64,000 bases of DNA from Planctomycetota bacterium (GTDB lineage Bacteria > Planctomycetota > Phycisphaerae > Phycisphaerales > UBA1924), in the NCBI GenBank assembly GCA_039819165.1, contig JBCBSM010000001.1, forward strand, positions 496,001 to 560,000, in the 5' to 3' direction. This document shows positions 1 through 64,000 of the stretch, in pieces. The position numbers and the translations under genes were made by a program. Positions within the stretch are counted from its first letter, which is position 1. Each line of letters opens with the position of its first letter. A model generated the notes under the pieces. That model was not told the DNA's origin. It saw only the letters and a list, made by a program, of their open reading frames with translations, and searched no databases.

Positions 1-72
1 GGTGCACGATAGCCCGCGATGGCCTCGAGCTTCGCACGCCGTGTGTGTGCGTGGAGGCCACTATCTCTTCGT

Positions 73-930
73 TCACCCGCACTCGGGGCAGGTCGGGCCG
101 ACGATCCTTCGCAGGTCGTAGCCGCAGCGAGGGCAGCGGCCGGCGAGTTTGTGGCGGAGTGCGCGGGCCAGCGCGATAGCGGTGAGCGCGGCGAACCACG
201 AGGCGGCGAAGAACGCGGTGTTGGCGATCGCCGCGGATGGCAGGACCCGGTAGGGCAGCGCGAGCGCCGTGGGCTGCATGCCGGGCAGGGGGGCGCGATT
301 GAGCGCATCGATCGTGATCTGCCCCTCAGTGACCTCGGCCTGCTGGATGCCGGATTTGGCGACCGTGATCTCCACACCCTCCATGCCCTCGAGCATGGGC
401 GATGGCCAACCGACGCGGCGGGCATAGAAGACAAAGGAGTCCGCCTGTGTCGCCGCCACGCGTTGTGCCAGGTTGGGTGGGGGGAACGACACAATTTGAT
501 CGTCGATGCGCCGTATCGGAGGCATGTTCGCCTTCGCGTCGGCGTGCGCTTCGGTCATGCTGCCCGGCGGCCTGTTGAGCATCTTCTCGAGCCCGGGCAG
601 GGATTCCACCGTTTGTCGTTCCAGTTCTTCGGCGTAGGCGGCCCCGCCGAGTTCCAGCACACGATCGGCTCGACGCCGGTTGCTCTCGGACAGGGCGTTC
701 ACGCGGTCGAGCCGATCACCCGACCACGACTCGGACGTCCAGACTGAGCATCGATTCACGCTCTTCTTGAGGAGCCATGGCTCCACGACACCGATCCCCT
801 TGTTGAGCCACGACGAGGCGGGGCGGTACCACCCGGTCCACATGCCGACCGTGACGCCCCACGCCACCAGCCAGGCGGTGGCGAAGCCGAGGGGGCCGCA
901 CCAGAGTGCTCGGCGGATCCAGCGGGGCAT
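73..930 (-). CDS. Membrane protein with C-terminal zinc ribbon
   Basis: No enzymatic function recognised. The 285-residue product has a hydrophobic segment near residues 15-35 and a second near 235-260, with a polar, probably extracytoplasmic stretch between them. It ends in a four-cysteine zinc ribbon, CPRCGYDL followed by CPECG at the extreme C-terminus. This arrangement (two spans and a terminal cytoplasmic ribbon) is recurrent in Phycisphaerae; a related ribbon occurs in the gene at 46628. The start is the first ATG of the frame; no strong Shine-Dalgarno is seen. It is transcribed in the same direction as the MmgE/PrpD gene upstream, 60 bases away. A role in sensing or scaffolding would be a guess. 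Confidence 0.75.
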   Translation of the reverse strand: MPRWIRRALWCGPLGFATAWLVAWGVTVGMWTGWYRPASSWLNKGIGVVEPWLLKKSVNRCSVWTSESWSGDRLDRVNALSESNRRRADRVLELGGAAYAEELERQTVESLPGLEKMLNRPPGSMTEAHADAKANMPPIRRIDDQIVSFPPPNLAQRVAATQADSFVFYARRVGWPSPMLEGMEGVEITVAKSGIQQAEVTEGQITIDALNRAPLPGMQPTALALPYRVLPSAAIANTAFFAASWFAALTAIALARALRHKLAGRCPRCGYDLRRIVGPTCPECG

Positions 931-990
931 GGACGATCGTACGAGGGTGGGTTTCGGATCAGCGTGCCGGGCTACGCGCGACTTCTCGGC

Positions 991-2625
991 CTACTCGGCG
1001 TCGTCGAAGTCGTCCTTGTACGCCAGGTCGAAGTCGTGCAGGCCGGCGATGTCTTTGGCCGATTTGCTGGCGAGACCCTCGAACCGCTGGACGAGCTGCC
1101 CGGGGTTGTTGCCTGCCAGTGCGCCCATCACGCGGAACTTGTTGGCCAGGATGTCGTGCAGGTCGGCGGTGGTGTTGCGTGCGTGGCCCGCGGGATACAT
1201 CACGAGGCCCGAGTCGTAGGCCTTGCCGTTGTCGTCGGTGATCACCACGCTGGTGGGGATGCCGTCGGGGTAGCGGTCGTCGTACTCCTGGCCGCCGTGC
1301 TCGAATTCGATCGTCTCCATGAGCCGGCGGGTGACCGGGTGGTCGATCGCCCTGCGGTCGTAGTCGTACGGCGTGAGGATCAGGTCCTTCCAGTTGGTCC
1401 GCTTGGTCTCCAGGGCCTTGCGGATGAGCGTGGAGACGATGTAGACCATGCTGTGGTCGGCCGACTGGCGGGTGCGGGGGTCGCGCTTGGCCGGGTCGCC
1501 GATGATGCCGAATGCCGGCTCGTAGGCGACGATCTTGATGGTCTTGATCGCGCCGCCGTCGGCCTGTTCGAGCAGCGACGGATTGGTGTCCAGCAGATCG
1601 ATGACGGCCTGCAGCGCGCCGGCGCTCTGGTGCTCGTAGAGCCCCAGCTTGAAGTGCATGCCCATGACGGCGAAGTCGTCGCCGGCGCGTCCGAGCACGA
1701 GGTCGAAGGGCGACGCGTCGGCCTGCTCGGTGTTGGCGTCGGCGGCGTTGACGGCCTTGAACATCTGGCCCGGCCCCTCGAAGATGCGGAAGATCGCCTC
1801 GGGGTTGCGGAAGATGTCGCGCGGGCCGAGGAAGCCGGCCATCGCCCGCTTCATGCTGAGGATGGCGACCTCGGTGCTGATGGCGGCGCTGGCGCCCTTG
1901 CTGTCGCTGAGCTGCTTGCCTGCGCGGATGGCCCTGAAGGGAATGTAGTGGGCGACGACCATGCCGATCGCCCGCTCGATCTGCTCGTCGGTGGCGCCGA
2001 GCATGGCGCCGAAGACCACGGCACTCGCGATGGCGCCGTGGACGACGTGGTCGACCTTGTAGGTCTTGAGGCTGAAGACCTCGGCCAGCCGGCCGCGGAT
2101 CTCGTCGAGGCACACCATGCCGCGGAGGGCGTACGCGCCGTCGGCGCCGAGCATCTGAGCGGCGGCGATGGGCACGGCGTAGAAGTCGTTGTGACCGAAC
2201 TCGCCGGCGGTGTGGCCCAGCCGCGGGTTGTAGCCGAAGTTGGTGCCGTTGCTGTCCCATTCGCGGACGGCGTTGGCGTTGGCGAGGATGGCCTTCTCGG
2301 CCTTGACCCGCTGCGATGAGCCGAAGCAGGTCGCGCCGTGGGTGGTCGCCCGGCCGAGGGGCGCCCCGGTATGGCCCTCGGGCACGGCGTACTGGAGGGC
2401 CTCGGCTCGCAGGATGGTCGGGGCGTTGGTGCGGAGGGCCAGGGCGCTCAGGCCGCAGAGGCAGGCGTCGGTGAAGAAGAGGTTGGTCCGGTCGAGCACG
2501 CTCTGGTCGGGACTGCCGGAGGCCATGAAGTCGATGGCGTAGCGGGCGATGCCCAAGGCTTGGTTGGAGTCGGCGGGCAGGGTGGCGTGCGTGGAGGAGT
2601 CGGCGGTGGTCGCGGTCGCGGGCAT
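991..2625 (-). CDS. prpD: MmgE/PrpD family protein (2-methylcitrate dehydratase-like)
   Basis: Member of the MmgE/PrpD family, whose best known members dehydrate 2-methylcitrate to cis-2-methylaconitate in propionate catabolism. Family-typical stretches include REWDSNGTNFGYNPRLGHTA near residue 120, the helical core around DEIRGRLAEVF, and GKQLSDSKGASAAISTEVA, with the small C-terminal domain around VTRRLMETIEF. At 544 residues it is somewhat longer than the usual 450-500, mainly through an N-terminal extension. No prpB or prpC lies beside it; the citrate/2-methylcitrate synthase homologue is 34 kb away. It is divergent from the HPF gene. The exact substrate is uncertain because the family also contains itaconate and iminodisuccinate enzymes. 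Confidence 0.85.
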   Translation of the reverse strand: MPATATTADSSTHATLPADSNQALGIARYAIDFMASGSPDQSVLDRTNLFFTDACLCGLSALALRTNAPTILRAEALQYAVPEGHTGAPLGRATTHGATCFGSSQRVKAEKAILANANAVREWDSNGTNFGYNPRLGHTAGEFGHNDFYAVPIAAAQMLGADGAYALRGMVCLDEIRGRLAEVFSLKTYKVDHVVHGAIASAVVFGAMLGATDEQIERAIGMVVAHYIPFRAIRAGKQLSDSKGASAAISTEVAILSMKRAMAGFLGPRDIFRNPEAIFRIFEGPGQMFKAVNAADANTEQADASPFDLVLGRAGDDFAVMGMHFKLGLYEHQSAGALQAVIDLLDTNPSLLEQADGGAIKTIKIVAYEPAFGIIGDPAKRDPRTRQSADHSMVYIVSTLIRKALETKRTNWKDLILTPYDYDRRAIDHPVTRRLMETIEFEHGGQEYDDRYPDGIPTSVVITDDNGKAYDSGLVMYPAGHARNTTADLHDILANKFRVMGALAGNNPGQLVQRFEGLASKSAKDIAGLHDFDLAYKDDFDDAE

Positions 2626-2732
2626 GATCGGTCTCGGATAGGGTCTCGGACTGGCACCGGAATCAGCGAACCGGCGGCTGCATCCAGCGTACGCCGCGAC
2701 AACTGGCGCATCGACGCAAGGAGGGAACGCGC

Positions 2733-3038
2733 ATGCACGTCGAGATCAGCTACGCCAACGTCGAGTCGTCGGACGCCCTGGAGCGGCACGTGCACGAGCA
2801 GCTCGAGGCCGCCATCGGCCGCTTCGGCGACAAGCTCACGCGGGTCGAGGTCCACCTGGCCGACGAGAACAGCAGCCAGAAGGCCGGCGGCGACGACAAG
2901 CGGTGCACGCTCGAGGCGCGGCCTCGGGGGCGGGACCCGATCACCGTCGAGGCCCGGGCCGACGACTACTACCCGGCCGTCCGGGACGCGGCCGGCAAGC
3001 TGCGGCGGGCGCTCGCGAGCCGGCTGGAGCGGGACTAG
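2733..3038 (+). CDS. hpf: Ribosome hibernation promoting factor, short form
   Basis: A 101-residue HPF/RaiA (YfiA) family protein. Such proteins bind the 30S decoding centre in stationary phase and help form inactive 100S dimers or block translation. Visible family features are the N-terminal strand MHVEISYANVESSDALERHV, the central segment with KLTRVEVHL, and the C-terminal helix DDYYPAVRDAAGKLRRAL. It lacks the C-terminal dimerisation domain of long HPF, so it is the short type. The start is fixed by a strong AAGGAGG eleven bases upstream. It is divergent from prpD and its stop abuts the stop of the convergent CPBP gene. Confidence 0.85.
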   Translation: MHVEISYANVESSDALERHVHEQLEAAIGRFGDKLTRVEVHLADENSSQKAGGDDKRCTLEARPRGRDPITVEARADDYYPAVRDAAGKLRRALASRLERD

Positions 3039-3914
3039 CTAGCCGCTCCCGACGCTCCCCGTGAACACGAACCAGCCCATGCCCGTGAAGAACAGCCACC
3101 AGCCGTAGATGGCGTGCTCCATGCCGGCGGCCAGCGTGGACTTCGTGCGGACGTAGGTCCATGCGAACAGGATGCCGCCCGGCAGGGTCACGGCGAAGGC
3201 CATCCAGTGCCAGAACATCGCGTGCAGCCACACGAAGGCCAGCACGTTGAGCACGAACAGCACGCGGATGTCGGGGATGATCCGCCGGTAGCGATGGAAG
3301 AAGAAGGCGCGGTGCGTGATCTCCTGCGGGTAGGCGCTCAGCCATGGGTAGAAGACCGCGATGGCGATCAGGATGAACGGGGCCTCGCGGGGCAGCCGGA
3401 GGAAGGCGTCGATCTCGCGTCCGTCGCGCCCGGTGATGGTCATCACGTCGGTCAGCGTTGAAAGCAGGTAGGCCGCCGAGAGCATGATCACCGCGCCGAT
3501 GGCGAACAAGCCGAAGATGCGTCGCGCGTCGGCACGGAAGGCCCGCCAGTTCCACAGTTGCTTCGACGGGAACCGCTTGTCGAGCGCGAGCCACAGCCCG
3601 AGCAGCGCCCCGGTGATCAGCAGCATCGGCATGAGCACCGAACCCGGCGGGATCGGCGGGTCGGCGAGGAGGTCCAGGCCGACCGCCCGGAACAGCCCAT
3701 CGAAGCGATCGCTGGGGTTCATGACGGCCGCGATGAGCCCGGGCAGGAAGGCATAGAGGAAGCCCATCTCCAGCCAGAGCCACGCCCGGAGCAGCGGCGC
3801 GGGGGTATCGGGCAGCAGGTCGGGCTCAGCCTCGGCGGGCCGGGGCTCGGGATCCGGCGGCGGGTGCGGGACCGGGTATTGTGCAGGGGAGCCGTCATCA
3901 TCCATGGAGGCCAA
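3039..3914 (-). CDS. CPBP family intramembrane metalloprotease homologue
   Basis: Multi-pass membrane protein of 291 residues with a proline-rich cytosolic N-terminus (about residues 1-40) and roughly six to eight hydrophobic segments. CPBP/Rce1-type glutamate proteases carry EExxxR, FxxxH and HxxxN motifs. Here the first is PQEITHRAFFF, so the first glutamate is Gln, the second is FVWLH, and the third lies around MEHAIYGWW. The protein is therefore clearly of the family, but its catalytic competence is uncertain. It is convergent with hpf: the two stop codons are directly adjacent. Substrate unknown. Confidence 0.75.
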   Translation of the reverse strand: MASMDDDGSPAQYPVPHPPPDPEPRPAEAEPDLLPDTPAPLLRAWLWLEMGFLYAFLPGLIAAVMNPSDRFDGLFRAVGLDLLADPPIPPGSVLMPMLLITGALLGLWLALDKRFPSKQLWNWRAFRADARRIFGLFAIGAVIMLSAAYLLSTLTDVMTITGRDGREIDAFLRLPREAPFILIAIAVFYPWLSAYPQEITHRAFFFHRYRRIIPDIRVLFVLNVLAFVWLHAMFWHWMAFAVTLPGGILFAWTYVRTKSTLAAGMEHAIYGWWLFFTGMGWFVFTGSVGSG

Positions 3915-4010
3915 TCATCGGTCGGTAGGCCCCGGATGGCGTCGCGGTGGCGGATACCCCGCGTGGATCGCGAGCCGTCGCAGGCCCCGCCGTCGCCGGC
4001 AGATCGCCGA

Positions 4011-4034
4011 TAATCTCTATTATGTTGAATACGT
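4011..4034 (-). promoter_or_regulatory. AT-rich candidate promoter upstream of CPBP gene
   Basis: A short AT-rich island in otherwise very GC-rich DNA. On the minus strand it contains CATAAT, a good match to a -10 element, about 100 bases before the CPBP start. No convincing -35 hexamer is seen at the correct spacing, so this is tentative. Confidence 0.25.
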
Positions 4035-4143
4035 GGGTTCCTGGCGATGGACCGATCGCGATCGCACCGGGCCTCTCGGGCCGTGTCGTAGCGCGTGGGG
4101 AACGCCAGGAACGACGATGCGGAGCTGACTTTGACGCGTCGGG

Positions 4144-4416
4144 CTAGGTGCCCGAACCGCCGCCGTGGGTTGGCCTTCCCTGGGCGCCGGTCCCCGCGCT
4201 GTCGCCGGTACCACCCCCCTGGGTTGATCGTCCGCGGCCATGGCCGGTGCACGCGAGACCGGGCCCACCGCTCGATCCTTCGTCGGCGACGATCCTGTCC
4301 GGTCCCCCGCTTGATCCATCCCCGTCGACTGTCCGACCCGGCCCCCCGCTGGAGCCCGTGCCCGCCAGCGAGACGCTTGCGATTCCCAGGATGATGCCGA
4401 GTGCGATCCGATGCAT
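4144..4416 (-). CDS. Small secreted glycine/serine-rich protein
   Basis: A 90-residue protein of unknown function. It begins with a signal peptide-like segment, MHRIALGIILGIASVSLAG, followed by low-complexity sequence in which the hexapeptide GSSGGP occurs three times (about residues 22, 35 and 47), and ends with Gly/Thr-rich sequence. The start is supported by a perfect AAGGAGG eight bases before the ATG, which is why it is kept despite weak coding signals. No transmembrane segment follows the signal peptide. It lies alone, divergent from the HIT gene. It could be a structural or envelope peptide; nothing more can be said. Confidence 0.5.
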   Translation of the reverse strand: MHRIALGIILGIASVSLAGTGSSGGPGRTVDGDGSSGGPDRIVADEGSSGGPGLACTGHGRGRSTQGGGTGDSAGTGAQGRPTHGGGSGT

Positions 4417-4566
4417 GCCGGCCTCCTTGGTCTGGGGTCCCTGGCACTGTGCTATTGGGGCGAAGCGGCCGTCGGTTGCAGCGGTCGTGATTTGCTCCGG
4501 GGAGTGGCCACAGTCCCCGGCCGGGCGGCCGAAACCGAGCGAGCGCGACGCCGGCTATCTTGGCGT

Positions 4567-5006
4567 ATGGCCGACACAATCTTCGACAAGATCCTCGCCG
4601 GCGAGATCCCGTGCCATCGGGTGTATGAAGATGGGCACGTGCTGGCGTTCCTGGATGTCGCGCCGCTCAGCCGGGGGCACACGCTGGTCATTCCGAAGGA
4701 GCGGGCGGCCACGATGGACGCGCTCGGCGACGAGTCGGCGGCGGCGCTCGGGCGGGTGCTGCCGCGGATCTGCCGGGCGGTGCTGCGGGCGACGGGCGCG
4801 ACAGCGTACAACCTGTTGCAGAACAACGGGGCGGACGCGCACCAGGCGGTGTTCCACCTGCACGTCCACATCATCCCGCGGTATGCGGACAAGGGCGCGG
4901 GCGGCGAGCCGGGGGCCGGCCTGGGGATCCGCTGGCCGGCGGGCGAGTTGGCTGATGGCGAGGCGCTCGCGGGCGAGATCCGGGCCGTGCTAGACAGTGC
5001 ATCGGC

Positions 5007-5010
<4 letters not shown>
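4567..5010 (+). CDS. HIT family nucleotide-binding hydrolase
   Basis: A histidine-triad protein of 147 residues, the usual length for bacterial Hint-like enzymes that hydrolyse nucleoside phosphoramidates or dinucleoside polyphosphates. The family start TIFDKILAGEIPCHRVYED is present. The triad is HLHVHIIP with histidines at about 97, 99 and 101, preceded by NLLQNNGADAHQAV. The ATG at 4567 matches the family N-terminus, although the frame is open further upstream. There is no obvious Shine-Dalgarno, and TATCTT sits only a few bases upstream, so a leaderless transcript is possible. Its stop overlaps the GTG start of the DinB gene (GTGA), so the two are probably co-translated. Confidence 0.9.
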
Positions 5011-7123
<2,113 letters not shown>

Positions 7124-7150
7124 TCCGCGGCCGGGACGATTGGGGGCACG

Positions 7151-7702
7151 ATGATCTTGTCTCGCGCGGCGTGCCGGGCGGCGGCCGGGGCGGTTGCGCT
7201 GGGCATGGCGCTCGCGTGCGCCGCGTGCGGGGATGGCGGCACGGCGCTGCCGGCCGGCACGCACCAGGGCATGTCGACCACGCCCGATGTCGCGAGCATC
7301 GTTCATGAGGACGTCCGGCTGGAAGAGGCCAGCGTCGGCGTGATAGGGAGTTCGAAGGCCCGCCCCCCCACCTATTCGATGATCGAGCCGCGGGAGGCGT
7401 TCCTGCGATGGGACGCCCTGCTCTTCGGCCTGGCCTCCCAGCCCATCGAGTCGCTGGTCGTCGAGGTGCGCTTCGGCGATGCGTCGACCACGATCGACGT
7501 GATCCCCGAGGGGATGATGCTGGAAGCCGGAGGGAACCTCGAGGTCGCGATCGCGCTCACTCCCCCGGCAGACATGAGCCACGGCGTTCGGCATGAGGTG
7601 CTCGCGGCCCGATTCGCAGATGGCTCGACGTGGGGCGACGCCGCCCTGCTGCCGCCGCCCTCTGGGCAAGCCGGATCGGCCGAAGACCCGTCTGGCGGCT
7701 GA
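7151..7702 (+). CDS. Secreted protein or lipoprotein of unknown function
   Basis: A 183-residue protein with an N-terminal signal peptide (about residues 1-25) ending in ALACAACGDGG. The cysteines there could be lipidated, but the residues before them are a poor lipobox, so lipoprotein status is uncertain. The mature part is soluble and probably beta-rich, with a Pro/Gly-rich C-terminus. No family recognised. It starts 27 bases after the atpD stop, in the same direction, and is followed by hutH 21 bases downstream, so it may be co-transcribed with either. Confidence 0.65.
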   Translation: MILSRAACRAAAGAVALGMALACAACGDGGTALPAGTHQGMSTTPDVASIVHEDVRLEEASVGVIGSSKARPPTYSMIEPREAFLRWDALLFGLASQPIESLVVEVRFGDASTTIDVIPEGMMLEAGGNLEVAIALTPPADMSHGVRHEVLAARFADGSTWGDAALLPPPSGQAGSAEDPSGG

Positions 7703-7723
7703 ACGACGGCCAACGATCGCGGC

Positions 7724-9256
7724 ATGGCCGACGCACTCAAGCTCACCGGCGGTCCCCTCGCCCCATCCGACGTGCTCGCCGTCGCCCGGGGTTCGCGTTT
7801 GGTCGCGGTCGCCCCCGCGGTCCGCGATCGACTGATCGCCACGCGGGCGAAGCTGGACGACCTGATCGCCGCGGGAGGCGCCCACTACGGCATCAACACG
7901 GGCTTCGGCTCGCTGTCCCGGACGCGCATCGAGCCCGACAAGCTCCGGGAACTGCAGGCCAACCTGATCCGCTCGCACGCGGCGGGCGTGGGCGAGCCGC
8001 TGCCCGCCGATGTCGTCCGCGGCATGCTGCTGCTGCTGGCGGCGTCGCTGTGCCGGGGGCACTCGGGCGTGCGGCCGATCGTCGCCGAGACGATCTGTGG
8101 CTGGCTGAACGCCGGCCTGACGCCGCGGGTGCCCGGGCTGGGTTCGGTCGGCGCCAGCGGTGATCTCGCGCCGCTCGCCCACGCGGTGCTCGCGATGATG
8201 GGCGAGGGCGAGACGCTCGACGGGCGGACGCCGGGGGACGCGGGGGTCGAGGCGCTGGTGCTCGAGGCCAAGGAGGGGCTCGCGCTCATCAACGGCACGC
8301 ACCTGATGGCGGCCCGTGCGTGCCTGCTGCTGGCCGACTTCGAGCGGCTGACGAACTCGGCGCTCGTGGCCACCGCGATGTCGATCGACGCCTTCCGGGC
8401 CACCGACGCCTACCTCGACGAGCGGGGCCACGCCGCCCGCAACCAGCCGGGGGGCATCGACGTCGCCGCCCGGCTGCGGGACCTCATCGGCGGCAGCGCC
8501 ATCCTCGAGAGCCACCGCACCGACGATCCGCGGGTGCAGGACCCCTACTCGTTCCGCTGCTCCCCGTACGTGCTGGGGGCCGCGGTCGACACCGCAAGGT
8601 ACGTCCGCGACGCGACGGTGCGCGAGATCGGGGCGGTCACCGACAACCCGCTGCTGTTCGATCGTGGGGATGGGCTGGACGTCGTGAGCGCCGGCAACTT
8701 CCACGGCATGCCCGTCGCGCTGCCGCTGGATGCGCTGGCGGTGGCCGTCGCGCACGTCGCGGGCATCGCCGAGCGGCGGGTGTTCGCCATCCTGGCCGCC
8801 CGGGACCCCGAGACGCACCTGCTTCCCTACCTCAGCCACGGCCCCGGGCTGCACAGCGGGCTGATGATCGCCCAGTACACGGCGGCCGCCCTCGTCAACG
8901 AGTTGGTGCAGCTGTCCCAGCCGGCGAGCCCCATCAACCTGCCCACGAGCGCGGGCATCGAGGACTACAACAGCTTCGGCCCGCGGTCGGCGGCCAAGGC
9001 TGCGCGAGGCATCGAGTTGGCCGAGCGGGTGGTCGCCATCGAGCTGGTGTGCGCGGCCGAGGGGCTGGAGTTCCATCGCCCGCTGCGGTCGGGGCGGGGC
9101 GTCGAGGCGGCGCACGAGCGGATCCGGCGGGTGGTCCCGCCCTTTGCGGAAGACCGTTCGCCCGCGCCGTCGATCGAGGCGGTGGCCGACCTGGTGCGTG
9201 CGGACGCCTTCGGGGATCTGGTCGCGGGCGGGCCGCTGGTGGTCGCTCGCGAATAA
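7724..9256 (+). CDS. hutH: Histidine ammonia-lyase
   Basis: First enzyme of histidine degradation, converting L-histidine to urocanate and ammonia. The 510-residue product carries the GSVGASGDLAPLAH segment whose Ala-Ser-Gly (residues 144-146) cyclises to the MIO electrophile. The conserved HYGINTGFGSLS lies near residue 54 and QDPYSFRCSP near 270, with LPTSAGIEDYNSFGP further on. Length and order match the aromatic amino acid lyase family. hutU begins six bases after the stop, so the two form an operon. No hutI or hutG is seen next to them. Confidence 0.95.
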   Translation: MADALKLTGGPLAPSDVLAVARGSRLVAVAPAVRDRLIATRAKLDDLIAAGGAHYGINTGFGSLSRTRIEPDKLRELQANLIRSHAAGVGEPLPADVVRGMLLLLAASLCRGHSGVRPIVAETICGWLNAGLTPRVPGLGSVGASGDLAPLAHAVLAMMGEGETLDGRTPGDAGVEALVLEAKEGLALINGTHLMAARACLLLADFERLTNSALVATAMSIDAFRATDAYLDERGHAARNQPGGIDVAARLRDLIGGSAILESHRTDDPRVQDPYSFRCSPYVLGAAVDTARYVRDATVREIGAVTDNPLLFDRGDGLDVVSAGNFHGMPVALPLDALAVAVAHVAGIAERRVFAILAARDPETHLLPYLSHGPGLHSGLMIAQYTAAALVNELVQLSQPASPINLPTSAGIEDYNSFGPRSAAKAARGIELAERVVAIELVCAAEGLEFHRPLRSGRGVEAAHERIRRVVPPFAEDRSPAPSIEAVADLVRADAFGDLVAGGPLVVARE

Positions 9257-9262
9257 TCCGGC

Positions 9263-11011
9263 ATGACCGCCGTCAAGTCCTCCGCTGCCAGCACCCCCGC
9301 CGCCGCCCGCACCGTTCGCGCCCCGCGTGGCCCCGAGAAGACCTGCCGGACCTGGCAGGCCGAGGCCGCGCTGCGGATGCTGATGAACAACCTCGACCCG
9401 GAGGTGGCCGAGCGGCCCGAGGATCTCGTCGTGTACGGCGGGCGGGGCAGGGCCGCCCGGAGCTGGGAGGCCTTCGATGCGATCGTGGCCACGCTGCGGC
9501 GGCTGGCGCCCGACGAGACGCTGCTCGTGCAATCGGGCAAGCCCGTGGGCGTGGTCCGGACGCACTCCGACGCGCCGCGGGTGCTCATCGCCAACAGCAA
9601 TCTGGTGCCCCACTGGGCCACGCAGGCGCACTTCGACGAACTGGAGCGAAAGGGCCTGATGATGTTCGGCCAGATGACGGCCGGCTCGTGGATCTACATC
9701 GGCACGCAGGGCATCCTGCAGGGCACCTTCGAGACCTTCGCCCAGTGCGGCCGCGATCGCTTCGGCGGGTCGCTCGCCGGCCGGCTGTGCGTGACGGCTG
9801 GCTGCGGGGGCATGGGCGGCGCCCAGCCGCTCGCGATCACGCTCGCGGGGGGCACCTGCCTGATCGCCGACACCGATCGGACCCGTCTCGAGCGCCGCGC
9901 GCACGACGGGTATCTCGACGAGGTGGCCGGCGGACTGGATGAGGCCATCGATCGGTCCGTCGAGTGCGCGGGCCGCCAGGAGGCGGTCAGCGTCGGCGTC
10001 GAAGCCAACGCGGTCGAGTTGCTCGAGCGGCTGCTGGTGCGCGACGTGCGGGTGGACGTGCTGACCGACCAGACGAGCGCGCACGATCCGCTCGAGGGCT
10101 ACGTCCCGATCGAGTACACGCATCGCGAGGCCATCGAGGCTCGCAAGGCCGACCCCGCTGGGTATCAGAAGCTGAGCCTGGCGAGCATGGCGCGGCACGT
10201 GCGCGCGATGCTGGCGCTGCAGGCCCGCGGCACGGTGACCTTTGACTACGGCAACAACATCCGCCAGCGGGCGCTCGACGAGGGTGTCGCGGACGCCTTC
10301 GGATTCCCGGGATTCGTGCCGGCCTACATCCGCCCGCAGTTCTGCCTGGGGCGGGGGCCGTTCCGGTGGGTGGCGCTCTCGGGGGACCCCGTGGACATCT
10401 TCAAGACCGACCGGGCGCTGCTGGAGGCTTTCCCGAGGGAGGCCGGCGGCTACAACGAGCGGCTGCACCAGTGGCTGCTTGGCTGCCACGCCAACCCCGG
10501 CGCCCTGCTCGCGGGCGACTTCGATGCCTGCGCCCCGCGCTTCGGCTGGCAGGGGCTGCCCGCCCGCATCTGCTGGTTCGGGCTGGGCGAGCGCGATAAG
10601 GCCGGCGCGATCTTCAACGACATGGTGGCGCGGGGCGAGGTGTCGGCGCCCATCGTTATCGGGCGGGACCACCTGGATTGCGGCAGCGTGGCGAGCCCCA
10701 ACCGCGAGACCGAGGCCATGAAGGACGGCACCGACGCCGTCAGCGATTGGGCGATCCTGAACTTCGCGGTGAACGTCGCCAGCGGTGCGAGCTGGACGAG
10801 CTTCCACCACGGCGGCGGCGTGGGCATCGGCTTCAGCCAGCACGCCGGGCAGGTGGTCGTCGCGGACGGGACGCCCGAGGCGGCCGAGCGGGTCCGCCGG
10901 GTCCTCACCAACGACCCGATGATGGGCGTGTTCCGCCACGCCGACGCTGGCTACGACGAGGCGCTGGCCTGCGCGAGCAAGCAGGGCGTGGACATCCCAG
11001 GATCCGAGTAG
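9263..11011 (+). CDS. hutU: Urocanate hydratase
   Basis: Second enzyme of histidine catabolism, hydrating urocanate to imidazolone propionate with a tightly bound NAD. The 582-residue product shows the family features [32 protein letters not shown], the cysteine-containing [12 protein letters not shown], and [16 protein letters not shown] near the C-terminus. A Ser/Ala-rich N-terminal extension of about 25 residues precedes the conserved domain. It is immediately downstream of hutH. Its stop is followed at once by a short GC hairpin and the convergent QueC-like gene. Confidence 0.95.
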
Positions 11012-11026
11012 CCCGGCCTACCGGGC
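11011..11026. terminator. Short hairpin between convergent hutU and QueC-like genes
   Basis: A GCCCGG / CCGGGC inverted repeat with a four-base loop overlaps the ends of both convergent genes. There is no T-tract on either side, so intrinsic termination is only a possibility. Confidence 0.3.
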
Positions 11027-11692
11027 GGCGGCGAGCTGCTCGGTGGACTCTTCCCACCCGACCGATTGGAGGGCCCGGACCCACCGGGTGCGGCAGGACT
11101 GCGCCTTCTCGGCCAGCTCGGGATTCTTGGATCGCTTGCCGCCGGTGATGGACCACCACCAGCAGCGCCAGACCGGCACGTCGAGGTCGACGGCCAGATC
11201 GGCGACCTGGGCATCCGAGAGATCGGCGAGGGGGGTATCGATCGCAAACGACGCCGCGTCGGTCGCGTCCAGCATGATCAGGCGTGCGACGAGCACCGCG
11301 CGATCGAGTTCGCGGGCGAGCGTCTCGACGGTCGGCTGGTCGCCGGGGGCCCGATCGGCGTTCGGCTCGGCGTCGAGGGCCATCCAGGGCGACACGAGGC
11401 GGCGATCGCCGTGGTCGGCGGCCGCGCGGGCGGCGGCGAGCAGGGCCGCCGTGCGGGCGGCCGCCGAGGTCGGCGTCGACGAAGGTGCGAGTCGACTCTC
11501 AAGAACGTCCAGTCCTATGGCCTCTGCGGCGGCCCGAAGCGTGGGACCGAGGGCATCGGCCGCCCCCCGGTGCGGGGGCGTGGGCAGGACGGCGGCCGAC
11601 CCGGTCTGGCCGGCCTCATCGCGGGCGAGGCTGGCGGCCACGAGGCTGGGCAGGTCGCCGTCGAAGAGCACGAGCGTGGAGGGACTCGACAT
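11018..11692 (-). CDS. QueC/ExsB-like PP-loop protein with degenerate ATP motif
   Basis: A 224-residue protein whose overall plan resembles 7-cyano-7-deazaguanine synthase (QueC). It opens with a strand, LVLFDGDLPSLVAASLA, where QueC has the PP-loop SGGxDS. It ends with DTPLADLSDAQVADLAVDLD, a Trp-x-Cys element, and a helix with CRTRWVRALQSVGW, matching the QueC tail that normally carries four zinc cysteines. The ATP-binding loop and most zinc ligands are missing, so it is probably not an active QueC. It may be a non-catalytic or diverged PP-loop protein. The ATG at 11692 begins directly before the first strand. Assignment is by pattern only. Confidence 0.5.
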   Translation of the reverse strand: MSSPSTLVLFDGDLPSLVAASLARDEAGQTGSAAVLPTPPHRGAADALGPTLRAAAEAIGLDVLESRLAPSSTPTSAAARTAALLAAARAAADHGDRRLVSPWMALDAEPNADRAPGDQPTVETLARELDRAVLVARLIMLDATDAASFAIDTPLADLSDAQVADLAVDLDVPVWRCWWWSITGGKRSKNPELAEKAQSCRTRWVRALQSVGWEESTEQLAAAR

Positions 11693-11854
11693 GGGGGCAT
11701 TATCGGCCTCGATGGCGGGCCGGGCACAGGCGGCTGCGGATTTCGATTCGCCGCGTGCCAGGCTGCATTCATGTTTTTCGGTCCGCTTGCTGGCGTCGCG
11801 GCGATCCGGTGGCATGTTCATCCTGGAGACAAACCGCAGACCGGGAGTGAGAGC

Positions 11855-12658
11855 ATGCACGGACAGCTTACTTTGCGGATTTCGGCGCTGGCGGGCACCC
11901 TTGCGGTCGCCGGTAGCGCCCTCGCGCAATACGACATCGGCGACTCCTGGCACCGCCAGACCGACTGGGCGCCCGGCACGCTGCCGGGCACGACCGCCGG
12001 CAACCCGTCGCCGGGCTTCGACGGCATACCAGTCTGGAGCCACGAGGCCGTGGCAGGTGGCGGTGGACTCGACGCGGATACCCCGTGGTACGCCCAGCCG
12101 TCGACGCAGCTGAGCTGGGATACCAACTGGTGGACGACCGGCCAGTCGGGCTGGACCAACGGCGAGGACGTCAACCCGCCGATCTTCCAGGATCGGATGG
12201 TGCATCACGCCGCCAACCAGGGATTTAACGACGTGCCGCTGGTCCGCTGGCTTGTGCCCGGCACCGAGGACATCGCCGTCGACATCGATGGCACCCTCAG
12301 CGTGCTGTGGACGGGCGAAGACTTCATCGGCACCGACCGCGACGTCGAACTGGTCGTGGCTCGCGACAACGGCGATGGCACGATCGACGTGCTGTTTTCC
12401 GACCGCGTGAACAAGCCGAACCCGCTCGATACGGTCGGCGACACCATGGATAGCAACGTAGACCTGAACACCGTCCTGCTCGACAGCGATGATTCGATCA
12501 TCATCTCGGGTCGCGCGGTGGACAGCACCGGCCGCCGCGGCCACTGGATGGCGATCTCCGATGATCTGACCATCGAGGTCGTGCCCATCCCGGCGCCCGC
12601 GTCGATCGCCCTACTGGGCCTCGGCGGCCTGGCCGCCCTCCGTCGCACGCGGCGGTAG
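11855..12658 (+). CDS. Secreted PEP-CTERM-like protein
   Basis: A 267-residue exported protein of unknown function. It has a signal peptide (about residues 1-24, ending ALAQ), an Asp/Trp-rich beta-type body, and a C-terminal sorting signal: VVPIPAPASIALLGLGGLAA followed by RRTRR. That is the PEP-CTERM plan of a Pro-containing motif, a short transmembrane helix and a basic tail, recognised by exosortases. The start ATG has GGGAGTGAG upstream. An excellent intrinsic terminator follows. No exosortase gene is visible in this window. The body is probably an extracellular or EPS-associated adhesin-like domain (inference). Confidence 0.75.
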   Translation: MHGQLTLRISALAGTLAVAGSALAQYDIGDSWHRQTDWAPGTLPGTTAGNPSPGFDGIPVWSHEAVAGGGGLDADTPWYAQPSTQLSWDTNWWTTGQSGWTNGEDVNPPIFQDRMVHHAANQGFNDVPLVRWLVPGTEDIAVDIDGTLSVLWTGEDFIGTDRDVELVVARDNGDGTIDVLFSDRVNKPNPLDTVGDTMDSNVDLNTVLLDSDDSIIISGRAVDSTGRRGHWMAISDDLTIEVVPIPAPASIALLGLGGLAALRRTRR

Positions 12659-12704
12659 TCCGAACGCCCGCACTGCGGGTGCACATGCTCGATCCCACTG
12701 AAGG

Positions 12705-12736
12705 CTCCGCCCTGGACGCATCCAGGGCGGAGTTTT
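12705..12736 (+). terminator. Intrinsic terminator after PEP-CTERM gene
   Basis: A perfect 12-bp inverted repeat (CTCCGCCCTGGA with its complement) separated by four bases and followed by TTTT. It lies 47 bases after the stop of the PEP-CTERM gene and just before the sirtuin gene. Confidence 0.9.
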
Positions 12737-12754
12737 CTCTATGATCGCCCTGGA

Positions 12755-13528
12755 ATGGACGGCTCGACGATCGAGAGCGTTGCATCGCTGCTGGCGGCCG
12801 CCCGCCGCCCGTGCGTGCTGACCGGCGCGGGCGTGTCCGCCGAGAGCGGCATCGATACGTTCCGGCAGCCCCAGACCGGCCTGTGGGCCCGCTACGACCC
12901 CATGGAGCTGGCCCACATCGATGCGCTCGAGCGCGACCCCGAGACGGTCACGCGGTGGTACCACTGGCGGTTCTCGCGGTGCGCCGACGCCCAGCCTAAC
13001 CCGGGCCATCGGGCACTCGCGGCGCTGCAGCGGGCCAAGCGGGCCGAGGGCGGGGACGTCTCCATCCTCACCCAGAACATCGACGGCCTGCATGCCCGCG
13101 CGGGCGCTCGCGACGTCGTGGAACTGCACGGCTCCATCCTACGGTGGCGGTGCTCGAGCACGGGCGCGGAGCGATCCATCGAGGAGGTCGACTTCTCGGC
13201 ATTCCCGCCGCGGTCCGAGGCGGGCGGCGTGCTCCGGCCGTGCATCGTGCTGTTCGGCGAGATGCTGCCGGCGGCGGCGATCGAGGCAGCGGACGCGGCG
13301 GTGGCGGCCTGCGATGTGTTCCTCTCGATCGGCACGAGCGCCGTGGTGTACCCCGCGGCGGGCTACATCGAGTCAGCCGTCGCGCGAGGCGTCCCTAGCA
13401 TCGAGATCAATCCCGAGGCGACACCGCTGAGTGGCCTGGTGACCCACGCCCTGCGGGGGTCGTCGGGCGAAGTCCTGCCCGCGCTGCTCGGCGAGATCGG
13501 GATCGACGCCGAGGCCGGCCCACGCTAG
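12755..13528 (+). CDS. cobB: Sir2 family NAD-dependent protein deacylase
   Basis: A sirtuin of 257 residues. It would remove acetyl or other acyl groups from lysines using NAD. The NAD-binding motif GAGVSAESGIDTFR is near residue 23, TQNIDGLH with the catalytic region near 108, and VELHGSILRWRC follows. LRPCIVLFGEMLP and FLSIGTSAVVYPAAG complete the Rossmann core. Most class III sirtuins carry a zinc ribbon of two CxxC pairs after the HG motif. Here only single cysteines remain at WRCSS and RPC, so the zinc site appears lost. The malic enzyme gene follows in the same direction, 31 bases downstream. Confidence 0.88.
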   Translation: MDGSTIESVASLLAAARRPCVLTGAGVSAESGIDTFRQPQTGLWARYDPMELAHIDALERDPETVTRWYHWRFSRCADAQPNPGHRALAALQRAKRAEGGDVSILTQNIDGLHARAGARDVVELHGSILRWRCSSTGAERSIEEVDFSAFPPRSEAGGVLRPCIVLFGEMLPAAAIEAADAAVAACDVFLSIGTSAVVYPAAGYIESAVARGVPSIEINPEATPLSGLVTHALRGSSGEVLPALLGEIGIDAEAGPR

Positions 13529-13559
13529 CTGGCGTCCAATCGCAGGAGGCGACCCGCGC

Positions 13560-14729
13560 ATGCCAGACTTCAACGCCCGGTCCGTCGAGCTGCACGAGCG
13601 GCACCGCGGCAAGATCGAGACCGGCGTGAAGGTGCCGCTGGCGTCCGCGGACGACCTGTCGATCGCCTACACGCCGGGCGTCGCCGAGCCGTGCAAGCGG
13701 ATCGCCGCCGACCCGGGGAGGTCCTTCGACCTGACCTGCCGCGGCAACACGGTGGCGATCCTGACAGACGGGTCGGCGGTGCTCGGGCTGGGCAACATCG
13801 GGCCGGAGGCGGCCATGCCCGTGATGGAGGGCAAGGCGGCGCTGTTCAAGGAGTTCGCCGGCGTCGATGCCTGGCCCATCTGCGTGGGCACCCAGGACGC
13901 CGCCGAGATCATCTCGCTCGCGCGGTTGCTGGCGCCGACGTTCGGCGGCATCAATCTGGAGGACATCGCCGCTCCCCGCTGCTTCGAGATCGAACGCGAA
14001 TTGCAGGACCTGGGCATCCCGGTCTTCCACGACGATCAGCACGGCACGGCCATCGTGCTGCTGGCCGGCCTGATCAACGCGGCCAAGCTGGTCGGCAAGG
14101 AGCTGACCGATCTGTCCGTGGTGATCTCGGGCGCGGGCGCGGCGGGCACGGCGATCGCCCAGCTGCTGCGGTGCGTCAACCAGGACCCCGAGCTGTGCGT
14201 GCCGGTGCGGGATGTCGTCGTCTGCGACTCGCGGGGCGCCATCCACGCGGGCCGCGAGGGGCTGAGCCCCGAGAAGGCGGCGGTGCTGGCCTATACCAAT
14301 CGCACCGGCCGGTCGGGCAGCGTGCACGAGGTGCTGGAGGGCGCCGACGTGTTCATCGGCGTCAGCGTGGGCGGCCTGCTCGACGCCGACGACGTGAAGC
14401 GGATGAACGTCGACCCGATCATCCTCGCCATGGCGAACCCCGAGCCGGAGATCCTGCCCGACGTTGCGAGGGCGGCCGGCGCGGCGATCGTGGGCACGGG
14501 CCGCAGCGACTTCCCCAACCAGGTCAACAACGTGCTGGCGTTCCCGGGGATCTTCCGCGGCGCGCTGGACGTTCGTGCGCCACGGATCACGGCAAAAATG
14601 AAGCTGGCGGCCGCGTTCGCGCTGGCCGACGCCGTGGGCGAGGCAACGCCCGAGCGAATCCTGCCGGACCCGCTGGATCGTTCGGTGCCGCCGCTGGTGG
14701 CCAGGGCCGTGGCCGAGGCGGCACGCTAG
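13560..14729 (+). CDS. maeB: NAD(P)-dependent malic enzyme, short form
   Basis: Oxidatively decarboxylates malate to pyruvate, linking the TCA cycle to pyruvate. The 389-residue product is the short bacterial form without the C-terminal phosphotransacetylase-like domain. Motifs seen are [11 protein letters not shown], the metal-binding [18 protein letters not shown] near residue 130, [10 protein letters not shown], and the Rossmann [14 protein letters not shown] near 185. The C-terminal [20 protein letters not shown] is also typical. The start has AGGAGG twelve bases upstream. Its stop overlaps the stop of the convergent UDP-glucuronate decarboxylase gene by four bases. NAD versus NADP preference cannot be decided from sequence here. 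Confidence 0.92.
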
Positions 14730-15700
14730 TAGTTCGGCGTCGGCGCCCGGAAGCTCGAGATGTCGATCGATCGGAAGTAGGCGATCGTCTTCTCGAGGCC
14801 TTCTCGCAGCGGCACGGTCGGCTCCCAGCCCAGCTTCGACTTGGCGAGCGTGATGTCGGGCTGCCGCTGCTTGGGGTCGTCGGTCACGGCCTCGCGGAAC
14901 TCCAGCGTCGACGACGAGCCGGTGAGCTCCAGCACCTGCTCGGCCAGCTCGCGAATGGTGAACTCGCCCGGGTTGCCGATGTTCACCGGCCCGGGGAAGT
15001 CGTCGGGCCCGTGCATCATGCGGTAGATGCCCTCGACCAGGTCATCGATGTACTGGAACGAGCGGGTCTGCGAGCCGTCGCCGTAGATCGTGATGGGTTC
15101 GCCCTGGATCGCCTGGCGGATGAAGTTGGACACGACGCGGCCGTCGAGCGGGTGCATCCGCGGGCCGTAGGTGTTGAAGATCCGCACGACCTTGATCCGC
15201 ACGCCGTTCATGCGGTGGTAGTCGAAGAAGAGCGTCTCGGCGGCCCGCTTGCCCTCGTCGTAGCAGGCGCGGGGGCCGATGGGGTTGACGGCCCCGCGGT
15301 AGCTCTCGGGCTGGGGATGCACCTCGGGGTCGCCGTAGACCTCGCTGGTGGAGGCCTGGAGGATGCGGGCCTTGCAGCGCTTGGCCATGCCCAGCATGTT
15401 GATGGCGCCCAGCACGCTGGTCTTCATGGTCTTGATGGGGTTGTACTGGTAGTGGCCCGGGGCGGCCGGGCAGGCGAGGTTGTAGATCTCGTCGACCTCG
15501 AGGAAGACCTCCCGCGTCACGTCGTGGCGGACGAGCTCGAAATTGTGCCGGTCGAGCAGGTGGTCGACGTTGGTCTTCTGGCTCGTGAAGAAGTTGTCGA
15601 GGCAGATGACGTCCTGGCCGGCGTCGACCAGCCGCTCGCACAGGTGCGAGCCGACGAAGCCGGCGCCGCCGGTCACCAGGATGCGTTTGGTCTGGCTCAA
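14726..15700 (-). CDS. UDP-glucuronate decarboxylase (UDP-xylose synthase), SDR family
   Basis: An extended short-chain dehydrogenase of 324 residues. It very probably converts UDP-glucuronate to UDP-xylose for surface polysaccharide. The NAD motif [11 protein letters not shown] is near residue 10. Typical UXS features are [35 protein letters not shown], the Ser/Tyr/Lys active site with [16 protein letters not shown] and [11 protein letters not shown], and [12 protein letters not shown]. There is no ATG in frame; the start is a TTG whose last two bases begin the TGA of hldD (TTGA overlap), implying translational coupling. It is the last gene of the long minus-strand run. Confidence 0.88.
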
Positions 15701-16722
15701 GCCGGTCCCCCACTCGTCTCGTGCCGCTTGCGCAGGTAGGCCGCGTAGCCCTGGAGTGCCTCGATCGGGTCGTGCCCGGGCTCCCAGCCCAGGCCGGCCT
15801 TCGTTTCGCTCATATCGGCCAGCGTGAAGCTCTGGTAGAACCGCGCGATGTCGGCGGGCATCTCGATGTACTCGGTCGGCAGCTCGCCCGACGCGATGCC
15901 GAGGCCCTCGCGGACGGCATCGACCACTTGATTGAACGTCGTGGCCCTGCCCGAGCCCAGGTTGTAGATGCCGGGCTTGGGCGTGGGGTTCTCGCCCAAT
16001 CCCGCGGCGTGGAGGACGCAGTCCACGACGTCGTCTACGTAGACCTGGTCGCGGGCCTGCCCGCCGTCGGCGAAGATCGCGGGCCGCTCGCCCCGGAGCA
16101 TCTGCTGCGCGAGCTTGTAGGCCATCGAGGCCATCTTGCCCTTGGCCGATTCGCCGGGACCGAACACGTTGAAGAAACGCAGGCCGACGATGTGCGCGTC
16201 GGGATGCTCGCGCTGCACGCGGCGGTGCTGGTTCTCCATCACCCACTTGCTGAATCCGTAGATATTGTCGGGCGTGCCGGCTGCGTCGAGCGGAAAGGGC
16301 CGGCTCGATGCGGCCTCGCCGGGGGTGCCGTAGGTTGCGGCGCTCGAGGCGTAGACGAGCCTCGAGCCCGACTCGACGCAGATGGCCAGCAACTCGTCCC
16401 AGCCGTCACCCGAGTTGGCATCGAGCATCTCGGCTTGGTCATCGATCGTCGTATCCGTGATCGCCGCCATGTGCAGCACCGTTGCCCGCTCGCTCGCGTC
16501 CAGCCGGAAGGCGGCTTCGTTCCAGCCCGCGGCGTGCACGTCGCAGCTCACCGCGCCCACATTCCGGCGCTCGTAGGCCTCGATGAGGTTGGCAAACGAA
16601 CCAGCGCGGAAGTCGTCGAGGCACGCAACGCGAGCCCCCGGCGCCCGGCGTGCGATCTCCGCGCAGAGATTCGCGCCAACGAACCCTGCGCCACCGGTTA
16701 CGACGTACAGATCCGCCATCAC
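15697..16722 (-). CDS. hldD: ADP-glyceromanno-heptose 6-epimerase (HldD/RfaD-like)
   Basis: An extended SDR epimerase of 341 residues that would make ADP-L-glycero-beta-D-manno-heptose for LPS inner core. [11 protein letters not shown] is the NAD motif near residue 9. The active-site stretch YASSAATYG, the GFSKWVME lysine segment, [14 protein letters not shown] and [10 protein letters not shown] resemble RfaD closely, as does the end [21 protein letters not shown]. Two tandem ATGs begin the frame; either may be used. It starts 13 bases after the LysM gene and its stop overlaps the next start. The homologous family also contains other nucleotide-sugar epimerases, so specificity is inferred. 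Confidence 0.82.
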
Positions 16723-16735
16723 TCCAGCCTATGCC

Positions 16736-17419
16736 CTACTCGGGCTTGGGCGGGATGTGCAGCACCTGGCCCTCGCGGATCGCGTCGATCGAGCGGAGAC
16801 CCAGCCGCCGTCGGTTGAACTCGTAGAGGAACCGGGCATGGCGGGTCGTGCCGTACTGGTCCTGGGAGATCTTCGAGAGCGAGTCTTTGGGCCGCACGCG
16901 GTACTCCACGTAGGCCACCGGCTCGGGGCGGGCGGCGGGTGCGGGCGGGAGCGGGTCGCCGGCCGCGTCGAGCACCCGGCCCTGGATGTTGCCGGGGTCG
17001 CGGGGCACCCGCCAGACCTGGCCGGCCTGCACGCGGTTGGGGTCCTTGAGCGGGTTGGCCCGGGCGATGGGCTCCCACAGGGCGCTGTTGCCGTAGTAGC
17101 GGCGGGCCAGATCGCCCAGCGTGCGGTCGCGCTCTGTCACCACGTGTTCGTCGAACTCTGGCGGCACGAGCCGGGGCTCGTCGGGCGGGGTATCGACGGC
17201 CGGAAGGTCGGCGGAGATCGGTGGCTCGGCGGTGAGCGTCGCAGGGGGTATCTCGGAGGCGACTGCCGGCTCGGGATCGGCCTCGGGCGGGGCCGAGGCC
17301 AGCACGACCGGCGATTCGCGGTGCGCGGGCCAGGCCCAGTAGGCGACGTTCCACAGCGCGGCCAGGGCGAGCAGGCCCACGGCCGCCCGGCGGGTCGTAT
17401 TGGTGGAGCCCCCGGCCAT
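16736..17419 (-). CDS. Membrane-anchored protein with two LysM domains
   Basis: A 227-residue protein with a short basic N-terminus, one transmembrane helix (about residues 12-30, LLALAALWNVAYWAW), an Ala/Pro/Glu-rich linker, and two LysM-type repeats. The first runs around DRTLGDLARRYYGN and the second around KDSLSKISQDQYGT ending VLHIPPKPE. LysM repeats bind peptidoglycan or other N-acetylglucosamine polymers, so the protein probably sits at the inner membrane facing the wall. It begins eight bases after the secDF stop and is followed by hldD, so it belongs to the same operon. Confidence 0.8.
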   Translation of the reverse strand: MAGGSTNTTRRAAVGLLALAALWNVAYWAWPAHRESPVVLASAPPEADPEPAVASEIPPATLTAEPPISADLPAVDTPPDEPRLVPPEFDEHVVTERDRTLGDLARRYYGNSALWEPIARANPLKDPNRVQAGQVWRVPRDPGNIQGRVLDAAGDPLPPAPAARPEPVAYVEYRVRPKDSLSKISQDQYGTTRHARFLYEFNRRRLGLRSIDAIREGQVLHIPPKPE

Positions 17420-17426
17420 CCTTCGG

Positions 17427-20400
17427 TTACATCGGCTGGGGAGCCCCCGGGCCTGCGGCGGAAGGACCGATGCCGGCCGCACCAGGGTCGTCGGCCGGCT
17501 TGGCCGTCGGGTCGGCCTTGCGGGACCACACGAGGGGCGCGGCGATGGCGATCGAGGAGTAGGTGCCCACGATCACGCCGATGAGCAGGGCGTAGGCGAA
17601 CGGCCGCAGGCCCTCGCCGCCCAGCACGTACAGCGTGCCCACCGCGAAGAGCGTGGTGCCCGAGGTGATCACCGTGCGGCTGATGGTCTGGTTGATCGAG
17701 AGGTTGATGACCCGCTTGCCGGCGTAGGGCAGCTTGCCGCGGTTCTCGCGGATGCGGTCCATGATGATGATCGTGTCATTGAGCGAGTAGCCGATGATCG
17801 TCAGGATGGCGGCCACGGTGTTGAGGTCGATGCGGAAGGGCAGGATGTTGAGCGCCTGCGCGATGTCCTCGGTGACGGCGAACTCGTAGGCGACCTCGGC
17901 GGCCGCAATCAGCCCCAGCGCGATCAGCACGTCGTGCAGCAGCGTCAGGATGGCGGCGACCGAGTACCGCACCGAGCCGAAGCGGACCCAGATGTAGATC
18001 GTGATCAGCACGAAGCTGAGCACGACGGCGAAGGCCGCCTTGGCGCGGAAGCTGCCGGCGATGGCCGGGCTGAAGCTGTTGACGCTCGCGAGCGTCGTCG
18101 GCACGGCGAGGGCCTCGCGGACGATGGTCCACTCGGTCTGGCCGACGTCCTGCCACCAGCGGTCGCGGTCGGCGAAGTAGCTGACGCCCTGGTCGACGAC
18201 GAGCACAACGGCGGCCTGCACGCTTCCGTCCGGGTGCCGCTCGAGCACGCGGATCTCCCGCTCGCGGCCGAGCGTCTCGGAGAACTGGCTCTGGCCGCGG
18301 AGCTGGTCGAGGCGTTCCTCGATGCCGGCGATGGTCTCGCCCGGCTCGAGGCCCGCGATGACGATGGCCGCACCGCCGATGTAGGCGCCCACGTCGTCGC
18401 GGTACTGCGGCTGGCGGATGTGGGCCCCGAGCGGCTCGGGGCCGGCGATGGGGAACACCGGGCCGGCGCGTGCGTTCTCCTCGTCCCGCTGGTCGAAGGC
18501 CAGCGGCGGGCGGACGTCCAGCACGTCGTCGAAGACCGGAACGATCGCCTCCTGCAGCAGCTCGGAGTTGGTCACGAGCGTCTTGATCTGGAAGGTATCG
18601 CTGGTGACGCCGTCGGCTTGCGGATCGAAGGGCAGCACGTCGGCCTGCTTGAGCAACTCCAGCGGGTCGCCCTCGGAAGCCGCCTCGCCCAGCCCCTGGA
18701 CGCGATCGAGAACGTCCTTGCGGGTCATGGTGAAGGGCTCGTCGGTTTCGGGGTTGATGCCGAACTTCAGGACGACCTGGGTGCCGCCGACGAACTCGGT
18801 GTCGAGCATCTTCTCGCCCTGCCGGACGATCATCAGTATGCCGAAGGAGATGCCGATCAGCGAGATGGCCGCGGGGATGAACCGCAGGCCCATCCAGTTG
18901 ATCCTGGGCTCGAGCACCCGCTCGATGACCGGGACGGCGGTAGGCAGCATCGAGGTGGCCTTCTGGCCCAGCGCCTTGAAGCTCAGGTCGTCGATCATCA
19001 GCGAGAGGATCAGCCGGCTGATGATCAGGGCCGAGATCATGGTGCACACCACGCCGATGCCCAGCGTGATGGCGAAGCCCTTGACCTCCTGGGTGCCCAC
19101 GCCGCCCAGCACGACGCAGACGATGAGATTGGTGATGTTGCCGTCGACGATGGACGACAGCGCCTTCTGGTAGCCCAGCTTGGCGGACTGCGCCAGGTCG
19201 AGGCCCTTGCGGAGTTCCTCGCGGATGCGCTCGAAGATCAGCACGTTGGCGTCGACGGCCATGCCGAAGGTCAGCACGACGCCCGCGATGCCGGGCATGG
19301 TGAAGGCCGACTGGTTGTGGGCCATCGCGCCCAGGATCAGGGCGGCGTTGCAGGCCAGCGCGATCACCGCGATCAGGCCGTAACCGAAGTAGTAGATGAC
19401 CATGAAGATGCTGACGGCGATGAGGGCAAAGACGCCGGCGTTCATGCCGTCTTCGAGGTTGTCCTGGCCCAGGCTGGGCCCGATGGTCGTCTCGCTGATG
19501 GGCTCGGGTGAGAGCCTCGCCTGCAGCGAGCCGGCGTTGAGCACCTGGATGATGTAGCGGAGCTCTTCCTGGGAGAAGTCGCCCTCGATCTGGCCGTTTG
19601 AAGAGATGCGGCCGCGGAGCCTGGGCGCGGTGATGACGCGATCGTCGAGGACGACGGCCATGTTCTCGCCGACGTGCTCGCCGGTCAGCTCACCGAGCTG
19701 CTGGGAGCCCAGGGCGTCCATCTGGAAGACGATCGCCGGTCGGCCCAGGCTGTCGGAGCCGGTGTAGGAGCGGGTGACCTGCCAGTCGCCCTCGGAGCTT
19801 GTCAGCCGGTTGCCGACCTGGTCCCACGCGAGCATCCAATACTGGCCGTCGTACTCCTCGACGACGAAGCCGCGGTTGGTGAAGTAGCCCGGCGCGTTCT
19901 CGGTGATGGCCCGCAGGTCGTCGACGGACTCGAACCAGTTCTCGATCTTGGCAATCCGAAGCCAGACGGCGCCCTCGGGCGAGGCGTTCCGCGGGCCGAC
20001 CTCCTGGAGCTGCTCGCGGAGGGCGGTCTCGTCCTGCCGCGTGTTGGGGTTGACGGTGATGCGGAAGTCCAGCTCGCCCGCGCCCCGCAGCAGCCGCTTG
20101 AGGTCCTGGGGGTCGTCGAGCGAGCGACGCTCCGACGTGTAGGCGTCGTAGGCGGCACTGATCTCGTCGAGCTCCCGCTGGAGCGCGGTGGCGTCGGCGG
20201 CCGGCGCGCCGTCGTCCTGCTCGCCGGACTCTCCGCTCAGGCTCCCCGCAATGCTCTCGTCGGCCTGCTGCTGCTCGATGTCCCGGCCGCCCGCACGGGC
20301 ATAGAGCGCCCGCCAGGCCCGCTGGAACGGGCTGGGCAGCTCGACCGCTCGGTCGGTCTGCTCGTCGATCTTGCGGGTGGTCTCGCGGGACAGCTCGAGT

Positions 20401-21047
20401 ATGCGGCGGACCTCCTCGGGCCGCACCGCCAGCTCCAGCGCCTCGTCGCGGGCCGCTTCGTAGTCCAGCTCGGCGATGGCGGCGTTGGCTTCGAGGCGGT
20501 CGACGTCGTCCTGCGGCGGATCCTCCTGGCCCAGGATCCCTCGGTAGGCGGCGTCGGCCTCGGCGAGGCGGTCGTACGCGGCGGCCGCGGCCTCCAGCCG
20601 ATCGGCAAGCTGCGGATTGCGCTCGCGGATCGAGGCGATCGACCCCCTCCGCTGGTCGGCCGGCTCGGCAACGAGCCGCTCGAGCCGCGTGGGATCGATG
20701 GTGTAGCCGCGGAGGTCGTCGAGCCTGGTCTCGAAGTCGGCGCGGAGGCCCTTGACGCGATCCGAGGGCAGCGGCATCGTGATCTCGATGCGGTCGCGGC
20801 CGACCGGCACGATCGAGATGTCCAGCTGGTTGGTCGGGTCGATCCGCTGCTTGAGGACCGTGATGAGCTGGTTGAGCGTGTCCTCGGCGTTCTGGCCCGG
20901 ATCGATCTGCACCGAATAGGTGAGCGTGACGCCGCCGGCCAGGTCCTTGCCGGTGCGGAGCTTCTCGGCGGGGGGCATGAACCCGTAGATCGCGAAGGCG
21001 AGCAGCGCCATCGCGAGCAGGGCCCATCCGAGTCGGTTGCGCATCAT
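17427..21047 (-). CDS. secDF: Fused protein translocase subunit SecDF
   Basis: A single 1206-residue polypeptide joining SecD and SecF, the proton-driven accessory of SecYEG. One membrane helix is at the N-terminus (about residues 7-25). A large periplasmic region contains P1 elements such as LAGGVTLTYSV and VGRDRIEITMP, interrupted by a long charged, coiled-coil-like insertion (about residues 125-300). The SecD membrane domain has the TFGMAVDANVLIFERIREEL motif near residue 605. The SecF half starts near 705, with FVGGTQVVLKF and later GYSLNDTIIIMDRIRENRG near 1115. Fusion is known in planctomycetes and some other bacteria. It lies 34 bases after yajC. Confidence 0.95.
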   Translation of the reverse strand: MMRNRLGWALLAMALLAFAIYGFMPPAEKLRTGKDLAGGVTLTYSVQIDPGQNAEDTLNQLITVLKQRIDPTNQLDISIVPVGRDRIEITMPLPSDRVKGLRADFETRLDDLRGYTIDPTRLERLVAEPADQRRGSIASIRERNPQLADRLEAAAAAYDRLAEADAAYRGILGQEDPPQDDVDRLEANAAIAELDYEAARDEALELAVRPEEVRRILELSRETTRKIDEQTDRAVELPSPFQRAWRALYARAGGRDIEQQQADESIAGSLSGESGEQDDGAPAADATALQRELDEISAAYDAYTSERRSLDDPQDLKRLLRGAGELDFRITVNPNTRQDETALREQLQEVGPRNASPEGAVWLRIAKIENWFESVDDLRAITENAPGYFTNRGFVVEEYDGQYWMLAWDQVGNRLTSSEGDWQVTRSYTGSDSLGRPAIVFQMDALGSQQLGELTGEHVGENMAVVLDDRVITAPRLRGRISSNGQIEGDFSQEELRYIIQVLNAGSLQARLSPEPISETTIGPSLGQDNLEDGMNAGVFALIAVSIFMVIYYFGYGLIAVIALACNAALILGAMAHNQSAFTMPGIAGVVLTFGMAVDANVLIFERIREELRKGLDLAQSAKLGYQKALSSIVDGNITNLIVCVVLGGVGTQEVKGFAITLGIGVVCTMISALIISRLILSLMIDDLSFKALGQKATSMLPTAVPVIERVLEPRINWMGLRFIPAAISLIGISFGILMIVRQGEKMLDTEFVGGTQVVLKFGINPETDEPFTMTRKDVLDRVQGLGEAASEGDPLELLKQADVLPFDPQADGVTSDTFQIKTLVTNSELLQEAIVPVFDDVLDVRPPLAFDQRDEENARAGPVFPIAGPEPLGAHIRQPQYRDDVGAYIGGAAIVIAGLEPGETIAGIEERLDQLRGQSQFSETLGREREIRVLERHPDGSVQAAVVLVVDQGVSYFADRDRWWQDVGQTEWTIVREALAVPTTLASVNSFSPAIAGSFRAKAAFAVVLSFVLITIYIWVRFGSVRYSVAAILTLLHDVLIALGLIAAAEVAYEFAVTEDIAQALNILPFRIDLNTVAAILTIIGYSLNDTIIIMDRIRENRGKLPYAGKRVINLSINQTISRTVITSGTTLFAVGTLYVLGGEGLRPFAYALLIGVIVGTYSSIAIAAPLVWSRKADPTAKPADDPGAAGIGPSAAGPGAPQPM

Positions 21048-21081
21048 GGTCGTCGGATTCCTCTCGAGCCGATCGCTCGTC

Positions 21082-21561
21082 TCAGGCGTCGCTCTCGGCC
21101 TCGGCCTCGGACTTGCCCGTGCTCCGCGAGGAGAGCACCTGCTGGATGGCCGACCGCGAGACCTTGATCTTGGTCTGGCCCGAGTCGTCGGCCTTCAGGA
21201 TGACCTCGTCGGTGCGGATCTCGGCCACCGTGCCGATGATGCCGCCGATGGTCTGCACCTTGTCGTTGCGGGCCAGGGCGTCGAGCATCTGCTGGCGTTC
21301 CCGCTGCTCCCGCTTGGCCTTGCGGCCGCTGGTGAAGATGAGCACCAGCATGAAGGCCACGCCGCCGAAGAGCAGGATCTCGAAGGGACCGATGCCCTGC
21401 CGCGGCGGCGGTCCGCCTGCGCCCGCGGCCGGATCCACGGTCCCCGCCTCGCCCGTGGTCTCGCTGCCGGCGGGCTGGTCGCCGGCGAGGGGCGAGCCGT
21501 CCTGGAACGCGAGGGTGAGCGGGATGGCGGGCAGCGCGAGGGCGTCGGCGGTGGCATCCAA
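21082..21561 (-). CDS. yajC: Preprotein translocase subunit YajC
   Basis: Small single-span partner of SecDF, 159 residues. An N-terminal extension of about 55 residues, partly hydrophobic and Gly/Pro-rich, precedes the conserved part. The membrane helix ILLFGGVAFMLVLIF is near residue 62, followed by the family block RKAKREQRERQQMLDAL and the DKVQTIGGIIGTVAEI signature. Many YajC proteins are 90-120 residues, so the N-terminal extension is notable. It sits between tgt and secDF, the classical tgt-yajC-secD-secF order. Confidence 0.92.
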   Translation of the reverse strand: MDATADALALPAIPLTLAFQDGSPLAGDQPAGSETTGEAGTVDPAAGAGGPPPRQGIGPFEILLFGGVAFMLVLIFTSGRKAKREQRERQQMLDALARNDKVQTIGGIIGTVAEIRTDEVILKADDSGQTKIKVSRSAIQQVLSSRSTGKSEAEAESDA

Positions 21562-21651
21562 GGTGGCAACATCCTGTCGTTCGGCGTGCCGGCCGAGCGG
21601 TGCCCGGCGGCCGCGGGCGGTCCATGAGCCGCATCCAGAGAAGAACTGGCC

Positions 21652-22908
21652 CTACGCGGGAACACGCGGGCCGGCATCGTAAGCGGCCGGCGGGATGCCC
21701 GCCGCCGCCGAGGGCCAGCGTTTCGCGAAGGCGGCCCAGTCCTCGCGGCGGATCGTCTCGCGGAGGTCGATCATCAGCCGCTGGAAGAACCGCAGGTTGT
21801 GCATCGAAACCAGGATCGGGCCGAGCATCTCGCGGGCCATGAACAGATGCCGTATATACGCCCGGCTGTGGTGGCTCCCTCCGCCGACCAGCGGCCGGCA
21901 GGCGGGGCAGTCGCAGCGCTCCTCGAGCGGCCCATCGTCCTCGGCGAATCGCGCGTTGCGGAGGCGGATCTGGCCATCGGCGACGAAGGCGTTGGCGTTG
22001 CGGCCGTTGCGGGCGGGCAGCACGCAATCGAACATGTCCACGCCCGCGCACACCGCCGCGACGATGTCCCGCGGGTACCCCACGCCCATCAGGTAGCGGG
22101 GCTTCGCGTCGGGCAGCATGGGCGCGGTGTGCCGGACGACCTCGGCGATCTCTTCGCTGGTCTCGCCCACGCTCACCCCGCCGATGGCGTAGCCCGGGAG
22201 GTCGATCGCCGTCACCCGCTGAGCCGACCATGCCCGCGCGTCGGGATCGGTGCCGCCCTGCACGATGCCGAAGAGCGCCTGCGCAGCGCGCCGCTCGTGC
22301 GCCGCCACGCAGCGCTCCAGCCAGCGGATCGTCCGCTCGTTGGCGAGCTTGAGCCGTGCGGCGTGGTCGTAGCCGTTGCGGCGGGCGTCGCGGGCGTGGG
22401 CGGCCTGGAGCTTGAGCCGCGTCTGGGATTGCGGGCCGGCGGCGATGTCGACCGCGGGCGGGCAGTCGTCGAAGGCCATGATGATGTCGGCGCCGATCTG
22501 GTTCTGGATCCGCATCGACACCTCGGGCGTCATGCGGAGTTCGCCCCCGTCGACGATGGACCGAAAGGTCACGCCGTCCTCGTCGACGGCGTTGGTGTCG
22601 GCCATGGAGTAGGCCTGGTAGCCGCCCGAGTCGGTCAGGATCGGGCCGTCCCAGTTCATGAAGCGGTGCGCGCCGCCCATCCGCTCGATGAGATCGGGAC
22701 CGGGGCGGAGCCACAGGTGGTAGGCGTTGTTGAGCACGACCTGGACGCCGATCGCGCGGAGCTGGTCGATCGAGAGGCCCCGGACCGTGCCGCGGGTGCC
22801 AACGGTCATGAAGGCGGGCGTGTCGAACGGCCCGTGCGGCGTGTGCACCACGCCCGCGCGCGCGAACGTCGACGTGCTCCGGGCGTGGATCTCGAGCCGG
22901 ACGGCCAT
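21652..22908 (-). CDS. tgt: tRNA-guanine transglycosylase (queuine tRNA-ribosyltransferase)
   Basis: Exchanges guanine 34 of GUN tRNAs for the queuosine precursor preQ1. The 418-residue product has TPAFMTVGTRGTVRGLS near residue 30, the active-site TDSGGYQAYSM near 95, ADIIMAFDDCPP near 142, the GIVQGG loop near 220, and the nucleophile region GVDMFDCVLPARNGRNA near 295. The zinc site CDCPAC ends with a His later in GGGSHHSRAYIRHLF. The start ATG is placed at MAVRLEI, eight bases after the rhomboid stop. The downstream gene is yajC, as in many bacteria. Confidence 0.95.
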   Translation of the reverse strand: MAVRLEIHARSTSTFARAGVVHTPHGPFDTPAFMTVGTRGTVRGLSIDQLRAIGVQVVLNNAYHLWLRPGPDLIERMGGAHRFMNWDGPILTDSGGYQAYSMADTNAVDEDGVTFRSIVDGGELRMTPEVSMRIQNQIGADIIMAFDDCPPAVDIAAGPQSQTRLKLQAAHARDARRNGYDHAARLKLANERTIRWLERCVAAHERRAAQALFGIVQGGTDPDARAWSAQRVTAIDLPGYAIGGVSVGETSEEIAEVVRHTAPMLPDAKPRYLMGVGYPRDIVAAVCAGVDMFDCVLPARNGRNANAFVADGQIRLRNARFAEDDGPLEERCDCPACRPLVGGGSHHSRAYIRHLFMAREMLGPILVSMHNLRFFQRLMIDLRETIRREDWAAFAKRWPSAAAGIPPAAYDAGPRVPA

Positions 22909-22916
22909 CGCGGAGG

Positions 22917-23843
22917 CTACGGCCGGCGCTGGCTGCGGGTCGCCCGGCTGAGGGCGTCGCGTTCGGCGTCGCTGAGGCTGCCGGCGCCGCGGTCGCTGAT
23001 CTTCTTGAGGATGCGGTCGACCTCGGCGTCGCTCGGGGCATCGACGGCGTCGCTGCCGGCGAGCCTGAGGTTGCCCCCCCCCCGCCGTCGCCGCCCGCCG
23101 CGGGTCTTGGCGGCCCCCTTGGGCTTGCGGGAGTCGCCCAGCACGTCGAAGAAGTCGATCAGGTGGTGGCTGTTGCGGATGAAGTACCAGCCCGCGGCCG
23201 CGCCGCCGAGATGGGCCGCATTGCCGCCGGCGTTGCTCGCGCCGAAGACCAGCAGCGCAACCGTGATGGCGACGTAGCCATAGGCGAAGGTCGACATCTT
23301 CATGGGGATGGGCGGGAACAGCAGCTGGATGCGGGCGTTGGGCGCGATGTAGGCGCAGGCCATGACGACGCCGAAGACGCCCGCGGATGCGCCCACGAGC
23401 GGCGTCGAGGGATCGTTGAACAGCAGGCCCGGAAGCTGGATGTTCAGCACCGATCCCAGCAGGTTGAGCAGGAGGTAGAACAGCGCTCCGGCGATGCCGC
23501 AGACGAGGTAGAACGCGAGGTACTTCTTGGCACCGAGCTGGTCCTCGACGAGCCGGCCGAGCATGAACAGGCCGATCATGTTGAAGGCCAGATGGTAGAT
23601 TCCACCGTGCAGGAACTGGAACGTGACGAAACGCCAGAACTCGAGGAATGGCAGGAAGACCCGCTCCGTCGAGAAGTACCCGTACACGAACATCGGGGCG
23701 AACAGGACCGGCGCGAGATAGCGCATGAGCTCTATCGCGACATTGATGATGATCAGCCACAGCGTCGCCGACAGCCGAAAGCCCGGCGCGGGCCCGCCGC
23801 GGGGCGGGTCGGCCTGCATGTAGTCGCGGTCGTGCAGCCCCAT
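22917..23843 (-). CDS. Rhomboid family intramembrane serine protease
   Basis: A multi-span protein of 308 residues. The catalytic serine is in VGASAGVFGVVMA near residue 150, and the catalytic histidine in NAAHLGGAAAGW near 212; HGGIYHLAFNMIGLF is the conserved second helix near 80. The cytosolic tail contains a basic RRRRGGG stretch encoded over ten consecutive G residues on the coding strand. It ends with a helical motif, DRILKKISDRGAGSLSDAER, which closely resembles the tail of the M50 protease encoded upstream. Substrate unknown. It lies between the M50 protease (97 bases) and tgt (8 bases) in one minus-strand run. Confidence 0.88.
   Translation of the reverse strand: MGLHDRDYMQADPPRGGPAPGFRLSATLWLIIINVAIELMRYLAPVLFAPMFVYGYFSTERVFLPFLEFWRFVTFQFLHGGIYHLAFNMIGLFMLGRLVEDQLGAKKYLAFYLVCGIAGALFYLLLNLLGSVLNIQLPGLLFNDPSTPLVGASAGVFGVVMACAYIAPNARIQLLFPPIPMKMSTFAYGYVAITVALLVFGASNAGGNAAHLGGAAAGWYFIRNSHHLIDFFDVLGDSRKPKGAAKTRGGRRRRGGGNLRLAGSDAVDAPSDAEVDRILKKISDRGAGSLSDAERDALSRATRSQRRP
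23074..23083. repeat. Homopolymer of ten C (G on coding strand) within rhomboid gene
   Basis: Ten identical bases inside the coding sequence for the tail linker of the rhomboid protease. A one-base change here would remove the C-terminal helical motif while leaving the catalytic core intact. Confidence 0.9.
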
Positions 23844-23940
23844 GGCGCTCCTGGTGTTGCCGCGGTGGTGCGCGGCCGGTTCCGCCGGATTGTTCGGCGA
23901 TCGTCCGCCGGCGTATCGCGGCCCCTGGCTTATCGGCAGG

Positions 23941-24963
23941 CTATCCCGCCTCGCTGTCGCGCTTCTTCTGGGATACGCGATCGAGGAACCTGCGTTCGCG
24001 CCCCGAGAGCGAGCCCATGCCGTCCCGGGCGATCTTGGCCAGCAGCCGCTCGACCTCGGCCTCTTCCTTCTGCCGCTTCTGGATGGCCGCCAGCTGGGCC
24101 CGGGTCGGCCCGCGGCGGACCTCGGGCTCGTGGGCGGTGGCGTACTGCGGCTCGTAGCCCATCATCTTGAGGCTCTGCTTCTGCTGCCAGCTGGTGATGC
24201 CGCCGAACAGCGCAATGCCCAGCAGCAGCATCGCGCCAAAGGCGAAGGCGACCACCGCGACCACTACGGCGGCGACCATGCCGACGTTGCAGACGATCCA
24301 GAGCGACTTCTCGTAGCCGACCTTCCGCCATAGCAGGCACTGCACGATGCGGCCCGAGTCCATGGGGTACATGGGCACCAGGACGTTGAAGAGCAGCAGC
24401 ACCAGATTCATGAAGTGCATCGAGAACAGCAGCGTCGGCACGAGCCCATCGCCGGGCCAGACGGGAGCGAAGGGGTTGAAGAAGGCGTTCCGCCAGTCGC
24501 CGGTCGCGAGCCAGACCCCGCCGGCGAGAAGGGGATACAGCGCGGCGTTCACCGCCGGCCCGCCCACCACCGTGATCAGCTCGTCCCGCCAGTTGTGCGG
24601 CGGCCGGCAGTAGGCCAATCCGCCCAGCGGCCAGAGCATGATCTCGTCGGCCTCGCCCCCAACGTGGCGGCAGGCGAAGCAGTGGCCGTACTCGTGCATC
24701 AGGACCAGCCCAAACAGGCTGCCTAGATAGATCAGCGTGTATAGCGGACCGATGAGATCGCCGCGGAAGGACGAGATCGCCATGATCACGACGAACAGGA
24801 TGAAGATGACGTGCAGCTTGACGCTGATGCCCCACGCCCGGTACAGCGGGACGGCCCAGCGCATGGGGTTGTCGCCCTCGCCGAAGACGCGGGAGAGGAA
24901 GCCGCGGCGGCCGTAGCCGCCATCGCCCGCCCCACCGCCTCCGGTCCGCCAGCCGTCGCTCAC
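23941..24963 (-). CDS. Site-2 protease-like M50 family metalloprotease
   Basis: An integral membrane zinc protease of 340 residues. The zinc motif HEYGH lies in GLVLMHEYGHCFACRHVGGE near residue 90. The third ligand motif is FNVLVPMYPMDSGRIV near 195, the family form of NxxPxxPxDG. The Gly-rich N-terminus is cytosolic. The C-terminus has a charged helical segment and ends VERLLAKIARDGMGSLSGRE, like the tail of the neighbouring rhomboid. The GTG start overlaps the stop of the nudix gene (GTGA). Peptidases of this type cleave membrane-bound regulators or remnant signal peptides; the substrate here is unknown. Confidence 0.87.
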   Translation of the reverse strand: MSDGWRTGGGGAGDGGYGRRGFLSRVFGEGDNPMRWAVPLYRAWGISVKLHVIFILFVVIMAISSFRGDLIGPLYTLIYLGSLFGLVLMHEYGHCFACRHVGGEADEIMLWPLGGLAYCRPPHNWRDELITVVGGPAVNAALYPLLAGGVWLATGDWRNAFFNPFAPVWPGDGLVPTLLFSMHFMNLVLLLFNVLVPMYPMDSGRIVQCLLWRKVGYEKSLWIVCNVGMVAAVVVAVVAFAFGAMLLLGIALFGGITSWQQKQSLKMMGYEPQYATAHEPEVRRGPTRAQLAAIQKRQKEEAEVERLLAKIARDGMGSLSGRERRFLDRVSQKKRDSEAG

Positions 24964-25546
24964 GCCGCCCCCCCCGGCAGCAGCAGGCCGGCGAGGCGGG
25001 CCCGCAGGATGGGGATGATGGACTTGGCGTCGAGCATGGTGCCGTCGTCGATCATGGCCATCGCCCGGTCGGCGGGCACGGGGTGCACCTCGATGCGCTC
25101 GCCGTCGTCGAGGTCCTGGCCGACGTGGGTGAGATCGCGGGCGACGAAGGCGTGCATGACCTCGTCGGTCAGGCCCGGCGTCGTATAGAACCGGCAGAGC
25201 GGCTCGACCGTTGCGGCCCGGTATCCGGTTTCTTCGGCCAGTTCCCGGGATGCGCACGCGTGCGGGTCCTCGCCGGGGTCGATGGTGCCCGCGGGGATCT
25301 CCCAGAGGATCCGCCCGGTGGCCGGCCGCTCGTTGCGGATGAGCACGAGCGTCGCGGGGGCGTGGCTCGTCGCTGGCTCGAGGATGGGCAGGATGGCGGC
25401 CGCCCCCGGGTGGCGGACGGTGGCCATGGTCCGTGCGCCCCCGTCGCCGCGGACGGTGATGAGCTCGAAGTCGAACTTCGGGCCGTCGTAGATCGTGCGG
25501 CGTTCGATTGGTTCGGGCAGCGTGTCGGGCTCGGCCTGCGCGTCGG

Positions 25547-25550
<4 letters not shown>
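24960..25550 (-). CDS. Nudix hydrolase, ADP-ribose pyrophosphatase-like
   Basis: A 196-residue nudix enzyme. The nudix box is complete: [20 protein letters not shown] followed by TGY, near residues 98-120. The N-terminal domain with [14 protein letters not shown] and the segment [11 protein letters not shown] fit the ADP-sugar pyrophosphatase branch (NudF-like), which hydrolyses ADP-ribose to AMP and ribose 5-phosphate. Its ATG overlaps the enolase stop (ATGA), and its own stop overlaps the M50 start, so the three genes are translationally coupled. Substrate assignment is by similarity of the flanking motifs only. Confidence 0.85.
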
Positions 25551-26842
<1,292 letters not shown>

Positions 26843-26985
26843 GCCCCCGTTCCCCCCGTGTGGTGCTGCGGTGCACGCCGCCGCGGCGGACCCGTGGCCG
26901 CACGGGGCGGTCGGGCGTGCGGGCTACGCTAGGCGGAGGGGCTCGCCGGACGTGCCGGAGGAGGGCCCCTCGAGCGAGGAGCCCG

Positions 26986-27696
26986 ATGGCCACGACCGCC
27001 GACGAATTCCAGCGCCGGCTCGGTGGGCTGAAGGCCGACATCGTTCGGCAGGGCCTCCGCGTGCGGATCCTCGCCGAGGAGGCCTTCGAGGCGGTGTTCT
27101 CGCCCGATGCGAGCGCCCTCTCGCGGCTGAACGCGCTCGAGGACGAGGTCGACCGCGTTGACGTGGAGATCGAGCGGGAGGCCGTCGCGCTGCTCACCGA
27201 CGCGACCGAGATCGGCAGCCGGCTGGCCGACGCCGATCTCCGGCTGGTGCTCACGATCGTGAAGATCAACAACGAGCTGGAACGGATCGCCGACGCCGGG
27301 GTGCAGACCGCCGAGCTGGGGCGGCAGCTCTCGCAGCGTGAGGCAAGGTGCCCCGCCACCCTCCGCGTGATGACCAACAGCGTGGTGGGCATCCTCCGCG
27401 ACGCCATCCAGGCCATCGAAGCGGGCACGCCGGAGCTGGCGCGGGTGGTGCTCGAGAGCGACGACGCCGTCGAGGCCTTCAAGGACACGCTCGTCCGCGA
27501 GGCCGAGCGGATGGTCGCCGGCGGCTCCATCGGGGCGGGCAGCGCCTTCGCGATGGTCGAGATCGCGACGGCCTGCCAGTTCATCGCCGAGCACGCCGTC
27601 AACATCGCCGAGCAGCTGCTGTACTACCACACCGGCACCATCGTCCGCCACAGCGACGGCCGATGGCAGGAGGTCCGGCTGGAGGAGTCCGAGTAG
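26986..27696 (+). CDS. phoU: PhoU domain protein
   Basis: A 236-residue all-helical protein with two PhoU repeats. Each repeat carries the expected acidic metal-binding pattern: NNELERIADAGVQTAE near residue 100 and CQFIAEHAVNIAEQLLYY near 205. PhoU proteins couple the phosphate ABC transporter to the PhoR kinase and repress the phosphate regulon. No pst genes or phoR/phoB are adjacent here, so it may be a stand-alone PhoU-like regulator. The ATG has AGGAG seven bases upstream, and the N-terminus fits the family. Confidence 0.85.
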   Translation: MATTADEFQRRLGGLKADIVRQGLRVRILAEEAFEAVFSPDASALSRLNALEDEVDRVDVEIEREAVALLTDATEIGSRLADADLRLVLTIVKINNELERIADAGVQTAELGRQLSQREARCPATLRVMTNSVVGILRDAIQAIEAGTPELARVVLESDDAVEAFKDTLVREAERMVAGGSIGAGSAFAMVEIATACQFIAEHAVNIAEQLLYYHTGTIVRHSDGRWQEVRLEESE

Positions 27697-27771
27697 GCCG
27701 GTGGGCTCAAATCCCGGTGCCGTCCCAGCGGCATGCGCGGGATGCCCACCCGAACGACACAGGAGTTACGC

Positions 27772-28254
27772 ATGAACCGGTCGCTACTCCGTATTGGCGT
27801 TCTTTGCTCCGTGCCCGTGTTGCTGGCGGGTGCCGCCGCGATCGACCATCGAGCCCAGGCCCGCGATGAGTCCGGAGCCGCCGCCCAGCCGCAGGCCCAA
27901 GAGGCGGCCATGGCGGTGCACTACCTCGAGATCGTGACGCCGGCGGTGGACGAGACGTGCACGGCCCTCGCCCAGGCCCACGGCATCCAGTTCGGCGAGC
28001 CAAACCCGATGCTCGGCAGCGCGCGAACCGCCGGCCTGAAGGACGGCGGCCGCATCGGTGTGCGGGCGCCGCTCCGCGCAACCGAGGAGCCGGTCGTGCG
28101 GCCCTACGTGCTGGTCGACGACATCGAGGCGGCGGTGAAGGCGGCCAAGGCGGCCGGCGCCGAGGTGGCCATCCCGCCGATGGCGATTCCCGGCGAGGGT
28201 ACCTTCTCGATCTACATCCTGGGCGGCATCGAGCACGGCCTGTGGCAGAACTAG
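27772..28254 (+). CDS. Secreted VOC (glyoxalase-like) family protein
   Basis: A 160-residue protein with a signal peptide-like N-terminus (about residues 1-26, VPVLLAGAAAI) followed by a linker and a single vicinal-oxygen-chelate domain from MAVHYLEIVTPAVDETC to the C-terminus. VVRPYVLVDDIEAAVKAAKA and GIEHGLWQ are typical of the family. The start at 27772 is favoured by AGGAG just upstream. A second in-frame ATG at 27910 begins exactly at the domain, so a shorter cytosolic form is possible. Enzymatic role unknown: VOC proteins include glyoxalases, dioxygenases and binding proteins. Confidence 0.75.
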   Translation: MNRSLLRIGVLCSVPVLLAGAAAIDHRAQARDESGAAAQPQAQEAAMAVHYLEIVTPAVDETCTALAQAHGIQFGEPNPMLGSARTAGLKDGGRIGVRAPLRATEEPVVRPYVLVDDIEAAVKAAKAAGAEVAIPPMAIPGEGTFSIYILGGIEHGLWQN

Positions 28255-28362
28255 ACCCCGCGGCAACGCACCCGCTGCGCCGTGCGCGGGCGGGCGGGGA
28301 TGTGTGCCCGGGCTACGCCCGCGGATCCCGGCTTCGATGCAGGTAGGGCACGGACGTCCCGC

Positions 28363-29628
28363 ATGAGCCCGCTCCGCCTTGCCGCCATCACGCTGCTTGC
28401 CGCGAGCAGCCTGACCGTCATGAGCGGCGCGACCATCGCGCCGGCGCTGCCCGCAATCCGAGATGCGTACGCCGATGGCTGGCAGGCCGATCTGCTATCC
28501 AAGCTCGTGCTCACGCTTCCCGCGCTGCTGATCGCGCTCATCGCGCCCATCGGCGGCCGGCTGCTGAATCGGCTCGGCCGCAGACGCACCTTGTTCGCGG
28601 GGCTTGTGTTCTACGCAGTCGCCGGGAGCAGCGGGCTCTGGGTGCCCGAGTCGTGGACGCTGCTCGGGCTCCTCGGCGGCCGCGCCGCGCTCGGTGCCGC
28701 CGTTGCCATGGTAATGGTTTCTGCGACGACGCTCATCGGCGACTACTTCTCCGGCGAGCAGCGGCGGGGTCTGCTCGGGGTGCAGAGCGCCTGCATGGCC
28801 GGAGGCGGCGTCGCCTTCCTGCTCCTCGGTGGCGTGCTCGCGGACGTGGATTGGCGTCTGCCATTTGCGGTCTACCTGCTGAGCCTGCTGCTCGTACCGA
28901 TGGCGCTGATGCTCCCGGAACCAGATCGCAGCGATGACCGGCAGGAGCGTACCGAGGGGAGCGTCCTTGCGGTGCTTCCGGTCTACCTGATCGCGTTCGG
29001 GTTCATGGTCGCGTTCTACCTCGCACCGACGCAACTCCCGTTCCTCGTGGAGGCCATCCTCGCGCACGGCCCCGAGGCGGGTGGGCTGCTGAGTGGGAGC
29101 GCGATTGCTGCGAGTACGGCGACGGGCGTCGTTACCGGGCTCGCCTACGGAAAGCTCCGGCCGCGGCTGGGGCTCCACGGGGTGAACGCATCGGCATCGG
29201 GGCTCATGGCGATCGGATTCGCGATGGTCTGGTGTTCGTCGTTCCTCGGCCACGGCTGGCTGCCGGCCTACGCCATGGTCCTCGGGGGCATGGGTGTGTT
29301 CGGGCTTGGATCCGGAGCGTTCATGCCGAATCTCAACAACTGGCTGCTCGATGTCGTGCCCGAATCGAGCCGTGGTCGGGCGGTGGGCATCCTCACCGCG
29401 TCCTTCTTCCTCGGACAATTCCTGAGCCCGGCGGTGATGGAGCCTGTCGTCGGTGCGACGAGCATTCCCGCCGCGTTCGGCATTGCCGGCGCGATCCTCG
29501 GAGTGGGCGCTGTGCTCGTCGTAATCATCACGCCGAGCCTACGGCGCAGGCTCGGCGGCCACCGCGGCGGCACCCGATGCGGCTACCAAGACCCGCTTGG
29601 CCCATGCCCTCGGATTGATGACCGCTGA
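28363..29628 (+). CDS. MFS transporter
   Basis: A major facilitator of 421 residues with about twelve hydrophobic helices. The signature between helices 2 and 3 is GGRLLNRLGRRRTLF near residue 65. The family exports or imports small solutes using the proton gradient; the substrate cannot be read from the sequence, although the overall pattern fits the drug/metabolite efflux groups. The ATG at 28363 begins directly before helix 1; earlier starts would add a non-hydrophobic leader. It follows the VOC gene by 108 bases. Confidence 0.85.
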   Translation: MSPLRLAAITLLAASSLTVMSGATIAPALPAIRDAYADGWQADLLSKLVLTLPALLIALIAPIGGRLLNRLGRRRTLFAGLVFYAVAGSSGLWVPESWTLLGLLGGRAALGAAVAMVMVSATTLIGDYFSGEQRRGLLGVQSACMAGGGVAFLLLGGVLADVDWRLPFAVYLLSLLLVPMALMLPEPDRSDDRQERTEGSVLAVLPVYLIAFGFMVAFYLAPTQLPFLVEAILAHGPEAGGLLSGSAIAASTATGVVTGLAYGKLRPRLGLHGVNASASGLMAIGFAMVWCSSFLGHGWLPAYAMVLGGMGVFGLGSGAFMPNLNNWLLDVVPESSRGRAVGILTASFFLGQFLSPAVMEPVVGATSIPAAFGIAGAILGVGAVLVVIITPSLRRRLGGHRGGTRCGYQDPLGPCPRIDDR

Positions 29629-29754
29629 ATCGAAGGAAAGCGTACCCGAGCAGAATCGATCGGGCACGATGGGCCTGCCGGGGCGGGGGTAAAGAACGAC
29701 TGGACCGTACTGATCGGCACGCCTTGGGTCTTGGGTTATTACGAGCAAGGCGAA

Positions 29755-29829
29755 TCGGGGTGAGAGGATTCGAACCTCCGACCTTTTGACCCCCAGTCAA
29801 ACGCGCTAACCAAGCTGCGCCACACCCCG
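29755..29829 (-). tRNA. tRNA-Pro (GGG)
   Basis: A full cloverleaf of 75 bases. The 7-bp acceptor stem pairs CGGGGTG with CACCCCG, and the D stem GCGC with GCGC. The anticodon stem TTTGA/TCAAA encloses CTGGGGG with anticodon GGG. The T arm is GGAGG-TTCGAAT-CCTCT. The discriminator base is A and CCA is not encoded. Confidence 0.95.
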
Positions 29830-29902
29830 GATGGACGACGACTGCTCCGCGGCACCCGCCGGACTCGATGGTAGGCGGGCGTGCCGCGAGCGGGCCGGCA
29901 CG

Positions 29903-29935
29903 AAAAACGGCGGGCGACCCTTGGGTCGCCCGCCG
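29903..29935 (-). terminator. Intrinsic terminator of M36 protease gene
   Basis: On the minus strand a 12-13 bp GC-rich inverted repeat (CGGCGGGCGACC type) with a very short loop is followed by TTTTT. It lies 45 bases after the stop of the M36 gene. Confidence 0.9.
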
Positions 29936-29980
29936 CATCGTTGGTGTGCGGTTGCGTCGCGAGCGACGCGGTGCTGCGGA

Positions 29981-32674
29981 TTATGGGCAGCCGGCGTCGA
30001 AGGCGGTCTGGAAGGCCAGGAAGTCGAAGATGGTGAGGCTGCCGTCGCCGTCGAAGTCGGCGATCGGATCGCCGGCGTCGAAGGCGGTCTGGAAGGCCAG
30101 GAAGTCGAAGATGGTGAGGCTGCCGTCGCCGTCGATGTCGGCCGGGCAGCTCGAGCCCGCGTCATCAAGGATCCAGAAGCGATCGATGCCGGCCTCGGTC
30201 ACCGAGTCGTTGGGATTGTCGGTGACGCTGAAGCGGACGCGGAAGCCGTCCGTCAGCTCGGCCACGTCGGCGATGCGGAACTCGCGGACGACCCAGCCGA
30301 CGGGCTCGTCGCTCACGTCCTCGAGGATCGACCACGACGCGCCGCCGTCGTCGGAGACCTCGATGAGCATGTTGTCGATATCCTGGTCGTCGTTGCGGAA
30401 CCAGCGGGCGTAGGAGAGCTGCGGGTCGGTCGCGCCGCTCAGGTCGAAGACCGGCGAGATGAGGCGGGTCGGGCCGCCGTCGACGTCGCTGTTGCCGCTG
30501 GCGCTGTCGGTCAGGGCGGCGGCGCCCGAGCCGTCGAAGTCGACGGGCGGGTCCTCGTCGCGATCATCGCCCGCGCCGCGCGGCCGGTCGAAGTTCCAGC
30601 CGCCGTCGGTCAGGGCGATGTCCTGGGTGGTCCAGCCGGTGCTGTCCTCGTAGTCGAAGATGGCCACGACCGCACCGACGGGCACGACGAAGCCGCGGGC
30701 GGGCGGGAAGCGGAGGCTGGTGCCGTCGCTGGCCTGGCCGGTCACGAAGAAGCTCAGATCGGTGAAGGCGTCCTGGCCCGGGATGCTTGCGGTGAAGTCA
30801 TCGCCCGAGGGCGTAAACGCGATGGTCTGGGTGCTGCCGTCGGCGATGACGTTCAGCTCCAGCGAGCCATCGACGAGCGAGGCGGAGACCTCCTCGATCG
30901 ATACAACCACGTCGCCCGAGGCGCCGGGATCCAGCGCGGCCGGACTCTCGACGAGCTCGATCACGACCGTATCGAGCGCGGGGCAATCGACGCCGTGGCG
31001 GTCGAAGGCCGCGCAGATGTCGTCGTAGTTGGGCGTGCCGTTGCCGAGGATGCCGTCATCGTCATCGATGGTCAGGACCTCGATGGCGGTCCGCGGGTTT
31101 GCGGAGTTCAGGCCCTCGCCGCCGAGCGTGATCAGCGACCAGCCGACGAAGAGGTCGCGGGCGACCTCGAGGCCCTCGGCCGAGCCCAGCGTGTCGCCGA
31201 GGTTCAGCCGCGTCCAGCGCCAGGTGCCGCCGAGGATCTGGCCGCACGTGTGGATGGCGCCCGAGGAGCAGGGGAACTGCTGGCGGGCGGTCTCGGGGCG
31301 ACGGATGGGACCCGAGCCGGGGCCGAAGAACTGCTCGCCGACGATGCCGGTGTCGTAGAGCATGATGGCGACGCTGTCGCCGTAGCCCTCGCCGAAGGCG
31401 CCCTGGGCGAGGCCCAGGCGGTTGACGATGAAGTGGCCGTACTCGTGGGCGATGACCGTTGAAAAAGCGGTGTTGACGCAGCCGCCGAGGTTGCGGAAGA
31501 AGTTGATCGACAGGTCGAAGCCCGAGAAGAACGCGTTGCACGAGTCGTTGAGGTTGACGTTGGCGACGGTCTGGCGATCCAGGCCCGTGAAGCCCGGCGC
31601 TCGCGTCTTCATGAGGTCGTAGGTCAGGTTGGTGCCGATCAGCGTGTTGACCTGCGAGGTCTCGAACTCGCTGGGCGTCTCGTTGAAGAGCAGCATGGCC
31701 GGCCCGGGGGGCGTGACGGTGGTGCTGGCGGTTAGCTCGCTGCCGCGATCGTTGACGATGCGGACGAAGGGACCCGAGAGCTCGGCGTCGACGGTCACGG
31801 GATCGGTGCCGCCGAAGGGGATGGTGAAGCTGCCATCCAGTTCGGTGACGGCGCTGGCGCCGCCACGGATCATGACCTCGAGAAGGGGCAGATCCTGCTC
31901 GGTGGCGGGGTTGGTGGCGATGTCGGGCGCCGTGCCGGGGGTGGCCAGGCCGCGGGCCGTGCCGTCCACGTCGGTGCTGTGCACCAGCGAGCCGACGAAG
32001 AGCTGCTCGCCGGTCTCGGCGTCGATGATGATCTCGTAGGCCTCCGAGACGATCGGGAAGCCCACGTGCCGCGCCTTGGTGCGCCATGCCGGCCGGGTCA
32101 CGGCCGACTTGGCGCCATCGCCCTTGTTGAAGAAGGCGATGAGCTCGGGCTCGGACCACTCGACGAAGTCAGCGAAGCGGACGTCGCCCTGGGCGGCGTC
32201 GAGAGCCTGGTCGGCGTTGACGAAGACGATGTCGTCCAGGTCGCCATCGTCGTTCATCGCCAGCTTGCCGGAGGCGTAGACGACGGCGTGGTCGCTGCCA
32301 CGATCGAGCACCAGGATGCGGCCGTTGCCGCCCTGGACCGCCAGGCCATCGATGGACTGCTCGAACTGGAAGGCGGTGAACCGGCCGTTACGGACCGTGG
32401 TCTGCTGGGTGAACTCCCAGTCGAACTCGCCGACGCCGAACTCCTGCGCGTGCGCGAACAGGAACAGCTCGGCGGCCGCCTCCGGGGTCGCGGCGGCGAG
32501 CATGGGCACGCCGTAGAACGCCTCCATGCGTCCGCTAACGTGCTCGACGGTCCGCAGGCCCGGATAGAGGTCGGTCAGGCGATCGCCCACCACGTCGTCC
32601 GCGGCTGCGGTCGCCGACAGGGCAGCGCCGGCGATGCATGGCAGCACGCAGAGTGTCTTCTGATAACGGTGCAA
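29981..32674 (-). CDS. Secreted M36 (fungalysin-type) metalloprotease with CP-terminal dockerin-like module
   Basis: An 897-residue exported zinc protease. Signal peptide at residues 1-25 (ending ATAAADD), then an FTP-type propeptide with TAFQFEQSIDGLAVQGGNGR near 100-118. The zinc motif HEYGH is at 410-414 with the third ligand Glu near 429 (FGEGYGDS). A beta-sandwich region (about 640-840) follows. The C-terminus is two repeats of DxDGDGSLTIFDFLAFQ, ending Gly-Cys-Pro. No in-frame ATG fits; the TTG at 32674 is chosen because GGGGAG lies seven bases upstream and the signal peptide starts there. An ATG further up (32845) would add about 57 residues without family support. It likely digests extracellular protein. 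A strong terminator follows. Confidence 0.85.
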   Translation of the reverse strand: MHRYQKTLCVLPCIAGAALSATAAADDVVGDRLTDLYPGLRTVEHVSGRMEAFYGVPMLAAATPEAAAELFLFAHAQEFGVGEFDWEFTQQTTVRNGRFTAFQFEQSIDGLAVQGGNGRILVLDRGSDHAVVYASGKLAMNDDGDLDDIVFVNADQALDAAQGDVRFADFVEWSEPELIAFFNKGDGAKSAVTRPAWRTKARHVGFPIVSEAYEIIIDAETGEQLFVGSLVHSTDVDGTARGLATPGTAPDIATNPATEQDLPLLEVMIRGGASAVTELDGSFTIPFGGTDPVTVDAELSGPFVRIVNDRGSELTASTTVTPPGPAMLLFNETPSEFETSQVNTLIGTNLTYDLMKTRAPGFTGLDRQTVANVNLNDSCNAFFSGFDLSINFFRNLGGCVNTAFSTVIAHEYGHFIVNRLGLAQGAFGEGYGDSVAIMLYDTGIVGEQFFGPGSGPIRRPETARQQFPCSSGAIHTCGQILGGTWRWTRLNLGDTLGSAEGLEVARDLFVGWSLITLGGEGLNSANPRTAIEVLTIDDDDGILGNGTPNYDDICAAFDRHGVDCPALDTVVIELVESPAALDPGASGDVVVSIEEVSASLVDGSLELNVIADGSTQTIAFTPSGDDFTASIPGQDAFTDLSFFVTGQASDGTSLRFPPARGFVVPVGAVVAIFDYEDSTGWTTQDIALTDGGWNFDRPRGAGDDRDEDPPVDFDGSGAAALTDSASGNSDVDGGPTRLISPVFDLSGATDPQLSYARWFRNDDQDIDNMLIEVSDDGGASWSILEDVSDEPVGWVVREFRIADVAELTDGFRVRFSVTDNPNDSVTEAGIDRFWILDDAGSSCPADIDGDGSLTIFDFLAFQTAFDAGDPIADFDGDGSLTIFDFLAFQTAFDAGCP
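29991..30142. repeat. Near-identical direct repeat encoding the dockerin-like units
   Basis: Two copies of 71 bases (29991-30061 and 30072-30142; period 81 bases, 27 codons) differ at one position. They encode the two FDFLAFQ units at the C-terminus of the M36 protease. Confidence 0.95.
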
Positions 32675-32849
32675 GGAACGCTCCCCATGTCTCTGGGCCG
32701 CTTGGCCTTCGGGCCGTCGGCTTGTGATTCGCTCTCCCCGGCGATCGGTACGAGCCGATTCCGGGGCGGATGCGGTGACTAGGCCGCACCCCTCATACAC
32801 GGCCGTTGAATCTCGCGCGTTACATATTGATTCGCGTGGTGTCATTTTG

Positions 32850-32867
32850 ATGCCACCGTGGTGGCAT
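32850..32867. promoter_or_regulatory. 18-bp perfect palindrome upstream of M36 protease gene
   Basis: ATGCCACC and its complement are separated by two bases, giving a perfect inverted repeat. A related half-site (GTGGTGTCA) lies just to its left, about 190 bases before the protease start. The surroundings are AT-rich for this genome. It could be an operator for a dimeric regulator, or a hairpin; no protein is assigned. Confidence 0.4.
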
Positions 32868-32904
32868 GTGATTTCCCTGGTTTTGGATCACGTTCTCAAA
32901 TAAA

Positions 32905-32932
32905 GACGCCCGTCCCTTTCGGGACGGGCGTC
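32905..32932 (-). terminator. Intrinsic terminator of S8 protease gene
   Basis: A perfect 12-bp repeat, GACGCCCGTCCC with its complement around a four-base loop, followed on the minus strand by TTTATTTG. It is 30 bases after the S8 gene stop. Confidence 0.9.
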
Positions 32933-32962
32933 GTGGATGGGTCACGGATCGGCTAGGACCGA

Positions 32963-35900
32963 TTACGGGCAGCCGGCATCGAACAGGTTCTGGAACTCCA
33001 GGAAGTCGAAGAGGCTCAGCGAGCCGTCGCCGTCCAGGTCGGCGGCGAGATCGCCGGCATCGAAGGCGTTCTGGAACGCCAGGAAGTCGAAGATGGACAG
33101 CTCGCCGTCGCCGTCGAAGTCGGCGAGGCAGTCGCCATCGCAGCGGAAGCCGGAGATGGACAGCGCGTCGATCGCCGCCTCGGTGATCGAGTCGTTGGGG
33201 TTGTCGGCCACCGAGAAGCGGATCCGGAAGGCGCTGGTCAGCTCGACGAAATCGGTGATCGGGAAGCTGGCCTGCTGCCACTCGACGGCGCCGCCGTCGT
33301 CGGTCACCGACTCGAGCAGCGTCCAGCTGGAGCCGCCGTCGTCGGAGACCTCGATGGTCAGGAAGTCGTCGCCGTCGTCGTTGAAGAACCAGCGGGCGTA
33401 GCTGATCTCCGAGTCGCCCGGCGCGTTCGACAGGTCGATGACCGGCGAGGTCAGCACCGTCGGGCCGCCGTCGAGGTCCTCGGTCGCCAGGTTGCCCGTG
33501 ACGAACGCGGCGCCCGAGCCGTCGAAGTCGGCCGAGGGATCGCCGCGGCCGCCGTCGACGGGCACGCCGGCTTCCCAGCTGCCGAACGCGACGGACGTGT
33601 CGGCCACGTCCCAGCCGGCGGCGTCCTCGAAGTCGTAGCTCGCGGCCACCTCGAAGGTGCCCACGCGATCGACCGAGAACGGCTCGATTGCGCCCAGCGG
33701 CGGAATGCTCACCTGGGTGCCACCGCTGCCGAGAGCCTCGACGTAGAACTGCGGCAGGAAGTCGCACTGAGCGGCCGGCAGATCGAAGATCCACTGGTCG
33801 CCATCGGCCGTCATCGCGGCGCTCACGAAGCCCGCGCCCTCGACGTCGTAGAAGATGGTCGGCGTGCCGACGAGGGTCTCGTCGCCCTCGACGACCTCGA
33901 CCGCGATGCCGAGCTCGGCGCCCGGATCGAGCACGCCGGGCACCTCGCTGACCAGCGACAGGCCGATGGTCGGCGTGACGCCGGCGACGACCATCGAGTA
34001 GACCGCATCGAGCCCGGGGGTGTCCGGGTGGCCGTCCTCGTTGATCTCCGAGGCGATGACCTCGACGGTCCACACGCCGCCCGCCGGGTTCTCGATGAAG
34101 ACGTTCTCGACGGTGTCGAGGGTGTTGGGATCGCCGCCGGGCGTCGAGAGGTTGCCCGTGGCCAGGCCGTTGTTGCCCCAGTACACCTCGCCGGTGGGCG
34201 AGGTGACCTTGAGCGTCAGGTCATTGATGCGATCGATGGTGGCCGACACCGTGCCCTGCGGGTCGGGGTAGGCCATGGTCACGCGGAGGTCGGGCTCGCC
34301 CGAGGCCACCTTGACGCTATAGGCGTTGGTCGCCAGCGGCTGGATCACGTCCGCCTGGTCGACGATGAAGAAGCGATCCCGCTCGTCGTACATCTTGCGG
34401 AGGTCGGCCATGCCCCAGCCCTGCGTGAAGCGGGTCATGTCGGTGGTGTCGGGGTCGTAGCGGAAGGCGCTGCTGATCATCATCGCCTTCGCGGTCGTCG
34501 CCGACGGGCGGTTGTCGAAGACCGAGGCGCCCGGCAGCGGCACGCCGCCGTTCCACACGCCCTCGGACCACATCTGGAAGAAGAGGCCGAAGTGGCCCGC
34601 GGTGATGGGCGTCGCGCCGCTGGTGCCGCCGAACTGGGTGTAGGCGGTGACCCCGCCGGTGGTGGCGGCCGTGGTCTGGTCGTAGAAGTGCGCCAGGTCG
34701 GGCTTGATGCGGCCGTCGCCGGCGGGGCCCGTGCTGCCGCCAAAGCAGTGGCAGTCGTCGCTGCGGGTCAGCGTGCCCTGGTGCACGATGCCGCCCACCG
34801 AGACGATGTTCTTCGCCCAGGCCTGCGGACGCGACGGGGTGCTGCCCGAGTTGGACTGCGACTGGGTGATCAGGATGTCGAAGTCGAACAGGATGTCGTC
34901 CATCTCGGCCGAGATCGTCGTGTACGTCGTCTCGCGCGGATCGCCCCAGCTGTTGGTCTGGAACACGGCGCGGTAGATGTCGCTCGGATCGACGAGCTCT
35001 TCGGTGTGCGTGTACCGATCACTCCGGGCGGGACCGCCGTAGTCGGCCATGATCTGCTGCTCGGCGTCGGGCAGGAAGCCGCGGGCGTCGGCCCGCACGC
35101 CCGGCGCGAACACGATGCTGAACACCGCGGTGCCGTGCGACTGCGAGTCCACCGGGCCGTGCAGCAGCACGTCCATGTCGGCGAACTCTTGGTGGGCGGT
35201 AAACAGGCCGCTGTCCATCACCTCGCCGCGGACGCCCTGGCCCGTGAAGCCCAGCTCGTCCTCGATGTAGTTCGCGCCGCCGATCTCACGGGCGATGTCC
35301 GCGTCGTCCTCGGGCTGGCCGCGGAAGTCCATGTAGAGGACCTCGGACCGCTGGGCGAGCGAGAGCAGCTGGCCGTCGGTCAGCGTTGCCTCCAGGCGGC
35401 CGACCTCGGGCACCAGGGCCGTCACCTCGCTGCCGATCGCGGTGATGTGCGCCTGCAGGGCGGCCATCGTCTCGGGATCGTCGTTGAGCGCGAGGATCGA
35501 GTAGTTCTGGATCACCGTCGAGTCGCCCGACAGGATCAGCCGCTGCAGGTCCGGCTCGTGCAGCTTGTACGCGGGGTGGTACTCGCCCACCCACCGCACG
35601 AAGGGCAGATCCGCAACCGCGTCGACCTGTGCGGGATCGATGGTCACGATCTGGGCCTGGTCGGCCAGGAAGCGCTCGACCTGGCCGCCGAGGTCGGCGA
35701 TCGCCTGGCCGTAGGCCTCCAGCGGCTGCGAGACGTACTGCACGATGAACGCGCGGCTGTCCGCGGTCGCCCGCAGCTCCCGCGGCACCGCCGGCGTGGT
35801 GACGGCCGGGTCGAACTCGGCGTAGCGCAGGCGGATCGTGGGCCGCTGCTCCACCACGCGATCGACGCCCTGGCCGTCCAGGCTGATGGCCACCATCGGG

Positions 35901-36046
35901 GTGCCGTTCTCGGTCCACGTCTGCACGTAGCCCTGGCCGACCTGTAGGGTGCTCGGTCCCGTCTGCGCGGCCACGGCGAAGCCGCTGCAGGCCACGAGGG
36001 CGGCCGCGGAGGCAACGAAGTTCTGCGAACGGATGTGTCGGTGCAT
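32963..36046 (-). CDS. Secreted S8 (subtilisin-like) serine protease with CP-terminal dockerin-like module
   Basis: A 1027-residue exported protease. The signal peptide (residues 1-27) is followed by a long N-terminal region. The S8 domain has Asp 278 in EVMDSGLF, His 304 in SQSHGTAV, and the nucleophile Ser 476 in QFGGTSGATP. The oxyanion Asn is probably in QTNSWGD near 366. C-terminal beta-rich modules resemble those of the adjacent M36 protease. The last 60 residues are two EF-hand-like repeats with FDFLAFQ and FDFLEFQ, ending Gly-Cys-Pro. The ATG at 36046 is preceded by AGAGGA and begins the signal peptide. It is transcribed in the same direction as the M36 gene, separated by its own terminator, so the two are independent units. 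Confidence 0.88.
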   Translation of the reverse strand: MHRHIRSQNFVASAAALVACSGFAVAAQTGPSTLQVGQGYVQTWTENGTPMVAISLDGQGVDRVVEQRPTIRLRYAEFDPAVTTPAVPRELRATADSRAFIVQYVSQPLEAYGQAIADLGGQVERFLADQAQIVTIDPAQVDAVADLPFVRWVGEYHPAYKLHEPDLQRLILSGDSTVIQNYSILALNDDPETMAALQAHITAIGSEVTALVPEVGRLEATLTDGQLLSLAQRSEVLYMDFRGQPEDDADIAREIGGANYIEDELGFTGQGVRGEVMDSGLFTAHQEFADMDVLLHGPVDSQSHGTAVFSIVFAPGVRADARGFLPDAEQQIMADYGGPARSDRYTHTEELVDPSDIYRAVFQTNSWGDPRETTYTTISAEMDDILFDFDILITQSQSNSGSTPSRPQAWAKNIVSVGGIVHQGTLTRSDDCHCFGGSTGPAGDGRIKPDLAHFYDQTTAATTGGVTAYTQFGGTSGATPITAGHFGLFFQMWSEGVWNGGVPLPGASVFDNRPSATTAKAMMISSAFRYDPDTTDMTRFTQGWGMADLRKMYDERDRFFIVDQADVIQPLATNAYSVKVASGEPDLRVTMAYPDPQGTVSATIDRINDLTLKVTSPTGEVYWGNNGLATGNLSTPGGDPNTLDTVENVFIENPAGGVWTVEVIASEINEDGHPDTPGLDAVYSMVVAGVTPTIGLSLVSEVPGVLDPGAELGIAVEVVEGDETLVGTPTIFYDVEGAGFVSAAMTADGDQWIFDLPAAQCDFLPQFYVEALGSGGTQVSIPPLGAIEPFSVDRVGTFEVAASYDFEDAAGWDVADTSVAFGSWEAGVPVDGGRGDPSADFDGSGAAFVTGNLATEDLDGGPTVLTSPVIDLSNAPGDSEISYARWFFNDDGDDFLTIEVSDDGGSSWTLLESVTDDGGAVEWQQASFPITDFVELTSAFRIRFSVADNPNDSITEAAIDALSISGFRCDGDCLADFDGDGELSIFDFLAFQNAFDAGDLAADLDGDGSLSLFDFLEFQNLFDAGCP

Positions 36047-36314
36047 TGCTCGTCCTCTTCCGGTGCTAGAGCCCGCCCGCATCCACGCGGGGGCCAGGGG
36101 ACCGGGGTTTCTTTATCAGGCCTACGGACAACCCGCCTATGGCGTAACCGCCCCCGTGGGTTTGTACGCCCGCCCCGTCGGGTTTATACAGGATGCTCGG
36201 CAACACGCCGGCGGACAAGCCGATCGGACGTGCCGAGGAGGTGGTATTCACCCTATGCGTCCGAAAACCGAATTGGTCCGTAGCCCCGGGGTGCCCGGGG
36301 CGGGCCGGCGGAAG
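36047..36314. other. Intergenic region upstream of S8 protease
   Basis: No gene is supported here. It should hold the S8 protease promoter on the minus strand. The only structure seen is the 22-base tandem repeat described separately. Confidence 0.5.
36145..36188. repeat. Imperfect 22-base tandem repeat upstream of S8 protease
   Basis: Two adjacent 22-base units (36145-36166 and 36167-36188) share the core CCCCGTxGGGTTTxTA. They lie about 100 bases before the S8 protease start, roughly two helical turns apart, so they could be a regulator-binding site. Confidence 0.45.
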
Positions 36315-36397
36315 TGCGCGAGGAGGGATTCGAACCCCCGAAGGCGTATGCCAGCAGATTTACAGTCTGCCCCCGTTGGCCACTTGGGTACTCGCGC
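36315..36397 (-). tRNA. tRNA-Tyr (GTA)
   Basis: A class II tRNA of 83 bases. The acceptor stem pairs GCGCGAG with CTCGCGC. The anticodon stem GCAGA/TCTGC encloses CTGTAAA with anticodon GTA. A 14-base variable arm and the T arm GGGGG-TTCGAAT-CCCTC follow. The discriminator is A; CCA is not encoded. Confidence 0.95.
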
Positions 36398-36565
36398 AGA
36401 GCGGCCCCGATGGTAGACCGCGGGCCTCCGAGCCGCCATGCTGCGGCGATGCGGCCGATTCGCCGGTCTGCCCGCAGCTCCGAGAATACACTGCGGCACG
36501 GCCAGCCCGCGTTCCGCGTCTGGTCGAATTCGCGCATCCGAACATTTACCGACGGAGCATGGCCC

Positions 36566-37732
36566 ATGTCGACCACCGCACCCCCGAAGGCCGGCCTCGA
36601 GGGCATCATCGCCGGCGACACCAGCATCTGCAACGTCGAGCAGGATGCGCTGATCTACCGCGGCTACGAGATCCACGATCTGGCCGACAACGCCACCTTC
36701 GAGGAGGTGGCCTACCTGCTGCTGGTCGGCGAGAAGCCCGGCGACGAGGACCTGCGCTTCTTCAAGGACGAGCTCGTCGCCAACCGGGCCCTGCCGAGCC
36801 CGGTGATCGACTACCTGATGACGGTGCGGCCGATGGTCGAGGCCGGCAGCGCCGTGCCGATGGACCTGCTGCGGACGGCCGTGAGCATCCTGGCCAACCT
36901 GGACAAGGAGAGCCAGGACAACAGCGCCGAGGCCAACCTCCGCAAGGCCAAGCGGCTGCTGGCCAAGATCCCCACCATCATCGGGCACATGCAGAACGCC
37001 ATCGACGGCCGCGACCTAGTCGCGCCCGACACCGGCGGCGACGCCAACCTGTCGCACGCCGCCAACATGCTCTACCTGATGAGCGGCGAGCGGCCCGACG
37101 CCGAGGCCGAGAAGGTCGTCGACGTCTCGCTCACGCTCTACGCCGAGCACGACTACAACGCCTCAACCTTCACCAGCCGCGTGATCGCCGCCACGCTCAG
37201 CGACATGCACGGCGCCGTCACCGGCGCCATCGCCGCCCTGAAGGGGCCGCTGCACGGCGGCGCCAACGAGGCGGCCATGGACATGCTCCGCGAGATCATG
37301 GGCGACCTCGGCGAGGGCTTCGATCGCGCGTCGGTGCTGGGCTGGATGCAGCGAGCGTTTGCCGAGAAGCGCAAGCTGATGGGCTTCGGCCATCGCGTCT
37401 ATAAGAACGGCGACCACCGCGCGCCCATCCTGCACCGCCTCGGCCGCGCCGCCGCCGAGCGACGCGGCCCCGAGTTCGTTCGCTGGTTCGACCTGGGTGA
37501 GATCGTCCAGGACATCATGCTTACCGAGAAGAGCATCCATCCCAACGTCGACTTCCCCTGCGGGATGACGTACTTCGCGCTGGGCATCCCGGTGCCGCAG
37601 TACACGCCCATCTTCGTGGCCTCGCGCATCACCGGCTGGGCGGCGCACATCATGGAGCAGCACGCCAACAATCGGCTGATCCGGCCGCGGGCGAACTACG
37701 TCGGGCCCGATCTGCGCTCGTGGAACGGCTGA
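36566..37732 (+). CDS. gltA: Citrate synthase / 2-methylcitrate synthase family
   Basis: Condenses oxaloacetate with acetyl-CoA (or propionyl-CoA). The 388-residue product is of the short dimeric type. Family motifs are [18 protein letters not shown] and [11 protein letters not shown] at the N-terminus, [18 protein letters not shown] near residue 193, [15 protein letters not shown] near 227, FGHRVYK near 273, and the C-terminal arginine region. The short form resembles both citrate and 2-methylcitrate synthases, which cannot be separated here; a PrpD homologue exists 34 kb away. GGAG lies upstream of the ATG. The tryptophan dioxygenase gene begins four bases after its stop. Confidence 0.9.
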
Positions 37733-37736
37733 GGCG

Positions 37737-38594
37737 ATGCCCGAGCGCGCCTTCGAGGACTCGCTGCGGACCGATCTCGCGGATCGACTGACCTACGGCG
37801 GCTACCTCCGCCTCGACAAGATCCTTGCTGCGCAGCAGCCGCTGTCGGATCCGCCGCACCACGACGAGATGCTGTTCATCATCCAGCACCAGACCACCGA
37901 GCTGTGGTTCAAGCTGATGGTGCACGAGCTCGAGGCCGCCATCGCCGCGGTCGAGCGGGACGATCTCTCGCCGTGCTTCAAGATCCTCGCCCGCGTCAAG
38001 CACATCCTCTCGCAGTTGCTCAACCAGTGGAGTGTGCTGGCGACGCTGACGCCGACCGAGTACGTCCAATTCCGCGACGTGCTCGGCCCCGCCAGCGGGT
38101 TCCAGTCCTTCCAGTACCGGCTCGTCGAGTTTCTGCTGGGCAACAAGGATGCCCGCATGCTCAAGGTCCACGGCCACGACGCCGAGGCGCACGCACGGCT
38201 CGAAACGGCACTGCGGGCGCCGAGCCTGTATGACGTGTTCCTCCGCTACCTGGGCCGCCGCGGGCTGCCGATCCCGGCCGACGTGCTGGAGCGCGACCTC
38301 GCGGTGGTCCACGAGCCCGATGACCGGGTGATCGCTGCCCTGCGCCAGATTTACGAGCAGCCCGACCGCTACTGGGAGGCCTACGAGATGGCCGAGAAGC
38401 TCGTGGACATCGACGAGCAGTTCGGCCTGTGGCGCTTCCGCCACCTCCGCGTCGTGCACCGTATCATCGGCATGAAGCGCGGCACGGGCGGCAGCTCGGG
38501 CGTGCCCTTCCTCCGCGAGATGATCGACCACCTGTTCTTCCCGGAGCTCTGGGATGTGCGGACGCGGATCGGCCCGGCCACGCCACCCGCCTGA
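37737..38594 (+). CDS. kynA: Tryptophan 2,3-dioxygenase
   Basis: Heme enzyme that opens the indole ring of tryptophan to N-formylkynurenine, the first step of the kynurenine pathway. The 285-residue product contains [44 protein letters not shown], and the C-terminal [20 protein letters not shown] followed by GSSGVPFLR, all typical of the family, including the axial His region. It is placed four bases after the citrate synthase gene, so they are likely co-transcribed. No other kyn genes are in the window. Confidence 0.95.
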
Positions 38595-38618
38595 CCAGCC
38601 GATCCTCGGTCCGCGGCG

Positions 38619-39926
38619 CTAGGGGCAGCCGACGTCGAACTCGGTCTGGAAGGCCAGGAAGTCGAACAGGGTGTAGCGGCCGTCGCCGTCGAAGTCGGCC
38701 CGCGGGTCCTCGACATCGAACAGGTTCTGGAAGGCCAGGAAGTCGAAGAGCGTGGCCTCGCCGTCGCCGTCCATATCCACCCGGCACAGGAAGGACGGCA
38801 CCTCCGCCCGCCAGGCCTCCTTGATGCCCAGCGGATTGATGCCGTAGCCGACGATGACCGTGCCGTCGTCGGAGATCGCTGTCGCCTCCAGCAGCCCCCG
38901 CCAGTCGCCGACCTCGACAAGCCCGAAGTCGTCGATGAGCCAGTCGGCCACCGTGCGCACGGATCCATCGGGCAGCCACACCGTCGCCGAGAACGGCGAG
39001 CCGGCGGCCGACACCGAGGTCGTCCCGACCGCGATGAGTCCGCGCTCCGAGATGCCCTGCACCATGTCGTTGCCGGTCGGGAACGGGGCGCCGGGCGGCG
39101 TGCCGAGCACCTCCAGCCCCGAGCCACGCCGCCAGATCGCGGGGCGGATCGGGTTGGAGAATGGGTCGAAGTCTCGCGGCGTCACCGAGCCACCAACGAC
39201 GCTGGCGTCGGGCGACAGGCTATGGATCTCGAAGCGCTCGAACTCGGGGGGTAGGCCGACGTCCACTGCTTCCGGCACGCCGTCGGTCCAGAAGACCAGC
39301 ATGTCGGTGCCGCCGGCGCCGAATTGGCACCCGGCGATGATGCGGCCATCCGCGGAGATGCGGCTGGCCTGGCCGCCGCTCCGTCCCGGCAGCAGCGCGA
39401 GGGGGCGGACCGCGCCGGTCGCCGGATTCCAGGTCACGGGCTGCCGCGTCCCGCTCCGATCGGAGGACACGCCCACGGCGACCGAGCCGTCGTTGCTGAT
39501 GTCGCCCGGGAACGTCAGGAGCCGACCCAGCGGCCGGGCATCGGGCAGCGGCTTGAGCTCAACGCCAAGGCCGAGGTTGTCCCACGCCATCGCAACCTGC
39601 AGGAAGACGCCGTCGCGGAAGAAACCATGCAGGCCGATGATCACGTCACCGTCGCTGCTCACGGCCTCCGCGGTGCCGAAGGCGAAGTCTCCCGCGGGAT
39701 CGAAGAGGAGGTTGGGGAAGCGGAAGCCCTCGAACCAGTACGCGGCGATGGTGCCCAACTGGGTGTCATCGCCACCCACGATGGCCTCGCCGTCCGGGCT
39801 CACGCCGTTCGCTCGGCTGCCAACCAGCCCGCCGCCGAGGCCGTCGAAGCCGAGCCCATCGAAGGACGCGTCCTGGGCGCTCGCCACGCCCGCCGTTGCC
39901 ACAAGCACGATCGTCATCCGCGTCAT
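38619..39926 (-). CDS. Secreted HAF-repeat protein with CP-terminal dockerin-like module
   Basis: A 435-residue exported protein. After a signal peptide (residues 1-18, ending GVASAQ) come about six HAF-type repeats of the form DGxxxVGxxxx with aromatic or Trp-containing strands, predicted to fold as a beta-propeller-like structure (for example SPDGEAIVGG and SDDGTVIVGY). The end is two EF-hand-like repeats with FDFLAFQ, finishing Gly-Cys-Pro. The start at 39926 is chosen over the earlier ATG because GGAGG lies nine bases upstream and because it overlaps the histidine kinase stop (ATGA). Function unknown; the family is extracellular. Confidence 0.78.
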   Translation of the reverse strand: MTRMTIVLVATAGVASAQDASFDGLGFDGLGGGLVGSRANGVSPDGEAIVGGDDTQLGTIAAYWFEGFRFPNLLFDPAGDFAFGTAEAVSSDGDVIIGLHGFFRDGVFLQVAMAWDNLGLGVELKPLPDARPLGRLLTFPGDISNDGSVAVGVSSDRSGTRQPVTWNPATGAVRPLALLPGRSGGQASRISADGRIIAGCQFGAGGTDMLVFWTDGVPEAVDVGLPPEFERFEIHSLSPDASVVGGSVTPRDFDPFSNPIRPAIWRRGSGLEVLGTPPGAPFPTGNDMVQGISERGLIAVGTTSVSAAGSPFSATVWLPDGSVRTVADWLIDDFGLVEVGDWRGLLEATAISDDGTVIVGYGINPLGIKEAWRAEVPSFLCRVDMDGDGEATLFDFLAFQNLFDVEDPRADFDGDGRYTLFDFLAFQTEFDVGCP

Positions 39927-40849
39927 CGCATCCATCCTCCGCGTGGTCGTCCTCGGGTCTCCGATGAGTGGATTCGGGAATCCGCGGTTGCCGGACGCAG
40001 GCCTTCGCTCGAGGCGTGCGGCAGCGCGATCACGAAGTCCGTGCCGCGATCGAGCTCGCTCGTAAATCCGAGCGTGCCGCCGCTGGCTTCGACGATGCGA
40101 CGCGCGGTGGGCAGCCCCAGGCCCGTGCCGCCCGCCTTGGTTGTGAAATAAGGCCGGAACACCCGCTCGGCGGTGTCGGGCGGCATGCCCGGGCCCGTGT
40201 CGGTGACGTGCAGTTCGAGGACGTCGTCCCGCCGGGGCCGCACGCGGAGCATCAACTCCTTGGGCCGGTCTGCGGCGGCCGCGCCCGCCATGGACTGCAG
40301 CGCGTTGATCATGAGGTTGAGCACCGCCTGCTTGAGCCTCGCGGCGTCGACGCTGGCCACCGCGGGCGCGGGCGATCGCTCGACGCGCAGCCGCACGCCC
40401 TCGGACTCGGCCTGGGGCAGGAAGAAGTCGGCGAGCTCCTCGACCAGCACGTTGAGGTCGGTGGGCGCCGCCGAGATCCGCAGCTCGCCGGCGAACTCGA
40501 GGAAATCGGCGAGGATATCGCGGAGCCGATCGACCTCGCGGAGCAGCGTCGCGGATCGCCGGACGAGTCGCTGCCGCTCCTGCTCGTCGCCCGGCAGTTC
40601 CTCGATGGCCTCGGCCAGCAACTGGGCGTTCAGGCCGATGGTGGACAGCGGGTTCTTGATCTCATGGGCGAGGCCGCCGGTCATCGAGCCGATGTCGGCC
40701 ATGTGCTCGGCGGCGCGGGCGCGGCGCTCGGCGCTGCGGGCCCGCTCGGTGAGCAGGCGCACGCCCCACCACGCCACGCCGGTCGCGAAGAGCACGCCTA
40801 CGCCGAAACCGGCGATGCCATCGAGCCACGACACGCCAAACCAAGCCAC
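39923..40849 (-). CDS. Sensor histidine kinase
   Basis: A membrane-tethered kinase of about 308 residues. One N-terminal hydrophobic segment (residues 9-32) is followed by a short linker. The phospho-acceptor His 62 is in GLAHEIKNPLSTIGLNAQLL. N box NLMINALQSM is near residue 208, G1 DTGPGMP near 242, the F region FRPYFTTK, and G2 GTGLGLPTARRI near 262. It lacks a visible periplasmic sensor domain and resembles NtrB/ZraS-type kinases in brevity. The GTG start is the most likely in a frame with no ATG; the frame is open further upstream, so this is uncertain. No response regulator is adjacent. The downstream HAF gene overlaps its stop. Confidence 0.85.
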   Translation of the reverse strand: MAWFGVSWLDGIAGFGVGVLFATGVAWWGVRLLTERARSAERRARAAEHMADIGSMTGGLAHEIKNPLSTIGLNAQLLAEAIEELPGDEQERQRLVRRSATLLREVDRLRDILADFLEFAGELRISAAPTDLNVLVEELADFFLPQAESEGVRLRVERSPAPAVASVDAARLKQAVLNLMINALQSMAGAAAADRPKELMLRVRPRRDDVLELHVTDTGPGMPPDTAERVFRPYFTTKAGGTGLGLPTARRIVEASGGTLGFTSELDRGTDFVIALPHASSEGLRPATADSRIHSSETRGRPRGGWMR

Positions 40850-40890
40850 GCCGAGATGGTATCGGCGGCGCTGGTCCGCCTGCGGCGTAC

Positions 40891-40926
40891 CGGCTGGTTC
40901 GGATCCGGCTGGTTCGGATCCGGCTG
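40891..40926. repeat. 15-bp tandem repeat between kinase and cold-shock genes
   Basis: CGGCTGGTTCGGATC is present twice in perfect tandem, followed by a partial third copy. It lies between the end of the cold-shock gene and the proposed start of the histidine kinase gene. Confidence 0.9.
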
Positions 40927-40937
40927 CCTCGAACCGG

Positions 40938-41219
40938 CTAGGTGGCCCGCCGGGGCGTGCGCGGCGCGTGCCGCGGCACCTCGATGCTCTCCCGTCGCTC
41001 GACCCTCGTCGCTCGCCAGCCCTTGTCGGTCCTCTCGGCGTCGTAGTCCACGACCGCGCCGTCACGCAGCACGCGGTAGCCGCCGCCCTGGATGACCGAG
41101 AAGTGCACGAATATGTCCTGCTCGTCGGGGCCGATGATGAAGCCGAAGCCCTTCTTGGCGTCGAACCACTTCACTTCACCCTCGTGGCCGACCAGCGCAT
41201 CCGCCGACCGCTCGGACAT
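40938..41219 (-). CDS. csp: Cold-shock domain protein
   Basis: A small RNA/ssDNA-binding protein, 93 residues. The CSD motifs are EGEVKWFDAKKGFGFIIGPD (RNP1) near residue 13 and DIFVHFSVI (RNP2) near 35, within a single five-stranded barrel. It carries a basic C-terminal extension (RRESIEVPRHAPRTPRRAT) beyond the usual 65-70 residues. The upstream region on the minus strand holds a possible promoter element (TAGACT) about 95 bases before the start. A short intergenic segment separates it from the downstream histidine kinase; co-transcription is possible but not shown. Confidence 0.9.
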   Translation of the reverse strand: MSERSADALVGHEGEVKWFDAKKGFGFIIGPDEQDIFVHFSVIQGGGYRVLRDGAVVDYDAERTDKGWRATRVERRESIEVPRHAPRTPRRAT

Positions 41220-41440
41220 GTACGTTCGTCCTTCGTTCGTCCTGCGGGCGTCGCCCGCGCCCCCCGCCGGCCCACCGCGGCCAAACTCACCGCGCGGCCC
41301 AGCACCGTCTTACCCAGTCTACCAGAGATGGGTTCGGGGTCCTAGCGCAGGATGCCCCACACGGCGAAGGTTTGCAGAACCTTCATGCCATCGCCGCGTG
41401 AGGTAACCCGAGGTGGGTCAGCGTCTTAGATTTCTTGAAA

Positions 41441-43789
41441 TCAATCGACGGACGCGGGCCGTCGGCCCCGGCGGCGGCGACGCGACCGCGACCGGTCCTC
41501 GTCGTCGCGATCCTCGCCCCGGTCGCCTTCGCGATCCGAGCTGCGCTCCGAGCGGCCGTCGTCGCGACGCTCGCCCCGATCGCGCCCACGACCGCGGCGC
41601 CGGCCACGGCCGTCGTCGTCGGCCTCATCGGAGCCGCCGCCATCGCCGGCGATCGCTTGCTTGCGGCTGAGCTTGATGCGGCCCTGGTCGTCCACCAGGA
41701 TGACCTTCACGGTCACCTCGTCGCCGACCTCGACCACATCGGTCACCTTCTCGACGTAGCCGTCCTGGAGCTCGGAGATGTGGCACATGCCGTCGGTGCC
41801 GGGCGCGATCTCGATGAAGGCGCCGAAGTCGCGGACCGAGACGACCTTGCCGGTGTAGACCGAGCCGACCTTGATCTCCTCGGCCAGGGCCTCGATCTCC
41901 TGCTTGGCGGCGGCCAGGCTGTCGGCGTTGGTCGAGGACACCGAGACGGTGCCGTCCTCCTCGACGTCGATCTGCACGCCCCACTTGTCCTGCAGGCCGC
42001 GGATGGTCTTGCCGCCCGGGCCGATGAGCTTGCCGATCTTCTCGGGATTGATCTTGATCTGCTCGATCCGCGGCGCGAAGCGGGAGATCTCCTCGCGCGG
42101 CGCGGGCAGGACTTGCTCCATGATGTTGATGATCCGCAGCCGCGCGGTGCGGGCCTGCTCGAAGATCTGCTCGATCTGGTCGAGGTTCAGGCCGCGGGCC
42201 TTGAGGTCGAGCTGGATGCCGGTGATGCCCTCGCGGGTGCCGGCGACCTTGAAGTCCATGTCGCCGAAGAAGTCCTCCTCGCCGATGATGTCGGTGATGT
42301 AGGTCTCGCTGCCGCCCTTCTCGTCGGTGGCGCGGCCGACCGAGATGCCCGCGCACACGTTGCGGATGGGCACGCCGGCGTCCATGAGCGCCAGGCAGCC
42401 GCCGCAGATCGACGCCATCGAGGACGAGCCGTTGCTCTCGGTGATGTCGCTCACCAGCCGGACGGTGTAGGGGAACTCGTCGGGGCCGGGCAGGATGCCA
42501 AGCAAGCTCCGCTCGGCGAGGGCGCCGTGGCCGATCTCGCGGCGGCCGGGACCGGTGATCCGCCTCGCCTCGCCCACGCAGAAGGGCGGGAAGTTGTAGT
42601 GCAGCGTGAATTTCTTGCTGTACTCGGGCAGCAGGCCGTCGACGATCTGCTCGTCCTTGCCCGTGCCCAGCGTGCAGGACACGAGGCTCTGCGTTTCGCC
42701 CCGCTGGAAGAGCGCCGAGCCGTGCGTGCGGTCGAAGTAGCCGACCTCGCCGTAGATCGGTCGCAGGTCGTCGAGGCCGCGGCCGTCGGCGCGGATGCCC
42801 TTCTCGACCAGGAGCTGGCGGGCGGCCTTCTTCTCGAGCGTTCGGAAGGCGTCCTTGGCCATGCTCCGCCGCTTGACCGAGGTGATGTGTTCGCCTGGTG
42901 TGCCGTCCTCGGCGATGGCGAAGTGCTTCTCGAGCACCTCGTCGCGGAGGGCGCGGATGGCGTCGCCGCGGTCGTGCTTGCCGGGGATCTGCCGCGCCTT
43001 GAGCATCTTGGCCTTGGCCGCCTTCTCGACGATCGCGGTGACATCGTCATCGGGCAGCAGCAGCGTGCCGTCGCGCTTCTCCTGGCCGACCTCGGCCACG
43101 AGGTCGTCGATGAGGGAGAGGATCTCGCCGATGGTCTCCTCGCCCAGCTCCATGGCGTCGAGGACGTCGTCCTCGGGCACCTCGGCGGCGCCGACCTCGA
43201 TCATGTTGATGCCGTCGCAGTGCCCGCTGAGGACCATGTCCAGGTCGGAGAAGTCCATCTGGCTCTGGGTCGGGTTGGCGACGAAGACCGGGCCGTCCTC
43301 GGTGTGCACGCGGCCGACGCGAACGGTGGCGATCGGGCCCTCGAAGGGGGCGTCGCTGATGGCCAACGCCGCCGACGCGGCGACCGAGGCCAGCACGTCG
43401 GTGTCGTTCTCGCCGTCGTGGCTCATGACCCAGCACTGGATCTGGATCTCGTCGACGAAGCCATCGGGGAACAGCGGACGGATCGGGCGATCGATCATCC
43501 GCATCGTGAGGATCTCTTTCTCGTTCGGCGGGCCCTCACGCTTGCGGAAGCCGCCGGGGAACTTGCCCGCGGCGGTCAGCTTTTCGCGGTAGTCCACGGT
43601 GAGGGGGAAGAAATCGAGCCCCTCGCGGGGGTCGGCCCGGACGACGGTGGCCAGCACTGCGCTGCCCTCGTAGCGGGCGATCACCGCCGCCGAGGCGAGC
43701 CTCGCGACGACACCGGTCTCGAGCGAGAGCGTGCGACCGGCGATCTCGCGCTCGATCTTGACCTGCTCGGAAATCAGAACATCTGCCAT
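41441..43789 (-). CDS. pnp: Polyribonucleotide nucleotidyltransferase (PNPase)
   Basis: Phosphorolytic 3'-5' exoribonuclease of RNA decay, 782 residues. Two RNase PH-like domains are present; IVDGLLPEYSKKFTLHYNFP and GPGRREIGHGALAERSLLG belong to the second, catalytic one, and RDFGAFIEIAPGTDGMCHIS lies in the C-terminal S1 domain. A KH domain (IGKLIGPGGKTIRGLQ) is near residue 560. After the S1 domain a highly charged Arg/Asp-rich tail of about 65 residues follows, an unusual extension. rpsO lies upstream in the same direction, as in most bacteria. The 333-base leader between them contains a large hairpin. Confidence 0.97.
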   Translation of the reverse strand: MADVLISEQVKIEREIAGRTLSLETGVVARLASAAVIARYEGSAVLATVVRADPREGLDFFPLTVDYREKLTAAGKFPGGFRKREGPPNEKEILTMRMIDRPIRPLFPDGFVDEIQIQCWVMSHDGENDTDVLASVAASAALAISDAPFEGPIATVRVGRVHTEDGPVFVANPTQSQMDFSDLDMVLSGHCDGINMIEVGAAEVPEDDVLDAMELGEETIGEILSLIDDLVAEVGQEKRDGTLLLPDDDVTAIVEKAAKAKMLKARQIPGKHDRGDAIRALRDEVLEKHFAIAEDGTPGEHITSVKRRSMAKDAFRTLEKKAARQLLVEKGIRADGRGLDDLRPIYGEVGYFDRTHGSALFQRGETQSLVSCTLGTGKDEQIVDGLLPEYSKKFTLHYNFPPFCVGEARRITGPGRREIGHGALAERSLLGILPGPDEFPYTVRLVSDITESNGSSSMASICGGCLALMDAGVPIRNVCAGISVGRATDEKGGSETYITDIIGEEDFFGDMDFKVAGTREGITGIQLDLKARGLNLDQIEQIFEQARTARLRIINIMEQVLPAPREEISRFAPRIEQIKINPEKIGKLIGPGGKTIRGLQDKWGVQIDVEEDGTVSVSSTNADSLAAAKQEIEALAEEIKVGSVYTGKVVSVRDFGAFIEIAPGTDGMCHISELQDGYVEKVTDVVEVGDEVTVKVILVDDQGRIKLSRKQAIAGDGGGSDEADDDGRGRRRGRGRDRGERRDDGRSERSSDREGDRGEDRDDEDRSRSRRRRRGRRPASVD

Positions 43790-44122
43790 GGCAGTACCTT
43801 TCCTCAGATCCTGCGTGCCGGGCGAACGCCGTTGCAGGACCTACAGCAAGAAGCCGGCGGCCGCTCGGGCGTCGCCGGTGCGAGGTTGCCGTAGGGTCGA
43901 TGGAGGAAGGGGCAGAGGGCGGAAGGCACCAGCGTTGCTACACGCATGCCGCTGCGTTCCGCCGACTGCTCCCTCGACCGGCGATCCCTCGCGGATGGGC
44001 GGGAGCCCCGCGGCCCGATTGCCGCGAATCGCCTCCCGGATGTCTCGTGGGGCGCCTCACCCCGCCGCCCGGTGCGGCGGGACCGCCCCACAGCTATGCG
44101 TCCAGGCGTCCGTCGCGGACGC
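43790..44122. other. rpsO-pnp intergenic region
   Basis: No gene supported. It contains hairpin structures, described separately, that may act in processing or termination of the rpsO-pnp transcript. Confidence 0.6.
44047..44091 (-). promoter_or_regulatory. Long bulged hairpin in pnp leader
   Basis: An outer 8-bp stem (44047-44054 with 44084-44091) and an inner 8-bp GC stem (44061-44068 with 44074-44081) form an extended hairpin in the leader between rpsO and pnp. In Escherichia coli, a leader hairpin of pnp is cleaved by RNase III for autoregulation. The same role here is an inference. Confidence 0.4.
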
Positions 44123-44124
44123 CT
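44104..44124 (-). terminator. Hairpin at the end of rpsO
   Basis: A 9-bp perfect stem (AGGCGTCCG with its complement) with a three-base loop starts within the rpsO stop codon. No T-tract follows, so read-through into pnp seems likely. Confidence 0.4.
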
Positions 44125-44392
44125 ACTTGCGGAGCCCGAGCCTCTGGATCAGGTTCCGATATGCCTCATGATCGGTCCGCGACAGGTACCGCAGCAAGCG
44201 ATTCCGCTTGCCGACCATCAGAATCAGGCCGCGGCGGCTGTGGAAATCGTGGCGGTGCTCCCGCAGGTGGGCGCTCAGCTCCTTGATCCGCGAGGTCAGG
44301 ATCGCGATCTGGACCTCGGGAGAGCCGGTGTCGCCGTCGTGCCGGCGATAGTCGCCGATGACCTGCTGCTTCGCATCCGCTTCGATTGCCAT
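44123..44392 (-). CDS. rpsO: 30S ribosomal protein S15
   Basis: Small subunit protein that binds 16S rRNA in the platform, 89 residues, exactly the family length. The family block [20 protein letters not shown] is near residue 20, followed by [20 protein letters not shown] and KRNRLLRYL. The gene is the first of the rpsO-pnp pair. A 230-base region upstream before the kdsD stop probably contains its promoter; nothing specific is recognised there. Confidence 0.97.
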
Positions 44393-44628
44393 GCACCCGT
44401 CCTGTTCAAGCTATCGCGGACAAACTCGCGCGGGCGCGACGGCCCGCATCAAACACGAACAGGATAGTAGACCCGCCGGCGGAGGGGCGTCCACCTGGGC
44501 GGGCCCTGGAGCATCTTCGAGCGCTCCGTAGCGGCCTTCCGGCCGCACACTCGCTCTCATACGGCCTCGCCGGAGTGAATCCGGCGGGCCTAGACGGCCG
44601 CACACGCTACATCTGGATCGAATCTGCT

Positions 44629-45684
44629 CTAGCCGCGGGCGTCGACGAGCCGCAGGGCGACGAGGTCCTGCACGTCCAGCAGCGCGACGGGGCGGCCGTC
44701 GGCGTCGACCACCGGGATCTCGTCCTGTCGGTGCTCGAGCACCAGCGAGACGGCCTCGCGGGCCCGGGCGTCGGCCGACACGGTCCGCGGCCGCCTGGTC
44801 ATGACCTCGCCGATGGGCCGGCCGAGCTGGGCGGCATCATCCAGCACCAGCCTTCGCAGGTCGCCGTCGGTGAAGATGCCCGCGAGCCGGCCGTCGCCGT
44901 CGACGACGAGGATGGCCCCGGGACGACGCCCGCCGGGCGATTCGGCCCGCACCTGCGCGTCGAGCACCGTGGTGCTCTCGGTCGCCAGCGGCAGGTTCTG
45001 GCCCACGTGGCAGCGGGCCACGTCGAGCACCGGCCGCAGCGCGCCACCCAGCGAACCACCGGGGTGCCGCTTGGCGAACTCGGCATCCCCGAAGCCTCTG
45101 CGGTGCGCTGCCGCGATCGCGAGGGCATCGCCGAGTGCCATGGTCGCGGTGGTCGAGGATGTCGGTGCGCTGAACCGCGGCTGCGCGGCCTCGCGCTCGA
45201 TGCCCAGGTAGAGCGGCACCGTCGACAGCCGTGCCAGCGGGTTGGGTTGCTGGCTGTTTAGCGGCGGCGCGCCGGTGATGGACACGATCGGCAGGCCGTC
45301 CTGCCGGAGGATCGCGCAGAGTCCCACGACCTCCTCGGTCCGCCCCGAGAACGACAGCGCGATGACGGCGTCTTGCGGGCGGAACCGCCCGAGGTCGCCG
45401 TGGGCCGCCTCGGTTGGGTGGACGGCGTGGCTCGGGATGCCGAGCGAGGCCATCGTCGCACTGATCTTGGCGCCCACCAGGCCGCTCTTGCCCAGGCCCG
45501 TCACGAGCACGGTGCCGTCGGCCCGCGCGCACTCGTCGAGGATGCCGACCGCACGCTCGAAGCCCTCGGGCAGCTCAGCCAGCCCGGCGACGGCGGCGGC
45601 TTCCTCACGGAGTACTCGCCGCGCGAGATCGAGCGCCGAAACCTCGGCCGGCGCGGGAGCCTCGCGTCGCTGCTGGTTGGTCAT
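44629..45684 (-). CDS. kdsD: Arabinose-5-phosphate isomerase (KdsD/KpsF family)
   Basis: Interconverts D-ribulose 5-phosphate and D-arabinose 5-phosphate, the first step of Kdo synthesis for LPS. The 351-residue product has an N-terminal SIS sugar isomerase domain with VTGLGKSGLVGAKISATMAS near residue 60, HPTEAAHGDLGRF, and SFSGRTEEVV. GDALAIAAAHRRGF and FAKRHPGGSLGG follow. Two CBS domains (about residues 220-340) end the protein. The start is set at MTNQQRRE; upstream in-frame codons are possible. The gene is divergent from scpA. It is unlinked to kdsC, which is 9 kb away. Confidence 0.9.
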   Translation of the reverse strand: MTNQQRREAPAPAEVSALDLARRVLREEAAAVAGLAELPEGFERAVGILDECARADGTVLVTGLGKSGLVGAKISATMASLGIPSHAVHPTEAAHGDLGRFRPQDAVIALSFSGRTEEVVGLCAILRQDGLPIVSITGAPPLNSQQPNPLARLSTVPLYLGIEREAAQPRFSAPTSSTTATMALGDALAIAAAHRRGFGDAEFAKRHPGGSLGGALRPVLDVARCHVGQNLPLATESTTVLDAQVRAESPGGRRPGAILVVDGDGRLAGIFTDGDLRRLVLDDAAQLGRPIGEVMTRRPRTVSADARAREAVSLVLEHRQDEIPVVDADGRPVALLDVQDLVALRLVDARG

Positions 45685-45748
45685 CGAAGCCACGCAAAAG
45701 GGTAGACCGGCGGCCGCCAACCGCACCTATCCGCACCTAACCTGCCCG

Positions 45749-46543
45749 ATGGAGCCCACCGGCCCCGCCATCACCGTCGAGGCCTTCCAGGGGCCCATGG
45801 ATCTGCTGCTGCATCTGGTGCGCGTGCGCGAGGTGGACATCCACGACATCCCGATCGCCGACATCGCCGACCAGTACGTCGCCGCGGTGGGCGATCTGAG
45901 CCGCGTGGACATCGAGGCCGCCGGCGAGTTCCTGGTGATGGCCGCCACGCTCGTGCAGATCAAGAGCCGCGTCATCGCCGCCGAGAACATGACCGATGAG
46001 GACCGGGCCGATCGCGACGAGGCCGAGCGCGTCGAGGACGATCCACGGGCCGAGCTCGTCAAGCAGCTGCTCGAGTACAAGCGGACCCGCGAGCGCGCCG
46101 ACGCCCTCGAATCCCGGCTGGCCGACTGGCAGGCGCGGGTCCGCGTCGCGCCCGCGGCTCGGCCCGACATCGAGACCGACGACGACGACGCGCCCGTCGA
46201 CCTCGAGGACCTGAGCCTGGCCGACATCGTCGCCGCCTTCGAGCACATCGCCGAGGCCATCCAGTTCGATCGTCTGGGCGACCACGCCATCGTCGACGAC
46301 GACACACCCATCGAACTGCACCAGGCCGACGTCCTCGATCGGCTGCAGCGCGTCGAGGCCGCCGGCGGCCGCCCAGCGCTGGCGCTGGTCGACGTCTTCA
46401 CCGGCCGCAACCGCCTGGAGGCCATCGGCTTGTTTCTGGCGATCCTCGAGCTGCTCCGCAACCACCAGCTGAGCGCGTGGCGAGCGGAGGGAGAGGGCGG
46501 CATCTGGGTCGGGCGAGTCGCCGCCGAAGCCGCCAACGAGTAA
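45749..46543 (+). CDS. scpA: Segregation and condensation protein A
   Basis: Kleisin subunit of the SMC-ScpAB condensin, 264 residues. The N-terminal motif EAFQGPMDLLLHLVRVREVD, the IHDIPIADIADQYV segment, and ATLVQIKSRVI match the family. The C-terminal winged helix includes LFLAILELLRNHQL. An acidic central linker (DIETDDDDAPVD) separates the two. It bridges the SMC heads and helps chromosome segregation. No scpB is adjacent; the following gene is an unrelated zinc-ribbon protein. Confidence 0.93.
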   Translation: MEPTGPAITVEAFQGPMDLLLHLVRVREVDIHDIPIADIADQYVAAVGDLSRVDIEAAGEFLVMAATLVQIKSRVIAAENMTDEDRADRDEAERVEDDPRAELVKQLLEYKRTRERADALESRLADWQARVRVAPAARPDIETDDDDAPVDLEDLSLADIVAAFEHIAEAIQFDRLGDHAIVDDDTPIELHQADVLDRLQRVEAAGGRPALALVDVFTGRNRLEAIGLFLAILELLRNHQLSAWRAEGEGGIWVGRVAAEAANE

Positions 46544-46627
46544 GTCGCCAGCAAGCGAGCACGGTGGCCAGCGATCGCAGCGAAGGTCCCGGCACGGGCA
46601 ACTCCATATCGACCATCGCGGACGCCA

Positions 46628-47218
46628 ATGCACGCCTACGCCAGCAGGCCGGACGTGGCGTCGGACTCGCTACGCTCGTCCGTGCGATCGGACGCCCCCA
46701 CCATCACCGACGACCGCGGCCGCGATCGCCCGCTCCGGCCGCCGCGCCTCGTGCTGCCGTGGCACGGGCGGGCGTTCCTCGCCATGCCGGGGCGGTGGGT
46801 GTTCCTGGCGATGCTGCTGCTGGCGGCGGGGCTCGCGTGGGCGACCGTCCGCACGGGGTGGAGCGGGCTGCGGATCGTCCGCGGCGGGCCGATGCCCGGC
46901 GAATCGCTCGACATCGTGCTCGCCGTCGGCGGGGCGATGCTCGTGCTGCTGCTGACCGGCGTCGGGCTGCCGGCGATGTACCTGTGGATCGCGTCGGCCC
47001 GCACCCGCTCGTGGCGCGCGCGGCTGCGGCTGCTGGCGGGCCGCTGCGCGGCGTGCGAGTACGACATGTCCGGCCTGCTGCCCGAGGACGACGAGCGCTG
47101 CGTCTGCCCCGAGTGCGCGGCCGCGTGGCGGTGCGATCTGCTCTCGGCCGGTGCGCACAATTACGGGGCGATCACCCGCTCGCTCAATCGATCGGCTGCA
47201 CGACGGCACGGCCGCTAG
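46628..47218 (+). CDS. Membrane protein with zinc-ribbon tail
   Basis: A 196-residue protein of unknown function. Two hydrophobic helices (about residues 58-75 and 97-120) are followed by a cytosolic tail with four cysteines: CAACEYDM, then CVCPEC. This resembles the CPRCGYDL...CPECG ribbon of the protein at 73-930, a recurrent Phycisphaerae pattern. The basic N-terminus is longer than in that relative. The M24 peptidase gene starts nine bases after its stop. The ATG choice is the first in frame; no Shine-Dalgarno decides it. Confidence 0.7.
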   Translation: MHAYASRPDVASDSLRSSVRSDAPTITDDRGRDRPLRPPRLVLPWHGRAFLAMPGRWVFLAMLLLAAGLAWATVRTGWSGLRIVRGGPMPGESLDIVLAVGGAMLVLLLTGVGLPAMYLWIASARTRSWRARLRLLAGRCAACEYDMSGLLPEDDERCVCPECAAAWRCDLLSAGAHNYGAITRSLNRSAARRHGR

Positions 47219-47226
47219 AGTCGGCG

Positions 47227-48582
47227 ATGCCAGCCGACTACCTGCCCGCTCGCCGCCGCCGCATCGCCGCCGCGCTCGCCAAAAAGTCTCGCGAACTCGC
47301 GGGCGATGGCGCACCGCTGCCGATCGTGCTCGTCGGCGCGGGCGAGATGATCCCGGTCGCCGGGGCGCACGATCGCACCTACCCGTACATCGCGCACTCC
47401 CACTACTACTACCTGGCCGAACAGGAGTGCCCGGGCGGCGTGCTGGCGATCGATCTCGAGGAGGCCGAAGCCGAGAACCCGTGGCACGCCTTCGCGCCAG
47501 AGGTCACCGATGCTCGCCGGACCTGGGAGGGTGACGTCGAATGGGAGGGTCGCCCGCTAGCCGAATTCGCGGCCTGGCTCGCGCCTCGCGTCGGCGCCGG
47601 TCGCGGGCGGGCGATCGCGGCGCTAGGCAACCCGCCCGCGGGCATCAACGTGTCGCACGGGGTCGACGGGCCGCTGGCCGCGGCGCTGGATGACGCGTTC
47701 CTGCATGCCCGCCGCGTGCTCGATGATCGCGAGATCGACCTCATGCAGCGCGCGGCCGAAGCGACGGCCCACGGCCACGCCTGGGCGCGCGAGCACATCA
47801 CCAGCGGAACGGCCGATGGCGTTACGGAGCGGGCGATCCAGATCGAACTCGAGGCCGAGTTCTTTCGCGGTGGTGGCGATGCGACCGCCTACGACACCAT
47901 CGTCGGCTGCGGCGCCAACGCGGCCGTGCTGCACTTCTTCCCGAGCGAGCGCGTGGTGCACCGCGGCGAGTGCGTGCTCATCGACGCCGGCGCCCAGGTG
48001 CGGCGCTACGCCGCGGACGTCACGCGCACGTGGCCCGTCGGCGAGCCGACCAGCGTACAGCGGGACCTGATCAACATCGTCTGCGACGCCGAGGAGAGCG
48101 CCATCGCGATGTGCGTGCCTGGAGTCGAGTGGCACGACGTGCACCGCCACGCGAGCGAGAGAGTGCTCGAGGGGCTGGCCGGACTGGGCGCCCTGAAGGG
48201 CGACCCCGCTGAACTCGTCGAGCGGGGCATCGCGGCGCTGTTCTTCCCGCACGGCGTGGGCCACATGATCGGGCTTGGCGTCCGGGGCGCGGGTGGCCGC
48301 CAGCCCGGGCGTGCGCCCCGTCCCGGCCCCGGCGAGGTCCGCGTTCGTGTCGACATGCCGCTGGCCGCCGGCCATGGGTTTACGGTCGAGCCCGGGCTCT
48401 ACTTCATTCCGCAGCTGATCGATCCGGACGCCACGCGGCAGCGCTTCGCCGACGCCGTCAACTGGAGCACGATCGACGCCCTGCGCACCGAGATCCAGGG
48501 CATCCGCATCGAGGACGACATCGTGATCCGCGAGGGTCGGCCCGAGGTGCTCACGTCGTCGATCGAGAAGCGGCCGGGGTAG
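47227..48582 (+). CDS. pepP: M24 family aminopeptidase (Xaa-Pro aminopeptidase-like)
   Basis: A metallo-aminopeptidase of 451 residues with the pita-bread fold of PepP. An N-terminal creatinase-type domain (about residues 1-160) precedes the catalytic domain. Metal ligands are visible in VLIDAGAQ, YAADVTRTWPVG, FFPHGVGHMIGLGVR, FTVEPGLYF and IRIEDDIVI. YDTIVGCGANAAVLHF is the family substrate-side strand. The AMPP_N-like start with DRTYPYIAHSHYYYLAEQEC supports Xaa-Pro aminopeptidase rather than methionine aminopeptidase. It follows the zinc-ribbon gene closely. Confidence 0.9.
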   Translation: MPADYLPARRRRIAAALAKKSRELAGDGAPLPIVLVGAGEMIPVAGAHDRTYPYIAHSHYYYLAEQECPGGVLAIDLEEAEAENPWHAFAPEVTDARRTWEGDVEWEGRPLAEFAAWLAPRVGAGRGRAIAALGNPPAGINVSHGVDGPLAAALDDAFLHARRVLDDREIDLMQRAAEATAHGHAWAREHITSGTADGVTERAIQIELEAEFFRGGGDATAYDTIVGCGANAAVLHFFPSERVVHRGECVLIDAGAQVRRYAADVTRTWPVGEPTSVQRDLINIVCDAEESAIAMCVPGVEWHDVHRHASERVLEGLAGLGALKGDPAELVERGIAALFFPHGVGHMIGLGVRGAGGRQPGRAPRPGPGEVRVRVDMPLAAGHGFTVEPGLYFIPQLIDPDATRQRFADAVNWSTIDALRTEIQGIRIEDDIVIREGRPEVLTSSIEKRPG

Positions 48583-48670
48583 CCGCCGCACACCGGGCTG
48601 CGTGCGAACGGCACTGCCGCGGCATCGGTGCGCCGATCGTGGCGGACCCCGCCGGGCTGCTTGGCTTTCT

Positions 48671-49327
48671 TTAGTCGCCGCCGCCGACGCCACCACGGCC
48701 GATGCCGAACGCCGACATCACCGCGAACAAGATCCACAGCGCATCGAAGCCCGACAGGAAGTTCTCGTTGCGGGTCTCGGTGAAGATCTCCCGCATGGCC
48801 GCACGAACGGCCTCGCGGTCCTCCTCGAACTTGTTGCGGTAGGCCTCGCGGATGATCTGCTGGTCCGCGGGCGAGGACGACTCCCATCGGGCCATCGCGT
48901 CGTCCCAGAGGTCGGCGGGATAGTCCTCCTCCAGCCAGGCATCCTCGTAGGTCATGCCCACGGGCCAGTCGATCTCGATGCCTTCTTCCATGTACTGCTG
49001 CGCCACGTCGTCGGCGATCAGCGACATGAGGATATCGTCGTCGAACTCGGTGGTTTCGAACATCTGCTCGGCGTCGCTGTAGCTCACCTCCCAGGCCGCC
49101 AGCTTGCCGCCGGCGATGGCCGCCAGCGCGACGACCGCCGCCAGGATGCCCGTGCCATCCCCCGTGCGGCCGCCCGAGCCCGCGACGGCCCCGATGCCGC
49201 ACAGCACGCCCACGCCCCAGGCGATCCAGCCGATCTCGTAGCCCGTGTGGTAGGCGATGACCCCCCAGATGGTGGCCCCGATGATGCCGCCCACCAGGGC
49301 GCCGACCAGTGCGCGTGCGAATTGCAT
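48671..49327 (-). CDS. Membrane protein of unknown function
   Basis: A 218-residue protein. Residues 1-80 are hydrophobic and Gly/Ala-rich (GALVGGIIGATIWGVIAY and two more segments), followed by an acidic soluble part with several aromatic residues (YEDAWLEEDYPADLWDDAMA), a charged helix, and a final hydrophobic helix (about 195-212) with a Gly-rich end. GGAG lies seven bases upstream of the ATG. No family recognised; nothing in its neighbours suggests a function. Confidence 0.7.
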   Translation of the reverse strand: MQFARALVGALVGGIIGATIWGVIAYHTGYEIGWIAWGVGVLCGIGAVAGSGGRTGDGTGILAAVVALAAIAGGKLAAWEVSYSDAEQMFETTEFDDDILMSLIADDVAQQYMEEGIEIDWPVGMTYEDAWLEEDYPADLWDDAMARWESSSPADQQIIREAYRNKFEEDREAVRAAMREIFTETRNENFLSGFDALWILFAVMSAFGIGRGGVGGGD

Positions 49328-49551
49328 GGCTCTCCGTCCCGCCCCACGGGCGACCGCAAACCCCCAACACCAGCCCGCGTCGTTGCGCTCGCGGGGAACT
49401 CGCGGGCATGCTACCGAGACTCGGGCGTCATTACAAGGGAATCTGCGTGCTCCAATAGGGAGATTTCGGAGTCACACGCTCGGGGTCCGCCGGTGCCGCA
49501 CATCTCCTGACTTCTTATGTCGCCTCGGGAGCCGGGCGGTGCCGCTGGGGC

Positions 49552-51870
49552 TCACGGGCAGGCGTCGGGGTCACCCAGCACCTCCAGCAGCCGAAGCACG
49601 TCGAGGGTGTCGACACGGCCGCTGCGGTCCAGGTCTGCCGCGGGCGCACCGCGGGCGACGAGGTCGGCCATCGCGAGCACGTCAAAGGCGTCGATGGCGC
49701 CGCTGCCGTCGACGTCGGCTCCCGATCGCACGCGACCGGCCAGTTCGATGTCGTCGAGGACCAGCCGGCCGGTCGCGCGGCCGTCGAAGACGATGGCGAG
49801 TCCCGCGAGTCTGGTAAGGTCCAGCTCGGGCTCGGCCGCGACGAATGCCGCCAGCGGGAAGCGGTACGTCTCGAACATCGTCTTCCACCCGATCCCCGGG
49901 GCGGGCCCGTCCGGGTAGGCCAGCGGGCCCTGCGGCGCATCGGACAGCCGCAGCCGCGCGACGCGGCCGGACTGGTCGTGCAGTTCGACGGACAGGTCGA
50001 TCTCGGCGCCAACGGGGTTGCGCGGATCGCCGTGCAGCTGCGCGAGCCGGAAACTCAGGTCCATCCAGCAGCGGGCGTCCAGGCCGCCGGAGTCCGAGAG
50101 CGTCTCGTAGAAGCCCAGCCCGGTCGTCGTCCACGCCACGTCCAGCCCGGACGTGGGCCAGTACAGCGTCTGGAAGTCGAGCATCCACCGCTCGTCGGCC
50201 ACGTCCAGCTCCGGGGCGTAGGCCACCGGCAGTCCGAGGCTGTTGGTGAACGGATCGCCCACGCCGCCGACGCGATCGAGGTCGTTGTTCGCGAACGACA
50301 CGCCCGCGCCCACCTCTTCCAGGCTCGCGGTCCAGATGCCCCAGCCGGGGTTGCGGAACAGGGCGACGTGGTCGTTGAACAGTCGCTCGACGGGAAACAT
50401 GCGGTCGTAGTTGGTCTGTCCGTCGTACGCCGCCCCGGCGCAGGCCAGCACGGCCGGCAGCGTCGGCGAGCCCACGCGGAAGTCCGAGATGATCGCGCGG
50501 CCGCCGCCGCAGACATACGCGGCGAGCGGCGCGTCGAACGGATGGCTGGCCGTCGAGCTGCCGTCCTGGTTCGCGCTGATGATCAGGTCCCAGCCGCCGG
50601 CCACGATGCGGGTCGCGAACTCGCGGCGATCCGACACCTGCACGATCTCGCCGACGCGACCGGTGGCGGCCTCGGCGTTGAGCGCCGGCCGGTAGAGATC
50701 GGTGCCGCGGATGTTGTCGAGGAAGAACAGCACGCGGGCGCCCTCGTCTTCGGCCAGAAGAGCGCGCAGCTCCTCGCGGAGCACGCGGATGCCCACCTCG
50801 CGGTCGACGAAGGTGTCGCTCAGGAAGCCGTTGACGAAGGTCTGCCCGGGGATGCCGACGATCGCGTCGGCGAACGACTCGGTCGAGTCATCCTCGAAAT
50901 TGTCGATCACCAGCCGCTCGGGCTCGTGGATCTGGTAGTGCACCGTTGCGCCGTCCTCGAGCAGATCGTGGCTGCGGCGGAGGGCGTCGAGCGCCGCCTC
51001 GTCGTCGAAGAAGTGGTGCACCACGAACGGCACGATGGCCGATGCGGCGGCGTCCTGGGCCTCGTGTCGCGGGATGACCGTGGCGCCCAGCGCGCCATGG
51101 TCGTCGAAGGCGTGGTGCCCCGATCCATCGACGTAGGCGTAGTGCCGCAGCCGGTCGCCGTATTCGTAGATCGCGATGGACTGCCCGTTGGCGACGCAGC
51201 CGTCCTCGTCCCGAGAGCCGTACACGACCTGCGTTGCGGGCATGCCGGGGTACCGCACGGCGTAGTCACCGATGGGCGTGCCATAGGGCAGCGGGCAGGG
51301 CGCCAGGAGCACCATGAACTCGGGATCGAGCGGAGGGCCGGGAGAAGAGCCCACGAGGTACAGCGCCGCGCCGGCCCCATGGGAGTGGCCCGCGAGCCCG
51401 TACCGCTCGTCGTCCACCTTGCCGAACAGGAAGTGCCCGGGCGACTGCGACCATTGCAGGACTCGGTTCGTCGTGGCCCGCAGGAGTTCGCGGTGCAGGT
51501 CGCTCACGTCTCCCGGGCCGGAGTGCCAGTCCCCGTTGTGCCGCACCGAGGCGATGATCACGCCGCGGCTCGCGAGCAGCGGGAAGAGGTAGTCGTACCA
51601 GTCGTAGTCCGAGCCGCCCGCGTGCGCGAACACGATGAAGGGCAGCGGGCCGGCGTTGGGCACGATCGGCGCATCCTCGCCCCGAGAGGTCGCCGGGTAG
51701 CTGATCTGCATCTCCCAGTCCCGCGCCCGGCCCTCGAGGGTGAGGGTCGACGCCCAGTAGCGGTAGCCCCACTGGTATCGCCCGGGTTCGAGCCACGGCT
51801 CGTCGGCCGTCGACGGCGCCGCAAGCAGCGCGAGCAATGCGCACACCGCGATCGCCGTCCCGCGCCTCAT
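49552..51870 (-). CDS. Secreted alpha/beta hydrolase with CP-terminal dockerin-like module
   Basis: A 772-residue exported protein. The signal peptide (residues 1-22, ending APSTADEP) is followed by a hydrolase domain with the nucleophile elbow GLAGHSHGAGAALYL near residue 145, and the histidine region SGHHAFDDHG near 250. Before it, FIVFAHAGGSDYDWYDY forms the oxyanion area typical of platelet-activating factor acetylhydrolase/dienelactone-type enzymes. A middle region (300-640) is of unknown type. The C-terminus is two dockerin-like repeats (DVDGSGAIDAFDVLAM, DLDRSGRVDTLDVLRL), ending Ala-Cys-Pro. Its ATG overlaps the stop of the HAF gene (ATGA), so they are co-translated. Substrate unknown. 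Confidence 0.75.
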   Translation of the reverse strand: MRRGTAIAVCALLALLAAPSTADEPWLEPGRYQWGYRYWASTLTLEGRARDWEMQISYPATSRGEDAPIVPNAGPLPFIVFAHAGGSDYDWYDYLFPLLASRGVIIASVRHNGDWHSGPGDVSDLHRELLRATTNRVLQWSQSPGHFLFGKVDDERYGLAGHSHGAGAALYLVGSSPGPPLDPEFMVLLAPCPLPYGTPIGDYAVRYPGMPATQVVYGSRDEDGCVANGQSIAIYEYGDRLRHYAYVDGSGHHAFDDHGALGATVIPRHEAQDAAASAIVPFVVHHFFDDEAALDALRRSHDLLEDGATVHYQIHEPERLVIDNFEDDSTESFADAIVGIPGQTFVNGFLSDTFVDREVGIRVLREELRALLAEDEGARVLFFLDNIRGTDLYRPALNAEAATGRVGEIVQVSDRREFATRIVAGGWDLIISANQDGSSTASHPFDAPLAAYVCGGGRAIISDFRVGSPTLPAVLACAGAAYDGQTNYDRMFPVERLFNDHVALFRNPGWGIWTASLEEVGAGVSFANNDLDRVGGVGDPFTNSLGLPVAYAPELDVADERWMLDFQTLYWPTSGLDVAWTTTGLGFYETLSDSGGLDARCWMDLSFRLAQLHGDPRNPVGAEIDLSVELHDQSGRVARLRLSDAPQGPLAYPDGPAPGIGWKTMFETYRFPLAAFVAAEPELDLTRLAGLAIVFDGRATGRLVLDDIELAGRVRSGADVDGSGAIDAFDVLAMADLVARGAPAADLDRSGRVDTLDVLRLLEVLGDPDACP

Positions 51871-53096
51871 GGGCAGCCCCCGTCGAAGGCGTTCTGGAAG
51901 GCCAGGAAGTCGAAGAGCGTGAGCACGCCGTCGCCGTCGATGTCTGCACGCGGCTCGCCCGCGTCGAAGGCATTCTGGAAGGCGAGGAAGTCGAAGAGCG
52001 TGAGCTCTCCGTCGCCGTCGAAGTCGGCCACGCAGCCCGCGAGGCGGACGATCCAGGACTGCGAATTCGCGATCGAGCCCTCGTACCCCCAGCCCGTCAT
52101 CCACTCACCGCTGGGCGAGATGGACGCAACGAACGAGAACACGAACCCCGGCGGGTACGCCACGCCGCTAGCGTCGAGGAAGTCCTCGACCGCCGTCGTT
52201 CCGACGCCCTCTTGCCACACGAAACCCCGGCCGAAGGTCGCCGGCCCGAGCGGCCAGGTGCCCCCCACGACGATCGAGCCGTCGGCCGTCGTCGACGTGG
52301 CCGCGGTGTTCCGCTGCGCCGCGGGCGGGCTCGGCAGCGGCTGGTACTCGTCGGTGTCGACGTTGTAGCGATACGCCACGCCCGGCGCCCCGATGCCGAA
52401 GCCCACGACGTACCGCCCGTCGTCCGAGACGCCGAAGGCCTCGAGCGCGGGCCGGCCGGCATCGGTGGAGATCAGCTCCTGCACGCCGTCGACCCACACG
52501 GCGCCCTGGCGGCCCGCGCCGTCCTGCCACCCCGCGACGACGTTGCCGTCGAGGTCGACCGCGCTGGCGCGCGCCGACGTGCCGATGGCCGCCGTGCCCA
52601 GGTCGATCACGCCGACGCCCTCGGTCCACTGCATCGCGTGCGCGTCGGCCGTGCCGAGCAGCGTCCAGCCCAGGCCGACGACCGATCGACCGTCGCCCGA
52701 GATGTTCCAGCCGCTGGAGATCTCGTCGTCCACCGGCTCGCCGAAACCCGGTATGAAGCCCAGCGGCGTCCATTCCCCGGTCGTGCGGTCGTAGCGGGCC
52801 ATCTCGTGCCAACCCGGCCCATCGTTGAAGATCGTGCCGCAGACGTACCGACCGTCGTTGGAGATCTTCGCCTGGCCGCCCACGCCCGAGCCCGCGGGCA
52901 CGCCGCCGATGAGTTCCACGCCGCCGTCCTCGGTCCAGAGGAAGTACTCGCCGGCGGGGTGGTTGAAGGAGCCCACGGCGACGCCGGCGTCGCTGATGCC
53001 CTCCATGAGCCCCTGGCCAACGGGCGTGGTCCAGAACTGGCCGAGGGCCGCCCCGCCGCAGCAGAGCACGATGACAGCGGTGAGGCGTGGCGCCAT
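51867..53096 (-). CDS. Secreted HAF-repeat protein with CP-terminal dockerin-like module
   Basis: A 409-residue protein with signal peptide (residues 1-19, ending GAALGQ) and about six HAF-type repeats with SDAGVAVG, SNDGRYVCG, SGDGRSVVG, SDDGRYVVG and ADGSIVVGG elements. It ends with two EF-hand-like repeats around DGDGELTLFDFLAFQ, finishing Gly-Cys-Pro. The start at 53096 follows GGAG and begins the signal peptide, in preference to the ATG at 53126. Its stop overlaps the start of the alpha/beta hydrolase gene. It is similar in plan to the protein at 38619-39926. Confidence 0.78.
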   Translation of the reverse strand: MAPRLTAVIVLCCGGAALGQFWTTPVGQGLMEGISDAGVAVGSFNHPAGEYFLWTEDGGVELIGGVPAGSGVGGQAKISNDGRYVCGTIFNDGPGWHEMARYDRTTGEWTPLGFIPGFGEPVDDEISSGWNISGDGRSVVGLGWTLLGTADAHAMQWTEGVGVIDLGTAAIGTSARASAVDLDGNVVAGWQDGAGRQGAVWVDGVQELISTDAGRPALEAFGVSDDGRYVVGFGIGAPGVAYRYNVDTDEYQPLPSPPAAQRNTAATSTTADGSIVVGGTWPLGPATFGRGFVWQEGVGTTAVEDFLDASGVAYPPGFVFSFVASISPSGEWMTGWGYEGSIANSQSWIVRLAGCVADFDGDGELTLFDFLAFQNAFDAGEPRADIDGDGVLTLFDFLAFQNAFDGGCP

Positions 53097-53153
53097 GTCG
53101 GGTCTCCGGGATTCGGTGGGTGGCATTGTGGCGCGAGTATACCGCGCGCGAAC

Positions 53154-54410
53154 CTATTTGAGGCCCCCAACAAACACCGCAAGCCGGCGTAGCCCCTCGC
53201 GGATATCGTCGTCCGAGCAGGCGTAGCTGATGCGGACGTGCTCGTCGCCGCACCCGCCGAAGGCCCCGCCGGGGACCATCGCCACGCCCTGCTCCTCGAG
53301 CAGCGCCTCGCAGAAGCCCAGCGAGTCATGGATGGTGGCTCCGCCGGCGCTGGTTCCGCCGTAGAAGCTCGCCACCTTCGGGAAGGCGTACATGGCTCCC
53401 GAGGGCCGGGCGGTCTCGATGCCGTCGATGCCGCCCAGCAGGTCGATGACGAGGTCCCGCCGCCCCTCGAAGGTCGCGCGGATGCGCTCGATCTCACCGC
53501 TCGCCTCCGAGAACGCGGCCTCGATGGCCGGGTAGAGGAACGAGGTGATGTTGGTCACGCTCTGGCCCTGGACCCGGGCCATGCCGGGAATCAGCGTCTC
53601 GGCCAACTCGCCGGTGGCCGCCGCGTAGCCCACCCGCCAGCCGGTCATCGCGTAGCTCTTGCTGAGCGCGTTGAGCGTGACGGTGCGATCGGCGACGCCG
53701 GGCAGCGCACCGAAGGACGCGTGCTCCATGCCGTCGAAGATCAGCTTCTCGTAGATCTCGTCGGTGATGACGACGAGGTGGGGCGCGATGGCCCTCGCGG
53801 CGTCGGCAACCACCTCGGCGATCTTCTGCATCCGTTGGCGGTCCATCACCGTGCCGCACGGATTCGACGGGGAGTTGATCACCAGCAGCCGGCTCCGCGG
53901 CGTTATGGCCTCCCGCAGCGCCGCCGGCGAGAGCGCGAAGCCGTCGGCTGCCAATAGGGGCACCTCGACGATCGTGCCCCCGCACATCCGGGCGATGGGC
54001 GCGTAGCTCACCCACGCGGGCGCCGGCACGATGACCTCCCACGTGCCCCCGTCGGGCGCCGGATCGCCCAGCAGCGCGAAGCAGGCCTGGAAGAACGCCG
54101 CCTTGGCACCGCTGGTAATGATGACGCCGTCGGCGTCGATCGGCAGGTCGTTGTCCTCGCACAGCTTGCGGGCGATCGCCTCGCGCGCGGGCTTCGGGCC
54201 GGCGGCGGCCTCGTACTTGGTGCGGCCCGCGTGCAGCGCATCGATCGCGGCCCGCTTGATGACCTCGGGCGTGTCGAAGTCCGGCTCGCCCGCGCCGAAG
54301 CCGATGATGTCGCGACCCTCGGCCTTCAGCCGCTTGGCCCGCGTGGCGACGGCGACGGTGGCCGAGGGCTCCAGATCCGCCACCCGCGACGACATACGCA
54401 ACCAGGCCAT
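53154..54410 (-). CDS. aspC: Class I/II aminotransferase (aspartate aminotransferase-like)
   Basis: A PLP-dependent aminotransferase of 418 residues, subgroup I-gamma. DIIGFGAGEPDFDTPEVI near residue 34 is the substrate-binding N-terminus; GRTKYEAAAG follows. PLP contacts are in VINSPSNPCGTV near 180 and the lysine is in TLNALSKSYAMTGWRVGY near 252. The C-terminal HVRISYACSDDDI holds the Arg for substrate carboxylate. It likely transfers the amino group between aspartate and 2-oxoglutarate. GGAGG lies four bases before the chosen ATG; a second in-frame ATG is at 54395. A terminator-like hairpin lies in its leader. Confidence 0.9.
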   Translation of the reverse strand: MAWLRMSSRVADLEPSATVAVATRAKRLKAEGRDIIGFGAGEPDFDTPEVIKRAAIDALHAGRTKYEAAAGPKPAREAIARKLCEDNDLPIDADGVIITSGAKAAFFQACFALLGDPAPDGGTWEVIVPAPAWVSYAPIARMCGGTIVEVPLLAADGFALSPAALREAITPRSRLLVINSPSNPCGTVMDRQRMQKIAEVVADAARAIAPHLVVITDEIYEKLIFDGMEHASFGALPGVADRTVTLNALSKSYAMTGWRVGYAAATGELAETLIPGMARVQGQSVTNITSFLYPAIEAAFSEASGEIERIRATFEGRRDLVIDLLGGIDGIETARPSGAMYAFPKVASFYGGTSAGGATIHDSLGFCEALLEEQGVAMVPGGAFGGCGDEHVRISYACSDDDIREGLRRLAVFVGGLK

Positions 54411-54442
54411 CCGCCCTCCAGCCTCGCGAGCCGCACAAAGAA

Positions 54443-54464
54443 CGGGCGCGACCACGCGCGCCCG
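54443..54464 (-). promoter_or_regulatory. Terminator-like hairpin in leader of aminotransferase gene
   Basis: An 8-bp GC stem (CGGGCGCG with its complement) followed on the minus strand by TTCTTTG, 33 bases before the aminotransferase ATG. It could be an attenuator. It could also be chance in such GC-rich DNA. Confidence 0.3.
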
Positions 54465-54582
54465 GCGGGACCCGCCGCCCGCCGAAGCGCTAAAGATACG
54501 CCCAGGGCCACCGCGACGAGCCAGGACGGTTCGGCGACGCCCGCGATCGGTCGGTCCGCCAAGGCCGGCCTACGGAACGGGC

Positions 54583-55113
54583 ATGGACACCACCTCCGAA
54601 TTCCGCGAGCGAGCCAAGGACGTCCGCGTGCTGCTGTGCGACGTCGACGGCACCCTCACCGACGGGGCGCTCTACCTCGACGACGACAACGTCGAGACCC
54701 GCCGTTTCTGCGTCCGCGACGGCCAGGGCATCACGGCCTGGCGGCGGCTGGAGCGGCCCGTGGCGATCATCACCGCCCGCCCCGGCAAGGCCGTCCTTGA
54801 GCGGGCCCGCATGCTGGGCGTCGACGCGGTCCTCGAACGGGTCGAGGACAAGCACGCCGCCGTCCGGAGCGTGCTCGGTCGGCTGGGCTACGCGAGCGAG
54901 CAGGCGGCCTTCGTCGGCGACGATCTCGCGGACCTGCGGGCCTTCCGGGCCGTGGGCTGCCCGATTGCCGTCGCCGACGCCGACCCGCACGTCCGGGCCC
55001 GCGCGGCGCTGGTGACCGAGGCCCGCGGCGGCCACGGCGCGGTGCGGGAGGCGATCTGGAGGATCCTGGAGGTCCAGGGCCTGCTGGAGCACGTCATCGA
55101 GATGTACAGTTGA
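54583..55113 (+). CDS. kdsC: 3-deoxy-D-manno-octulosonate 8-phosphate phosphatase
   Basis: HAD-family phosphatase of 176 residues that removes phosphate from Kdo-8-P. Motif I DVDGTLTDGALYLDD is near residue 19, and FCVRDGQGITAWRRL near 45 is the KdsC-specific loop. AIITARPG forms motif II. The lysine motif is EDKHAA, and GDDLADLRAF forms motif IV. Length matches the family. It is followed directly by the LptC/LptA-like gene, the order seen in Gram-negative LPS clusters (kdsC-lptC). Divergent from the aminotransferase. Confidence 0.92.
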   Translation: MDTTSEFRERAKDVRVLLCDVDGTLTDGALYLDDDNVETRRFCVRDGQGITAWRRLERPVAIITARPGKAVLERARMLGVDAVLERVEDKHAAVRSVLGRLGYASEQAAFVGDDLADLRAFRAVGCPIAVADADPHVRARAALVTEARGGHGAVREAIWRILEVQGLLEHVIEMYS

Positions 55114-55115
55114 CG

Positions 55116-58100
55116 ATGCCGGCCCTCCGACGAGAACCAGCTCGATCACCAGCACGAGCAGCAGCGCGGTCACCGCAACGCCGAGGCGGCGCGGTGCAAC
55201 GGATCCTCGCCGCCCTCGCCGTGGCCGCCATCCTCGTGGCCGTGTTCGTGTACGTCTTCGCGGCCCCGAGCGGCCCGACGCCCGGGCGGCAGTCCGAGGC
55301 GCTCCCGCCGCCGGAGCTGCAGCCCGGCGCGCAGCTCGGCGCGGGCGGGCAGCTGGCCCAGCGAGTAGACGTCTACTTCCAGGACGGCAGCCAGCCGGGC
55401 CGGACGGCCGCCCGGATGATCGCCGACGAGATGGCGCCCGACGGCCCCCGCCGCTACCGCGCCGCGGCGCCCCGCGTGTGGCTGTACCAGTCCAGCGGAC
55501 GCACCATCCACGTGCAGTCGGAGACCGGCGACCTCGTCACGCCCTCCCGCGAGCAGCCGCCCGAGCGGGGCACGCTCCGCGGCGACGTGCTCGTCCGCCT
55601 GTTCGATGCCGGCGTGGCAACCGAGCCCGGGGACCTCGCGGCCGCGCCGGTGGCGGCCACCTTCCGCAGCGAGAGCCTCGACTTCAACGTCGAGCTCGGC
55701 ACGCTCTCCACCACCGACGTGGTCCGCGGTGGCACCGATGCGGTGACCTTCGAGGCCCGCGGCCTCGACGTGCGGGGCAACGAGGTTACACGCCAATTCG
55801 AGCGGCTGGAATCGCCGGGCGGCGGCACCGCGTCGTACACGCCCCGCGACGAGCCGATCGCAGCCGAGCCTGACGCAGGGCAAGAGCCGGCCGATGCCAC
55901 GGCTGGTGAACCCGGTGCAGCGGCGCCTCGGCATCCGCAGCGCGGTGCACCGGCGGACGATGCCGCGGCGCCCGATCCATCCGGTTCGTCCGAAACTGCC
56001 GGCGTCGTCGAGCGCTTCTACCACCTCCGCATCGCCGGCGGCGTCGTCGTCGAGCGGGGCGGGCTGGAGGTTGACGCCGACACCCTCGATGCGTGGATCC
56101 GCTTGGAGAACGATCGGCTGGCCGACGACGCGATCGCGCCGCTGGCCCGCCGCGGCGGCCTGCCGGTGGAGACCGGGGCCCGCCTGCTCGCCGCGGTGCT
56201 GGCCTCCTTGGGCGATCAAGCGACCAGCGATGATCGGTCGGCGGACGTGCCCGTCACGATGACCTGGAGCGGCCCGCTCGTGGCCCGCCCCATGCTCGAC
56301 GAGCCGCCCGAGCTGGCGTGGGACGACATCGCGCTGCGGTTCGGCGCGGCCGAGCGGGGCCTGGTCCGCCTCGCCGATGCCGAGACGTCGGCCGTCGGCC
56401 ACGCCGCGGCCATCGACTACTACCCCACGACGCAGCGGGCGGTGCTGGTGGGGCCGTCGTCCAACAGCGTGTACGTGAGCGCGCCGGGGGTGGGCGAGGC
56501 CCGCGGCATCCGCGTCGAGCTCGACCTGCTCGCCCGCGAGGCGCGGCTCATCGGGCCCGGGCAGCTCGCGGCGTTGGGTGGCGACGAGCAAGGCAGCATT
56601 GCGTGGGCCGAGCGCGCCGACCTGGACTTCGTTCGCCTACCCGGTGCCGGCGACGCCGGCGAGCCCCGCGTGTCGCTCTCGTCCGCCGACTTCCGTGGCA
56701 AGGTGGAGGCCATCGCGGGCGATGCGCGGCTCGCGGGCGATCGCGTCGCCGCCGAGTTCTTCGAGGTCGAGGCCGACCGCCCGCTGGTCCGCCGGCTCGT
56801 CATCGATCGCGAGGCCAACCAGCCCGCCAGCGCGGGCAGCGACCGCGCGGGCCGCCTCACCGGCGATCGCATCGAGGTCGAGTTCGCCCTCACCCAAGAG
56901 CGGGACCGCGCCGATCCGGTGCGGCTGCTCGCCAGGGGCTCGGTCACCGGGCGCGACGACCGGGCCACCTTCTCGTGCGGCACGCTCGACGCCGCCCTGC
57001 GGGCGACCAACGAGGGCCGCCGCATCGAGGTCGCCCGGGCCGAGCTCGACGGCGGCGTGGACCTGCGGGCCACGGATCGCGACGGAGTCCGCATCGAGGT
57101 GGTCGGCCGATCGCTCGTGGCCGAGCCCGAGCGGCAGTACATCGAGATCATCGCCGCCGAGGGCGAGACGGCCGAGGCGTCACGGGGCGTCAGCCGCATC
57201 CGCGGGCCGCAGATCACCCTCGACGGCGGCACGGGCATCGCGCAGGTGTTCGGGCCGGGCTCCTTCGCCCACGAGTTGCCCGGCGAACGGGGCGAGCGGC
57301 CGACCAAGCTCGACATCGCCTGGCGAAACTTCATGATCTTCGACGACGAACGGGGCCTGGCCGAGGCCGACGGCGCCGTCCAAGTCGTCGCCACCGACGA
57401 GCGGACCGAGGAGAACCGCGTCGCGGCCACCAACGTCCAGCTCGCCTTCGCACGTCCGGACGCGGACGCCGCCGAAGACGACCAGCCCAGCGCCTCCGAG
57501 AGCCTGCAGCGCGGCGAGCGCACGCTGCTGTGGGCCAAGGCCTTCGCCGAAGAGTCGCCCGGCGGCCGCGTCGTCGTCGAGATCAAGCGGTTCGCCCGTG
57601 GTGGCGGTCTGCGATCGGCCGTGGCGCTGCTCGTGCCCGAGCTCGATGTCGATGGTGCCACGGGCGACATGTCCGCCCCCGGCGCGGGCCGCGCCATCTT
57701 CTTCAGCACGCCGATGGACGACGCCGAACTTGCCGGGGACCTCGCCGACGAACCGGGCGGCCTCGATGCACTCGGCGGCGAGGGCGAGACCCTCGTCGAC
57801 TGGTCGGGCGGCCTGGAGCTTGCGCGCGAACGCTCCAGGCTGGTCGTGAATCGCGGCGTGAGGCTGAGCCACCGCAGCACGCCCGAGGCCGACCAGATCG
57901 ACATGGACTGCGAGACGCTCACTCTCGTGCTGGAGGAGGGCGGCGGCCGCGGCCGCAGCGGCGGCACGGCGCTCCGAGAGGCCCGGGCCGAGGGCGCCGT
58001 CTACGCCGCCACGCCCGCCCGGGAGATCGTCGCACGCTCGCTCCGCTTCGACGCTCGCACCGGCGAGGTCGTCGCGTCGGGCGACCCGGTCGCCCCCGTC

Positions 58101-58241
58101 GTGGTCTTCGATCGCGAGAGCGCCCAGCCCGCGTCGGCCGCCATGATCCGCTGGAACACCGAGACCGGCGAGTTCGTGATCGAGCGGCCGCTGCCCACCA
58201 GCGGCGCGGTCAGCGATCTCGTGCTCGAGGGTGGCGGCTGA
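55116..58241 (+). CDS. Giant LptC/LptA-like periplasmic protein
   Basis: A 1041-residue protein with one N-terminal membrane helix (about residues 28-48, LAALAVAAILVAVFVYVF) and a long periplasmic, beta-rich, Asp/Glu/Arg-rich body. The first section (residues 75-170) resembles LptC. Later sections contain repeated short strands of the type gsVtG, ArAELDGGVDLRA, AVQVVATDE, and AEGAVYAATPAREIVARSLRFDARTGEVVASG near the end, which look like LptA/OstA-type beta-taco repeats. It would bridge inner and outer membrane for LPS export. Ordinary LptC is about 190 residues and LptA about 185. It starts two bases after kdsC; a TTG at 55110 is an alternative. Family assignment rests on pattern and context. 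Confidence 0.6.
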   Translation: MPALRREPARSPARAAARSPQRRGGAVQRILAALAVAAILVAVFVYVFAAPSGPTPGRQSEALPPPELQPGAQLGAGGQLAQRVDVYFQDGSQPGRTAARMIADEMAPDGPRRYRAAAPRVWLYQSSGRTIHVQSETGDLVTPSREQPPERGTLRGDVLVRLFDAGVATEPGDLAAAPVAATFRSESLDFNVELGTLSTTDVVRGGTDAVTFEARGLDVRGNEVTRQFERLESPGGGTASYTPRDEPIAAEPDAGQEPADATAGEPGAAAPRHPQRGAPADDAAAPDPSGSSETAGVVERFYHLRIAGGVVVERGGLEVDADTLDAWIRLENDRLADDAIAPLARRGGLPVETGARLLAAVLASLGDQATSDDRSADVPVTMTWSGPLVARPMLDEPPELAWDDIALRFGAAERGLVRLADAETSAVGHAAAIDYYPTTQRAVLVGPSSNSVYVSAPGVGEARGIRVELDLLAREARLIGPGQLAALGGDEQGSIAWAERADLDFVRLPGAGDAGEPRVSLSSADFRGKVEAIAGDARLAGDRVAAEFFEVEADRPLVRRLVIDREANQPASAGSDRAGRLTGDRIEVEFALTQERDRADPVRLLARGSVTGRDDRATFSCGTLDAALRATNEGRRIEVARAELDGGVDLRATDRDGVRIEVVGRSLVAEPERQYIEIIAAEGETAEASRGVSRIRGPQITLDGGTGIAQVFGPGSFAHELPGERGERPTKLDIAWRNFMIFDDERGLAEADGAVQVVATDERTEENRVAATNVQLAFARPDADAAEDDQPSASESLQRGERTLLWAKAFAEESPGGRVVVEIKRFARGGGLRSAVALLVPELDVDGATGDMSAPGAGRAIFFSTPMDDAELAGDLADEPGGLDALGGEGETLVDWSGGLELARERSRLVVNRGVRLSHRSTPEADQIDMDCETLTLVLEEGGGRGRSGGTALREARAEGAVYAATPAREIVARSLRFDARTGEVVASGDPVAPVVVFDRESAQPASAAMIRWNTETGEFVIERPLPTSGAVSDLVLEGGG

Positions 58242-58261
58242 GACGCCCGGTCGAACGGCCG

Positions 58262-58813
58262 CTACGCGTCGCTGCGATCCACGATCTTGTAGCTCTCGCG
58301 CTCGCCCTGCCCACGAACCGGGTAGTCCTTCCGCAGCGGGTGCGCCGGGTAGTCCTTCCACGTCAGGATGCGGCGCAGGTCCGGGTGGTTGCGGAAGCGG
58401 ATGCCGAACATGTCGAACACCTCCCGCTCGGGCCACTCGGCTCCGGGCCACACGTCGCACACGCTGTCGACGTAGAGCGTCGGATCCTCCTCGATGCCGT
58501 CGGTAGGCAGCGAGGGATCGAGGAACACCTTGACGAAGAAGCGATCGTCCCGCTCGGTGGCGATCAGGTTGTAGACGACCGCGAAGCGGCCGAGCGTCTC
58601 GCCGGGGTAGTCCAGGTAGTCCACGCCGGCCACATCGGACAGGAAGTCGTACGCCCGCTTGTCCCGCAGGAAGAGCATGATGGCGTGCAGGGCGCCGGGC
58701 TCGACGACGAGGGTCGTCTGCCCCCGGAATTCCGTCGCCCGCAGCTTCGCGTCGGGGAAGGCCTCGCGGACGGCCGGGACTGTTGGGTGGTTCAGCGTCG
58801 GAGCGTCGGCCAT
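58262..58813 (-). CDS. nuoC: NADH-quinone oxidoreductase subunit C
   Basis: Hydrophilic subunit of complex I, 183 residues. The conserved C-terminal part reads WPEREVFDMFGIRFRNHPDL near 125 and then RRILTWKDYPAHPLRKDYPV, as in NuoC. The N-terminal FLSDVAGVDYLDYPG is also typical. AGGGGG lies upstream of the ATG. It is not clustered with nuoA, B or D: its upstream neighbour on the same strand is the TIM-barrel gene 11 bases away and its downstream neighbour is convergent. Confidence 0.92.
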   Translation of the reverse strand: MADAPTLNHPTVPAVREAFPDAKLRATEFRGQTTLVVEPGALHAIMLFLRDKRAYDFLSDVAGVDYLDYPGETLGRFAVVYNLIATERDDRFFVKVFLDPSLPTDGIEEDPTLYVDSVCDVWPGAEWPEREVFDMFGIRFRNHPDLRRILTWKDYPAHPLRKDYPVRGQGERESYKIVDRSDA

Positions 58814-58824
58814 GCGGATCCCCC

Positions 58825-59523
58825 TTAGGTCGCGGGCTTCGGGAGCGACGATAGCAGGCCGGCTTCCGCAAGAAGCCGCTCCTGTGCGTCGACCTCGTCA
58901 TCCAGAATTGCGATCGGCGTCTCCCGCGGACCGGCCGCCCGGAGCACCCCCAGCAGGTCCTCGCGATCGAACTCGCCGTGGGACAGCGGGCACGGCGTCG
59001 GCGGGTCGCCGTCGCTGCCGGCCCGCTCGACACCGGTGAGCAGCACCGCCGCGGTGCGAGGGTGGCCGCCGAGCGCCTCGAGGATGCGGAGCAGGTGATC
59101 GGCCGCGTCGGGCAGCATGTCGGCCGACAGCATCATCGCGGGGTCGAGCAGCAGGCCGAGGCGCGGATCCTCGAACAGCGAGAGCGTCTTCTGGATGGAG
59201 GGCACGTCCGAGGCCATGTGGCGGCTGTGCGGGCGGAGCAGGATCTGCGTGCCCCGCCGGCTCGCCTCAGCGAGCGTGGCGCCCAGCACGTCCTCGAAGG
59301 CGGCCCACGCGTCGGGCGTCCAGGTGGGCGCGCCGGCCGGGAAGCGGTACCGCGCCGCATCGGCGTCCGGGCCCAGCCAGCCGCTCCATAGCACGACGGT
59401 CTCGCCCTCGCGGATGTCGATGGGCTCACGCAGCATGTTGTGTCGCGGCGCCCGCCAAGCTGTGCCGGACGCAACATCCACCATGCGGGGTTCCGGCTGT
59501 GCATGCGGCTGAAAGAGGAGCAT
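58825..59523 (-). CDS. TIM-barrel (xylose isomerase-like) protein, possibly truncated
   Basis: A protein of about 232 residues that resembles the C-terminal half of sugar isomerase/AP endonuclease 2 TIM barrels. Indicators are GTQILLRPHSRHMASDVPSI and RLGLLLDPAMMLSADMLP, which match the metal-ligand strands of the fold. It is short for a complete barrel and the N-terminal half seems absent. The start is uncertain: ATGs in frame lie at 59523 and 59436, the latter beginning MLREPIDIREGETVVLWSGW. It is probably co-transcribed with nuoC. Function unknown. Confidence 0.55.
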   Translation of the reverse strand: MLLFQPHAQPEPRMVDVASGTAWRAPRHNMLREPIDIREGETVVLWSGWLGPDADAARYRFPAGAPTWTPDAWAAFEDVLGATLAEASRRGTQILLRPHSRHMASDVPSIQKTLSLFEDPRLGLLLDPAMMLSADMLPDAADHLLRILEALGGHPRTAAVLLTGVERAGSDGDPPTPCPLSHGEFDREDLLGVLRAAGPRETPIAILDDEVDAQERLLAEAGLLSSLPKPAT

Positions 59524-59628
59524 CGGGAATGGTACTCGCGGGCGATTTCGCCCTGCGTCCGAAAATATGGAAGCCCTCGCCGCATCGCGCCGACAAGGGA
59601 TCGCCCAGAAGGAACATGGAGATACGCG

Positions 59629-59895
59629 ATGCGCGACGGGGCTCGGAGGCCGGCGTCGTGCGAGATGGCGGAGGCCCGCTCGCTTGAACCCAGAACGCGA
59701 TTGACCCGGGAGCAGGTCGTCGATCGCATCATCTCGATCAACCGGTCGGCGTCGCCCGCCTTCCTGGAGCGATTCGAGGACGTCCAGCTGACGCGGTACC
59801 TCGCCCGGCTGAATCTCGCCGGTGGCCGGCCCGACGTGCCGTGGGTCCGCGCGGCGGACACGCCGGCGATCGTGGGCCGCGACGCCGCTCGCTAG
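59629..59895 (+). CDS. Small conserved-looking protein of unknown function
   Basis: An 88-residue protein without recognised family. Its centre, LTREQVVDRIISINRSASPA followed by FLERFEDVQLTRYLARL, is a helical, coding-like stretch; the N-terminus is basic. The start is chosen at 59629 because GGAG lies seven bases upstream; an alternative ATG is at 59665. It is divergent from the TIM-barrel gene. Reasonably likely to be real because of the site and the amphipathic helices. Confidence 0.5.
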   Translation: MRDGARRPASCEMAEARSLEPRTRLTREQVVDRIISINRSASPAFLERFEDVQLTRYLARLNLAGGRPDVPWVRAADTPAIVGRDAAR

Positions 59896-60214
59896 CCCGA
59901 ACCAGCCGCGCGAATCCGTGCGACCCACCCGAACGGACTGATGCCCCCAACCCCGTTGTCCGATCTCTGCCATCAGGAAGGATGGCGGCGGTCGAGCGAC
60001 GGGTGCCGCACGTCCGATACAGATCACGAAGGCCGCGGACGGAGCCCCGCGGCGGCCTCGGCCCGGGCGGATGCCCGCGGCGGCCGGGACCGGGATGCTC
60101 GAGTTGTCCCGTCGCACAGGCGCCGGCGTGAGCCGGGGAGCAGGTAGCAGGGCAGCAGCCGCGGTGCACGAAGAGGACGCCCGCCACAGCCCGCCAAGGA
60201 TGGAGGCTTCGCCG
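59896..60214. other. Intergenic region upstream of the TolB-like lipoprotein gene
   Basis: About 320 bases in which no gene is supported. It should contain the promoter of the lipoprotein gene. No clear promoter, hairpin or repeat is recognised. Confidence 0.5.
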
Positions 60215-61642
60215 ATGAGCTCGAACACGACGTACCACGCCGCACGCATCACCGCCGCCTCGGTCGCCATGCTGGTCGGCCTCGCGGCCGGCTGCACCAC
60301 CGACGACGCCTCGGGCGACTCGATCCTGACCCAGCGGAGCAACGGCAACAGCCGCATCGCGCCGCTGCAGACCAGCCGCAGCGGCCAGTTCCGCGGCGAC
60401 CAGTTCCGCGGCGGCGAGAGCGGCTTCTCGGGCTCCTCGCGGGGCGGCTCGGTCGCCCAGGGCACCAGCCCGCAGGGCAGGATCCAGCCGAGCGATCCCT
60501 ACGCCGTCGCGCTGACCGCCGACGATCCGACGGGCTTCCAGCGGACCGGCGCCGCGCCGCGGACCGGCGAGCGGATCAGCCTGTCGCCCAAGACGCCCCC
60601 GCAGTTCCAGCCGACCGACGCGGTGCACGACTTCTACGGTGAGGTCTTCACCGACGCCGCCGGGCTTGTTCCGCTGGATCCCGATCGCGCGGGTGGCAAC
60701 AACCTGGCGCAGGTCAGCTTCAGCGTCGAGGGTGCGGACTTCGACCCCGATGTCGCCCCCGACGGCCGCAGCGTGGTGTTCGCCAGCACGCAGCACAGCC
60801 TGACCAGCGACATCTTCGTCAAGCCGGTGGATAGCCGCGTGGTGACCCGCCTGACCAAGGACGAGGCCAACGACGTGATGCCCAAGTTCAGCCCCGACGG
60901 CGACCGCGTCGCCTTCGCGAGCAACCGCTCGGGCAACTGGGACATCTTCGTGACCCCCTCCACCGGTGGCGCCGCCGTCCAGGTGACCACCGAGAGCAGC
61001 CACGAGCTGCACCCCAGCTGGTCGCCCGACGGCCGGTACCTGGCCTTCAGCCGCCTCGGCGAGGTCAGCGGCAAGTGGGAGATCTGGGTCACCGACGTGA
61101 GTAACCCGGGCGTGACCAAGTTCCTGTCCTACGGCCTGTTCCCGGAGTGGTCGCCGGTCGCCGGCAACACCGCCAACGGCCAGGGCGAGCGGATCCTGTT
61201 CCAGCAGAGCAAGGAGCGGGGCGACCGCGCGTTCACGGTCTGGACGCTGGACTTCACCGACTTCAACGCCGGCAACCTGACCCAGGTCGCCTCGAGCCCA
61301 TACGCCGCGTGCATCAACCCCTCGTGGAGCCGCGACGGCCAGTGGATCTCCTTCGCCACCGTGCCCAACCCGGCGCAGTGGGCCGAGATGAACGAGACCC
61401 GCCCCGCCATGGCCCAGCTGTGGATGGTCGCCAGCGACGGCACCTCGCTGGTCGAGCTGACCGACGACAACGCCGTCAACCTGATGCCCACCTGGGCCCC
61501 GGACAACCACATCTACTACATCTCCGATCGCGGCGGCGTAGACAACATCTGGTCGCTGAGCGCCCGCACCGCCATCATCGCCGCCACGGGCGAGGACCCG
61601 GGCGTCGGCCCGCGGTTCACCACGGTGCCGAACAACCCTTGA
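60215..61642 (+). CDS. TolB-like beta-propeller lipoprotein
   Basis: A 475-residue lipoprotein. The N-terminus has a signal peptide with a good lipobox, LAAGC, near residue 26. A Gly/Ser/Gln-rich linker follows, with two QFRG repeats. The rest (about residues 160-470) is built of WD40-like/PD40 beta-propeller repeats with DPDVAPDGRSVVFAST, KFSPDGDRVAFASNRSGNWD, SWSPDGRYLAFSRLG and SWSRDGQWISFAT. This is the TolB C-terminal type of propeller, but the TolB N-terminal domain is not recognised. It probably sits at the outer membrane. GGAGG lies eight bases before the ATG. A terminator follows. Confidence 0.82.
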   Translation: MSSNTTYHAARITAASVAMLVGLAAGCTTDDASGDSILTQRSNGNSRIAPLQTSRSGQFRGDQFRGGESGFSGSSRGGSVAQGTSPQGRIQPSDPYAVALTADDPTGFQRTGAAPRTGERISLSPKTPPQFQPTDAVHDFYGEVFTDAAGLVPLDPDRAGGNNLAQVSFSVEGADFDPDVAPDGRSVVFASTQHSLTSDIFVKPVDSRVVTRLTKDEANDVMPKFSPDGDRVAFASNRSGNWDIFVTPSTGGAAVQVTTESSHELHPSWSPDGRYLAFSRLGEVSGKWEIWVTDVSNPGVTKFLSYGLFPEWSPVAGNTANGQGERILFQQSKERGDRAFTVWTLDFTDFNAGNLTQVASSPYAACINPSWSRDGQWISFATVPNPAQWAEMNETRPAMAQLWMVASDGTSLVELTDDNAVNLMPTWAPDNHIYYISDRGGVDNIWSLSARTAIIAATGEDPGVGPRFTTVPNNP

Positions 61643-61682
61643 GGCACGAGCCGTGAGGCACTAGCCACATCGCGAGAACCCC

Positions 61683-61713
61683 AGCCCGGCGGAGTCCGGG
61701 CTTGCCTTGTTTT
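61683..61713 (+). terminator. Intrinsic terminator after TolB-like gene
   Basis: A 7-bp GC stem (AGCCCGG with its complement, six-base loop) followed by TGCCTTGTTTT, 41 bases after the stop of the TolB-like gene. Confidence 0.75.
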
Positions 61714-61741
61714 CTGGAGCCATGCCAAGGCGGAGCCCCCA

Positions 61742-62542
61742 ATGGCCAGCACGCACGCAACGCACCCAACGCGCCAGGGATGGTCGTCGTGGATCACGCA
61801 CCCCGCAGCACGGACGCTCGCCGGCGCGATGGCGCTCGCCGTCGTGCTTGCGCCCGGCTGCGCGACGCCCGATCCGCTGACGCCGCCGCGGCAGCTGCTC
61901 TCGCCCTACGCGACGCAGGGGGCCGAGCCCATCTGGGCGGTCGTGCCGCTGCGGAACGAGTCGGGCACGACGGCGGCCGATCGCTTCGCCACCAGCGACC
62001 GCCTCGTCGCGACGATCACGCAGGCGCAGGGCCTGCGGGCCCTGCCGCTCAACCGCACGATCGACGCGATGGCGTCGCTGGAGATGGCCGAGCCCTCGGG
62101 CCCGGAGGACCTCGATCGGCTGGCCCGCCTGCTGGGCGCGGATGGCGTCATCGTGGGTTCGATCACCGCGTACGACCCCTACGAGCCGCAACTGGGCATT
62201 GCCCTGGCGCTCTACGCGCGGCCGGGAGCGCTGAGCGACGCGGCCGCCGAGCCGCTGGACACCCGCCGCCTCGTCGAGCAGCCGACCGATTACGACTTCT
62301 TCCGCCAGGTCGAGGCTGGCCGCCGCCCCGCGTCGTCGGTGGCCTACGTGTTCGATGGGCGGGATCACGACGTGCAGCAGCGTGTCCGCCGATTCGCCGA
62401 GGGGAGATCCGCGGAACCGTCGGCGTTAGGGTGGCGGACGTATCTCAAGAGCATGCCCGACTTCGAGCGCTTCGCCGTGTGGGAGGCTACCGAGGGCCTG
62501 CTCGAGCGCGAGTGGATCCGGCTGGCGAGCGCCGCCGGGTAG
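61742..62542 (+). CDS. Lipoprotein with LpoB/FlgO-like domain
   Basis: A 266-residue protein with a signal peptide and lipobox LAPGC near residue 40. The mature domain has PIWAVVPLRNESGTTAADRF, a strand-helix with SDRLVATITQ, then DRLARLLGADGVIVGSITAY. This pattern resembles the alpha/beta domain found in LpoB, FlgO and CsgG-like envelope lipoproteins, in which a small conserved domain reports oligomeric assembly. The relationship is by pattern only. It starts 99 bases after the TolB-like gene, beyond a terminator, so it is separately transcribed. Confidence 0.65.
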   Translation: MASTHATHPTRQGWSSWITHPAARTLAGAMALAVVLAPGCATPDPLTPPRQLLSPYATQGAEPIWAVVPLRNESGTTAADRFATSDRLVATITQAQGLRALPLNRTIDAMASLEMAEPSGPEDLDRLARLLGADGVIVGSITAYDPYEPQLGIALALYARPGALSDAAAEPLDTRRLVEQPTDYDFFRQVEAGRRPASSVAYVFDGRDHDVQQRVRRFAEGRSAEPSALGWRTYLKSMPDFERFAVWEATEGLLEREWIRLASAAG

Positions 62543-62681
62543 CGTGGCCGCGGTGCCGCTCGGGCCGTGCCGCCGGCCGAATCGAAGGAAACTCGGTGTG
62601 TTATCTCGCCGATGAGCATCGGGGGCGGTGTCGATCGCGCCGTCCTGGCGTTCGTGCCGAAGCCCAAGCAAGGAGTTCGCG

Positions 62682-63686
62682 ATGGCCACGCTGCCACTGA
62701 CCGACGCATTCGCCAGCTACCTGACCGACGAGCGTCGCTTCAGCCCGTACACGGCCCGTTGCTACGGAGCCGATCTGCGGCAGTTCGTCGAGTTCCTCGC
62801 CAACGTCCGCGGGGGCGAGATCGACCAGCCGGCCGAGCAGGCCGCCTACGACCGCCGGGCTTCGGGCGGCACGGCCGACGCATCCGCGTCGCTAACCGAC
62901 ACGATCTGCGAGGGCGACGCCGACCTGATCCGCGACTTCCTGCAGCACCTCGATAGCCAGCAGTATTCGGCCGCCACGCTGGCGCGCAAGATCGCCACGC
63001 TCCGCTCGTTCTACAAGTGGGCCGCTCGCAACAAGATCGCCGCGCAGAACCCGATGGTGTCGATCCGCACGCCGCGGCAGAGCAAGCGGCTGCCCAAGGC
63101 CATCACCATCGAGCAGGTCGAGCAGCTCCTGAGCGCCCCCGACGACCGCGACGTGCTGGGCATCCGCGATCGCGCCGTGCTCCAGACGCTCTACTCCACC
63201 GGCCTGCGCGTCAGCGAGCTGGTCGGCCTCACCTTCGCCGATGTCGACTTCGAGCAGAAGGTCCTCCGCGTCCGCGGCAAGGGCAAGAAGGAGCGGCTCG
63301 TGCCCCTGGGCCAGCGGGCCCTGGCGAGCATCTCCCGCTACGTCGAGCGGCTGATGGCCGACTCGCGCTTCGCCCACGTGCTCCGCGGTGATGCCGAGCA
63401 GACCCCGCTGTTCATCAACAAGCACGGCAAGCGGCTGAGCTCCCGCTCGGTCCGCCGCAAGCTGGACAAGTACCTCGGACAGGTGGGCCTCGACGGCACC
63501 ATCAGCCCGCACACGCTGCGGCACACGTTCGCCACGCACCTGCTGGACAACGGCGCCGACCTGCGCAGCGTGCAGGCGCTGCTGGGCCACCAGTCGCTGA
63601 GCACCACGCAGGTGTACACCCACCTGAGCGCCCAGCGACTCCGTGAGGCCTACGACGACGCCCACCCGCGGGCCGAGGCGAGCTAG
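62682..63686 (+). CDS. xerC: Tyrosine recombinase XerC/XerD
   Basis: A site-specific recombinase of 334 residues, likely resolving chromosome dimers at dif. The N-terminal SAM-like domain is at residues 5-115. Catalytic residues are visible: Arg 176 in TGLRVSEL, Lys near 200 in GKGKKERLVPL, His 277 and Arg 280 in SPHTLRHTFATHLLD, His 303 in LLGHQSLSTTQ, and Tyr 312 in VYTHLS. The protein is about 30 residues longer than usual because of an insertion (about residues 43-80) in the N-terminal domain. AAGGAG lies six bases before the ATG. XerC versus XerD cannot be decided. Confidence 0.9.
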   Translation: MATLPLTDAFASYLTDERRFSPYTARCYGADLRQFVEFLANVRGGEIDQPAEQAAYDRRASGGTADASASLTDTICEGDADLIRDFLQHLDSQQYSAATLARKIATLRSFYKWAARNKIAAQNPMVSIRTPRQSKRLPKAITIEQVEQLLSAPDDRDVLGIRDRAVLQTLYSTGLRVSELVGLTFADVDFEQKVLRVRGKGKKERLVPLGQRALASISRYVERLMADSRFAHVLRGDAEQTPLFINKHGKRLSSRSVRRKLDKYLGQVGLDGTISPHTLRHTFATHLLDNGADLRSVQALLGHQSLSTTQVYTHLSAQRLREAYDDAHPRAEAS

Positions 63687-63722
63687 CTCCGTCCGAGCCA
63701 CGTGCGTGCGCACGCGGCTCGG

Positions 63723-64000
63723 TCAATCCAGATCGACGTTCCCGCCGCTAATCATGACGCCCACCCGGAGCCCGGCGATGCCGCCGGGTTCGTCACGCGC
63801 CAGGCGCAGTGCGCCGGCGACGCCCAGCGCTCCGGATGGCTCGACCACGAGCTTGAGCGCCCGCATGCACCACGAGGCCGCCTCGGCGATCTCCTCCTCC
63901 GCGCAGGTCAGGAAGCGGTCGACGTGCCGCAGCACCAGCGGGAAGGTGTAGCGGCCCAGGTGCGGCGTCCGCGTGCCGTCGGCGATCGTCGGCGGGTTGC
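63723..64000 (-). CDS. ilvA: Threonine/serine dehydratase, C-terminal fragment (cut by window edge)
   Basis: The end of a PLP-dependent fold type II enzyme, probably threonine dehydratase or serine racemase-like. The visible 91 residues end with GLRVGVMISGGNVDLD, the family C-terminus of the short form, and contain TIADGTRTPHLGRYTFPLV and EIAEAASWCMRALKLVVEPS. The 5' part lies beyond the window, so start, PLP lysine and any regulatory ACT domain are not visible. It is convergent with xerC. Confidence 0.75.
   Translation of the reverse strand, partial: NPPTIADGTRTPHLGRYTFPLVLRHVDRFLTCAEEEIAEAASWCMRALKLVVEPSGALGVAGALRLARDEPGGIAGLRVGVMISGGNVDLD

Follow-up and report, generated by a model that had tools for sequence, protein, structure and literature searches.

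An LptC–LptA fusion protein of a planctomycete as a candidate one-piece bridge for lipopolysaccharide

In other bacteria, a separate LptC, serving as inner-membrane anchor, and LptA build the slide that carries lipopolysaccharide (LPS) to the outer membrane. In the window analysed here, a stretch of 64,000 nucleotides from a planctomycete contig, the place directly after kdsC, where lptC normally sits, is taken by an open reading frame of 1041 residues, raising the question of what kind of protein this is and whether it could stand in for both components. The first-pass annotation had proposed a fusion-like LptC-LptA bridge with one N-terminal helix and many LptA/OstA-like strands, several times the size of LptC plus LptA (191 and 185 residues in Escherichia coli). 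That proposal is supported here and refined: the chain comprises one LptC module behind a membrane helix, followed by about five LptA-like modules (the fourth only weakly recognized) instead of a single LptA, and proteins of this build turn up elsewhere in the phylum. We consider it very probable that its product is a one-piece LPS bridge replacing LptC and the LptA oligomer.

The reading frame (55116..58241, + strand, as are all features described below) represents a real, conserved protein and not a chance open frame. A profile search located it in 59 of 61 genomes, including its own, and in all 55 of those of high quality; one profile match (G056) contains one in-frame TGA. A single-sequence search with the window protein gave matches in 44 of the 61 genomes, again counting its own, and the matches listed lack internal stop codons; identity to the homologues in six other genomes of the genus is 52-55%. 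Loci were available from 30 of these 44 genomes, and 28 of the 30 entered a multiple alignment (A1), two (L007, L023) being omitted as contig-edge pieces. The frame opens with an ATG, and its assignment as an LptC-LptA fusion draws on conservation, profile and fold evidence. An alternative TTG at 55110, six bases 5' of that codon, would extend the product to 1043 residues and create a 4-base overlap with the stop of kdsC, an arrangement also found between kdsC and lptC of E. coli K-12 (3342836-3342839). The upstream gene (54583..55113) is identified as KDO 8-phosphate phosphatase by TIGR01670, scoring 124 bits where the cut-off is 106.95; the query used started at 54586, one residue inside the protein. 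Upstream sequence is available for 27 loci, counting the one described here, and in every one of them kdsC and/or kdsD lies within 1.5 kb upstream of the fusion gene, an order resembling kdsD-kdsC-lptC of E. coli.

Evidence for the identity of the modules resides largely at the level of the family. Taken alone, the window protein matches nothing in Pfam, NCBIfam or the PDB, and the Pfam models proposed as a check (PF06835 and PF03968) are silent on it, whereas both recognize its relatives. With E-values up to 1, Pfam LptC (PF06835) matches 11 of 28 family members and Pfam LptD_N/LptA (PF03968) 20 of 28 (best 1e-9); NCBIfam LptC_YrbK (TIGR04409) matches 22 (best 2e-9) and NCBIfam LptA (TIGR03002) 14 (best 1.1e-8), neither NCBIfam model matching the window protein. 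In members for which positions are known, the LptC model falls at residues 86-229 and LptD_N from 293 on; in one scan, two of nine members lacked a match to either model. When a family profile was compared with the PDB (177,635 sequences), LptA occupied the first four ranks (2.7e-4, 0.0012, 0.047 and 0.074), followed by the LptD N-terminus. Profile-profile comparison with hhalign placed LptC at residues 80-223 and LptA-like stretches between 304 and 1020, and controls for these in-context comparisons (five column shuffles and one reversal) reached at most 0.3% probability; figures given below for segments cut out of the chain carry no such controls, and all hhalign E-values refer to a single template and not to a database. 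The LptC profile comprised 18 of 30 LptC domains (those of at least 130 residues) plus E. coli LptC, and the LptA profile all 30 domains plus E. coli LptA. Single sequences of E. coli LptA and LptC aligned to the family profile with probabilities of 15 and 2, too weak to be used as stand-alone evidence. An hhalign comparison of the family against itself returned no rows, so the internal repeats are judged from the LptA profile only.

From these comparisons the layout of the chain can be described. A hydrophobic stretch, evident by eye in A1 and modelled as a helix at residues 30-46 (55203..55253; pLDDT ~30), provides the single N-terminal transmembrane anchor expected of an LptC and foreseen in the first annotation; the arginine-rich stretch preceding it suggests, by the positive-inside rule, a cytoplasmic N-terminus. 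The LptC module follows at residues 80-223 (55353..55784), with hhalign probabilities of 96.5 in context and 97.2 when cut out. Next comes a Pro/Ala-rich, low-complexity linker (residues 245-296; 55848..56003; pLDDT <50), which differs in length among the homologues in A1. The LptA-like modules then stand in a row. Module 1 (residues 297-475, with an insert at ~340-378; 56004..56540) is drawn from hhalign, model strands and alignments with the LptD N-terminus; its LptA probabilities are 27 (304-331) and 25 (395-475) in context, and 90.4 for 297-341 (27 columns) and 57.8 for 376-470 when cut out. Module 2 (519-628; 56670..56999) scores 80 in context and shares its tail with module 3; the region cut out gives 90.5 for 500-605 and 48 for 440-560. 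Module 3 (601-712; 56916..57251) provides the strongest LptA match, 96.4 in context and 97.8 cut out, and the PDB matches of the family profile to LptA fall about it. Module 4 (737-852; 57324..57671) is the weakest, at 36 in context and 80 cut out, and has pLDDT <50 over much of 762-834. The C-terminal module 5 (895-1020; 57798..58175) reaches 96.2 and 97.4, respectively. In context, modules 1, 2 and 4 are thus weaker (25-80%).

Predicted structure accords with this arrangement, and with the strand-rich body described originally. An AlphaFold model, built without templates from an alignment of four sequences, is mostly beta after the N-terminal helix, with modules of LptA, LptC and LptD type; by hand count, the body contains 64 strands of at least three residues and five more short helices. 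The middle 469 residues were modelled with pLDDT 83.9 and pTM 0.78, and Foldseek on this part ranked LptA first (9.3e-5, probability 1.00); across this search and that with the whole chain, LptA matches had TM-scores by target of 0.48-0.65 and rmsd of 5-10 A. By VIA, an LptC chain (9dor_C) aligned over 81-221 with Z 10.3 (123 residues, 3.5 A), LptC and LptA chains aligned between 833 and 1023 with Z up to 14.3, and LptA/OstA-type matches covered 576-721 with Z 10-11, including LptA 2r1a_B at Z 10.7; the LptD N-terminus aligned over 314-600 (9kn3_A, Z 10.8) and 314-604 (5iv9_A, Z 10.7). The LptA/OstA jelly-roll is therefore identified by the Foldseek probability and by the VIA scores for 833-1023 and 576-721, and is at most tentative for module 4 (737-852). 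The middle of the model aligns also with OspA-type sheets (Z 7.6-10.8) and, given the weaker modules 1, 2 and 4, a closed groove in this part is at best putative. We set the OspA match aside as a resemblance of sheets without sequence support. Foldseek searches with the whole chain ranked megalin first (4.4e-8, TM-score 0.08) and LptC no higher than rank 39 (E 0.014); megalin and teneurin were set aside for whole-chain TM-scores below 0.1, and the LptD ranks of this search (TM-score 0.08-0.17, rmsd 33-46 A) constitute no evidence by themselves.

Comparison with known components clarifies how the protein relates to each. It shares with LptC (E. coli YrbK; PF06835, TIGR04409) a single N-terminal helix followed by a jelly-roll and, as in E. 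coli, a gene directly after kdsC with a possible 4-base overlap. E. coli LptC, however, has 191 residues, while in the fusion this module takes up part of the opening quarter of a chain of 1041; with this length and several modules, in place of ~190 residues and one jelly-roll, the protein is a fusion containing LptC and not an ordinary LptC. With LptA (E. coli YhbN; Pseudomonas LptH; PF03968, TIGR03002) it shares modules alike in fold and sequence pattern, standing in a row as in LptA oligomers (PMC5575297). It differs in that E. coli LptA is a separate, self-assembling periplasmic protein of 185 residues, whereas the roughly five modules of the fusion are linked covalently, in frame, to the LptC anchor, and so do not constitute a separate, soluble secreted LptA. 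The jelly-roll of the LptD N-terminal domain likewise aligns with several stretches of the fusion (Z 9-14), but the fusion has no match to the outer-membrane barrel model, and a separate LptD-like gene exists.

Fusions of this general type recur across the phylum. LptC and LptD_N matches occur in one open frame in 23 of the 52 genomes with an LptC match, and in 22 of those 23 the two stretches have different coordinates. One such family (f50, e.g., in G177 and G208) contains LptC and up to three LptD_N matches in a frame of ~665 residues; like the fusion described here, it places OstA/LptA modules after LptC in one frame with kdsC upstream, but its LptA-like modules number about three, against about five here, and Pfam recognizes them directly. 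Among the matches listed in the open-access literature (preprints lay outside the scope) there was no report of such fusions.

The remaining components of the pathway are represented in the same genome. LptB is identified at 325 bits, and none of the other 29 ABC matches exceeds the cut-off of 240; two LptF/LptG proteins are present; and an LptD-like protein matches a relative's PF04453 protein at 2e-117, although its Pfam score of 19.8 bits lies just below the cut-off of 22.4. An LptB2FG exporter and an LptD thus accompany the fusion, the LptD being recognized by homology to that of the relative. One of the LptF/G proteins has a periplasmic segment of 361 residues (345-392 residues in all 17 genomes sampled, this one among them); this enlarged segment resembles neither the LptA nor the LptC profile, and was accordingly rejected as a set of extra LptA modules.

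Whether a separate lptA exists elsewhere was also asked at the outset. PF06835 and PF03968 gave no match in the genome at E-values up to 10, which says little about a missing lptA, as these models also miss the fusion protein and LptD. More informative is an LptA-module profile, which returned two matches from the genome, both inside the fusion protein, and from 37 genomes (E up to 0.05) 103 matches, 102 of them in frames of at least 842 residues; the other, a piece of 123 residues, is recognized by the family profile as the end of a fusion. This profile contained 26 rows, including E. coli LptA and two stretches of the window protein, so that the fusion is favoured over other LptA genes. Seven of the 30 module domains were left out (L065, L068, L069, L071, L076, L086 and L091), the first five as near-duplicates of f50 rows. 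Because the profile recognizes the window protein but misses the LptD of the same genome, a divergent separate LptA could be overlooked; the expectation of a missing lptA therefore stands in part, to the extent that the profile finds only the fusion.

Other interpretations of a long, anchored beta protein warrant consideration. AsmA-like proteins also combine a single N-terminal helix with a long beta groove, and a bridge of the AsmA/TamB/YhdP kind, moving phospholipids, would have the same gross anatomy. We judge this very unlikely: at E up to 1, neither Pfam nor NCBIfam lists an AsmA, DUF3971 or TamB model for any of the 28 members, a result still compatible with distant kinship, while the top-ranking matches in sequence, and the fold matches of module size, are to LptA, LptC and LptD, and the neighbourhood is one of kdsC and kdsD. 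That neighbourhood bears equally on the least likely candidate, a large periplasmic protein, such as an adhesin or envelope scaffold, functionally unrelated to Lpt and sharing only a common beta architecture. The OspA-type alignments (Z 7.6-10.8) would suit such a protein; LptC and LptA models from two curated libraries nevertheless match many members, with LptC at 86-229 and LptD_N from 293 on where positions are known, and the hhalign shuffles and reversal remain flat.

Slightly less improbable, though still unlikely, is an Lpt-type bridge that carries a lipid other than LPS. The Lpt fold leaves its cargo unfixed, and a non-LPS cargo has been proposed for the Lpt system of Treponema pallidum (PMC8407342). 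Against this, the fusion gene abuts kdsC, which encodes a KDO enzyme, and in relatives has kdsD nearby, an adjacency that points to a KDO-bearing glycolipid; moreover, PMC3422733 reports LptD and BamA from all planctomycete genomes published by then.

The computed features, comprising module homology and fold (weakly for module 4), module order, the kdsC/kdsD neighbourhood, the occurrence of LptB, LptF/G and an LptD-like protein in the genome, and the lack of any separate LptA match to the module profile, accord with a one-piece LPS bridge. We infer that such a protein would bind LptB2FG and LptD, form a continuous open groove, accept LPS as its cargo and span the whole periplasm as one molecule. 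Once extruded by LptB2FG, LPS would travel along this single chain, which would replace LptC and the LptA oligomer, the gene itself, rather than LptA copy number, determining the length of the bridge; such a fusion would also account for the seeming lack of lptC and lptA when the genome is scanned with Pfam models. As the build recurs in relatives, the length of a bridge might be deduced from its gene. It is conceivable, if somewhat short of an even chance, that the LPS bridge of Planctomycetota is generally one covalent chain from inner membrane to LptD, in which the number of encoded modules acts as a molecular ruler, setting the span to suit the width of the periplasm; the long periplasmic segment of one LptF/G subunit would then belong to the same lengthening. 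In E. coli, the number of LptA copies per bridge and the need for a stable oligomer are unsettled (PMC5575297). A natural single-chain bridge with a fixed number of modules, apparently some three in one lineage and some five in this one, would make the question testable: chain length may be compared with periplasm width, and modules may be removed one by one.

The open reading frame at 55116-58241 (+) encodes 1041 amino acids counted from its ATG; if translation began at the TTG at 55110, the frame and the kdsC stop would overlap by 4 bases, the same overlap that joins kdsC and lptC in E. coli K-12. Its placement after kdsC in the first-pass annotation was confirmed, the upstream product being KdsC (TIGR01670; 124 bits, above the cut-off of 107). 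A convergent gene for an NADH dehydrogenase 30 kDa-subunit lies 3' of it, so that no lptB follows and lptB is located elsewhere in the genome. Inspection of up to 1.5 kb upstream of 30 loci encoding homologues (the present locus included; three had no usable upstream sequence) revealed KdsC and/or KdsD in 27 of 27 usable cases (KdsC in 14, KdsD in 20), not always as the immediate neighbour, with gaps of up to 0.8 kb. Also in this vicinity, a 419-aa protein (51867-53126, -) carries a C-terminal GC-type dockerin (NF041540; 46.5 bits, cut-off 29), and the product of the adjacent gene (49552-52104, -) ends in a tail that looks similar by eye, without a match to NF041540. A TolB-like beta-propeller protein with PD40 repeats (60071-61642, +), scoring 127.9 bits with the TolB model, far under its cut-off of 343, is possibly a divergent part of Tol-Pal near the lpt gene.

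As a lone query the 1041-residue protein retrieved no match from Pfam, NCBIfam or PDB, whereas its family did. Scans of the 28 aligned members (E up to 1) detected LptD_N (PF03968, the LptA/OstA model) in 20 (best 1e-9), Pfam LptC (PF06835) in 11 (best 1.5e-4), NCBIfam LptC_YrbK in 22 (best 2e-9) and NCBIfam LptA in 14 (best 1.1e-8). Among nine members inspected for match positions, LptC and/or LptD_N occurred in seven and neither in two, LptC falling at 86-229 and LptD_N from 293 onward. When the family profile was compared with all PDB sequences, LptA occupied ranks 1-4 (2.7e-4, 0.0012, 0.047 and 0.074), followed by LptD. In profile-profile alignment, an LptC profile built from E. coli and 18 domains of the phylum aligned to residues 80-223 with a probability of 96.5%, and an LptA profile aligned in context to residues 304-331 (27%), 395-475 (25%), 519-628 (80%), 601-712 (96%), 737-852 (36%) and 895-1020 (96%). 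Segments excised and compared with LptA, here without controls, gave 90% (297-341), 58% (376-470), 48% (440-560), 91% (500-605), 98% (580-725), 80% (690-860) and 97% (850-1035). Five column shuffles and a reversal of the whole-family alignment all yielded 0.3% or less. From these profiles we read the protein as one LptC followed by approximately five LptA-like modules, whose boundaries are arbitrary within a continuous stack; the LptC-LptA fusion first proposed is supported, its bridging role being a further, putative step.

An AlphaFold model, computed from four sequences only and without templates, contains the single N-terminal helix noted at first pass, an anchor at residues 30-46, and then 64 strands, in keeping with the many OstA-like strands also noted there, and five short helices (counted by hand). 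Mean pLDDT of the whole chain is 61.6, with low values in the N-terminus, the linkers and much of 762-834. Foldseek with this chain retrieved LptA from rank 11 (1.3e-4, probability 1.00, TM-score by target ~0.6, rmsd 5-10 Å) and LptC 3my2 at rank 39 (0.014, probability 1.00); the ranks above LptA were held by LptD and long eukaryotic beta proteins (megalin among them), with TM-scores all <0.2. VIA-align matched residues 833-1023 to LptC/LptA chains at Z up to 14.3, LptD chains scoring 12.6-14.2 there, and LptC 9dor_C covered 81-221 at Z 10.3. Residues 297-765 folded alone reached pLDDT 83.9 and pTM 0.78; the top Foldseek match was LptA (9.3e-5, probability 1.00), and the first VIA ranks comprised LptD, LptA and LptC at Z 10-11.7, with OspA-type sheets interspersed at 8.4-10.8. 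By these Foldseek and VIA matches the predicted fold is Lpt-like in its two terminal parts and also in the middle, where a closed groove is a possibility.

The fusion is a conserved protein. A single-sequence search found homologues in 44 of 61 genomes, its own included, and the 28-member profile in 59 of 61, with exactly one match in its own genome; among genomes of at least 90% completeness and at most 5% contamination, the profile detected it in 55 of 55. The three named records matched were Phycisphaerae, Phycisphaeraceae and Phycisphaerales MAGs. More widely, an LptC match (E up to 0.01) occurred in 52 of 199 sampled genomes of the phylum, in open frames, taken from stop to stop for the best match, of >850 aa in 24, 500-850 in 20, 351-499 in two and 350 or fewer in six; since LptC and LptA have related models, each able to match the other's domains, some LptC matches in long frames may sit in LptA-like modules or LptD. 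LptD_N shared the LptC frame in 23 of the 52, on distinct stretches in 22 and on the same stretch in one (genome G119). In one family (f50), a frame of ~665 aa holds LptC together with as many as three LptD_N matches. KdsC or KdsD lay near 25 of 30 phylum loci having an LptC match. These Pfam models miss the fusion's own genome and some congeners (G004, G006), and the phylum counts are therefore lower bounds.

Searched against 37 genomes, a profile of the LptA module produced 103 matches at E up to 0.05, 102 of them in frames of at least 842 aa; many of these coincide with places where LptD or the fusion had been detected. The one short frame (123 aa, genome G011) is also called the fusion's end by the family profile. 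The expected lack of a separate lptA was borne out insofar as this profile detected none in the fusion's own genome, both matches there lying inside the fusion, but it also missed that genome's LptD, so that a very divergent LptA could likewise be missed. In some other Planctomycetota, small frames (169-232 aa among the loci sampled) carry LptA-type matches, so a stand-alone LptA gene of ordinary size can be detected in the phylum. Genome G077 (loci L047, L081) carries LptC- and LptA-type matches in two adjacent frames with LptB directly downstream, a layout nearer to the E. coli arrangement, and possibly an unfused state.

Partner genes are present in the fusion's genome. LptB scored 325 bits, the sole one of 30 matches above the cut-off of 240. 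Two LptF/LptG proteins were found, of 592 and 366 aa. The larger (L147:691-2466; G000:C1, about 1796190-1797965) has a 361-residue periplasmic segment, in which no similarity to LptA/LptC profiles was found; the corresponding segment spans 345-392 residues in all 17 sampled genomes, this one included. The smaller has one of about 158 residues, as estimated from hydrophobic segments. An LptD-like protein of 1012 aa (L148:1384-4419, -; G000:C1) matches a relative's PF04453 protein at 2e-117 and itself scores 19.8 bits, just below the Pfam cut-off of 22.4. PF04453 detects LptD in just 38 of 61 genomes, so that within this order a divergent LptD readily escapes detection.

The component parts, LptC and LptA, are already known; among the matches listed, we found no report of a one-piece multi-module build in the open-access literature. 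A study of the planctomycete outer membrane uses LptD and BamA, the words LptA and LptC being absent from its main text (PMC3422733). What the computation shows is which modules the chain has and in what order, its anchor, its gene neighbours and the presence of partner genes. By analogy with the Lpt literature, the LptC module would dock on LptF/LptG, LPS would be driven from one jelly-roll to the next, and the module at the C-terminus would contact LptD. The E. coli assembly of LptF/G, LptC, one LptA and LptD/E is estimated at ~16 nm, in a periplasm of ~21 nm (PMC5575297). A chain longer by approximately four modules would extend far past ~16 nm, and would fit a wide periplasm.
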